Virus record (IMG/VR): IMGVR_UViG_3300043466_001161
Coordinates: 1 to 36,323 of that record
Strand: one strand, 5' to 3'
Origin: a virus
Length of the DNA: 36,323 bases
Position numbers and translations under genes: made by a program. The notes under the pieces were generated by a model. The model was not told the origin of the DNA. It saw nothing but the letters and a program-made list of their open reading frames with translations, and made no database searches. The stretch's first letter is position 1; the number at the start of each line of letters is the position of its first letter. Positions 1 to 36,323 of the stretch are shown in pieces.

Positions 1-25
1 GCGCCCACTGCTAAGGATTAGAAAC

Positions 26-262
26 CTATTCATCGAGCAGCCCTTCAGTTATATCTATAAACCTATCGTACAAATCGGCAATCTTATCACTTACTTCTTC
101 AACGTGTTCACCGTACTTGTATTCTCTGCGCATCAATTCCATGATGTCTTTAAGCGCATCCTTATATCGGGCAGCGTTAAGGGTGTAGTTGTATTCTACT
201 TGTTCTTCAGGTAGATTAAACGTTAGTGATGCTTTCATTTTCTGCTTTGTTTGGTAGTCCAT
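26..262 (-). CDS. Hypothetical 78-aa protein, last gene of the early operon
   Basis: I do not recognise this family. The protein is hydrophilic and probably helical, with a charged middle and an acidic C-terminal half (…DLYDRFIDITEGLLDE). No membrane segment or metal motif is visible. It is the most distal gene of the leftward operon and overlaps the gene upstream by 47 bases. Its stop at 26-28 faces the end of the late operon (33715 in the wrapped genome) with only about 26 bases between. The second copy at 33742-33978 differs at two residues (S to T and A to S) while carrying several silent changes, which supports real coding. Confidence 0.8.
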   Translation of the reverse strand: MDYQTKQKMKASLTFNLPEEQVEYNYTLNAARYKDALKDIMELMRREYKYGEHVEEVSDKIADLYDRFIDITEGLLDE

Positions 263-440
263 TTTTACAATCGGTGTATCCTTCAGTATAGGAATTCAGG
301 ATGTTTTCTAATTCCCATGTTTGGGCTTTCATCATAAACGAATCAAGTTCAATCCATGATATGTTTACAGATGGTCCTTGAAACCTTTTGCGCAATGCTT
401 TGCTTAGTCTACGCATTGCCGTTTCTTTTTTATCGCTCAT
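216..440 (-). CDS. Hypothetical basic 74-aa protein
   Basis: Unrecognised small protein. The N-terminal third is strongly basic (KKETAMRRLSKALRKRFQG), followed by a more neutral, Trp-containing helical segment. The basic stretch could contact nucleic acid, but that is inference. Its ATG at 438-440 overlaps the stop of the upstream 51-aa gene as ATGA, and its 3' end overlaps the next gene by 47 bases in another frame. The second copy at 33932-34156 keeps the frame with three conservative or minor residue changes. Confidence 0.75.
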   Translation of the reverse strand: MSDKKETAMRRLSKALRKRFQGPSVNISWIELDSFMMKAQTWELENILNSYTEGYTDCKNGLPNKAENESITNV

Positions 441-592
441 AGATATTTTATTTCTTTGGTTAGTGTATACAGTTCTTTATTCACTGATTTGATTTTGTGG
501 TGCAGGTTGTCTTTTACGTAGCGTGTTTTAGCTGTGACAAATATCTGCAGCAGGTTAGTTCGCTCTGCTTTCAGCTCGTCTATTGAGCGCAT
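437..592 (-). CDS. Hypothetical 51-aa helical protein
   Basis: A short frame starting MRSIDELKAERTNLLQIF and ending KEIKYL. It is rich in Lys, Glu and Leu and looks like one long coiled-coil-prone helix; no function can be assigned. Support for coding comes from context: its stop overlaps the next start as ATGA at 437-440, and the second copy (34153-34308) keeps it open with conservative changes only (A to V, I to M, V to I). Its start lies 38 bases inside the end of the upstream 97-aa gene, so the two overlap in different frames. Confidence 0.7.
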   Translation of the reverse strand: MRSIDELKAERTNLLQIFVTAKTRYVKDNLHHKIKSVNKELYTLTKEIKYL

Positions 593-848
593 TTTCTTTG
601 CTCCCATTCATTTTTAGTATTTCGTTTTTGACATGGTGGTAGTATGCTTTGACTGAATAGAATTCACCGGTGCCATCAAAGTCTTGCATGATGTCGCTGG
701 GTGCGTTTGTCAATGCTTCATCTACGCAATACAGCGCAGCGTTAATGGCACGCATGTGCATGAGTGCTAAATCTCCATGTTGATCACCAGCTTCGACTAT
801 ATCAAAATAGTTCGAGTACAGTTGCCATGCTTTATCCTTTGCTTTCAT
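555..848 (-). CDS. Hypothetical 97-aa protein
   Basis: Unrecognised. It starts MKAKDKAWQLYSNYF and contains a His/Tyr-rich patch (KAYYHHVKNEILK) near residues 68-80. No signal peptide or membrane segment is seen. The second copy at 34271-34564 differs at one residue near the C-terminus (A to T), so it is under clear protein-level constraint. Upstream context differs between copies: here the gene overlaps the end of the methyltransferase by 17 bases; in the right copy it sits behind a small gene with a strong GGAGGTGAT ribosome-binding site and an ATGA overlap. Confidence 0.8.
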   Translation of the reverse strand: MKAKDKAWQLYSNYFDIVEAGDQHGDLALMHMRAINAALYCVDEALTNAPSDIMQDFDGTGEFYSVKAYYHHVKNEILKMNGSKENALNRRAESRAN

Positions 849-1563
849 ATTGTTCTATTGCTTTAAAGATTTGATATACTACTTGTGGCACAATAGCATT
901 GCCATATGCTTTTATTGATTCGTTGCGCCATTTTGAAAAGGTAATTCCGTCCAGTTCGGTGGGAAGCCCATCATCTCCGCTACAAACCGGGGATTGAGTT
1001 GTGTGCCCGCTCCAAGTACTTCTTCTAAATTTCCCTTTCCTCTGTTTATAGCCATACCTTTTGCTGCTGAAACACGTGGCGTGGGCAACAAACCAAACGC
1101 GCTCTCGTTGGTGTGGCGCATTGACCGCGCTCGCAGGTATAATAAAGGGCGCGACTTGATACCCAAGATTTTCCAAGTCAGTACACACTTCGTTGAATAC
1201 CAATCCTCCATTCCAATTAGTAATGCCGCGAACGTTTTCGCCCACAACGTAACTCGGGGCAATCTCTCGTATTGCTCTAAGCATTTCAGGCCATAGATGG
1301 CGTTCATCTTCTTTGCCAAGTCGTTTTCCTGCGGCTGAATATGGTTGGCAAGGGAATCCACCGGTAAGAATATCAATTTGGTTTGCATATTTTGTAAAGT
1401 CGCTTTTGGTTATATCCGTGAATAGTTCTGCATCAGGCCAATAGTAATTTAGTACACGCTGTCCAAACTCATTCCATTCGCAATGAAACTTATTTTCCCA
1501 ACCCATCCATTCGGCTGCTAAATCAAATCCACCAATGCCACTGAATAATGATCCATGTGTCAT
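832..1563 (-). CDS. DNA (cytosine-5-)-methyltransferase
   Basis: Transfers a methyl group from S-adenosylmethionine to C5 of cytosine in DNA. Motif I is FSGIGGFDLA (residues 7-16); motif IV is GGFPCQPYS with catalytic Cys72; motif VI is ENVRG (109-113); motif VIII is QRERVWF (152-158); the C-terminal motif X-like segment is AYGNAIVPQVVYQIF. At 243 residues it is short for the family, and the target-recognition stretch between motif VIII and the C-terminal motifs (about 163-205) is very small. The start overlaps the exonuclease stop as ATGA. It may protect phage DNA from host restriction (inference). The right copy of this locus lacks the gene. A second long frame (912-1388) lies inside it. 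Confidence 0.95.
   Translation of the reverse strand: MTHGSLFSGIGGFDLAAEWMGWENKFHCEWNEFGQRVLNYYWPDAELFTDITKSDFTKYANQIDILTGGFPCQPYSAAGKRLGKEDERHLWPEMLRAIREIAPSYVVGENVRGITNWNGGLVFNEVCTDLENLGYQVAPFIIPASAVNAPHQRERVWFVAHATCFSSKRYGYKQRKGKFRRSTWSGHTTQSPVCSGDDGLPTELDGITFSKWRNESIKAYGNAIVPQVVYQIFKAIEQYESKG
912..1388 (-). CDS. Overlapping 158-aa frame nested in the methyltransferase gene
   Basis: This frame starts with ATG and lies entirely within the methyltransferase gene, same strand, different frame, spanning that protein's residues 59-217. Its product has segments I associate with an independent family found beside phage cytosine methyltransferases: LKCLEQYERL, WAKTFAALLIGMEDWYST, LTWK, GLLPTPR, and a C-terminal LNPRFVAEMMGFPPNWTELP. 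If that recollection is right, the region is dual coding. The alternative is that similar peptides arise because all these methyltransferases share conserved DNA here, making the frame a shadow. I cannot separate these without a search for stand-alone homologues. Confidence 0.45.
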   Translation of the reverse strand: MQTKLIFLPVDSLANHIQPQENDLAKKMNAIYGLKCLEQYERLPRVTLWAKTFAALLIGMEDWYSTKCVLTWKILGIKSRPLLYLRARSMRHTNESAFGLLPTPRVSAAKGMAINRGKGNLEEVLGAGTQLNPRFVAEMMGFPPNWTELPFQNGATNQ

Positions 1564-2327
1564 AGTGCTAAAGTATTAAGGTATTCACGCCACATTGGTA
1601 CACGTTCCTGAAGCTTTACGATTGCATCCGCATCAAACTCCACAACCTTTTCGTGGATGCGTTCAGCGATGGGTATATCAAACGCCCATTCGTCCTGTGG
1701 CGTTTCAAGATTTGCATCCGGGTATTCGCGAAGGAAACGTGGCATATCGTATATCATGTTGCGCTCAATACTCTTTGCTTTTTTAATAAATGTAGGGTCG
1801 CCTTGTGGATCAATAAGATTAAGCCTGCGCGATAATCTGTACTTTTCATCGTTAATCATTTCAATCGGTGCGCTAACTAAGACGTAGCAGAACGTGGCAC
1901 GTGGTGCTCCTGTTAACCAGCAGTAGGCTTGCCCTTGCCAGTAGTAGTCTTTGCTTATGTCGCTGGTCTTTGCATCCATGAAAGTATGAATGTCCCAACT
2001 TGATTTGATATCAGGCACATTGATTACTGCACCTGCTTCATCTTTAATAAGCAAATCGGGAGTGCCTTTGATAAAATCATTGGTAAACATTTCTTCGTTC
2101 TTGAATACGATTTCACCACGATGCCTGCGCCACATATCGATAGCATCATTCTCAACGGCTAAACCTTTTTCAATGTACTTGTTACTGATTTCTTTGTATC
2201 GGTTGTACTTCTGTTGCACATAGACTTCAAGCAATGCGCTCTTAGTCGTTTCGGATAAACCCGTTTTGGTTCTTGCATCGGTCATTAGCTTTCCCAGCTG
2301 CGATGCTCTAAATAGTGTGTTGTTCAT
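1560..2327 (-). CDS. YqaJ/RecB-like PD-(D/E)XK recombination exonuclease
   Basis: Probably degrades one strand of double-stranded DNA ends so that the neighbouring annealing protein can load, as in lambda Exo/Beta pairs. The nuclease core is visible: E59 in KGLAVEND, D91 in KGTPDLL, D106 and K108 in PDIKSSW, and a Gln/Tyr motif YYWQGQAYCW after about residue 128. Length (255 aa) fits phage members. It lies 72 bases downstream of the annealing-protein gene, and its stop overlaps the methyltransferase start as ATGA. The second copy (34964-35731) differs at a handful of residues, none in the motifs named. Confidence 0.85.
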   Translation of the reverse strand: MNNTLFRASQLGKLMTDARTKTGLSETTKSALLEVYVQQKYNRYKEISNKYIEKGLAVENDAIDMWRRHRGEIVFKNEEMFTNDFIKGTPDLLIKDEAGAVINVPDIKSSWDIHTFMDAKTSDISKDYYWQGQAYCWLTGAPRATFCYVLVSAPIEMINDEKYRLSRRLNLIDPQGDPTFIKKAKSIERNMIYDMPRFLREYPDANLETPQDEWAFDIPIAERIHEKVVEFDADAIVKLQERVPMWREYLNTLAL

Positions 2328-2361
2328 GTTGTTATTGATTGATGGGGTAAAAATAGCAAAT

Positions 2362-2378
2362 GGTTACAATCTGTAACC
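2362..2378. promoter_or_regulatory. Perfect 7-bp inverted repeat, candidate operator
   Basis: GGTTACA-ATC-TGTAACC, a perfect dyad in the gap between the annealing-protein and exonuclease genes. The same dyad and its flanks are unchanged in the second copy (35765-35781) although flanking coding sequence has diverged. No run of T follows on the minus strand, so a terminator is unlikely; an operator or processing site is more plausible. Confidence 0.45.
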
Positions 2379-2399
2379 ACCTGCCATCATTTTTAACAT

Positions 2400-3074
2400 T
2401 TATTCGGTAATACCGTATTGCTCTTTCTTGGCATTCAGTTCATCTGCGACTTCGGCTAATACTTCCGGGCTGCATGCTTTGAAGATTTTATGCAACTGTG
2501 TTAGGTCGGTAGCCTGCTGGATTAGTTCGCGCACATACGCTACATCCTGTTCATGCCCCCTGCCCAATGCACCTTTTAACTTAAATGGCTTGTACGTATC
2601 TTTATTCACGCGGTTAACGTCACGTCCGAATACCTTACCTAATGACAGCGCAGCGTTTTTAAGGCACTCTGCTTTGAGCTTACCGAATGCAAGGTCCATA
2701 GCATTCGCTTTTTTATTATCGGGGTTTAATGCCCATCTATTGCGTTCAGTACCGGTTACACCATCGGGCACGCGATCTACCATGATAATGACTGAAGCTG
2801 CGCCTACTCTGCGTATTTCGTAACCACTTATCGGATGTATCACTACAAGGTCAATTGATGCCTGTACTTCGTTAGCTAATACTGCCCATTTGAAATTCTC
2901 TGTTCTCCAATGTCCGAAGAACAATTCATCTAACGTGGTTTCAACGTGGCTAATAACCAGCGTGCGTGCTTTCTTATCCGGTGTGGATTCGATGCCTGCT
3001 TGGTCAGGTTCTGCATTGAGCATTTGCTGGAACTTCTGCAATGCTTCTAAGTTGTCTTTGTGAAAACTGTTCAT
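2400..3074 (-). CDS. Single-strand annealing protein (Rad52/Sak-like)
   Basis: Likely anneals complementary single strands made by the exonuclease encoded next to it. Family-like features: a TLDELFFGHWRTENF segment near residues 47-61, a hydrophobic strand region with GYEIRRVGAASVIIM, and the helical segment LKAECLKNAALSLGKVFGR (about 132-150), which resembles the 'ETDALKRAA..FGR' signature of Rad52-superfamily phage proteins. The 224-aa length fits. A plain RecT/Erf assignment is an alternative. It is followed by the exonuclease, the usual pairing. The right-edge copy (35803-36323) is cut by the end of the window. Confidence 0.72.
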   Translation of the reverse strand: MNSFHKDNLEALQKFQQMLNAEPDQAGIESTPDKKARTLVISHVETTLDELFFGHWRTENFKWAVLANEVQASIDLVVIHPISGYEIRRVGAASVIIMVDRVPDGVTGTERNRWALNPDNKKANAMDLAFGKLKAECLKNAALSLGKVFGRDVNRVNKDTYKPFKLKGALGRGHEQDVAYVRELIQQATDLTQLHKIFKACSPEVLAEVADELNAKKEQYGITE

Positions 3075-3096
3075 GTTATTATTGATTTTTATTTGT

Positions 3097-3182
3097 AGTC
3101 AGGACAAGATTCGAACTTGTATTGTTGAATTACCCAGCTTCAACTGCATAAGTATAGCGTCTGCCAATTCCGCCACCTGACT
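3097..3182 (-). tRNA. Class II tRNA-like element (Leu-like), anticodon arm degenerate
   Basis: Read on the minus strand, a 7-bp acceptor stem AGTCAGG/CCTGACT encloses a Leu-type D arm (GCGGAATTGGCAGACGC) and a perfect T arm (ACAAG-TTCGAAT-CTTGT), with A at the discriminator position and no encoded CCA. At 86 nt it has class II length, and a strong 6-bp hairpin GTTGAA/TTCAAC sits where a long variable arm is expected. I cannot fold a standard 5-bp anticodon stem with a 7-base loop between the D arm and that hairpin, so no anticodon is assigned. It may be an unusual tRNA, a decaying one, or a tRNA mimic. Confidence 0.6.
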
Positions 3183-3206
3183 ATTTACATTTTTTAATTG
3201 TAATTA

Positions 3207-3311
3207 TTAATACTTCATGAGGCAATCATTGATTTCTTGGCAGTAGCTAAGCACTGCGTAAAGGATAACTGCTGCGATAATGTAACGAATGATTTTAGAT
3301 GCTGTTTTCAT
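3207..3311 (-). CDS. 34-aa single-span membrane peptide
   Basis: A short frame beginning MKTASKIIRYIIAAVIL and ending DCLMKY. Residues 6-22 form a convincing transmembrane helix behind a positively charged N-terminus, so the peptide would sit in the inner membrane with its N-terminus inside. It lies between the terminase gene and the tRNA-like element, with no other gene in this gap. Function unknown; small phage membrane peptides of this kind can be holin-like or act in superinfection exclusion, but nothing here distinguishes these. Confidence 0.5.
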   Translation of the reverse strand: MKTASKIIRYIIAAVILYAVLSYCQEINDCLMKY

Positions 3312-3393
3312 GTGTTTTGTTTTTAATTGATGGCGCAATGATAGTATAGATACTTACACCACCGCTGTTAAAAATTGTTAAAATTGAGAACGG

Positions 3394-4692
3394 CTATGCC
3401 CACGAATAGCTGCCGTAGTTCGGGAATAATTCGAAGTACATCCGCATCATGATAGCATCTGCGTAGTCAGGTGACTTGCCATGCATGCGTGCTATTTCAT
3501 CTTTGCTTATGACAGCAAGTTTACCATCTGCTTCAGGTTGCCGCCTGCGTATCATATCTAGCTCCTGCACAATCACGTCACGAAACTGATTGACCTTAAA
3601 GATAACTTTGTTCTGCTCTATTAATTCTGCAAGCTTAAAATAGCATTCGGCTTTTTGGTTGGTATATCGGTCGGCTTGCTTTGCTCTACCACCATTAAGG
3701 AAACCGCGACACTTTAAGCTATCAACTACACCACCGCCCACCCCATCTTCATCGCAGATCACATTGCTAAGTTTGATGCTGTGCCTATCACATAGCTGGC
3801 GAATGGTAGATACAACTGTTGTGATAGGTTGCTTTCGCAGTTCATGTATTTCGATTAAGTGCAATCCATGCCACACGCAAATAACACTTCTATCTTTTCC
3901 TAAACGCGCGATGTCGGCACTGATGTACTTTTCGCCTTTTGCTTCTTCATCCCGGAAGCAGCGCACCAAATCATCGTACTGGTATAGGTTGTCTACGGAC
4001 TCATCATACTCCCAATCTCCATCCAATAGACGTCTTCTGTCCACTTCAGGCAACATGCGCAGCGTTTCAATGTACGATTCGGGTAGATGCGGATTGTCAT
4101 TTGGCAATGATTGTATGAACGCAAGATGTTGCGGTAAACTTTCCGTCTTAAACGGGGCGTAGAATTCGTTGTACAGCCATCCTTTTGATGGATTGCATGT
4201 AAGCAGCATCTTTGGTTTGAGATCATATTGATTTAGTTTAAATCGAATACGTGACTGTAAGATATCTATTGCACGCTTGCTAACCTGTGCTGCCTCGTCT
4301 ACGTAGGCATCTGTTAATTCTAACCCGCCTAAACTATGGAACTCCGCATCTGATGGATAAGCAAACAAGTCTTTAAGTATTATTTCGCTTCCGTTACTGA
4401 AAGTGATTACGTTCGTTTGATTGTTGATTGTGTAATGCTCATTCGGTGCCAAACCTAACATGTGCGCTACTTCAAAGAATGTCTTTAAAGTGGTCTTCTT
4501 TAGCGTATCGAGTTTACTTCGACCTATCAAACCACGTGTACCCGGATATTTAAACCTACGGCTTATTTGCCATGCACAACCAATGAATGACTTACTTCCC
4601 CCTGCAGCTCCTCCAAAGAGCACAACACGTGCTGGGTGTGAGTTACCCAGCACGCGCAATGCTTCCTTTTGTTTCGGGAGGTATTCAATCAT
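3394..4692 (-). CDS. Terminase large subunit
   Basis: The packaging motor that cuts concatemeric DNA and drives it into the prohead through the portal. The ATPase domain has a Walker A loop GGAAGGSKS at residues 27-35 and a Walker B-type DAYVDEAAQ; LLTCNPSKGW is the coupling-type segment. The nuclease domain carries ISADIAR, a central CDEDGVGGGV and a C-terminal SPDYADAIMMRMYF with its acidic residues. I chose the ATG at 4690-4692 (432 aa) over one 39 bases upstream because it makes an ATGA overlap with the previous gene. It is placed in the early minus-strand operon, away from portal and capsid on the plus strand, which is unusual. Confidence 0.95.
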   Translation of the reverse strand: MIEYLPKQKEALRVLGNSHPARVVLFGGAAGGSKSFIGCAWQISRRFKYPGTRGLIGRSKLDTLKKTTLKTFFEVAHMLGLAPNEHYTINNQTNVITFSNGSEIILKDLFAYPSDAEFHSLGGLELTDAYVDEAAQVSKRAIDILQSRIRFKLNQYDLKPKMLLTCNPSKGWLYNEFYAPFKTESLPQHLAFIQSLPNDNPHLPESYIETLRMLPEVDRRRLLDGDWEYDESVDNLYQYDDLVRCFRDEEAKGEKYISADIARLGKDRSVICVWHGLHLIEIHELRKQPITTVVSTIRQLCDRHSIKLSNVICDEDGVGGGVVDSLKCRGFLNGGRAKQADRYTNQKAECYFKLAELIEQNKVIFKVNQFRDVIVQELDMIRRRQPEADGKLAVISKDEIARMHGKSPDYADAIMMRMYFELFPNYGSYSWA

Positions 4693-4925
4693 GTAAATAA
4701 TCCGATGTACATTCCAACCAAACCACCGCATAGTGTGGCTATCATGTCTGCATTGCTAAACGCTTTTTCCTTCAGCACAGAATCATACAATTCTTTCCCC
4801 ATAGCGCAGGCAAACACAGCCACCATCGCAAAAGGTGGAGCGAACAAAGATGCAGAAAGTGCATAAATGACTAAGCCATACAGCGCATGGTTAGCTTTGT
4901 CTTCAGGTATAATAGGAAGGTTCAT
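4689..4925 (-). CDS. Small membrane protein, 78 aa
   Basis: Contains two hydrophobic segments (about residues 14-45 and 60-77) around a charged loop with KELYDSV and an N-terminal DKANHALYG. The pattern of DK..H…G, then a loop with E/D and a Gly-rich second helix, reminds me of small phage membrane proteins of the VanZ/DUF2279-like type, but I would not assign it. It sits directly upstream of the terminase gene with an ATGA overlap, and overlaps the 75-aa gene upstream by one base. A holin-like role is possible and unproven. Confidence 0.7.
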   Translation of the reverse strand: MNLPIIPEDKANHALYGLVIYALSASLFAPPFAMVAVFACAMGKELYDSVLKEKAFSNADMIATLCGGLVGMYIGLFT

Positions 4926-5152
4926 TAGAATATATCAGCTGATGGATCATCTTGTGGTTCGTCACGCTTGACGATTGGCTCACTCATCTTGCCACTAAAG
5001 AATTTGCCGTTCTTTCCTTCCTTAACCCATGCAGCCAGTCGCATCTTCTTTCCATTCACCATGATTTCGCCTGTGTATTCAGGTGCGTTATTGGTTGTTT
5101 TGTTGTTCTTGAATAGGGTAAACTGCCCTTCTTGCATTTGGTAATTGCTCAT
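4925..5152 (-). CDS. DUF736-like / SSB-tailed 75-aa protein
   Basis: Starts MSNYQMQEGQFTLFKNNKT, followed by a beta-rich EYTGEIMVNGKKMRLAAWVK segment and a GKFFSGKMSEP turn. This resembles small phage proteins of the DUF736 type. The C-terminus is acidic and ends DDPSADIF, reminiscent of the acidic tips of single-strand binding proteins that recruit replication partners. A single-strand DNA-related role is therefore reasonable given its place among replication and recombination genes, but it remains inference from short motifs. Confidence 0.7.
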   Translation of the reverse strand: MSNYQMQEGQFTLFKNNKTTNNAPEYTGEIMVNGKKMRLAAWVKEGKNGKFFSGKMSEPIVKRDEPQDDPSADIF

Positions 5153-5157
5153 TGTAT

Positions 5158-5340
5158 TTAATTATTTATGATGTTGATGTCTTCGTACATCAGTGATACT
5201 GTTTTCTTGCCGCCAAACTCTGTTGTTATTACAACATCAAAGTTCAATTGCTGGATGCTGTGACCATCTATATATCCGATGTATACTTCTGTTTCATCCG
5301 GGTATTGTGCCAATGCATCCCACAGTTCACCGATAGTCAT
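5158..5340 (-). CDS. Hypothetical 60-aa protein
   Basis: Begins MTIGELWDALAQYPDETEVYIGYI and ends in a short beta-prone stretch with DINIINN. The N-terminal pattern TIGELxxAL…PDxxxV is common in small phage proteins of unknown function, with an alpha helix followed by beta strands. Its start overlaps the stop of the preceding 53-aa gene as ATGA (5337-5340), so it is translated in a chain with its neighbours. No catalytic or metal-binding residues stand out. Confidence 0.72.
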   Translation of the reverse strand: MTIGELWDALAQYPDETEVYIGYIDGHSIQQLNFDVVITTEFGGKKTVSLMYEDINIINN

Positions 5341-5498
5341 AGCTTGTATTCGTCTTTATCAGTTAGCAAATGTAATTCTTCAAAGATAAGACGCATTGCC
5401 ATGTTATCACTCATAGCTGGGCGCATACTTCGCTTGGCTGTTAGCACAAATAACTTGCGGAGCAGCTCGGTTTCTTTTTGCTTATCGTATTGCTTCAT
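5337..5498 (-). CDS. Hypothetical basic 53-aa protein
   Basis: Starts MKQYDKQKETELLRKLFVLT and ends TDKDEYKL. Helical, basic in the first half and acidic at the end; unrecognised. The gene is bracketed by ATGA overlaps on both sides (5337-5340 and 5495-5498). Its ribosome-binding site, GAGGTGAC, lies within the C-terminal codons of the upstream zinc-finger-like gene, which is why that protein ends in RGDK. Confidence 0.68.
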   Translation of the reverse strand: MKQYDKQKETELLRKLFVLTAKRSMRPAMSDNMAMRLIFEELHLLTDKDEYKL

Positions 5499-5677
5499 TT
5501 GTCACCTCGTTGTTTAATTTTTTCATAAGTAATTACACATAATGGATGCCATGCACTCGGTGCATTGCCTTCATGTACATAGCAGCTACAGCATAAATGT
5601 ATATCACTTGGCGTTTCCCACCATTTATAAATATTATGATTTGCTGGGCGTTCTTCGCATATAGTACAGTAGTTCAT
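5495..5677 (-). CDS. 60-aa zinc-ribbon-like protein
   Basis: Two pairs of cysteines, CTIC at residues 4-7 and CCSC at about 29-32, are arranged like a small zinc-binding fold, with further His and Trp residues between them. It could bind zinc and nucleic acid or protein, but no specific family is recognised. A strong GGAGGTGAG ribosome-binding site precedes its ATG and is encoded in the tail of the upstream gene. Both ends overlap neighbours as ATGA. Confidence 0.72.
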   Translation of the reverse strand: MNYCTICEERPANHNIYKWWETPSDIHLCCSCYVHEGNAPSAWHPLCVITYEKIKQRGDK

Positions 5678-5910
5678 TTCTCACCTCCGTATGTTTCGTT
5701 GTAGTATTCTTTTGCCCAACTTTTAAGTGGTTCTAAATTGTAAGAAGCACTAATACTATCACTTTCTATATAAGCAGTTTCAATCTGCTGCTTCTCAATT
5801 GCTAAATACATATCCCAATTCACCACCATTTTAGTGCCTGATTTCAGTTCATGGTCTATGCTTTCTTTTAAAAGTTGAACTGCTGTTTGCTTTTTCATAT
5901 TAGTATTCAT
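5674..5910 (-). CDS. Hypothetical 78-aa protein
   Basis: Helical, hydrophilic protein containing QTAVQLLKESIDHELKSG and ending ETYGGEK. The annotated start is MNTNMKKQ; the second Met (residue 5) is an equally good start. Proteins with a segment like AVQLLxxxI are frequent in Bacteroidota phages and marked hypothetical. The final GGEK is the translation of the ribosome-binding site of the next gene. Overlaps the upstream replication-associated gene by 11 bases. Confidence 0.72.
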   Translation of the reverse strand: MNTNMKKQTAVQLLKESIDHELKSGTKMVVNWDMYLAIEKQQIETAYIESDSISASYNLEPLKSWAKEYYNETYGGEK

Positions 5911-6589
5911 TTTGCGTTTCGATTAGTTCCCTGTAACGTTCCTGCCTGTATTCGGTAAATTGGTAGGGCTTGGTTTTGTATACCCGGAAGCGCATATCGT
6001 TATCCCATTGTGGAAGCGCATCGTATTCGCGCATGAGTGCAATCTCAAGTGGTGCAGGCTTTTCTCTTTTCACTTCGCGCACCGGTTCTTCTTTAATCTT
6101 CAACTTATCTGCTGCCTGTTGCATCGCATCCATGATTTGCGGATGCTGGAACATTTCGTAAATGTTATTCTGCTGCTTCTTGCTTTCATTGATTGCATCA
6201 CTTACCACTTGCCTTTCTTGATCATAAAGTGGGAACCATGCAAGCACAGTAGCTGGGTCAATACGATTGAACAACGTGCCGTACTTACCAATGGCACCGT
6301 TATCAAAAATGATTTGCAGTTCTTCAAGTGAATACATCCACATCTTGTCCATGATTTGCTCAGCGCAAAACTCAATCTGCAAGCTGTTCATGGTGTTCTG
6401 CACATTGACCAGCTGCACGCACCGGGCAAGCAATGACATCACTGCGACTTTGGTTAGTTCCTTATCAACCTTCCGAAGTAGACTGAGTTTTTCCTGCTGC
6501 ATCGCGTGCGCGACTGATAGCGATTGCTTCGGTGAGAAGTTGGTTAGCTTGTGCAATGCTGTTTGCTGTTGTATTTGGTTGTTTTCCAT
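5900..6589 (-). CDS. Replication-associated hypothetical protein, 229 aa
   Basis: I recognise the general type: phage proteins beside the replication initiator in Bacteroidota phages with a helical core (CVQLVNVQNTMNSLQIEFCA, then SLEELQIIFDNGAIGKYG, then LAWFPLYDQER), possibly helicase-loader or initiator accessory proteins. The role is inference from position. A linker rich in Lys, Glu and Pro follows, then an aromatic C-terminus. I start it at the ATG at 6587-6589 (MENNQIQQQ) instead of one 39 bases upstream. Even so it overlaps the initiator gene by 125 bases in another frame, which is long. Confidence 0.78.
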   Translation of the reverse strand: MENNQIQQQTALHKLTNFSPKQSLSVAHAMQQEKLSLLRKVDKELTKVAVMSLLARCVQLVNVQNTMNSLQIEFCAEQIMDKMWMYSLEELQIIFDNGAIGKYGTLFNRIDPATVLAWFPLYDQERQVVSDAINESKKQQNNIYEMFQHPQIMDAMQQAADKLKIKEEPVREVKREKPAPLEIALMREYDALPQWDNDMRFRVYKTKPYQFTEYRQERYRELIETQNEY

Positions 6590-7265
6590 ATTGATTTTGG
6601 TTTTTATTTTTTTCAAATGTAAATGCATTATTCATCCATTTGCGCACAGTCGCTTCCCATGAAACGATTTTTGCGCCACCCGATGTTTTCCATCCGGTGC
6701 TTGTGTAGTGGTCAAAACAATTTTTGCTTTCTGCAACAATCTTCATTTCGCTCCACTTACCACCCGATTTCATATTCAACTCACCCATAAAATTATAAAT
6801 ATCATTTTCGGATGGTGGTGAAAACACCACTCTATTGTTTCTTTGTTTCTTTGTTTCTTGGTTTCTTTGTTTATCTATAGGGGCACTGCTGTGTTCAATG
6901 CTGTGTTCAATGCCGTTGCTGTGCTGTATCAATGCCGTATCCAATGCCGTATGCAATGCTGTGGCTTTTTTGCTACGGCATATTGATATTATTGTGCTGC
7001 TATACTGGTTCTTAGATTCACTTATGATTTGAATGAAATTCCATTTAGCTAAGTCGCTAAGTGCATCCAAGTAGGTGCGCTTGTTACCAATGTGCAACCC
7101 TTCCATAGTTGCATTGGTTGGTATTCCAAACTGCTCCTTCCACCCAAGTCGATTGTTTAGTTCAATAATCCACATAAACAGAGCAGTGTGCTGGCACTTT
7201 ACTTCCGAATGCTCAAAGGCAAAGTCAAACCACTTCCGGGAAAGGTCGTAACCATTGTTCTTCAT
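6465..7265 (-). CDS. Replication initiator / DnaD-like protein, 266 aa
   Basis: Begins MKNNGYDLSRKWFDFAFEH. The first ~95 residues look like a winged-helix domain (ALFMWIIELNNRLGWKEQFG, then NKRTYLDALSDLAKWNFIQ) typical of phage replisome organisers. A low-complexity linker follows (about 100-150), encoded by iteron-like repeats, then a C-terminal helical domain with NDIYNFMGELN and SWEATVRKWMNN. It would bind the origin and recruit host replication proteins. A longer GTG-started frame exists to 7310, but the ATG at 7263-7265 is preferred. A promoter lies about 110 bases upstream. Confidence 0.75.
   Translation of the reverse strand: MKNNGYDLSRKWFDFAFEHSEVKCQHTALFMWIIELNNRLGWKEQFGIPTNATMEGLHIGNKRTYLDALSDLAKWNFIQIISESKNQYSSTIISICRSKKATALHTALDTALIQHSNGIEHSIEHSSAPIDKQRNQETKKQRNNRVVFSPPSENDIYNFMGELNMKSGGKWSEMKIVAESKNCFDHYTSTGWKTSGGAKIVSWEATVRKWMNNAFTFEKNKNQNQYGKQPNTTANSIAQANQLLTEAIAISRARDAAGKTQSTSEG
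6830..6879. other. T-rich tract, candidate DNA-unwinding element
   Basis: On the plus strand this is a run of GTTTCTTT/GTTTCTTG-type units that is almost pure T with G and C spaced regularly. It sits directly beside the iterons at 6890-6959, inside the replication initiator gene. This arrangement, iterons next to an easily melted tract within the initiator gene, is the one seen in the lambda O gene. Function is inferred from arrangement only. Confidence 0.4.
6890..6959. repeat. Five 12-bp iteron-like direct repeats, candidate origin
   Basis: Plus-strand units are TGTGTTCAATGC (6890-6901 and 6902-6913), CTGTATCAATGC (6924-6935), CGTATCCAATGC (6936-6947) and CGTATGCAATGC (6948-6959). All end in CAATGC and two blocks have an exact 12-bp period, separated by 10 bases. 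The 10-base gap shifts the reading frame, so the first two units encode IEHS-type repeats and the other three encode AL(H/D/I)(T/Q)-type repeats. The DNA repeat is therefore kept where the peptide repeat is not, which favours a DNA-level role. Confidence 0.55.
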
Positions 7266-7374
7266 TGGAATAAAATACCCACCACTACACACAAGGGCTA
7301 CCCAGCGCACGAAAGTGCTAATGGCAATGCGGTAGTGATGGGATTTAAAATGTTTTTCATACTGAGTAGCGTTG

Positions 7375-7404
7375 CAAAGATAATTATTTTATCTGTTCAA
7401 CCAA
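7375..7404 (-). promoter_or_regulatory. Bacteroidota-type promoter for the replication genes
   Basis: On the minus strand: TTG (7404-7402), 19 bases, then TATCTTTG (7382-7375), matching the -33 TTG / -7 TAnnTTTG pattern of the primary sigma factor of Bacteroidota. It would transcribe leftward into the replication initiator, giving a leader of about 100 bases before its ATG at 7265. The -33 part lies in the end of the upstream gene. Confidence 0.5.
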
Positions 7405-8595
7405 TTTACGCTTTGCTTTGATTTCCTTATATTTTTCATATGCTTCGGATTTAGGTTGCGTTTGTCCTAATCCTTTACAGTAATAATCATTGCGCAGAAT
7501 ACAACGAGCCATTCGTTTCCAACTTGGAGCCCAGCACTTAACTTCTAAATCATGTGGTGCTTCTTGCGGTATTTCTAAATATCCGCGTTTTTTCCATCCA
7601 ACTATAAACTTACGAAATCTTTCCTTGTAATGATCCTGCATTTTTTGAGGCAATGATTTTAATAAGTAGTTGGTATAACTTTCCCATGTATGATTATCCG
7701 GTTTAGTAATATGATGATAACCATTAATGTTTCCTTTATCCTGAATGTATAAAGCACCACTGTTTACACCGCTTACACGATTAATCAATTTATACCATGT
7801 GTCACTTTCTAAAATGTGATATAACCATAAACCTTTCTTTTGATCATCTCCAAATGGTTGACACAATCTTTGATTGCTAAATTTTACACCTGCCATCGTC
7901 ATCATATCATAAATTTTATTATGACACAATTCTTTATGCTTAGAATGGAAAATCCAAATATCTTCTGTTCTCCAGTCATAAATAGGATATATGTTAAATA
8001 CATTGCTATCAATTTTTGTTGTCCATTTATAGCCATGAAAAGTTAGATTCTTCTTTTGGCTAACTATCGCTCGATACCGGTGTAAACTTTCATCGGAACG
8101 GATACCTATAAATCCAGCTGTTAATTGATTTTTAGAATACCATTTACCAAATAATACCATTAATTCTTCAAATTCCATTTTCGGTACATAGAAATCGTAT
8201 TGTTTCAAATCACTGGCTTCCTTAGGTTTTTCACGGACCCATAAATTTTTCTTAGATTCATCCCAGCACACCCATTTAGGTTCAAAATCACTTACAGCAT
8301 TTCTTAATAGCAATTCGCCACAAAACCAATGCAAATCAATGTGGTCTTTGTACAAATTAACCATTTCGCGAATGTGATCTATGGTATTCGTATATTGAGC
8401 TTCAAGATCAATAATCAATAAACCAACTTTCACATTGCGTTTTTTAGCTTCAGCTAAAACTAAATGAGTCATAACAGTACTGTCCTTACCACCGCTAAAG
8501 CTTATGTAGTATCGCTCAAATGAATCAAACACTTTAGAAATACGTTCTTTAGTAGCTTCTAAAACTGATTTGTTTAAATATATTTTTTGTGCCAT
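7384..8595 (-). CDS. PAPS-reductase-family protein, IbrA-like
   Basis: Member of the adenine-nucleotide alpha-hydrolase/PAPS reductase superfamily. The ATP-binding PP-loop SGGKDST is at residues 34-40, with LLIIDLEAQY following. Later motifs include GIRSDESLHRYRA and NIYPIYDWRTEDIW, which are typical of the DUF3440/IbrA group, and a Cys-containing C-terminal region. It is paired with a ParB-domain gene just upstream (8 bases apart), the IbrA-IbrB arrangement known from E. coli and mobile elements. The reaction is unknown; related proteins handle activated sulfur, including in phosphorothioate DNA modification. The pair is visibly more AT-rich than its neighbours, suggesting separate acquisition. 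Confidence 0.85.
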   Translation of the reverse strand: MAQKIYLNKSVLEATKERISKVFDSFERYYISFSGGKDSTVMTHLVLAEAKKRNVKVGLLIIDLEAQYTNTIDHIREMVNLYKDHIDLHWFCGELLLRNAVSDFEPKWVCWDESKKNLWVREKPKEASDLKQYDFYVPKMEFEELMVLFGKWYSKNQLTAGFIGIRSDESLHRYRAIVSQKKNLTFHGYKWTTKIDSNVFNIYPIYDWRTEDIWIFHSKHKELCHNKIYDMMTMAGVKFSNQRLCQPFGDDQKKGLWLYHILESDTWYKLINRVSGVNSGALYIQDKGNINGYHHITKPDNHTWESYTNYLLKSLPQKMQDHYKERFRKFIVGWKKRGYLEIPQEAPHDLEVKCWAPSWKRMARCILRNDYYCKGLGQTQPKSEAYEKYKEIKAKRKLVEQIK

Positions 8596-8603
8596 AAAAT
8601 TGT

Positions 8604-9731
8604 TTAGTAAAGTTCAACTTGTCTACCTTGTGATGTAGCTTGATCCATAGTTACTGGATTCATTTTGTTTGATACAAGCCACATATTTAAAAATTCTAAA
8701 GCTGTATGATTAGCTATATTTTTTTCTTGTTCGGATAACAAATTGAAACCTGAACAAAAAATAGATGGCACACCGTTATATGCGCACATAGCTGCCTGTC
8801 CTAACCAAGCGATTCTATTCATGCTTTTATTGCTCAAATAGTGTTCACAGCTATGTTTCCATTCAGTAATTACAATAAGTAAATATTGTCTAAATAATAA
8901 GTCATCACTTAAAAAATCTGCATAGCTTTGTTTACATTGCTCACTGGTCATTCCTTCTTTTTTTGAGGCATAGAATCCAGCTTTATGGCATTCCCATTTA
9001 TCATAGGTGTGAAATATTCGTTCTTTATCACTTTCATTTGGTATGCGATACATTTCATATTCTAATGAATCAATATCATCAGTAAGTAATTCATATTCAT
9101 TTTCCATGTAATCATTACTTTCCCAAGCTTTACTAAAATCATTATCATTGAATAAGTGTTCTAACCCGGATATTTGGCACAACCTTAAAACTTCTTCTTC
9201 ATCCATTCCTAATTGCTTCGCGATACGAGCGTTGTTCCAGTTACGATTTTTCAATTCGATTACAATTTCACTCATAGCGTTAATTTGATGCTTTCCTCGC
9301 GCTCTATTATGGCGAATAGTAGAAGCAATACGATCATTCTTATTTGATTGTTCATTGCGAATTGTGACAATTGGTAAATATCCATGCACCCGATTATTTA
9401 CTATTTTAGATTCCTTGCCAACTCGATTCCGGTGAAAGCCATCAATAACCTCCATTGCATCTTTTTCCATGTTAGGCCATGTAACAATTGGTTGAGTGTA
9501 ACCATCATTCATAATTGAAATTTCAAGAAGTTCCATTTCAGGTGGTGCAACTTTATTTGGGTTATAATCATTAGCTTGAACTTGATTATTTTTTACCCAA
9601 ACAACACAATCCACTGGCTCATTTTTAAATGGGCTAATTTCGTGTAATGCTAATTTGACTTCATTGATTGCATTGATTTTTTCATCCAATGGCAAGTCTG
9701 CAATGTGCAGTAATAATTCGTTGATGTTCAT
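8604..9731 (-). CDS. ParB-domain protein, IbrB-like, with fused C-terminal phage domain
   Basis: The N-terminal half is a ParB/sulfiredoxin-like domain: CVVWVKNNQVQANDYNPN, then NDGYTQPIV, the core motif VIDGFHRNRVGKES, and a helix-turn-helix-like region (NARIAKQLGMDEEEVLRL). The C-terminal ~140 residues are a different domain I associate with phage proteins, marked by WECHKAGFY, EWKHSCEHYLSN, MNRIAWLGQAAMC and SGFNLLSEQE. ParB domains of this class can hydrolyse CTP or ATP and bind DNA. I start it at the ATG at 9729-9731; one 27 bases upstream overlaps the previous gene. It likely acts with the IbrA-like protein beside it. Confidence 0.82.
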   Translation of the reverse strand: MNINELLLHIADLPLDEKINAINEVKLALHEISPFKNEPVDCVVWVKNNQVQANDYNPNKVAPPEMELLEISIMNDGYTQPIVTWPNMEKDAMEVIDGFHRNRVGKESKIVNNRVHGYLPIVTIRNEQSNKNDRIASTIRHNRARGKHQINAMSEIVIELKNRNWNNARIAKQLGMDEEEVLRLCQISGLEHLFNDNDFSKAWESNDYMENEYELLTDDIDSLEYEMYRIPNESDKERIFHTYDKWECHKAGFYASKKEGMTSEQCKQSYADFLSDDLLFRQYLLIVITEWKHSCEHYLSNKSMNRIAWLGQAAMCAYNGVPSIFCSGFNLLSEQEKNIANHTALEFLNMWLVSNKMNPVTMDQATSQGRQVELY

Positions 9732-9748
9732 GTGTATATATATATTTA

Positions 9749-10171
9749 TTATTTCCAAATAATTGTGGCAATCATAAATCCGATTACAGCACCAATAGCC
9801 ATAATCAATAGCATTTTGCTATTACTGTTATCGCATTCGGGTTCTTGCTGAACCGGTACTGGTTGTGTTCGCTCAACACGTTTGATGGGTTTGATAGTTA
9901 GCTGCTGCGTACCTGCTTTGCTTTGTGCATTGGCAATACGTGATTCCTTCAAACATTCTTTAGCAAATGCAACAGCTATTGCTTGCGTAGGTTTATCGCC
10001 TATCCAGCGTGTTACATTGCCTTCGCGTCTAATCATGTTGTGTTCGCGCATCAGTGTAATCAATCGCGCACCTACACGATATTCATTGCGCATTTGTTTG
10101 ATGTCAAATTCTTGCATGGCATGTAATGCGCACATGAATTCATAATACTTGCTTTTTGTGTTTTTTCTCAT
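9749..10171 (-). CDS. Winged-helix-like protein with C-terminal membrane anchor
   Basis: Residues 1-60 look like a small winged-helix DNA-binding domain (YEFMCALHAMQEFDIKQMRN, then RLITLMREHNMIRREGNVTRW). A linker rich in Gln, Lys, Arg and Pro follows. The last ~22 residues form one transmembrane helix (MLLIMAIGAVIGFMIATIIW). A DNA-binding domain tethered to the inner membrane is uncommon among phage early proteins. Its start overlaps the upstream nuclease stop as ATGA (10168-10171). No family name is assigned. Confidence 0.72.
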   Translation of the reverse strand: MRKNTKSKYYEFMCALHAMQEFDIKQMRNEYRVGARLITLMREHNMIRREGNVTRWIGDKPTQAIAVAFAKECLKESRIANAQSKAGTQQLTIKPIKRVERTQPVPVQQEPECDNSNSKMLLIMAIGAVIGFMIATIIWK

Positions 10172-10530
10172 TGCTCTAAATAGGTTTTAATTGTGATTGT
10201 AAATTCTTCAAATGACCTGCACACCTTTACGCAGTAACCTGCATTGATAAGCTGTGCGTGAACGATTTTTTGTGTGTCGGATAGTTTGCCCTTCTCGGTC
10301 TTCATCTCGATGAACAGGGCATGGTATGAACCACTGCTCATGCAGATCATCAAATCAGGCATACCGGGCATAGCCCCTTCTGCTTTCAAGATGTTCCAGC
10401 GTTTGGCTCTTTGTACCGGAGTGCCACCTATAAACACACCATTAGGGAAGGAAGCGATTAAGGTGCGAGGGAAGGAATAGCGGAACCATTCTACGCAACG
10501 TTGCTGAATCTTGCTTTCTTCGTGCTTCAT
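10168..10530 (-). CDS. VRR-NUC domain nuclease
   Basis: A stand-alone VRR-NUC (PD-(D/E)XK) nuclease. Signature parts are the N-terminal E…IQQRCVEWFRYSFP, PNGVFIGG, the metal-binding GMPDLMI near residue 57, the catalytic FIEMKTEKGKLSDTQK (E and K about 74-76) and the C-terminal AGYCVKVCRSFEE. At 120 aa it has the usual length of phage members. Such enzymes cut branched or flap DNA and are common in phage replication/recombination operons. ATGA overlaps join it to both neighbours. Confidence 0.9.
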   Translation of the reverse strand: MKHEESKIQQRCVEWFRYSFPRTLIASFPNGVFIGGTPVQRAKRWNILKAEGAMPGMPDLMICMSSGSYHALFIEMKTEKGKLSDTQKIVHAQLINAGYCVKVCRSFEEFTITIKTYLEQ

Positions 10531-11120
10531 GCATTCAGGGAATTAAATATTGCTAACCAAAACTTCCCGATGTAGTCTTCATCTGCCTGTATGTTTATCA
10601 CAGGTAAATGTGATTCTAGTTCCATATACTCCCATTGACCTAATGAATTGACCTGATAATCACAACCTAATGTCACCGGGCAGTATTGCACACTGCTACG
10701 TTCTACGGGTATATCAAAGCGAACTATGACGTGCTGCTCATTATTGAGCGTAACAAGATAGCACATGCGGTTCTCATTGACTACTTTCTTCTTTACGATG
10801 TACATGTTCTTATCGTTTACCCTGCGCACATCGTGCACATCGTATTCGCTATGCATCGAATCCGTAAAGTTCTCATGAAACTCTAAGTTGTTCAGGTTCT
10901 GCTCGATTTCGCGCCAACGTTTTTCTTTATCGTCTGTGCTGAATACCAACTTACACCAATCCATCAACTTAGCATTGCTTACATTAAGTTCCTTTCGCAA
11001 ATCCGCAAAGCTTATCTTATCAAACTTCTTCATGATAGTAAGGATATCGCTGCGTGTTGGTAGCTTAGTAGTGCGCAGCTTCTTGCCTTGAGTCTTTATA
11101 TATGCTTTATATTCACTCAT
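10527..11120 (-). CDS. Hypothetical 197-aa protein
   Basis: The N-terminal ~65 residues have a helix-turn-helix look (TRSDILTIMKKFDKISFADL, then RKELNVSNAKLMDWCKLVF). The C-terminal ~120 are beta-rich without recognisable motifs (YIVKKKVV, RMCYLVTLN). A DNA-binding role is possible from the first part only. It overlaps the Cro/CI-like regulator gene by 8 bases and the nuclease gene as ATGA, so it belongs to the same operon. Confidence 0.72.
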   Translation of the reverse strand: MSEYKAYIKTQGKKLRTTKLPTRSDILTIMKKFDKISFADLRKELNVSNAKLMDWCKLVFSTDDKEKRWREIEQNLNNLEFHENFTDSMHSEYDVHDVRRVNDKNMYIVKKKVVNENRMCYLVTLNNEQHVIVRFDIPVERSSVQYCPVTLGCDYQVNSLGQWEYMELESHLPVINIQADEDYIGKFWLAIFNSLNA

Positions 11121-11349
11121 CGCCTTCGTTTTTAATGGTTATACAATCGACTATCTCGCACACTGGCACTTCCATCACCCGGCTAAGGTTTATCAGCTGG
11201 CGTAACTTGATGCTGCCCGGATCATCACACCAATTATGCAATGTCTTTTTTACTATGGGCGTGTTGCTTCTTTGCATCGCACGTAGGAGAGCAGCTTTGC
11301 TTCCTACTGTGCGTGCTATTAGTTGATTCAATTCCTGTCGCTTTCTCAT
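11113..11349 (-). CDS. Cro/CI-type helix-turn-helix regulator
   Basis: A 78-aa single-domain protein. The helix-turn-helix is read from SKAALLRAMQRS (first helix) through IVKKTLHNWCDDP (recognition region) to IKLRQLINLSRVMEVPVCEI (closing helices), the XRE/Cro pattern. With no room for an oligomerisation or cleavage domain, it is Cro-sized. It may repress the early promoter about 640 bases upstream or switch to late expression; neither is shown by the sequence. ATGA overlap with the gene upstream. Confidence 0.75.
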   Translation of the reverse strand: MRKRQELNQLIARTVGSKAALLRAMQRSNTPIVKKTLHNWCDDPGSIKLRQLINLSRVMEVPVCEIVDCITIKNEGDE

Positions 11350-11675
11350 TCGATTGGTTTTAATTGTGGATTGGCTACGTAGAAAATTTGACGATGCGCT
11401 TCGCTGAACTTATGCATGAACACTGCTTCTTCGATTGGCTCGTATAGCTTGTCACGCATGTCACGTTCTAATCGGAAGGCTACATCCTGCGCATCATCGT
11501 AGCATTTTGTTTCAATGTTGCAGCCATATGGGGTATGGTAAACTGTAATAAGCTTCATATCTGCAGTGATGCAGCAATAAAATTTGGTATAGTCGCCATC
11601 AATGTAGTAGTGTGGCAGTGTTACTTTGGTAGTACCTACTTGTACCGGTGCTGTGTGTGTTACTTCGATTAACAT
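11346..11675 (-). CDS. Hypothetical 109-aa early protein
   Basis: Unrecognised. Beta-rich N-terminal half (VTHTAPVQVGTTKVTLPHYY) followed by an alpha-helical half with LERDMRDKLYEPIEEAVF. Contains several Cys and Tyr residues without a metal-binding spacing. It is the second gene of the leftward operon, so it would be expressed very early after infection; such genes are often host take-over or anti-defence proteins, but nothing here points to either. Confidence 0.72.
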   Translation of the reverse strand: MLIEVTHTAPVQVGTTKVTLPHYYIDGDYTKFYCCITADMKLITVYHTPYGCNIETKCYDDAQDVAFRLERDMRDKLYEPIEEAVFMHKFSEAHRQIFYVANPQLKPIE

Positions 11676-11696
11676 TGTATTGAGGTTTTAAATTGT

Positions 11697-11954
11697 TTAC
11701 TGATTTTCGTCATCTTGCCAAATAGCTGAAGTCACTGCATCTTCTATTTCACCGATTAACTTTTTATTATTGCTATTCATGATGCACTTAGTCATGTCAA
11801 TGCCAGCGCAAAGCAGTGTGTATTTACACTGATCAATAGTTGTTTCTTCAGGCGTGTAATAGTCGCCTCTAGAAAATGCGATTACGTACTCAACTTCAAT
11901 AGTGAGTGTGATAGGTGCATTGCTGCAGTCGTGTTCAAAAGTGAAATAGCTCAT
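11697..11954 (-). CDS. Hypothetical 85-aa protein, first gene of the early operon
   Basis: Starts MSYFTFEHDCSNAPITLTIE with beta-strand character and ends in an acidic tail (…WQDDENQ). The FEHDCxxxPITLTIExEY style opening occurs in small Bacteroidota phage proteins of unknown function. It follows the early promoter with an A-rich leader (RNA reads AAACAAAAACAAAACAAC just before the ATG), the leader type typical of Bacteroidota. Acidic charge would fit a DNA mimic or inhibitor, which is speculation. Confidence 0.72.
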   Translation of the reverse strand: MSYFTFEHDCSNAPITLTIEVEYVIAFSRGDYYTPEETTIDQCKYTLLCAGIDMTKCIMNSNNKKLIGEIEDAVTSAIWQDDENQ

Positions 11955-11986
11955 GTTGTTTTGTTTTTGTTTATCTTTGACGGGTA

Positions 11987-12016
11987 CAAATGTACACGCT
12001 TTTTTGGATAGTGCAA
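11987..12016 (-). promoter_or_regulatory. Main early promoter (leftward)
   Basis: On the minus strand: TTG (12016-12014), exactly 19 bases, then TACATTTG (11994-11987), matching the -33 TTG / -7 TAnnTTTG consensus. It lies 33 bases before the ATG of the first leftward gene and has an A-rich leader. It is in the divergent gap between the early and late arms and could drive the whole minus-strand operon. Confidence 0.62.
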
Positions 12017-12153
12017 GTATTTACACCGATATTTTTAAATTTTAACAAATCGACTGCGTAAGTATCCATATAAGGAAACATTACAGCGCATGGCTGGATA
12101 AGGCTAGTAGGCTTGCACACGATAAACAGAAAGGAAGTGATCTACTGCATGAA

Positions 12154-12603
12154 GTGCTTGCCCGGTTGATGGATAGACCACAGCAGGATATAGAAGATAT
12201 AGTGTGCAGGGGCAAAGTAGAAGCATACGTAAACAGGGCATTGTGGCTATCATGGCACAGCGCACGCAGTGATTACGCTATCAAGTATCGCAAATACTAC
12301 GAATTGCACGTAGAAAAGCAGGTTGATGACAGCAAACAGGATGAAACATGGATAGGTGCATTCATAGATGGTGAGTATTTATACAACGCAATAGGACGTT
12401 TGAATGAATTTGATGCAATCCTTTTGCGTCTATACAGTAAACCCGACTTTGACTACAAAGAATTAAGCGCGGAAACAGGTATTCCATACAGCTACCTGCG
12501 CACAAGCATACACAGAGCATTAAAACGAATAAGAGAATATGTTAAACTTCAACGTTCCATCGCACATTCAACGCGAGAGATTGAATACTTGCAAAAAATG
12601 TAA
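12154..12603 (+). CDS. Sigma-70-like region 4 protein, candidate late regulator
   Basis: The C-terminal part (FDAILLRLYSKPDFDYKELS, then GIPYSYLRTSIHRALKRIRE) resembles sigma region 4, with a helix-turn-helix that would read a -35-type element. It is the first gene of the late arm, where an activator of late transcription would sit. The listed start is a GTG, but coding-like sequence continues upstream in frame to the stop at 12043 (…HYSAWLDKASRLAHDKQKG…) with no ATG, GTG or TTG in that part. The true start may be a non-standard codon, or a base may be missing. It overlaps the next gene by 65 bases. Confidence 0.65.
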   Translation: MLARLMDRPQQDIEDIVCRGKVEAYVNRALWLSWHSARSDYAIKYRKYYELHVEKQVDDSKQDETWIGAFIDGEYLYNAIGRLNEFDAILLRLYSKPDFDYKELSAETGIPYSYLRTSIHRALKRIREYVKLQRSIAHSTREIEYLQKM

Positions 12604-12988
12604 GTTTTATAACGGTACATTTGGCACTTGCGGTACACCAATCGTAGGTAATAACGTCAATGCTGAAGAAAATGATGTTACTTACTACAAAGAGAAGATA
12701 AAATTGTGCGGCTGCTTCATGGATGTGAAAACAAAGTTCCGCTTTGCATCATGCCCAGCACGGAAGTGGTTTGCTCAAGACATGAAGGAAGAAGAAATAG
12801 CTGCACTGGACACCTTCATAAGCAAAGTAAGTAAAGCCAACAGGATAGAATCAGAAGACTTGCAAATGCTTTACTATTGGTACAGCAAAATAACTAAGAA
12901 GCATGAACGACCATCCGGGTGCGCATCGTGCATACGTGATCTCATTAAAGAATTCCGTAGACAATTAGGTAAAATCGATAAACCATAA
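12539..12988 (+). CDS. Cys-rich putative zinc-binding protein
   Basis: A 149-aa protein starting MLNFNVPSHIQRERLNTC. Cysteines are arranged CKKCKFYNGTFGTCG near residues 18-31, then LCGC (about 57-60) and ASCPARKW (about 71-78), and again SGCASC near the C-terminus. This suggests one or two structural zinc sites. I associate this opening with hypothetical proteins just upstream of the terminase/structural genes in Bacteroidota phages. The last ~40 residues are helical and basic. Confidence 0.75.
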   Translation: MLNFNVPSHIQRERLNTCKKCKFYNGTFGTCGTPIVGNNVNAEENDVTYYKEKIKLCGCFMDVKTKFRFASCPARKWFAQDMKEEEIAALDTFISKVSKANRIESEDLQMLYYWYSKITKKHERPSGCASCIRDLIKEFRRQLGKIDKP

Positions 12989-12992
12989 TAAC

Positions 12993-13133
12993 ATGCCCCT
13001 ACCAACCCCCACACCCAAAGAAGAAAAGAATGAATATATCGCACGATGCATGAGTGATACAAAGGTGCAAAGTGAATTTCCCGATGCACAGCAGCGCATA
13101 GCTGTATGCATTGCGCAGTATGATGCTAAGTAA
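12993..13133 (+). CDS. 46-aa conserved phage peptide (FPD…QR.AVC motif)
   Basis: Starts MPLPTPTPKEEKNEYIARCM and continues SEFPDAQQRIAVCIAQY. The 'P.P…E….F..RCM…..FPD..QR.AVC' pattern is a recurring short module that I recall either alone or fused to prohead protease, portal or capsid proteins of phages. Two Cys residues are kept. A structural or head-assembly role is likely from context; its position between late-regulatory genes and the small terminase-like gene fits. Confidence 0.72.
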   Translation: MPLPTPTPKEEKNEYIARCMSDTKVQSEFPDAQQRIAVCIAQYDAK

Positions 13134-13157
13134 CTTGTAAACATCAAAATAACAAAT

Positions 13158-13448
13158 ATGGGCTTACAAAAAGGAATGACCAACAACCCGAATGGTAGAC
13201 CATTAGGGAGTCTTAATAAGAAGACACTTGAATGGGAGGAATTCGGTCGCACCTTTGTAGCTGAAGCTTTACCAAAGGTTGCTGAATTTATAAATGAGTG
13301 CATGGATTCACGCGATGAAGATTTGAAGTTTAAGGCTTCAGCACTTACGCTGGATGTACTTGAATATTTCAAACCCAAACAAGCACGTGTTACCGTAGCT
13401 GGTGACCAAAAAGCACCGGTTGTAATCAACGTGCATTCGGACTTGTAA
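13158..13448 (+). CDS. Small terminase-like DNA-binding protein
   Basis: A 96-aa protein beginning MGLQKGMTNNPNGRPLGSLN, the basic 'NNPNGRPKGS.NK' opening found in many phage small terminase or DUF5681-like proteins. A helical body follows (FVAEALPKVAEFINECM, then LKFKASALTLDVLEYFKP). It would recognise the packaging site and load the large subunit. The large subunit is encoded on the other strand about 8.5 kb away, so the usual adjacent pair is split. It could also be a non-terminase DNA-binding protein. Confidence 0.6.
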   Translation: MGLQKGMTNNPNGRPLGSLNKKTLEWEEFGRTFVAEALPKVAEFINECMDSRDEDLKFKASALTLDVLEYFKPKQARVTVAGDQKAPVVINVHSDL

Positions 13449-13482
13449 CAAAAAGGAAGCAAAAACTACAATACAACAGAGC

Positions 13483-14085
13483 ATGAAATTAAATTTTAGC
13501 ATAGCAGCTAACGCGAAGGGCATCACACTGAACCAATACATCGACTACCAGAATGCAGTCGATAAGATTGAGCAGGTTCGTGTGATTACTGGCAAGAGCA
13601 GCGAAAGTATTCGCCTGCTTCAGGTGCATGTAATTGATGAAATCATTGAAACGTTCGAAGCAGCCATTCGGTTAAGCAGTGGTGACTTTGAACGCACAGT
13701 GCGCATTGGTGCATACGAATTGGGCTTTATTCCTGATTTAAGCAGCATGTCTTTTGGCGAATACGTAGACATGGACACTGTTTGCGGTGACATATACAAA
13801 GACGGTGTGATTATGGGCGAAGCTGCTCACAAAATGATGTCTATACTATACCGCCCTATCAAAGCTAAGTTTGGAAAGTATTACGACATCGAAGCTTATG
13901 ATAGTAACGGCAAACGTAAGTATGAAGATGCCATAGGCAAATTGACTTTAGACCATGTGTTGAATACGCTGCTTTTTTTTTCGAGTTTAGAAATCGAACT
14001 ATACAACGATTCCCTCGTTTATTTGGCAAAGGAGATAACGGAGATAGTGAAGGAGATGAAGGAACAGCAACCCCTGACGGATTAG
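13483..14085 (+). CDS. Tail assembly chaperone, zero-frame product
   Basis: A 200-aa protein that I place as the short form of a gpG/gpGT-type tail chaperone, which coats the tape measure during tail assembly. The core segments RPIKAKFGKYYDIEAYD, then LTLDHVLNTLLFFSSLEIEL, match a type I recall in Bacteroidota phages. The nine-T run at 13973-13981 falls in the codons for LLFFSS. The zero frame ends at 14085, but the -1 frame stays open to 14249, giving a 255-aa extended form. The head/tail role is inferred from frameshift organisation and context. Confidence 0.65.
   Translation: MKLNFSIAANAKGITLNQYIDYQNAVDKIEQVRVITGKSSESIRLLQVHVIDEIIETFEAAIRLSSGDFERTVRIGAYELGFIPDLSSMSFGEYVDMDTVCGDIYKDGVIMGEAAHKMMSILYRPIKAKFGKYYDIEAYDSNGKRKYEDAIGKLTLDHVLNTLLFFSSLEIELYNDSLVYLAKEITEIVKEMKEQQPLTD
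13973..13981 (+). promoter_or_regulatory. T9 slippery site for -1 frameshifting
   Basis: In the zero frame the codons are CTT TTT TTT TCG. A T-TTT-TTT heptamer obeys the X-XXY-YYZ rule, so slipping back one base places ribosomes in a frame that stays open for 89 further codons. A plain transcriptional slippage at the run would have a similar effect. Confidence 0.6.
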
Positions 14086-14249
14086 GTGTGTACGGTTGGT
14101 TTCATATTATTGAATCACTTGCCGACCGGGACATCACAAAGTTTGATGCAGTGACAGAGCGAAGGTGTTATGAAGTGTTCACGCACTTAACGTATTTAGC
14201 AGACTACGTGTATGTGCAGAAAATGGAAATGAAAAAACGCAATAGATAA
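13980..14249 (+). CDS. Frameshift extension of the tail chaperone (-1 frame)
   Basis: An 89-codon open frame with no usable start of its own: it has a Gly/Asp/Glu-rich linker (KGDNGDSEGDEGTATPDG) and then a helical domain with GWFHIIESLADRDITKFDAV and YEVFTHLTYLADYVYVQK. Its stop TAA at 14247-14249 overlaps the next start as TAATG, the same junction type used at 22188 and 22361, which argues that ribosomes really travel in this frame. The fused product would be 166 + 89 = 255 aa. Confidence 0.65.
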   Translation, partial: FEFRNRTIQRFPRLFGKGDNGDSEGDEGTATPDGLGVYGWFHIIESLADRDITKFDAVTERRCYEVFTHLTYLADYVYVQKMEMKKRNR

Positions 14250-16939
14250 TGACTAGCTACAATTACAGCTATAATGTACTTATCAATAGACTTGAAGCTT
14301 TCGCTGCTGGTCACTTTTTGATTAAGCGATTCACACATGGGCAGATTGACCTTGCAGACCAATTGCAAGATGATCAATACCCATTCATGCACGTAACACC
14401 TGATACAATCACACCGATTCAGGGAGGTATGCAGTTTGGATTCCTTGTGATGTTTGCGGATATCCCACGTGACAAAGAATACAAAGCAGAATACCAGCGC
14501 GAAGTGATAAGTGATTGCATCCGTTTAGGGCAAGACTTAATAGCTGAAGTGCGCAACGGTTTGGAGTTATTCGGTTTCGATGTGCAGCTGGTCAACATTC
14601 CAACGTTTGAACCATTCATCGAAGAATACAAAAACACAGTCACCGGGATTGCTTTCACTTTGACATTAGAAGTCCCGTGGGATTGGAGCGCATGTGATAT
14701 CCCTGCTGTTTGGACAGTGGGCGGTTCATCAAGTGGTGGTAGCGGAACAGGTTACGGATTGACACTTCGCACCAATGGAGTAGATAACGCAGTTCAAAAC
14801 ATCCTTGATTTAGTAGAAGGCACCAACGTAACCATAACTGATAATGGAGATGGAAGTGTGACTATTGATGCAGCAGGTGGAGGAGGTGGAGGTGGTGAAT
14901 ATGTTAGTACCGAATACAACGCAAATCACATAACTGCATTAGGCAACCCTTATCAAATAGGTGACCGGGTATGGTATAACGGAAGTGTGTACAGGTGTAT
15001 TGCAAACAATGATGCAATCAACCCAACTAACCCGACTTATTGGACATTAGTAGCGGTTGGCTATCGCTTGCGTCAATCACCTGTTGATTGGAACGCAACA
15101 AGCGGTGACTATCAAATACTGAATAAACCAAACATTCCCGATTCACTTGATGATCTGTTGCCCGGTACAACTAAGGGGCAATTGATTCAGCGTGGTAATA
15201 CTAATTGGGAAGTGATTACTGGGCTTGCTATTGATGAATTGTTAGATGTGCAAATCACTACAATTGCAAACGGAGATACACTGATTTACGATAGCGGCAC
15301 AAATAAATTTGAGAACGTACCGCTTGCCACCGTTGCCACGACAGGCGATTATACTGACTTAATCAATCAGCCAAGTATACCAACTAACCTTGATGACTTA
15401 GCGGATGTAAACGCACCCACACCTTCAAATGGGCAGGTGCTAAGCTACAATAGCACATCAGGCGATTGGGAAGCTGTTACACCTGCTTCGGGCGGTTCGG
15501 TTACTTCGGTTGCACTTTCAATGCCTGCACCAACGAACCCTGCGTTTTCAGTTAGTGGTTCACCTGTTACAACTTCAGGAACACTTGCGGTTGCAGCCAA
15601 TGGTACAGTAGATCAATATATAGATGGAACAGGAGCACTGCGCACATTGCCTTCAACAGGTGGTGGAGGTGGGCAAATATTCTACTTCAATGGTAATGTT
15701 GCGCAACCTTCAATAGGAGGCAATGCCTACTATCAATTAGGCACTACTGCTAACACAGGACCAACAGCAAACTTCACACGTAATACTACGGGCGTACTTG
15801 CACGATTCATTACCGATGTAGGCAGTCCAAACCATCTTATCTTACCTTCAGGTGTATGGACTATTGATGTATACTTAAATGAAACAGGAGGTGGTTCAAA
15901 TAATGCTGAAATACTTGCTAAACTTTACACATACAACGGCAGCACGTTCACTTTAATTGGTACTTCACCGGTTGAACAAATTACCAATGGTAACGTAGTT
16001 GACTTGTATACATTTGGCATTTCAGTTCCAAACACCGTAACGGCTGCAACCGACCGCATACACATTGAATTCGATATTCAAAACACCAATGGTAAGACTG
16101 TAACGCTATATACGGAAAATGGTAAGATTGGTGAAGTGCATACTACCTACGCAATCGGAATCAGTTCGTTAAATGGCCTAACCGAAAGCACGCAGAATTT
16201 CGCAGTAGGCACATCAGGTACTGACTTTGGAATAAGCAGCGTAGGCAGCACACATACATTCAACCTGCCAACAGCAAGCGCAGCAAATCGTGGTGCATTG
16301 AGCAGTGGGGATTGGAATACGTTTAATGGTAAAGCCAATCTTGCTTCGCCTGCATTTACGGGAACACCAACGGCTCCAACGGCATCATCGGGAGATAATA
16401 GCACTACAATAGCCACCACAGCATTCGTTCAAAGCACCATATCTGGAGGCGCGGCTGTCCCTGCCTACACGATGAAGGCTAACAATACTGGCGCATCTGC
16501 GATTGCAGCCGACCAGGTATTTAGATTTAATGGTTGGCAAACGTTTAATACCACGTTAAACCCAATCACGTATGGCACGCCACCAACAATACCTGTTGGT
16601 GCTGGCACTTTTCTATACAATTGGACAAGGATAGGTAACACGGTAAACTTCACTTTTTACTTTGCGTTGACAACGGGTATAAACTTAACCACTTCATCTA
16701 CTCAGTTCACTTGGACTTTGCCAAGCGATATGCCCACACCCTTCACTCCAACGGGTATAAGCGGTTCAAACTTTATACACCGTATATTCATGACTGCTGG
16801 TAACGGTTTAGGGGCTACAGGTATACAAGCCACAATGAGTGGCGGACTGCAAGTTGGGTCTACCTTTATGTTTACCGCTCACACCACAGTTTCGGGAATA
16901 AGATTATTTTCAATTACATCAACATACTTTACTTCTTAA
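14249..16939 (+). CDS. Tail-terminator-like domain fused to a long fiber protein
   Basis: Residues 1-150 form a domain I associate with Bacteroidota tail proteins, marked by YPFMHVTPDTITPIQGGMQF, FGFLVMFADIPRDKEYK and TFEPFIEEYKNTVTGIAFTL, ending VPWDWSACDIP. After Gly/Ser-rich linkers comes a long fiber: a chitin-binding-like NPYQIGDRVWYNGSVYRCI (about 228-246), two imperfect repeats (GDYQILNKPNIP and GDYTDLINQPSIPTNLDDLA), and a T4-fiber-like PAFTGTPTAPTASSGDNSTT, then Ser/Thr/Gly-rich C-terminal sheets. It probably makes a tail tip or side fiber that meets the host surface. Confidence 0.75.
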   Translation: MTSYNYSYNVLINRLEAFAAGHFLIKRFTHGQIDLADQLQDDQYPFMHVTPDTITPIQGGMQFGFLVMFADIPRDKEYKAEYQREVISDCIRLGQDLIAEVRNGLELFGFDVQLVNIPTFEPFIEEYKNTVTGIAFTLTLEVPWDWSACDIPAVWTVGGSSSGGSGTGYGLTLRTNGVDNAVQNILDLVEGTNVTITDNGDGSVTIDAAGGGGGGGEYVSTEYNANHITALGNPYQIGDRVWYNGSVYRCIANNDAINPTNPTYWTLVAVGYRLRQSPVDWNATSGDYQILNKPNIPDSLDDLLPGTTKGQLIQRGNTNWEVITGLAIDELLDVQITTIANGDTLIYDSGTNKFENVPLATVATTGDYTDLINQPSIPTNLDDLADVNAPTPSNGQVLSYNSTSGDWEAVTPASGGSVTSVALSMPAPTNPAFSVSGSPVTTSGTLAVAANGTVDQYIDGTGALRTLPSTGGGGGQIFYFNGNVAQPSIGGNAYYQLGTTANTGPTANFTRNTTGVLARFITDVGSPNHLILPSGVWTIDVYLNETGGGSNNAEILAKLYTYNGSTFTLIGTSPVEQITNGNVVDLYTFGISVPNTVTAATDRIHIEFDIQNTNGKTVTLYTENGKIGEVHTTYAIGISSLNGLTESTQNFAVGTSGTDFGISSVGSTHTFNLPTASAANRGALSSGDWNTFNGKANLASPAFTGTPTAPTASSGDNSTTIATTAFVQSTISGGAAVPAYTMKANNTGASAIAADQVFRFNGWQTFNTTLNPITYGTPPTIPVGAGTFLYNWTRIGNTVNFTFYFALTTGINLTTSSTQFTWTLPSDMPTPFTPTGISGSNFIHRIFMTAGNGLGATGIQATMSGGLQVGSTFMFTAHTTVSGIRLFSITSTYFTS

Positions 16940-16941
16940 TC

Positions 16942-17175
16942 ATGATTACAGCAATTCTACCAACCCCATTGACTTACTTTAATACTACACTTACCAAACT
17001 TAAGTGGACAATGACTTACCCGGATAACGTGGCTTATTATCAACTAACCACATCCGATGATTTGATATTAAAGGATGGTCAGTGTTTTATTGATGATACA
17101 ACAGTTCAATCATGGGGAGCAGATGATTCAATTATTACAGATGCAATTATCAATATAGCCCCCTGGAATGTCTAA
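16942..17175 (+). CDS. Hypothetical 77-aa structural-region protein
   Basis: Beta-rich, starting MITAILPTPLTYFNTTLTKL and ending NIAPWNV. The pattern of short strands and the position between a fiber gene and a head-tail/tail completion gene suggest a minor tail protein. It overlaps the next start by one base. No family is recognised. Confidence 0.68.
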   Translation: MITAILPTPLTYFNTTLTKLKWTMTYPDNVAYYQLTTSDDLILKDGQCFIDDTTVQSWGADDSIITDAIINIAPWNV

Positions 17176-17702
17176 TGGCAAGTGAGTTTGAGCAAATACT
17201 AAATGAATACGCAGAAACAGTCGTTGAGCGTGCGCAATCAAACCTGCGTATCAAACGTCGCGTGCGTGGTAAGATAGTGAATCGTGTTGCTTCGGGTAAC
17301 TTGCTTCGCTCTTTGAATTACAAGCTGCGAATTCGTTATGGCAAACCAACCATCGACTTTACTGTCAAAGGCGATGCTGGTAAGTATGCAGATGTAATAG
17401 AGTTTGGCCGCAAACCTTATCCGGGTGATCCAACGAAACGCCCACCATACGAAGACATCATGAAGTGGATTCGAATGAAACCATTGAAGCTTCGCAACAA
17501 ACAGGGCGCATTCATTAAGTCTACTGAAAGTGCAATCAAAAGTGCGGCTATTGCTATATCAAAAAGCATAGGTGCAAAAGGTATTCAAGGCATTAACTAT
17601 TATCAGGAAGCAATAGACGATACATGGGACGATTACAAGGATAAGCTAATGAATGCTTACATAAAAGACATTGAACAAAGATTACTATTAAACAAAAGAT
17701 AG
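17175..17702 (+). CDS. HK97 gp10-like tail/head-closure protein
   Basis: A basic 175-aa protein. The segment KYADVIEFGRKPYPGDPTKRPPYEDIMKW (about residues 71-99) is the hallmark 'YA..IEFG..P…PP…I..W' pattern of HK97-gp10-type tail completion proteins, followed by a helical C-terminus. It would join or finish the tail at the neck. It is tightly packed between tail genes, and its neighbour begins right after its stop. Confidence 0.78.
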   Translation: MASEFEQILNEYAETVVERAQSNLRIKRRVRGKIVNRVASGNLLRSLNYKLRIRYGKPTIDFTVKGDAGKYADVIEFGRKPYPGDPTKRPPYEDIMKWIRMKPLKLRNKQGAFIKSTESAIKSAAIAISKSIGAKGIQGINYYQEAIDDTWDDYKDKLMNAYIKDIEQRLLLNKR

Positions 17703-18992
17703 ATGGCATTAACAATCGTAGATGAACCCTTCAACTGGGTAGTGCGTGGTCAAAAGATTATGCTGATTGCATCGAGCACAGAAACTGCACAGCTGGGCTT
17801 TCGTTATGGCTTGAATATAACTGTTGATGCTAAGACGTACACGTTTTATTTGTCACCTGCTCCTGATAACAACATGTACTTTGACATTTCACCACTTGTC
17901 GATGATTTGCGTAACCAGCAGCAACACTTTGCTACCGATAATACAGTAGACGATTTGAGCAAGTATGCATTGAGTGCAGCTATTACTGAATGGTGGTTGG
18001 TTGGTGGTGTGCTCACAGAGAATGAAGGCAGCGAAGTAACTATGAGTGGGCGCATTGTCATCAATGGTTACTATCAAGTGTTCGATGGCTACAAGCCAAA
18101 CCCTGAAGTGGGTGTTGATGACATCAAGTACGTACTTCAGTTCAGTCTTAACTACGGCATGAGCGACCGAAAGTACGGCACACATTCGTGGTATTTAGCA
18201 CCATCATGGGGAGCAGGAAGCCCGATAACTCAAAACATCATTTGGATTCCTTCATACGAAACGGACTATGGAACGTTAAGCATACCGGGTAATGCCAGCT
18301 ACATGTATAACAACCTTGTAGACAATGTGCGCATTGTGTTGTATAAAGCAAATGGATCAACATTTACCGAAACGCTATCGTTGAATGCATACGATATTGA
18401 AGCTTTGCCTGTTTATCCAGCTAACATGAATGATTGGACTGGTGCATGGTCAATTAAACCAAATGAAAACGACAATCCCGGTTGGCGTTTTTACGAAGTG
18501 TTTGCCCGTACAGTCAACACGCAATCAAGTATAAAGTATCGCTTCTATAATGCAGCTTATTATGGGCAGAAAGATTGTCACAATGATGTGATTCGTTTAG
18601 GATGGGTGAACAGTCGTGGTGGTTGGGACTACTTTAACTTTATCAAGAAGTCCGAAATGAATGATGAGATTGAGCGTAAAAAATACCGAAAGGTGTTGTT
18701 CAATAGCACAAGCAGCGTGTTCAGCAAAGATGATCGTGGACTGTATGAGCGCAGGAACTTAGTGCAGCAAGTCTTGACAGTGACCAGCGACTTCATTCAG
18801 GAAGGTGAATTCTTATTCCTTCGCTCATTGCTTGTGAGCAATCAGGTTGTATGGATAACACAGCGCAACGGTGAGAACATTGCGCTTCCTGTGAACTTAG
18901 ACGATACTACTTATACCGAACGTAAGACACGTGACGGCAAGCTTTACAACCTATCTTTAAAAGTAAGAATGGCAAACGAATACTGGACATAA
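17703..18992 (+). CDS. Putative tail/baseplate protein, 429 aa
   Basis: Starts MALTIVDEPFNWVVRGQKIM; an early strand-rich domain contains YTFYLSPAPDNNMYFDISPL (about residues 47-66), a pattern I link to tail proteins of Bacteroidota phages. Later segments include AAYYGQKDCHNDVIRLGWVN and GGWDYFNFIKKSEMN, and a C-terminal TERKTRDGKLYNLSLKVRMA typical of adhesive beta domains. No enzyme motif is seen. It lies between the closure protein and the 1064-aa tail protein. Confidence 0.7.
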   Translation: MALTIVDEPFNWVVRGQKIMLIASSTETAQLGFRYGLNITVDAKTYTFYLSPAPDNNMYFDISPLVDDLRNQQQHFATDNTVDDLSKYALSAAITEWWLVGGVLTENEGSEVTMSGRIVINGYYQVFDGYKPNPEVGVDDIKYVLQFSLNYGMSDRKYGTHSWYLAPSWGAGSPITQNIIWIPSYETDYGTLSIPGNASYMYNNLVDNVRIVLYKANGSTFTETLSLNAYDIEALPVYPANMNDWTGAWSIKPNENDNPGWRFYEVFARTVNTQSSIKYRFYNAAYYGQKDCHNDVIRLGWVNSRGGWDYFNFIKKSEMNDEIERKKYRKVLFNSTSSVFSKDDRGLYERRNLVQQVLTVTSDFIQEGEFLFLRSLLVSNQVVWITQRNGENIALPVNLDDTTYTERKTRDGKLYNLSLKVRMANEYWT

Positions 18993-18993
18993 C

Positions 18994-21900
18994 ATGAACG
19001 GAGAAGTACAATTAATAGTAAGAATACCCGGTACAGCACCAAGTGGTATAGTGACAGCTACCGAATCAGGTGTACTAGATGTAACTGTAAACCCTCAAGT
19101 TGCCTTCAGTTATCCAAATGACATGAGCTCATATGTTGGCGGATACGTACAAATAGAAAGTTTAGTGTATGGTGATTTGGGTACGTACTTTATTCAAAGT
19201 GTTGCATTAGATAATCCAGCATATGCATATATAAGTCCCACTAACACACAAATCTTTAGTGATGTTCCTTTCAACTTTGCGATAGATAATTATGACTTAC
19301 CTAATTTTAATTACATGGAGGCAGTGCCTTCGTCAACAGAATACTATTTAGATTTATTCGAAAACGAAAGCATATCGCAGAACTGGAAGTTTCAAGATTT
19401 ATCCAACTTTACAGCGCAAGGTGCGTTTAGTCGTGAGTTTAGAATACCGATGTCCGATAACAACACCAAAGCTATCGGTCCGTTATTCGATACCAACTCC
19501 GAACAAGGTGCGGAAAACTATTTCTTCTACAAACTACCTGCTGAAATCCGTGTAGATACGCTACCGATTGCAACCGGTTATCTGCGTGTGCGCAAGGTGT
19601 ACAAGCAAATGAATCGCATCAATGAAGTAGAGGTAGCCTTCTATGCTGAAACGCCTGACTTAGTGCGCACCATTGGGGAAAAGAAGCTCAGTGATATTGC
19701 TGCGCTTGCTGATTTGAATGAAGTGGTTAACTATGCCAACGTAACAACGGAAACAGCTGATAGGATTTGGTCGCTTTGTGACAGAGCGCAAAAATGGAGC
19801 AATGATGGATCAGTAGGTTCACGCCCTATATATGATGAAAATAATCCTGTTTATCCTGCAGATTTAACACCGGCAGTTAGTTGGTGGTATCTGCTACGCA
19901 ATATTGTAATTGAAGCAGGCTTTGACCTTGTGGCATCTTCACTTGAGAATATCATTGAAGATTACTACATGCCATTTTGCAACACAGCACAGATTCAAAA
20001 TATTAGTGTATCAAATAGATTCTTCTTCAGCGTTTACAATACGGCAAATCAAGTAGTCGGAGTTAGTAATACAGTATATGCATCAGACGCTGAGATATTT
20101 GATAACAATAATGACTTTGATAATTCCACCTATACGTATACGGTTCCAGTTACAGGACAATATACCTTTCGCGTGTATTTGAAAGTTAATGTAGCGTTGA
20201 GTGCTGCTAACTTTATTTCAAATCTAATCATTAATGGAGTTTATCAATTTGTACAATCAAATATGATTTTTCCAAATCCAGATGGTAATACAATAGAATT
20301 TTTAGTTACTCGCACATTAAGTGTTGGAGATACTGTGCAATATGATGTTAGATCACAGGGTTTGCCATTTAATTCTACGATATTGGCCAGTACCGGTGCA
20401 AATGACGAAAGCAGGTTTGAACTTGTAAGTGCAAATCTATTCTATGGCGAAACTATAAACTATGCAGTTAATGCGCCCGATATGCGACAGATTGATTTTG
20501 TCAATGACGTAATCAAGATGCATAACTGCGCTATTGTGCCAAGTCGAACCGTACCGAATCGCATTGCAATCGTGCCACAAAACAACTATTTAGGCACAGG
20601 CGATGTAGTAGACTGGACAAGCAAGCTTGATGTATCAAAAGATGTTGTAATAAGTAGTACAGTTGATATTCAAAAAGCAACGTTTCAATTTACCTACACT
20701 GCAGGTGAAGACGCATACAGCAAATTGTATAAAGATAACAATCGTGTCTACGGTGATTTTAAAGCTGAAGGCTATACTATCAATCCATCAACTGCGCCAA
20801 GTGACTTTGCAATAGGCGAACAAAAGGTTACACTTGTAACACGCAGCACACCAGCTGCACTTGTACCGAATACAGGTACACCAATTGCATGTTTCTATAA
20901 TGAGCAGCTTGAGTTTAACGCACCCGGTCCACGTGCTTTGTTTTATGCTGGCATTGCAAATATAAATTTATATAATGATGTAAGTGGTAATGCATCCTCA
21001 GCGACATTAGTGCCAATACTAAATCATTACAGTGATGCATACCCAAATTTCGACGATTTCGATTTGAATTGGGCACCCGAAGTGCCTCCCCATGTTGTTA
21101 CGGTTACTACAAATCCATACAACAATTTATTCAACACGTATTGGCGCAATTACATGAATGAGCTTTACTCGCCTGAGGGTAGAATAATGGAAGCATTCTT
21201 TGCGCTTGATTTAAAGGATATACTTACGTTCAGCTTTGCAGATAAAATTTGGATACAAGATAGCTATTGGCGCATCCTTGAAATTAGCGATTATAAAGTA
21301 GGATTGCAGGAAAGCACAAAGGTTAAGCTTATTAAATTCTTAGATCAAATTAATGACTGCGCATCTACACCTGTAGGTGTTACCACCAATGGCGAAGTTG
21401 AATTCGAAACCGGAGGTGAATCAGTAGAGCCGACTGAAGATTGCTGTTCACGTTACGGCTACTTTTGGGATGAAGTTGATGGTGTATGCTGGGCATTTAA
21501 TAACGGTGGTCAGTTTCGAAATTCAATAGTAGCCAATCAAAGTGATGTGTCTACTAATCCTGAGTTGCAATCCTTGAATGGCATTCTATTCTCAGTTTTA
21601 AATGGTGAAAAAATCGCTATTGAACAGAGTAATTCAAACATGCTTGCAGTCGGTACTAACTTAGAATTGACAAAAGATGTAGGAGGTAGCAACATGCTTG
21701 GCAAAAACGTAACAACCAATCTACCCGGATTGCACGTAGGCGGTGGATATCGCAATGGTTTAAGCACTGCACCTTATTATGGATGGGCGCAGTTTGGATT
21801 CTTCGTACTTCAAAAACAATTTTCACCTAGTGCCTCAGGCGATGTATTCAATTTCGATATAGAAGGAGTACCGGGTGAATACATAGATATTGAAGATGAT

Positions 21901-22188
21901 ACTATTTGGAGCTGCACATTAAATTTAAATATTCGCGATGCTGTAGGTGTAAACGAAACATCGCTACATCACTTTACACTTGAAAAAACAGGAGGTTCGG
22001 CATCTGCCAGTGCTGTTAGTACATTGAATACGATAGGAGCAATCGGTTCATATGTCTTCACTTTAGGCATAGACACAACTACTAACACAGCAGAGCACAG
22101 AATTAACCTAACAATTACAGGTGGAACGTATCCAGCTACGTTTGTAGCTGGTGCTACTTTACAATACCAACAATTAAAATTCGCATAA
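18994..22188 (+). CDS. Large tail protein with receptor-binding-like C-terminus
   Basis: At 1064 aa the second longest product in the tail block. The N-terminal third contains LDLFENESISQNWKFQDLSN and FTAQGAFSREFRIPMSDNN, a signature of large Bacteroidota phage tail proteins. The middle is beta-rich. A Cys motif DCCSRYGYFWDEVDGVCWAF starts the C-terminal ~220 residues, a separate beta-sandwich-like part that could bind a host receptor or oligomerise. Role in the tail tip is inferred. Its stop overlaps the next start as TAATG. Confidence 0.75.
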   Translation: MNGEVQLIVRIPGTAPSGIVTATESGVLDVTVNPQVAFSYPNDMSSYVGGYVQIESLVYGDLGTYFIQSVALDNPAYAYISPTNTQIFSDVPFNFAIDNYDLPNFNYMEAVPSSTEYYLDLFENESISQNWKFQDLSNFTAQGAFSREFRIPMSDNNTKAIGPLFDTNSEQGAENYFFYKLPAEIRVDTLPIATGYLRVRKVYKQMNRINEVEVAFYAETPDLVRTIGEKKLSDIAALADLNEVVNYANVTTETADRIWSLCDRAQKWSNDGSVGSRPIYDENNPVYPADLTPAVSWWYLLRNIVIEAGFDLVASSLENIIEDYYMPFCNTAQIQNISVSNRFFFSVYNTANQVVGVSNTVYASDAEIFDNNNDFDNSTYTYTVPVTGQYTFRVYLKVNVALSAANFISNLIINGVYQFVQSNMIFPNPDGNTIEFLVTRTLSVGDTVQYDVRSQGLPFNSTILASTGANDESRFELVSANLFYGETINYAVNAPDMRQIDFVNDVIKMHNCAIVPSRTVPNRIAIVPQNNYLGTGDVVDWTSKLDVSKDVVISSTVDIQKATFQFTYTAGEDAYSKLYKDNNRVYGDFKAEGYTINPSTAPSDFAIGEQKVTLVTRSTPAALVPNTGTPIACFYNEQLEFNAPGPRALFYAGIANINLYNDVSGNASSATLVPILNHYSDAYPNFDDFDLNWAPEVPPHVVTVTTNPYNNLFNTYWRNYMNELYSPEGRIMEAFFALDLKDILTFSFADKIWIQDSYWRILEISDYKVGLQESTKVKLIKFLDQINDCASTPVGVTTNGEVEFETGGESVEPTEDCCSRYGYFWDEVDGVCWAFNNGGQFRNSIVANQSDVSTNPELQSLNGILFSVLNGEKIAIEQSNSNMLAVGTNLELTKDVGGSNMLGKNVTTNLPGLHVGGGYRNGLSTAPYYGWAQFGFFVLQKQFSPSASGDVFNFDIEGVPGEYIDIEDDTIWSCTLNLNIRDAVGVNETSLHHFTLEKTGGSASASAVSTLNTIGAIGSYVFTLGIDTTTNTAEHRINLTITGGTYPATFVAGATLQYQQLKFA

Positions 22189-22361
22189 TGGACTCAATCA
22201 AAAACTCAATGCGCTATTTACAGCTCGGCATCGCAACAAAGAAGCAACACAACTACTCGCTACGCAAATGGCAGCGTGTATTGTGGTATGTTACGCTGTA
22301 TACATGGCGCATGTTGATAGGGCTAAGTGTTATTTTTTTAATCTATAAACTCATCTACTAA
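22188..22361 (+). CDS. 57-aa membrane-segment protein before the tape measure
   Basis: Begins MDSIKNSMRYLQLGIATKKQ, is basic through residue 35, and ends with one hydrophobic helix (WRMLIGLSVIFLIYKLIY). It starts in a TAATG overlap with the tail gene and stops in a TAATG overlap with the tape measure gene, so it is almost certainly translated. A membrane-seeking peptide next to the tape measure could help DNA entry, but there is no direct evidence. Confidence 0.65.
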   Translation: MDSIKNSMRYLQLGIATKKQHNYSLRKWQRVLWYVTLYTWRMLIGLSVIFLIYKLIY

Positions 22362-24304
22362 TGGCTGAACCTATTGTAAGGACATTTGAAATTGACACAT
22401 CGAAAAGTGAGCAGAACCTAAAAAGCTTAGGTAGTGCTTTTGATAGCGCAGATAACGCTGGCAAATCTCTGAAGGCACAGTTGCGTGAATTACAGGCGCA
22501 ATTGGCTAACACAGATCCGCAGACTCAAAAGTATCGCGAGTTATCGCAGGCAGCAGGTGAACTAAAGGATAAGATTCAAGATGCAGCACAGGCAGTAGGT
22601 ACACAGGCAGGTGGAGCATTTGAAAAGGTTAGTGGTTCGCTTGGTCTTGTGACATCACGTATTGCATCACTTGACTTCGAAGGTGCAGCTGAAGGTGCGA
22701 AGTTACTTGCACAGAATATCACAGAAATTAAGCCGGGTGATATTGCAAAAGGTGTACAAGGAATAGGTAGTGCATTTGCATCCATTGGTAAAGCCTTACT
22801 GACTAATCCTATCTTTTTAATTGGTGCATCGATTGCAGCTGCTGTAGTATATGCTGAAGAATTACTTGCACTTGTTGATGGGGTAACTGATGCAGACCAA
22901 GAACTTTTAGATGTACAGAAGGAACGTGCAGCGGTAGCAAAAGAGAACTTCGATGCTATTTCGGCAACAGAAGAAACGTTAAAGCGTCAAGGCTTAACTG
23001 AAAAACAAATAACTGATTTAAAATTACAAGCATTAAACACTGCCATACTTGAACAGCAAGTAGTGCTTCAAACTAATAAAGAGCAAGCGGCAGCACAAAT
23101 AGCAGCAGCGGAACGTAATGCGAACTATCTAAAAACATTTTTAGATTTTATTACTTTACCTGCACGTGCACTTACAGAGATATTTGAAAATGCTGTAAAT
23201 GGTGCAATCAGTCTGCTCAACACACTGGGTGCGGACATTGGTAAAATAGAATTGTCTGATTCATTTGATACATTAAATTCTTTCATAACAAAGAGCATTT
23301 TTGATCCTGAAGAAGAACGCAAAAATCAGGAGCAAATAATTAAGGATAGTGAAAAAGCATTAACTACACTAATCAACCAGCGCGATGGTATCCTAAATGC
23401 CCAAGATGCAAAAGATAAGGCAAGACAAAAAGAATCGACTAAAACAGTCACTAATGAAGAAAAGGCAAAAACTGATGTTATAATTGATGAACTTAAAAAA
23501 CGCGAACAAGCATATCAAACATACTATGATAAACTTGCAGCTTTACAAGATTCTCAGTTTGAAGCTACGCTAACAGATCAAGAAAAGGAAGGGCTTGCAA
23601 TTACAAAAAAATACGAAGATTTGTTTGCAGCAGCAGATGCAGCAGGAATATCTACTAATGAGTTGCAAAAGCAGTTGGCAGATGAATTATTCGCATTGCA
23701 ACAAAAAGGTGTAGCAGATACTGAAGCAGCTGTTACTGAATCCACCACCAGCACATTAGAACAAATACAGCAAGGTTTAGAATGGGCTGAAAAAGGATTG
23801 AATGCTGTAAGTGCATTAAGTGATGCTGTGTTTGCTAACCGAATGAGTAAGGTAAAGAAGGGAAGTAAAGAAGAAGAAGCATTAGCAAGGAAACAATTTA
23901 AGTTTCAAAAAGCATTGCAGTTAGGCGCGGCTACTATAGATGCAGCCAAAGCAGTTACAGCCTCGCTTGCATCAGCACCGGTTGCCATTGGTCCGATACC
24001 TAACCCTGCTGGTATTGCTTCACTTGCGTTAGCTGTTACTACAGGCGCAGCATCGATTGCTAAAATTGCAGCAACAAAGTTTGAAGGTGGTGGAGGTGGT
24101 TCACAGGATGTAAGTGTGCCTTCCTTTGGTGGAGGAGGTGGTGCTGATACAGGCGCACAGCCAGCAGGGTTCAATCCATTTGCTGCGCAGTTCGTAGCGA
24201 ATCGCCCTGATCAATACTTACCACGTGCATATGTGTTGGCAGGTGATGTATCAAGTCAGCAAGAAGTACGCGAGAACGTAGAAGACTTAGCACGTATAGG
24301 ATAA
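22361..24304 (+). CDS. Tape measure protein
   Basis: A 647-aa protein dominated by alpha-helical, Ala/Gln-rich coiled coil (residues ~10-90 and ~330-480). It has a hydrophobic stretch near 140-170 (LLTNPIFLIGASIAAAVVYA) and a second near 520-580, followed by Gly-rich loops (EGGGGGSQ, GGGGGADTG). This profile is that of a tape measure, which sets tail length; at about 1.5 angstrom per residue it would give a tail near 95-100 nm, a siphovirus. It lies well away from the chaperone gene, which is normally next door. Confidence 0.8.
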   Translation: MAEPIVRTFEIDTSKSEQNLKSLGSAFDSADNAGKSLKAQLRELQAQLANTDPQTQKYRELSQAAGELKDKIQDAAQAVGTQAGGAFEKVSGSLGLVTSRIASLDFEGAAEGAKLLAQNITEIKPGDIAKGVQGIGSAFASIGKALLTNPIFLIGASIAAAVVYAEELLALVDGVTDADQELLDVQKERAAVAKENFDAISATEETLKRQGLTEKQITDLKLQALNTAILEQQVVLQTNKEQAAAQIAAAERNANYLKTFLDFITLPARALTEIFENAVNGAISLLNTLGADIGKIELSDSFDTLNSFITKSIFDPEEERKNQEQIIKDSEKALTTLINQRDGILNAQDAKDKARQKESTKTVTNEEKAKTDVIIDELKKREQAYQTYYDKLAALQDSQFEATLTDQEKEGLAITKKYEDLFAAADAAGISTNELQKQLADELFALQQKGVADTEAAVTESTTSTLEQIQQGLEWAEKGLNAVSALSDAVFANRMSKVKKGSKEEEALARKQFKFQKALQLGAATIDAAKAVTASLASAPVAIGPIPNPAGIASLALAVTTGAASIAKIAATKFEGGGGGSQDVSVPSFGGGGGADTGAQPAGFNPFAAQFVANRPDQYLPRAYVLAGDVSSQQEVRENVEDLARIG

Positions 24305-24322
24305 CTAAATTAAATTTGTAAA

Positions 24323-24913
24323 ATGGATAAGAGAAAAGTAGTTAAGTGTGTAATCGACGAAGAAGGTCGTTTAGGTATTACAGCGATGGGGCTAGTAGAT
24401 ATGCCAGCAATCGAAGAAAATTGGATTGCATTGAGCAAGATGCAGCTTGCCAAAGTCGATGACGAACGTAGAATGCTGTATGGTCCTGCGTTAATCCCGG
24501 ATAAGGAGATACTGCGTTACGATGACAAAGGCGAACCATACTATGTGTACTTTGAAAAGGCAACAGTGCAGGCAATCGCGCATCAATTCTTCAAAAAGAA
24601 TCTGCAACACACCACTAACCTACAACATGAAATACCAGTAACCGGTGTGACAGTTGTAGAATCATGGTTAAAGGAAGGTAAGAATGATAAGAGCATTCAA
24701 CTTGGGTTGCCTGAACTGCCCGATGGCACATGGTTTATCGGAACAAAGGTTGACGAAGACCATGTGTGGAATGATGTAAAAGAAGGAAAGGTAAAAGGCT
24801 ACAGTATTGAAGGATTCTTTAACGAAGTTGGCGTAGCTATGAGTGGTGTAAAGAACTACGAAGCAGAATTGGTTTTTGAATTAGACCAAATACTTGCAGG
24901 TTTGAAAAAATGA
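24323..24913 (+). CDS. Prohead protease (XkdF-like)
   Basis: A 196-aa protein with the XkdF-type serine-protease signature: LVDMPAIEENWI, then ARRMLYGPALIP-type RMLYGPALIPDKEI, VVESWLKEGKNDKSIQLG, GTWFIGTKVDEDHVWNDVKE and GYSIEGFF. It would cleave scaffold and capsid N-termini during prohead maturation. The gene precedes the scaffold and capsid genes as expected. Spaced from them by a 314-base gap that holds a terminator and an antisense repressor gene. Confidence 0.88.
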   Translation: MDKRKVVKCVIDEEGRLGITAMGLVDMPAIEENWIALSKMQLAKVDDERRMLYGPALIPDKEILRYDDKGEPYYVYFEKATVQAIAHQFFKKNLQHTTNLQHEIPVTGVTVVESWLKEGKNDKSIQLGLPELPDGTWFIGTKVDEDHVWNDVKEGKVKGYSIEGFFNEVGVAMSGVKNYEAELVFELDQILAGLKK

Positions 24914-24923
24914 TATATCTTTG
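24894..24923 (+). promoter_or_regulatory. Rightward promoter, start of a possible small RNA
   Basis: TTG at 24894-24896, exactly 19 bases, then TATCTTTG at 24916-24923, an excellent match to the Bacteroidota consensus. It overlaps the end of the protease gene. Only about 55-80 bases later comes a strong terminator, so a transcript from here would be short and noncoding. Confidence 0.55.
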
Positions 24924-24929
24924 CTGAAC

Positions 24930-25004
24930 GTTGGTTAATAAACGTCATAAGAGATTTAGGTTTTAGATTAAAAAGTAGGGGCAAACGAGCCCCTATTTTT
25001 TTTT
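24930..25004 (+). ncRNA. Candidate ~75-80 nt small RNA
   Basis: Bounded by the promoter at 24894-24923 and the terminator hairpin at 24976-25004. The segment has no open frame of useful length, a possible 5-bp hairpin ACGTT…AACGT near its 5' end, and a final GC stem with nine T. The start is assumed about 7 bases past the -7 element. Alternatively the promoter is fortuitous, or the RNA reads through the terminator into the scaffold and capsid genes. Confidence 0.4.
24976..25004. terminator. Bidirectional intrinsic terminator
   Basis: TAGGGGC (24976-24982), loop AAACGA, GCCCCTA (24989-24995), then nine T on the plus strand; read the other way, the stem is followed by five T. It can end rightward transcription after the protease gene and leftward transcription from the antisense repressor gene, whose stop codon (25003-25005) overlaps it. 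Confidence 0.85.
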
Positions 25005-25137
25005 ACAGCATGCATGCACGCGAATATTCCGCTACTGTCATTTTGCTTGCTTTCGCATTTTTCATCACAGCCTTGTACTGCTTTTCAGTTAGACGTACTG
25101 AAATCTTCTTTGTCATAAACTCAGGGTTTGCTTTCAT
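25003..25137 (-). CDS. Antisense ribbon-helix-helix repressor, 44 aa
   Basis: Encodes MKANPEFMTKKISVRLTEKQ followed by YKAVMKNAKASKMTVAEYSR and ACML. The strand ISVRL followed by two helices (TEKQYKAVMKNAK and TVAEYSRAC) is the ribbon-helix-helix pattern of MetJ/Arc/CopG-type repressors, and the length fits one domain. It is the only clear minus-strand gene in the plus-strand structural block. Its upstream region has a promoter (25161-25191) whose spacer holds two palindromic boxes, so it probably represses itself and perhaps the scaffold/capsid genes. Confidence 0.68.
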   Translation of the reverse strand: MKANPEFMTKKISVRLTEKQYKAVMKNAKASKMTVAEYSRACML

Positions 25138-25160
25138 AATATGGGTATTTATTTATACTG

Positions 25161-25191
25161 CTAAGATAAGACATGTGGCTACATGTAACAA
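25161..25191 (-). promoter_or_regulatory. Promoter and operator of the RHH gene
   Basis: On the minus strand: TTG (25191-25189), 20 bases, then TATCTTAG (25168-25161), one base off the TAnnTTTG consensus. Two ACATGT palindromes (25171-25176, 25181-25186) fall in the spacer with centres 10 bp apart, one helical turn, as for dimer pairs of RHH repressors. A third ACATGT (25226-25231) spans the start codon of the scaffold-like gene. Confidence 0.5.
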
Positions 25192-25227
25192 AACGCTGTT
25201 TTTGCTACTATACCCAAATATCCAAAC

Positions 25228-25815
25228 ATGTCGAATATTAAAGAACAAATCAAATCCGTATTCAATAAGTATGGCATTGATCCTTCAACAGTGGGTATCA
25301 AGTTCGAAGAAGAAGCTGCTGCAACAGAAGTAAAGTTTGCGGTAGAAGGTACTTTGAATGATGGTACTAAAATCTATTCTACCGCTGATGAGTGGACAGT
25401 AGGTGTGGACATCTTTACTCAAGATGCTGAAGGAAACCCAGTGCCAGTACCTGCAGGTGAATACCTATTAGAAGATGGTGTTACCAAAGTAGTCGTTGGC
25501 GAAGATGGTCTAATTGCCGAAATCGAACGCGAAGAACAATCTACCGAAATGAGCAGCGAAGACTTAGTTGCTGTTATCGGTAACTTGTCGGAGCGCATTG
25601 CTGCACTTGAAGTTGAAAAGACTGAACTAGCTGCAGCAGTAGAAACTGCTAAGAAGGATGCAGAAGCATTGAAGACTGAACTTGCTTCAGTTAAGAAAGC
25701 ACCTGCTGTACCTTCTGTTAAATCACAAGAATTTAAAAAGAATGCTGCTCCCGTTGTTGCATCGAATGGTTCATCATTCAGCGACTTCATGGAAAGCATC
25801 CGTTCAAAAAAGTAA
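25228..25815 (+). CDS. Scaffold-like head protein
   Basis: A 195-aa acidic protein. Residues ~1-95 form a mixed domain with a beta-hairpin-like WTVGVDIFTQ and PVPAGEYLLEDGVTKVVV. Residues ~105-155 are a coiled coil (LSERIAALEVEKTELAAAVE, then TAKKDAEALKTELASVKK). A Lys-rich, Ser-rich tail follows (SSFSDFMESIRSKK). Coiled coil, Lys-rich tail and position between protease and capsid all fit a scaffold that is cleaved and leaves the prohead. The ATG at 25228-25230 lies within an ACATGT operator-like box. Confidence 0.75.
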   Translation: MSNIKEQIKSVFNKYGIDPSTVGIKFEEEAAATEVKFAVEGTLNDGTKIYSTADEWTVGVDIFTQDAEGNPVPVPAGEYLLEDGVTKVVVGEDGLIAEIEREEQSTEMSSEDLVAVIGNLSERIAALEVEKTELAAAVETAKKDAEALKTELASVKKAPAVPSVKSQEFKKNAAPVVASNGSSFSDFMESIRSKK

Positions 25816-25844
25816 TTAATTAAAGAATAAAAAAGTAAAGTAAT

Positions 25845-26741
25845 ATGCCAAATCCAGTTCTATTAAACAACACCTACTCAGGACAGCTGGCAGGTGAAAT
25901 TGTAGCAAAGGCTCTGCTATCTAACGTATCAACTCAATACGTTACAATGAAGCCAAACGTACCATACAAATCAGTAGTACGTAAAATTGATGACACTGTA
26001 ACTTTCGCTGCAGGCACATGTGATTTCACTCCAACAGGAACAATCAACTTGAGCGAGCGCGTTTTGACTTTGGAAGAATTCCAAGTTCAGCGCGAAATCT
26101 GTAAGAGAGAATTATTCACCGATTGGTCAACAGCTGACGTAATGAGCGGTCGCGTAAGCACTCAAATCCAAGACGCTATCATTGAGCGTTTGGTAAATGG
26201 TATTGCTGCTGCTAACGAATCTGTAATGTGGAATGGTGTTAATGCCACCGCTGGTCAGTACGATGGTTTCTTGACTTTGATTAAGGCAGGTGGTTCAGGT
26301 GCTGTATCTGCAGGTTCAGGCGCACTTGATGCAACAAACATCATCGCTACTATTTGGGACATCATCAACACAGCAAATTCGGCTGTTAAGGGTGCTGCTG
26401 AAAAGCCAGCTTTGTACATGGGACAGGCTGCTTGGGAAGCTTATATGCAAGCACAGATTGCTGCTGGCAACGGTTGGTACTTGACAGGTGGTCCTGAAGT
26501 TTCTAAGCGTTTCGTAGGTATGTACGAAATCTACGTATGTCCGGGTATGGCTGCTAACAACATCGTGTTTGCACAGAAGTCAAACTTGATGCTTGGTACT
26601 TGGCAGGAGAACCAAATGAACGAAATCTTCATTTTGGACATGCAGAATCTTGATGGTTCACAGAACGTTCGCTATGGTGCACGTTTCTACTTGGGTGCAC
26701 AGATTGCAGTTGGTGAGGACATCACCTACTGGGGTGCATAA
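25845..26741 (+). CDS. Major capsid protein
   Basis: A 298-aa protein following protease and scaffold, the usual head gene order. It opens MPNPVLLNNTYSGQLAGEIV and has a strand-rich core with KIDDTVTFAAGTCDFTPTG, a helix-rich section (LVNGIAAANESVMWNGVN) and a C-terminal strand set (NVRYGARFYLGAQIAVGED). This is consistent with an HK97-type fold, but I cannot confirm the fold by eye. GCT/GCA/GGT-rich codon use suggests high expression. A terminator follows at 26756-26778, as for many capsid genes. Confidence 0.85.
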   Translation: MPNPVLLNNTYSGQLAGEIVAKALLSNVSTQYVTMKPNVPYKSVVRKIDDTVTFAAGTCDFTPTGTINLSERVLTLEEFQVQREICKRELFTDWSTADVMSGRVSTQIQDAIIERLVNGIAAANESVMWNGVNATAGQYDGFLTLIKAGGSGAVSAGSGALDATNIIATIWDIINTANSAVKGAAEKPALYMGQAAWEAYMQAQIAAGNGWYLTGGPEVSKRFVGMYEIYVCPGMAANNIVFAQKSNLMLGTWQENQMNEIFILDMQNLDGSQNVRYGARFYLGAQIAVGEDITYWGA

Positions 26742-26755
26742 TCAATAAATTAAGG

Positions 26756-26778
26756 AGGGGGTGTAACAGCCCCCTTTT
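26756..26778 (+). terminator. Terminator after the capsid gene
   Basis: AGGGGG (26756-26761) pairs with CCCCCT (26770-26775) around TGTAACAG, followed by T residues. It would shape the ratio of capsid to downstream messages; partial read-through must occur if the next genes share a promoter. Confidence 0.7.
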
Positions 26779-26800
26779 AACCAAATAAAAAAATAATAAT

Positions 26801-27355
26801 ATGGCTTGTGAATTGACAACCGGCTTCACATTAGGATGCCTTGAAGGTATCGGTGGGGTTAAAGAGGTTTTAATTGCTAACTACGATGACTTCGAAACAG
26901 GAATCGTTTATGGCGGTCCTGATGGTGAAGTTGATGGATTGCCCGGTACTTCAGGTTCAGTTAAAATTTACCGATATGTTCCTTTCCGCAATTCTGGTTC
27001 ATACATAGAAACGGTGCAAAAGAATTTGGAAACAGGTACACTGTTTTTCTCACAGGAAGTTGGATGGACTTTTGGTAAATTGACTCAGGAAATGCGCAAC
27101 GAATTTTTAAATGTTGCAAAAGCTAAAATGATTGTGTTTGTTCGTACTAATGACGATCAAATACTTTTGGTGGGTGCAGGCGAAGGAGCACAGCTTACTG
27201 CAGGTACTGTTCAATCAGGACAGCAGAAGGCAGATTTGATGGGTTATCAAGTTACATTGATTGCTGAAGAACTCGCTCCAGCTGTTCACCTTGAAGCGTA
27301 TACGACAGTTCCTTTCGACAACTTCCCTGGAGTTGAAGTGCTGCCTGCTTACTAA
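26801..27355 (+). CDS. Major tail tube or head decoration protein
   Basis: A 184-aa protein opening MACELTTGFTLGCLEGIGGV, with VKEVLIANYDDFETGIVYGG, KIYRYVPFRNSGSYIETVQK and GTLFFSQEVGWTFGKL. I recognise the 'C…GFTLGC…GGV.EV.I.N..DFETG' opening from structural proteins of Bacteroidota phages, generally abundant virion proteins. The flat beta-rich profile with no long helix fits a tail tube or decoration protein. Both flanks carry terminators (26756 and 27396), as expected for a separately tuned abundant product. Confidence 0.75.
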   Translation: MACELTTGFTLGCLEGIGGVKEVLIANYDDFETGIVYGGPDGEVDGLPGTSGSVKIYRYVPFRNSGSYIETVQKNLETGTLFFSQEVGWTFGKLTQEMRNEFLNVAKAKMIVFVRTNDDQILLVGAGEGAQLTAGTVQSGQQKADLMGYQVTLIAEELAPAVHLEAYTTVPFDNFPGVEVLPAY

Positions 27356-27395
27356 GAATTTGTTTTCCGTTTTGTGTGTTCTTGTTGTATTGAAA

Positions 27396-27427
27396 AAAAG
27401 GGCAGGTTATTCATGACTTGCCCTTTT
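27396..27427 (+). terminator. Terminator after the tail/decoration gene
   Basis: AAAAGGGCA (27396-27404) pairs with TGCCCTTTT (27419-27427) around a 14-base loop, with AT-rich sequence following. A 9-bp stem of this type works in both directions. Confidence 0.75.
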
Positions 27428-27441
27428 AATTTAAAAAGACT

Positions 27442-27831
27442 ATGATATATTTACAAACCGATACACCTGCACAAACCATCTACTTACAGCTAGATGAAAC
27501 AAGGCAGTATTTTGCCACACCATTTACGCACTACCTGTTGATTTTGACACACGAAGAAAATAGCACAACCGGAGATAAGCTTGCACAGGTAGCGCAGATA
27601 GTGAATGAAAATGTGCGAATAACTCAATTGACTGTAACAACCAGTTCACTAACGTTGGCAGGTCGCTATCGTTATGACGTATACGGTCAAAATTCCGCTG
27701 TAAATATTGATCCAACAAACGCAAGTGTAGTAGGTTTGCTCAAGCGTGGTTATGTCGTATTAACGGCAAACACCCAGTTCTTCGATGTGCCTTCTATCAC
27801 AATACCAAATGATATAATCTATGAGCCATAA
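27442..27831 (+). CDS. Hypothetical 129-aa structural protein
   Basis: Begins MIYLQTDTPAQTIYLQLDET and is almost all beta (FTHYLLILTHEENS, then AGRYRYDVYGQNS). Position directly before the portal gene, with an 11-base overlap, and the strand-rich profile make it a likely minor virion protein, such as a head decoration or neck component. No family is assigned. Confidence 0.68.
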   Translation: MIYLQTDTPAQTIYLQLDETRQYFATPFTHYLLILTHEENSTTGDKLAQVAQIVNENVRITQLTVTTSSLTLAGRYRYDVYGQNSAVNIDPTNASVVGLLKRGYVVLTANTQFFDVPSITIPNDIIYEP

Positions 27832-29800
27832 CGAATCAAATATAGTTTCTTTAAAGCTTAGCGAGTATGTTGCTAAGAGCGATGCAGAAAAGGTAGACAG
27901 AAAGGGATGGGTTAATTACGGAGATCAAAACGATTTTCCACAATACCTGCGCGATTTGTCGCATGAATCACCTGTGCATGGTTCATTGGTGGTTGCTATC
28001 GGTGACATGATAGCAGGCAAGGGTATTCAATCGGAGCAATACCAAGCCGAATTAGACGCATTAAACATAGATTCCTTAACCTATGCATGTGCGCACGACT
28101 TAAAGTTGTTTGGTGGGTTTTATATCGAAGTAATTTGGAGCAATGACAGAACGGTTATATCCAAGCTAAACGCTATACCATTTGAAGAATGCCGCATCGC
28201 AGTCAATCAAGAGGACGATACTGAAATAGGAATATATCACAGCTACGATTGGACTAACACACGGAAGAAAAGAAACACTCCTGAATTCATACCGAAGTAC
28301 AATTATTTGACACGTGAGCAAGAGCCACGACAAATCTATTGGTGCTTCACGTACACAGGTAGCGATTCATATCCACGCCCCGATTATTGGAGCGCGATTA
28401 ACTACATCGAGTTAGATAAGCAGATATCTATATTTCACATCAACCAAATCTCAAACGGTTTATTTCCTTCTACAATCATCAACTTCTACAACGGGCAGGC
28501 AACACCTGAGCAGAAGCAGCAAATGATGATGGACTGGGAGAATAAGATGTCGGGTGCTCGTAACGCTGGTAAGGTGGTTATGTTTTTTAACGAGCGTGAT
28601 CAACCTAAGACCGAAATCACTCCGTTTCCTGTAAACGATGCAGACAAGCAGTATGCATTGATGAATGATACAGCGCAGCAAAAGATTATCACTGCGCATC
28701 GTGTGACTACGCCACTTCTATTTGGTATACGTGAAAATACAGGATTCGGTAGCAATAAAGATGAAATGGCTGTTGGATTGGAGATATTCAACAAACAAGT
28801 AATTGATCCATATCAGGCAAAGATTAACTACAGCTTAGAAGAATTACTTTCTAATCAAATGCCCGGTGTAACCTTTGAGATTATACCAAACACACCATTG
28901 GCAGTTGAACAGGCTGAAGTTGTAGTCGATGCAACAGGCGGAGTAACCACCGATGTGGCTGCTACTGCTTTGAATGGTGCGCAGATTACTTCACTTGTTG
29001 ACATTGTGATGCAAAGTGCAGCAGGTGCTGTGCCTGTTACCAGCGCAAAGGCAATCGTGCAAGCTGCATTCCCAACGTTGCCACCTGTTACTATCGATGC
29101 AATCTTTGCCGATGTTTTACCCGGTTCATTGCAACCTACTGAAGTGATTCAATCAAGTGTTGAATTAAAAAAAAAAGTAGATGCTGCTGACTTTGATGAT
29201 AACAAAGTAGCAGATGCATTAATTGCATTAGGTGAAGACCAAGATGAAGATTGGGTGTTGATTGATGAGTACGATGTTGACTACGAAACAGACGATGCAG
29301 ATAACGAAAGTATAGAAGCGCATAACTTTGCCAAGACAAGCACAGGCACTGCACGACCTAATGCGAAGTCTGCGCAAGATGAAACCATTGACGATGTAAA
29401 GTTCTATACACGTTACAAATACAGCGGAGCAATTCAAGATAATTCGCGTGAGTTTTGCCGTAAAATGATTGCAGCCGATAAGCTATATCGCAAAGAAGAT
29501 ATCATGCAAATGGGTAAGCAAATAGTCAATGAAGGATGGGGACCACGAGGGGCTAATATCTATAGCATTTGGTTGTGGAAGGGCGGAGGGGCATGTGGCC
29601 ACGTGTGGCGCAAGATGACCTTTGCAAGTGCAAAAGGTTTTGGTTTGGACTTGACTAATCCGGACATTAAAGAAGCAATGGATGCACGAGTAAAGAAAGC
29701 TGGGTATACAGTGCGCAATAATCCGAAAGTAGCACAAGAGCCACGCGATATGCCTAATCAAGGTTTCCTTCCTGACAATCCACGTTTCGCAAATAAATAA
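27821..29800 (+). CDS. Portal protein with C-terminal head-morphogenesis-like extension
   Basis: Residues ~1-370 look like a portal: QNDFPQYLRDLSHESPVHGS, LFGGFYIEVIWSNDRTVI, NGLFPSTIINFYNG, HRVTTPLLFGIRE and GLEIFNKQVIDPYQAKIN, the last near the crown. It is the vertex through which DNA enters. From ~430 on an Asp/Glu-rich linker leads to a separate domain (KFYTRYKYSGAIQDNSREFC, GWGPRGANIYSIWLWKG, CGHVWRKMTF), resembling the tail end of minor head proteins. Total 659 aa, a long fused portal. Confidence 0.8.
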   Translation: MSHNESNIVSLKLSEYVAKSDAEKVDRKGWVNYGDQNDFPQYLRDLSHESPVHGSLVVAIGDMIAGKGIQSEQYQAELDALNIDSLTYACAHDLKLFGGFYIEVIWSNDRTVISKLNAIPFEECRIAVNQEDDTEIGIYHSYDWTNTRKKRNTPEFIPKYNYLTREQEPRQIYWCFTYTGSDSYPRPDYWSAINYIELDKQISIFHINQISNGLFPSTIINFYNGQATPEQKQQMMMDWENKMSGARNAGKVVMFFNERDQPKTEITPFPVNDADKQYALMNDTAQQKIITAHRVTTPLLFGIRENTGFGSNKDEMAVGLEIFNKQVIDPYQAKINYSLEELLSNQMPGVTFEIIPNTPLAVEQAEVVVDATGGVTTDVAATALNGAQITSLVDIVMQSAAGAVPVTSAKAIVQAAFPTLPPVTIDAIFADVLPGSLQPTEVIQSSVELKKKVDAADFDDNKVADALIALGEDQDEDWVLIDEYDVDYETDDADNESIEAHNFAKTSTGTARPNAKSAQDETIDDVKFYTRYKYSGAIQDNSREFCRKMIAADKLYRKEDIMQMGKQIVNEGWGPRGANIYSIWLWKGGGACGHVWRKMTFASAKGFGLDLTNPDIKEAMDARVKKAGYTVRNNPKVAQEPRDMPNQGFLPDNPRFANK

Positions 29801-29808
29801 TTACAACT

Positions 29809-30378
29809 ATGGCTGAAGTATTACTAATATCCGAAAACTACGTGAAGAAGTACACTACCATTAACGGTAGTTTAGATCCAAATCTTCTTTACCCATCAAT
29901 CTATTTAGCACAGGACAAATGGCTGCTTCCCTTTTTGGGAACTGACCTTCTGAATAAGATTAAAAACGATGTTGCCGCAGGTACAATAAGCGGTAATTAC
30001 GAAACATTGCTAGAAGATTACATCCAAAAGATGCTACTTTGGTGGGTTATGGTGGATGTTACACCTAACCTGTGCTATCGAATGGACAATGGCACGCTAG
30101 TTCAACGTCAAAGTGAAGACACTGTGCCCGTTTCGGACTTAGTCATGAAGGATATGATTGACCGGGCACGCCAAAACGCGGAGCATTACACCACTTTGTT
30201 AGTCGATTACTTGTGTGCGAACAGCAGTTTGTTCCCTGAATACAGCACAGCGCAATGGCCTGACCGTTCACCACGAACTGACGTGACCAACACGCTGAAC
30301 TATCAGTTTTCATCGGGCAATACTGCTACCAGCTTTCGCCCTACTTACTCACGTAACATCCTTAATCGTATACCATGA
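29809..30378 (+). CDS. Head-tail connector-like protein
   Basis: A 189-aa protein starting MAEVLLISENYVKKYTTING, with KWLLPFLGTDLLNKIKNDVA and YIQKMLLWWVMVDVTPNLCY. These segments match a Bacteroidota phage head-completion family I recall as following the portal gene. It probably plugs the portal and meets the tail. The stop overlaps the next small gene as ATGA. Confidence 0.72.
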   Translation: MAEVLLISENYVKKYTTINGSLDPNLLYPSIYLAQDKWLLPFLGTDLLNKIKNDVAAGTISGNYETLLEDYIQKMLLWWVMVDVTPNLCYRMDNGTLVQRQSEDTVPVSDLVMKDMIDRARQNAEHYTTLLVDYLCANSSLFPEYSTAQWPDRSPRTDVTNTLNYQFSSGNTATSFRPTYSRNILNRIP

Positions 30379-30494
30379 GTGATAAAAAAACACTGAAGCA
30401 AGAATATACTGAACGTTTGCGCAAGTATGAGCGTGAGCTGTCACTTAAATTAAGAAGCAATGTCAACAAAGAAGCAGACAAAACCAAAAAGTGA
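30375..30494 (+). CDS. 39-aa charged peptide
   Basis: Begins MSDKKTLKQEYTERLRKYER and is Lys/Glu/Arg-rich throughout. It starts in an ATGA overlap with the connector gene and ends 35 bases inside the holin-like gene, so coding is plausible but rests only on this junction. No function can be suggested. Confidence 0.5.
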   Translation: MSDKKTLKQEYTERLRKYERELSLKLRSNVNKEADKTKK

Positions 30495-30879
30495 ACAGTC
30501 AAGTATTACTTACAAGTTGATTCGATACAATCTTCAATTGTTCGATGGCTTGTGGTCAATACCGATTGCGTTTGCCCTATTCATTATTGCAGGCACATTG
30601 AGTGCTGAATACTTTGGCGATGCGCTTATATCTACCGAATACGTGCAATACATCGTGCTGGCTTCACTCATCATGGTGTTTGCTAACTTCATTACGTTTT
30701 TAGGAATCCGTTTCAATTTTAAGGCACTACAACGCGAAGTTTATAGCAAAGAAATTAAGTATGAACTAAACACCTATTTAACCACATGGCAAAAGGTTGT
30801 CTTATACCTGCTGTTATATGCATTCTACTTTGCTGCATTCCTGTTTATCTTACGCATGCTGATGACGGCTACTGCGTAA
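30460..30879 (+). CDS. Holin-like membrane protein (three spans)
   Basis: 139 aa with a basic cytoplasmic N-terminus (MSTKKQTKPKSEQSS), three hydrophobic segments (about 34-50, 62-84 and 111-135) and a short tail. The topology and place right before a peptidoglycan-cleaving enzyme suggest it forms the membrane hole that ends the infection cycle. I do not recognise a named holin family. It overlaps the endolysin gene by 94 bases in another frame. Confidence 0.65.
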   Translation: MSTKKQTKPKSEQSSITYKLIRYNLQLFDGLWSIPIAFALFIIAGTLSAEYFGDALISTEYVQYIVLASLIMVFANFITFLGIRFNFKALQREVYSKEIKYELNTYLTTWQKVVLYLLLYAFYFAAFLFILRMLMTATA

Positions 30880-31361
30880 GGACTACGGCTGCATCATTTG
30901 TAGGCGTAAAAGAAAAGGGAGGAAACAATAAAGGTTTCGATGATGCTGCTTTACAAGTATTGATGAAGCAGGAAGGTTGGTTGCCCGGTTATGCGTGGTG
31001 CAGTTTCTTTGTCATGGCAATGCTAAATGAGTGCGGCATAACTAATACTATCACAGGCTGGTCGCCTACTGCATACAACAGGCGCGATGTTATTTATACG
31101 GATGGCAAATATGTGCAGACGTTTAGCGATAACGATGTGCTTATCATGACTTTAAGTTATCCAAGCTTCCGCAAACAACGTTACAAGGGTATAGGTCACA
31201 CTGGCATCGTGGATAGGGTAGGAAGGTATTCAGTGCGCACCATTGAAGGCAATACCAATGATCAAGGTATGCGCGATTCACGTTCACGCGATGGAGTGTA
31301 TTACAAGATTAGACCACTAACCAAAAACTTACACATCACACGATGGGGCAAAACGAACTAA
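30786..31361 (+). CDS. Endolysin (CHAP/NlpC-like amidase) with signal segment
   Basis: 191 aa. A hydrophobic N-terminal stretch (LIPAVICILLCCIPVYL, residues 6-22) looks like a signal-anchor, so this could be a SAR-type or secreted lysin. The enzyme part has GVKEKGGNNKGFDDA, a catalytic Cys in YAWCSFFVMAM (near residue 72), SPTAYNRRDVIY, and a catalytic His in KGIGHTGIVDRVG. This is a cell-wall cysteine peptidase or amidase. The start is placed inside the holin gene by overlap; a later start is possible. Confidence 0.8.
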   Translation: MAKGCLIPAVICILLCCIPVYLTHADDGYCVRTTAASFVGVKEKGGNNKGFDDAALQVLMKQEGWLPGYAWCSFFVMAMLNECGITNTITGWSPTAYNRRDVIYTDGKYVQTFSDNDVLIMTLSYPSFRKQRYKGIGHTGIVDRVGRYSVRTIEGNTNDQGMRDSRSRDGVYYKIRPLTKNLHITRWGKTN

Positions 31362-31762
31362 GAAGGATTGTGCTGTACTTATCAGCAATCACAATCGCTG
31401 GTATTATGATTATAACCGGATTCAAAACGTGCAATGATCCTGTAACAAATCCTGCTATAAAAAGGTTACAAGACGTGAATGATTCACTCTACCAAATCAT
31501 TGAAACCAATAACGAAAAAACAGACAGTCTATTCTTAAAAATTGACAGCTTGCAAATCCATCAGGACACCATAATCGAACGCCAGCAAATCACAAATGAA
31601 ATCTACCGCAATGAAACTTATAATATCCTTTCTGCTTCTCCTACTAACGCCACTAATCAGTATCGGTCAACCCTCAAAAAATCGGACAGCCTACTTAAAG
31701 CAGGATTTTACACCCGAACTTACAACCTACGATCAGCAGCTTTTCAATCTCAACTTCAATAG
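31343..31762 (+). CDS. Inner-membrane spanin-like protein
   Basis: 139 aa. Residues 8-28 form an N-terminal membrane anchor (IVLYLSAITIAGIMIITGF), followed by a coiled coil with heptad-like NDSLYQIIETNNEKTDSLFL and KIDSLQIHQDTIIERQQ. This is the architecture of i-spanins, which disrupt the outer membrane with an outer-membrane partner. The next gene starts 167 bases before its end in another frame, another spanin-like habit. No lipoprotein box is seen in the partner, so the assignment is not firm. Confidence 0.6.
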   Translation: MGQNELRRIVLYLSAITIAGIMIITGFKTCNDPVTNPAIKRLQDVNDSLYQIIETNNEKTDSLFLKIDSLQIHQDTIIERQQITNEIYRNETYNILSASPTNATNQYRSTLKKSDSLLKAGFYTRTYNLRSAAFQSQLQ

Positions 31763-32051
31763 CATGATGTATTGGTATCGGACTGCGTTTGACATCGACA
31801 GCTTATACCAAATGGAACGGCTCAAGGTTACATACTATGCAAAGATTACAGGCATACAGGCAACGAGTTATGAAACATTAGCGGAAATCTATAAGAATAA
31901 GCAAAGCATTGAAAAGGCTATAAATGCGGAGAAAGATGCGGAGATTAACAAGCTAAAAAAAAGCAATAGACGGTTAATAATTTCCAACACAGCACTAACA
32001 TTAGGTATCACAGGACTAGCTTTTTCTACTATATATTTTGCAATCCTATGA
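31596..32051 (+). CDS. Signal-peptide protein nested in the lysis block
   Basis: 151 aa; residues 6-25 are a signal sequence (MKLIISFLLLLLTPLIS…Q) without a Cys lipobox, followed by YDQQLFNLNFNSMMYWYRT, a helical charged region, and a C-terminal membrane segment (TLGITGLAFSTIYFAIL). The first 167 bases overlap the previous gene in another frame. It may be the outer or second membrane partner for that protein. An alternative start is the second ATG, 15 bases later. Confidence 0.6.
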   Translation: MKSTAMKLIISFLLLLLTPLISIGQPSKNRTAYLKQDFTPELTTYDQQLFNLNFNSMMYWYRTAFDIDSLYQMERLKVTYYAKITGIQATSYETLAEIYKNKQSIEKAINAEKDAEINKLKKSNRRLIISNTALTLGITGLAFSTIYFAIL

Positions 32052-32344
32052 ACATGGCATTTGAATTACGTGATGTTATTACAATTATCGGTGCAGCTAT
32101 ATCACTTGCATCGCTTTATTTCGCTTTGAAGCGCAGTGTTGACAAGGTATCTGGGAATCTTGCCAGTATTGAAACGTTCCACAAAAGAGAAATTGAAATG
32201 ATTAATGACGCAATCAAAGAACAAAAGGCTGAATTGAATTCAAAGAATGCAAAGCTGGAAGGGAAGATTGATTCGATTCAATCACACATAGCGCAAATCA
32301 GCACATCACTTGCTGAATTGAACGGCTATTTGAAGGCTAAATAA
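32048..32344 (+). CDS. XhlA-like membrane/coiled-coil lysis protein
   Basis: 98 aa. An N-terminal membrane helix (ITIIGAAISLASLYFAL, about residues 12-28) is followed by a long charged coiled coil (KREIEMINDAIKEQKAEL, then KIDSIQSHIAQISTSLAE). The layout resembles hemolysin XhlA and holin-associated proteins placed beside holins. It overlaps the previous gene as ATGA and the phosphoesterase gene begins 8 bases after its stop. Role in lysis is inferred. Confidence 0.6.
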   Translation: MNMAFELRDVITIIGAAISLASLYFALKRSVDKVSGNLASIETFHKREIEMINDAIKEQKAELNSKNAKLEGKIDSIQSHIAQISTSLAELNGYLKAK

Positions 32345-32352
32345 CAACCAGT

Positions 32353-33381
32353 ATGGATAAAATAGGTCGTGAGAAGTACCATCGTGAAATACATGATGGA
32401 ACAGGATTCCTTTCGCATCGCGTTCGCGCAGTGATTGATAAGTATAATCTCGACATGACGCTGGATTCACTTGAGAAAACGTATCGCAGATGGGTTACAA
32501 AGATGGAGGCAAAGGAAAAGAATCCGGTTGGTCTGTTGCATAAGTTAGACAATCACATTTACGATTTTCAAACGATGGCAAATGAGTTAGTGCCCGAAGC
32601 CGCTAACCCACTTAATCTGCCACCATCACAGGAAGCCAACTACAAACCATTCAAGCTACCGATAAACCACAACAACATACTGCTGCTGTCGGATATTCAC
32701 GTGCCATACCACAACATTCAGGCATTGACGCTGGCACTGAAGTATGGTTTAGATAACGAAGTCAATACCATTCTGCTCAATGGTGACATCATAGACTTCT
32801 ATGCTATCAGTCGTTTCGAGAAGGATCCACGTAAACGCAACTTTGGGCATGAAGTGCTAATGACTCGCCAATTTTTAGGTACGCTGCGCAAGCTGTTCCC
32901 GAATGCTGCGATATATTACAAGTGTGGTAACCACGATGTGCGTTATGACCACTACATTATGCGCAATGCACCTGACCTTCTGGGCATGGATGAGTTCAAC
33001 TTTGAATCATTGATGCATTTGGATAAGTACAACATCACTTTTATACCGGATAAACAGATTATTCACGCAGGCAAGCTTACAATTTTACATGGTCATGAAC
33101 TTGGCGCATCTGTATTCAGCCCGGTCAACATCGCACGTGGTTTATTCCTGCGTGCAAAAGACAGTGCATTGTGTGGTCATCACCACCAAGCAAGCGAGCA
33201 TACAGAGCCAAACATCAACGGCAAGATAACAACGTGCTGGTCTGTTGCCTGTCTGTGCGAATTGCATCCTGACTATATGCCCATCAATAAGCACCATCAT
33301 GGCTTTGCCCATGTCAAGGTATTAGATACAGGCGAATTCGAAGTCAGTAATTACCGAATAGTAAACGGCAAGATACGCTAA
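32353..33381 (+). CDS. Calcineurin-like metallophosphoesterase
   Basis: 342 aa. A basic helical N-terminus (about 1-85; YRRWVTKMEAKEKNP) is followed by the phosphoesterase motifs: LLSDIHVPYHN (about 113-123), LNGDIID, YKCGNHDVRYD, HGHELGAS and CGHHHQASEH, which bind two metals. Likely substrates are phosphodiesters in DNA, RNA or nucleotides; phage members are often linked to DNA repair or to removal of nucleotide signals. It is the last larger late gene, with a terminator just after it. Confidence 0.88.
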   Translation: MDKIGREKYHREIHDGTGFLSHRVRAVIDKYNLDMTLDSLEKTYRRWVTKMEAKEKNPVGLLHKLDNHIYDFQTMANELVPEAANPLNLPPSQEANYKPFKLPINHNNILLLSDIHVPYHNIQALTLALKYGLDNEVNTILLNGDIIDFYAISRFEKDPRKRNFGHEVLMTRQFLGTLRKLFPNAAIYYKCGNHDVRYDHYIMRNAPDLLGMDEFNFESLMHLDKYNITFIPDKQIIHAGKLTILHGHELGASVFSPVNIARGLFLRAKDSALCGHHHQASEHTEPNINGKITTCWSVACLCELHPDYMPINKHHHGFAHVKVLDTGEFEVSNYRIVNGKIR

Positions 33382-33386
33382 TGAAA

Positions 33387-33410
33387 AAGCCCCTAACGTT
33401 TTAGGGGCTT
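33387..33410. terminator. Terminator after the phosphoesterase gene
   Basis: AAGCCCCTAA (33387-33396) pairs with TTAGGGGCTT (33401-33410) around CGTT. Reading leftward the stem is followed by TTTTT, so the stronger direction is minus; rightward the tail is weaker (AGTTC). Confidence 0.78.
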
Positions 33411-33459
33411 AGTTCAATCAATAATAAACAAAAACAAATTAGCAATTACACTAACAGCG

Positions 33460-33491
33460 CAAAGATAGCATGAAACGCAAGCAACATCCAA
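33460..33491 (-). promoter_or_regulatory. Possible leftward promoter facing a terminator
   Basis: On the minus strand: TTG (33491-33489), 21 bases, then TATCTTTG (33467-33460). It overlaps the start of the metallopeptidase-like gene. A transcript would meet the terminator stem at 33410 after about 45 bases and end near 33383, so an RNA of about 70 nt or a fortuitous match are the two options. Weaker than the 24894 case because the TTG is inside a gene. Confidence 0.3.
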
Positions 33492-33715
33492 AAGTCATTC
33501 AGCGAAAGTTGGGAAGGGAACGTGCGGATGGATTGTACTGCGATAACGTGATTGAGATAGATCCAACGTTGCCGCCTATGCGATATCTAATTGTGCTCAT
33601 TCATGAATATCTGCATCACATCCAGCCAGAATGGAGTGAGGAAAAGGTAGATGCTGAAGGGGAAGCACTGGGTAGGTTTCTTTGGAAGCAGGGCTATCGC
33701 AAGGTGCAGCAATGA
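33470..33715 (+). CDS. Small HExxH metallopeptidase-like protein
   Basis: 81 aa. The core VLIHEYLHHIQPEWSEEKVD (about residues 42-61) has an HEYLH zinc site followed by Glu, the ImmA/SprT/phage peptidase type of motif. N-terminally it has a basic KRKQHPKVIQRKLGRER stretch. The size is small for an active peptidase, and no catalytic assignment beyond the HExxH site is made. It ends the rightward late arm and converges with the leftward operon (next stop about 27 bases on). Confidence 0.72.
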   Translation: MKRKQHPKVIQRKLGRERADGLYCDNVIEIDPTLPPMRYLIVLIHEYLHHIQPEWSEEKVDAEGEALGRFLWKQGYRKVQQ

Positions 33716-33741
33716 TGCGCCCACTGCTAAGGATTAGAAAC

Positions 33742-33978
33742 CTATTCATCGAGCAGCCCTTCAGTTATATCTATAAACCTATCGTATAAATCTGCAATCT
33801 TATCACTTACTTCTTCAACGTGTTCACCGTACTTGTATTCTCTGCGCATCAATTCCATGATGTCTTTAAGCGCATCCTTATACCGGGAAGCGTTAAGCGT
33901 GTAGTTGTATTCTACTTGTTCTTCGGGTAGATTAAACGTTAGTGTTGCTTTCATTTTCTGCTTTGTTTGGTAGTCCAT
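33742..33978 (-). CDS. Hypothetical 78-aa protein (second copy)
   Basis: Counterpart of the gene at 26-262, differing at two residues (S12 to T in KASLTF, and A to S in NAARYK), with other substitutions silent. The 47-base overlap with the upstream gene is also preserved. Confidence 0.8.
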   Translation of the reverse strand: MDYQTKQKMKATLTFNLPEEQVEYNYTLNASRYKDALKDIMELMRREYKYGEHVEEVSDKIADLYDRFIDITEGLLDE

Positions 33979-34156
33979 TTTTACAATCGGTGTATCCTTC
34001 AGTATATGAATTAAGTATGTTTTCCAATTCCCATGTTTGGGCTTTCATCATAAAGGCATCCAGTTCAATCCATGATATGTTTACGGATGGACCTTGAAAT
34101 CTTTTGCGCAAGGCTTTACTAAGTCTACGCATTGCCGTTTCTTTTTTTTCGCTCAT
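33932..34156 (-). CDS. Hypothetical basic 74-aa protein (second copy)
   Basis: Counterpart of 216-440 with D to E at residue 3, S to A in the WIELD(S/A)FMM segment, and I to N near the C-terminus. The ATGA start overlap is preserved. Confidence 0.75.
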   Translation of the reverse strand: MSEKKETAMRRLSKALRKRFQGPSVNISWIELDAFMMKAQTWELENILNSYTEGYTDCKNGLPNKAENESNTNV

Positions 34157-34308
34157 AGATATTTTATTTCTTTGGTTAGTGTATACAGTTCTTTATTCAC
34201 TGATTTGATTTTGTGGTGCAGGTTGTCTTTTATGTATCGCGTCTTAGCTGTGACAAACATCTGCAAAAGGTTAGTTCGTTCTACTTTCAGCTCGTCGATT
34301 GAGCGCAT
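34153..34308 (-). CDS. Hypothetical 51-aa helical protein (second copy)
   Basis: Counterpart of 437-592. All differences are conservative (A to V, I to M, V to I), and the frame is intact, which is the main evidence that this short gene is real. Confidence 0.7.
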   Translation of the reverse strand: MRSIDELKVERTNLLQMFVTAKTRYIKDNLHHKIKSVNKELYTLTKEIKYL

Positions 34309-34564
34309 TTTCTTTGCTGCCATTCATTTTTAATATTTCGTTTTTGACATGGTGGTAGTATGCTTTGACTGAATAGAATTCACCGGTGCCATCGAAGTCT
34401 TGCATGATGTCGCTAGGTGCGTTTGTCAATGCTTCATCTACGCAATACAGCGCAGCGTTAATGGCACGCATGTGCATCAATGCCAAATCGCCATGTTGAT
34501 CACCAGCTTCGACTATATCAAAATAGTTCGAGTACAGTTGCCATGCTTTGTCTTTTGCTTTCAT
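34271..34564 (-). CDS. Hypothetical 97-aa protein (second copy)
   Basis: Counterpart of 555-848 with one residue change. Here codon 5 is GAC, where the left copy has GAT. In the left copy that T begins the TAA that stops the methyltransferase; the silent change would remove it. A GGAGGTGAT ribosome-binding site lies just ahead of the ATG. Confidence 0.8.
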   Translation of the reverse strand: MKAKDKAWQLYSNYFDIVEAGDQHGDLALMHMRAINAALYCVDEALTNAPSDIMQDFDGTGEFYSVKAYYHHVKNEILKMNGSKENALNRRAESRTN

Positions 34565-34722
34565 TTATCACCTCCCTTGTATGCTTCGTTATCGAGAAAA
34601 TGACACATGTGATTTGCTAATTCCATGACATCGTAATAATTCATGCTGCCTGATGCACATTGCGCTTTCACTATTTCGGTTGCCATTTGTAATGCCAGCT
34701 GTCTGTTATTTATGTCGCTCAT
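34561..34722 (-). CDS. Hypothetical 53-aa protein, only in the right copy
   Basis: Starts MSDINNRQLALQMATEIVKA, has QCASGSMNYYDVMELANHMC, and ends YKGGDK. It replaces part of the methyltransferase cassette. Both ends are ATGA overlaps (34561-34564 and 34719-34722). Its tail GGDK is the reading of the next gene's ribosome-binding site, as for GGEK and RGDK in the genes at 5674 and 5495. Small phage proteins with a start like 'RQLALQMATEIVKA' are familiar, but have no known function. Confidence 0.72.
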   Translation of the reverse strand: MSDINNRQLALQMATEIVKAQCASGSMNYYDVMELANHMCHFLDNEAYKGGDK

Positions 34723-34967
34723 TGTTCTGTAAAATTTGGAAGGGTTTTTCCTGTTGAATAAAAATATAATTGGTTCAATTCATCCATGTACTTGACATAT
34801 TTATACATTGAAAACAATGTACCGCCTTCTTGTTTATGCCTAAGAACAGCTCTCGGAGTCCATCCAAACTCAAATCCGATGTTATCATACCAATATACTC
34901 TATCGGTTTCTGATGCTCTAAATCCGTAATCGAGCAGTGTTGCTTTATTGATTGGTATCCTGCTCAT
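34719..34967 (-). CDS. Hypothetical 82-aa protein, only in the right copy
   Basis: Starts MSRIPINKATLLDYGFRASE, then WYDNIGFEFGW, and ends with KYMDELNQLYFYSTGKTLP. The 'GF…..WY……(V/M)(H/D)ELQNLYF.LTG..L' ending is a widespread signature of small phage proteins of unknown function. The start overlaps the exonuclease stop as ATGA, exactly where the methyltransferase starts in the left copy. Confidence 0.78.
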   Translation of the reverse strand: MSRIPINKATLLDYGFRASETDRVYWYDNIGFEFGWTPRAVLRHKQEGGTLFSMYKYVKYMDELNQLYFYSTGKTLPNFTEQ

Positions 34968-35731
34968 ACGTTCAAAGTATTAAGGTATTCACGCCACATA
35001 GGTACACGTTCCTGAAGCTTTGCAATAGCATCGGTATCAAATTCCACAACCTTTTCATGGATGCGTTCAGCGATGGGTATATCAAACGCCCATTCGTCCT
35101 GTGACGTTTCAAGGTTTGCATCCGGGTATTCGCGAAGGAAACGTGGCATGTCGTATATCATGTTGCGTTCAATGCTCTTTGATTTCTTGATGAAGGTAGG
35201 GTCGCCTTGTGGATCAATAAGATTAAGTCTGCGCGATAGTCTGTACTTCTCGTCATTAATCATTTCAATCGGTGCGCTAACTAACACGTAGCAGAACGTG
35301 GCACGTGGTGCTCCTGTTAACCAGCAGTAGGCTTGACCTTGCCAGTAGTAGTCTTTGCTTATGTCGCTGGTCTTTGCATCCATGAAGGTATGAATGTCCC
35401 AACTTGATTTAATATCGGGCACATTGATTACTGCACCTGCTTCATCTTTGATAAGCAAATCGGGCGTGCCTTTGATGAAATCATTAGTGAACATTTCTTC
35501 ATTCTTAAATACGATTTCACCACGATGCCTGCGCCACATATCAATAGCATCATTTTCTACGGCTAAACCTTTTTCAATGTATTTGTTGCTGATTTCTTTG
35601 TACCGGTTGTACTTCTGTTGCACGTAGACTTCGAGCAATGCGCTCTTAGTCGTTTCGGATAAACCTGTTTTGGTTCTTGCATCGGTCATAAGCTTACCAA
35701 GCTGCGATGCTCTAAATAGTGTATTGTTCAT
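34964..35731 (-). CDS. YqaJ-like recombination exonuclease (second copy)
   Basis: Counterpart of 1560-2327. Catalytic segments (KGTPDLL, PDIKSSW, WQGQAYCW) are unchanged. The differences are KKAKS to KKSKS, ETPQD to ETSQD, FDADAIVK to FDTDAIAK, and the last two residues (AL to NV), where the swapped cassette begins. Confidence 0.85.
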   Translation of the reverse strand: MNNTLFRASQLGKLMTDARTKTGLSETTKSALLEVYVQQKYNRYKEISNKYIEKGLAVENDAIDMWRRHRGEIVFKNEEMFTNDFIKGTPDLLIKDEAGAVINVPDIKSSWDIHTFMDAKTSDISKDYYWQGQAYCWLTGAPRATFCYVLVSAPIEMINDEKYRLSRRLNLIDPQGDPTFIKKSKSIERNMIYDMPRFLREYPDANLETSQDEWAFDIPIAERIHEKVVEFDTDAIAKLQERVPMWREYLNTLNV

Positions 35732-35764
35732 GTTGTATTGATTGATGGGGTAAAAATAGCAAAT

Positions 35765-35781
35765 GGTTACAATCTGTAACC
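35765..35781. promoter_or_regulatory. Inverted repeat, second copy of the candidate operator
   Basis: Identical GGTTACA-ATC-TGTAACC dyad to 2362-2378, with identical close flanks, in the same intergenic position. Confidence 0.45.
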
Positions 35782-35802
35782 ACCTGCCATCATTTTTAAC
35801 AA

Positions 35803-36323
35803 CTATTCGGAAATTCCGAACTGTTGCTTTTTATTATTGATTTCGTCACTTACCTCTGCAAGTATTTCAGGGCTGCATGCTTTGAAGATTTTATGCAGCT
35901 GTGTTAAGTCGGTAGCCTGCTGGATTAATTCGCGCACATACGCCACATCCTGTTCGTGCCCACGACCAAGCGCACCTTTCAACTTGAATGGCTTGTATGT
36001 ATCTTTATTGACGCGGTTAACGTCACGCCCGAATACTTTGCCTAATGACAGTGCAGCGTTTTTAAGGCACTCTGCTTTGAGCTTCCCGAATGCAAGGTCC
36101 ATAGCATTCGCTTTTTTATTATCGGGGTTTAATGCCCATCTATTGCGTTCAGTACCGGTTACACCATCGGGCACGCGATCTACCATAATGATAACTGAAG
36201 CTGCGCCCACTCTACGTATTTCGTAACCACTTATCGGATGTATCACTACAAGGTCAATCGATGCCTGTACTTCGTTAGCTAATACAGCCCACTTAAAATT
36301 CTCTGTTCTCCAATGTCCGAAGA
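35803..36323 (-). CDS. Single-strand annealing protein (second copy, cut by window end)
   Basis: Counterpart of 2400-3074. The frame continues without a stop to the right edge of the window, so the N-terminal ~51 residues are missing here. The C-terminus differs from the left copy (DEINNKKQQFGISE against DELNAKKEQYGITE), while the central LKAECLKNAALSLGKVFGR is identical. A GTG-started internal frame from 36246 is not a real start. Confidence 0.75.
   Translation of the reverse strand, partial: FGHWRTENFKWAVLANEVQASIDLVVIHPISGYEIRRVGAASVIIMVDRVPDGVTGTERNRWALNPDNKKANAMDLAFGKLKAECLKNAALSLGKVFGRDVNRVNKDTYKPFKLKGALGRGHEQDVAYVRELIQQATDLTQLHKIFKACSPEILAEVSDEINNKKQQFGISE

Follow-up and report, generated by a model that had tools for sequence, protein, structure and literature searches.

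C5-cytosine DNA methyltransferases (C5-MTases) are normally single-chain enzymes, and multispecific C5-MTases are known from phages. M.EaeI is a two-polypeptide C5-MTase like M.EcoHK31I, for which Lee, Kam and Shaw are said to have found in 1995 that the small reading frame is contained in the large one, out of frame with it, and that both products are needed in vitro. M.EcoHK31I consists of two polypeptides, with motif IX only in the small one and motifs I–VIII and X in the large one, alpha; the literature places its recognition domain in alpha, a placement that is a prediction (PMC3404938). The small subunit of M.AquI holds motifs IX–X and the small polypeptide of M.EcoHK31I motif IX alone, and C5-MTase fragments can complement one another when the split falls between motif VIII and the recognition domain (PMC3404938, PMC5944983). 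In phage methylases, the ShiLan domain is an out-of-frame HNH insertion, a homing endonuclease insert (PMC11855218). A search of the open-licence literature returned no paper that describes as nested the methylase group analyzed here, which is represented by a gene of the 36,323-nucleotide viral sequence IMGVR_UViG_3300043466_001161 (hereafter the window).

Analysis of this locus revealed two overlapping reading frames, alpha and beta. C5-MTase models covered alpha only as far as motif VIII, with matches ending at residue 163: Pfam PF00145 (E 4e-45) aligned to residues 2–163 only (profile positions 2–163 of 324), TIGR00675 aligned over profile positions 3–162 of 329, and M.HhaI, in the PDB alignment, covered residues 5–163 (E 6e-19). 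Motifs I, IV (PCQ), VI (ENV), VIII, and X were all present in alpha, X being assigned by sequence alone. Motif IX and the recognition domain between VIII and X were absent from the alpha chain, and motif IX was found in the +1 frame.

Beta is wholly nested in alpha in this +1 frame, with its own ATG and 158 codons; its first base is the second of alpha codon 59 (tATGca), and it terminates within codon 218 (Table 1). An earlier note on this DNA had described a 158-codon ATG-started frame nested on the same strand of a methyltransferase gene and including the region of the catalytic Cys, ENVRG, and the variable region; the coordinates, the +1 offset, and the sequence bear this out. With the alpha protein fixed and its synonymous codons redrawn, about 6.7 stops were expected in the beta frame, which stayed open in only 0–0.01% of 20,000 redraws, and the +2 frame across the same stretch contained 10 stops. 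The open beta frame is thus far beyond chance.

Table 1. Features of the two-frame methylase gene, in window coordinates
Feature	Position	Strand	Length, basis or remarks
Alpha, C5-MTase large subunit with motifs I–VIII and X	832..1563	-	243 aa; PF00145, TIGR00675, and M.HhaI matches
Beta, predicted nested +1 subunit with recognition module and motif IX	912..1388	-	158 aa; PHROG 1008 match, frame conservation, selection
Beta start codon ATG	1386..1388	-	Bases 2–3 of the alpha Tyr59 codon TAT and base 1 of Ala60
Beta residues 1–98, overprinted on alpha motifs IV–VIII	1095..1388	-	A1/A2 conservation; alpha synonymous change lowered
Beta residues 99–130, single recognition module GLLPTPRVSAAKGMAINRGKGNLEEVLGAGTQ	999..1094	-	Same module type as the second of two in L067, L072, L077, and L088
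Beta residues 131–146, motif IX (LNPRFVAEMMGFPPNW)	951..998	-	Invariant or nearly so among 40–90 beta proteins
Alpha motif X (AYGNAIVPQV), closely following the beta stop	880..909	-	Sequence; motif order in relatives
Alpha catalytic Cys72 of motif IV (GGFPCQP)	1348..1350	-	Sequence; PDB alignment to M.HhaI
Alpha motif VIII (QRERVW)	1093-1110	-	Beta recognition module starts at its end

Among the 80 viral loci nearest to this one, the +1 offset is maintained and beta is nested in nearly all cases, the exception being a truncated one, and in most of them beta starts exactly 175 nt past the alpha start. Among near-clade nested loci, an ATG shortly before motif IV was kept in 149 of 153, with an in-frame stop slightly upstream. 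We then classified 463 loci from viral contigs, phage records, and bacterial genomes by their motifs. The nested +1 layout, with IX in beta and X in alpha, accounted for 389 of the 463, a count that includes loci fetched twice via different queries and corresponds to 299 distinct nested sequences; they belong to phages and prophages whose hosts represent several phyla. Four loci were split in the +1 frame with X beside IX, and 11 had IX in the alpha frame, several of these being broken copies; no locus was counted as nested in +2, the one apparent +2 case, L192, being a degenerate locus. The remainder of the 463 were assigned to no layout. Two further candidates were rejected, namely an apparent in-frame fusion in L168, an artefact of a masked stretch, and L206, which looks degenerate, as were L075 and L346/L412, in which alpha has no motif X and which look like frameshifted or deleted copies.

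No stand-alone beta gene occurred in the loci examined, and the 158-residue product had no stand-alone homologue there. The sole split forms come from Gordonia phage Upyo and from three viral contigs; in these, too, the second frame overlaps alpha, and it includes motif X. In Upyo (L240, genes 54 and 53), alpha ends past motif VIII and the +1 frame contains several LPTP modules, IX, and X; the annotated start of gene 53 lies well downstream of where this frame opens. Stops in close relatives, which the earlier note held would count against a second protein, do occur as a few exceptions (a beta stop at codon 94 in L014 and L015 and a beta frameshift in L075, with alpha open in these loci); otherwise the frame is free of them. 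These interruptions are either inactivated beta genes or sequencing errors.

To compare selection on the two frames, we used 56 pairs with alignable variable regions, treated as independent in the sense that no sequence was used twice. In the alpha-only 5' segment, substitutions at alpha codon positions 1, 2, and 3 had shares of 0.21, 0.08, and 0.71, against 0.56, 0.22, and 0.22 in the variable region, where alpha position 1 is beta position 3. Amino-acid difference in the variable region was 0.144 for beta and 0.283 for alpha. Beta was the better conserved protein in 52 of 55 informative pairs and alpha in 3, with 1 tie (sign test p 1.5e-12, an optimistic value because over half of the pairs came from one locus set, L413–L492, and are not fully independent). 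The window's own group agreed, as in the pair L001/L011 with 20 alpha and 8 beta differences, and in its motif IX stretch changes peaked at alpha position 1 (0.52–0.54).

The reduced synonymous change that the earlier note had proposed to look for in the methyltransferase frame was found: at conserved alpha residues it fell from 0.271 upstream to 0.160 in the catalytic overlap (Fisher p 1e-9) and 0.056 in the variable region. Over the catalytic motifs alpha dominates selection, yet its synonymous change is still lowered. From this frame-wise pattern, with alpha dominant over the catalytic motifs and beta over the variable region, the N-terminal half of beta was probably overprinted on the catalytic domain, and the alpha linker on the recognition domain. 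Frame conservation and selection together support the suggestion that two functional proteins share this DNA.

Beta matched PHROG 1008, "DNA methyltransferase" (E 4e-17), a family matched in 3 of 296 Bacteroidota genomes, and its sequence had no match in Pfam, NCBIfam, or the PDB. AlphaFold models of beta were of low confidence (pLDDT 43 alone, 61 with 90 relatives), and Foldseek found no fold match for the model; half a domain, such as beta alone, may fail to fold by itself. The conserved residues of its N-terminal segment are C36, W63, S65, C68, and W72. In Mycobacterium phage prophiFSQJ01-1 and related viral contigs, a single frame runs from motif VIII through LPTP modules and L(S/N)xRF(A/S)EWMMGWP to motif X. 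Because these actinophage monomers carry VIII, LPTP modules, IX, and X in one frame, we assign the C-terminal end of beta to motif IX and its LPTP modules to the recognition region. VIII-to-X profiles of the beta frame from four nested groups matched the single-chain actinophage monomers with best E values of 1.5e-18, 7e-9, 6e-27 (6.3e-27), and 3e-9, against 0.006 at best for alpha-frame and +2 profiles of the same DNA.

By this comparison, the C-terminal half of beta has its homologue in the part of single-chain methylases that comprises the recognition domain and motif IX, and beta is most likely the methylase's own missing small domain, its DNA-recognition half. The earlier note had linked the nested frame to a very short recognition region; that link was right, in an altered sense, in that the recognition region sits in the other frame. 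Beta proteins near the window contain 1 to 5 LPTP modules, mostly two, and the window's contains one, of a type that is the second of two elsewhere (Table 1); one module type can sit at different places in different beta proteins. By analogy with multispecific phage C5-MTases, the variable sequence and number of modules suggests exchangeable specificities.

Other accounts of the second frame were weighed against these results. Much of beta overlaps conserved catalytic motifs, which alone is enough for second-frame similarity, and tblastn matches of a distant beta protein to 1,321 phage records, only 15 of them spanning at least 80% of the query, were for this reason not counted. A shadow frame with no product, held open by the composition and conservation of alpha, is nevertheless extremely unlikely, since synonymous redraws almost never leave the frame open, beta is conserved and alpha free in the variable region, and the beta frame alone matches independent single-chain enzymes. 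The short recognition region in alpha and the gene's character as an accessory cassette would suit a separate accessory protein (a regulator or an anti-restriction factor, for example) whose frame was overprinted on a methylase complete as a monomer; such a protein is very unlikely given that motif IX is in beta and missing from alpha, that the alpha variable region evolves almost freely, and that beta never stood alone among the loci examined.

Programmed +1 frameshifting past motif VIII, producing a single chain of motifs I–VIII, recognition region, and IX besides alpha, would fit adjacent frames in a +1 relation and the existence of single-chain relatives. We consider it improbable, however, because a median of 124 open beta codons precede motif VIII, the ATG before motif IV is kept in nearly all near relatives, alpha synonymous change is already lowered upstream of any useful shift site, and the fusion product would have no motif X. 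The earlier note had also raised a family of separate genes born as a shadow frame of methyltransferase genes; this found no support, given the lack of stand-alone beta in the loci examined and split forms that overlap alpha and carry X, and the direction is reversed: the C-terminal half of beta corresponds to a recognition domain and motif IX that single-chain methylases ordinarily carry. That note did not consider a third possibility, in which the products of the two frames form a single two-subunit enzyme, as they do in M.EcoHK31I.

The nested frame, the selection on both frames, the division of motifs, and the homology of the beta C-terminal half are computational observations; the reading we favor is that the locus very probably encodes one two-subunit phage C5-MTase with a catalytic alpha and a nested beta for recognition and motif IX. 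Alpha would provide the large catalytic domain with motifs I–VIII and X, SAM, and the catalytic Cys. Beta, presumably translated by internal initiation from its own ATG within the alpha gene, would provide the small domain, namely motif IX and a target-recognition region built from LPTP modules, 1 to 5 in number and one here. Assembled as a heterodimer, the two would restore the usual two-domain architecture. The enzyme probably methylates phage DNA, with beta determining the site, and, as established phage biology makes plausible, may thereby evade host restriction.

In a phylogenetic tree of alpha motifs I–VIII, one branch (SH-aLRT 93) separated all nested from all non-nested forms, and single-chain and split forms were intermixed among actinophages; the rooting is unsure, as the HhaI branch is very long. 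With that uncertainty, the simplest history is a one-frame displacement of the recognition-plus-IX segment of a single-chain gene, motif X staying in alpha, after which the beta N-terminus and the alpha linker would have been overprinted. The direction from single-chain to nested is taken from the normal single-chain state of C5-MTases, not from the tree rooting.

Window positions 1–848 and 1560–2920 repeat positions 33717–34564 and 34964–36323 at 95% and 92% identity. The right-hand copy is without the alpha/beta gene (849–1559) and has about 400 other bases (34565–34963) in its place. Probably a circular genome was closed with sequence from two strain variants, or else this is a diverged repeat, and under either reading the two-frame gene was lost or gained as one unit. 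Elsewhere in the window, two long adjacent genes at 17703–18992 (429 aa) and 18994–22188 (1064 aa) had no PHROG match, and ARAGORN reported a tRNA-His with anticodon atg (3095–3182, minus strand) and a tRNA-Thr inside a long ORF (24090–24189, plus strand), both of which may be false.

Phage Lily gp63 had already been annotated, PHROG 1008 matches beta, and M.EcoHK31I divides its motifs in this way, so the locus belongs to a known kind; the breadth of the nested layout and the evidence for a recognition domain in beta seem to be new. More broadly, we think it likely that these loci represent a large phage-borne C5-methylase group in which a recognition domain of exchangeable LPTP modules was displaced into a nested +1 frame and evolves inside the linker of the catalytic subunit, that this layout arose once or a few times from single-chain genes, that the placement in M.EcoHK31I would need correcting, and that beta goes unrecorded in most database entries. 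Alpha is the only one of the two annotated in many records that we examined, and a large number of phage cytosine methylases now listed as one gene look like half of an enzyme. Alpha cloned from a codon-optimized sequence would have beta destroyed and could yield a dead or unspecific protein. Target specificity would be placed in beta and be swappable by module. The group is a clear example, open to testing, of a protein domain maintained out of frame within the gene of its partner; single-chain, overlapping-split, and nested forms are all at hand for comparison.

Compared with known systems, the locus resembles the ShiLan HNH insertions in that a phage methylase gene has an additional protein in a different frame, but those are not part of the enzyme and no homology is implied. 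Single-chain C5-MTases (M.HhaI and gene 6 of phage prophiFSQJ01-1) contain the same motifs, and the phage monomers also LPTP-type modules and IX, with everything in one frame. Paenibacillus phage Lily gp62/gp63 has the nested layout, gp63 being annotated as "g62 internal gene", DNA methyltransferase, although its sequence is diverged and its record states no subunit role. M.AquI is likewise a two-subunit C5-MTase, naturally split between motifs VIII and IX, but with IX and X in its small subunit, whereas the window's X is in alpha, past the beta stop; Upyo and the three viral contigs (L250, L251, and L253) show an M.AquI-like division, in the +1 frame. M.EcoHK31I (YGGCCR), compared by layout and not by sequence, also has IX in the small and I–VIII and X in the large polypeptide, and its small ORF, too, reportedly lies wholly inside the large one in another frame. 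It differs in that no restriction gene was recognized beside the window's phage locus, and in that its recognition domain is assigned to alpha, whereas selection and homology here point to beta, with 1–5 modules.
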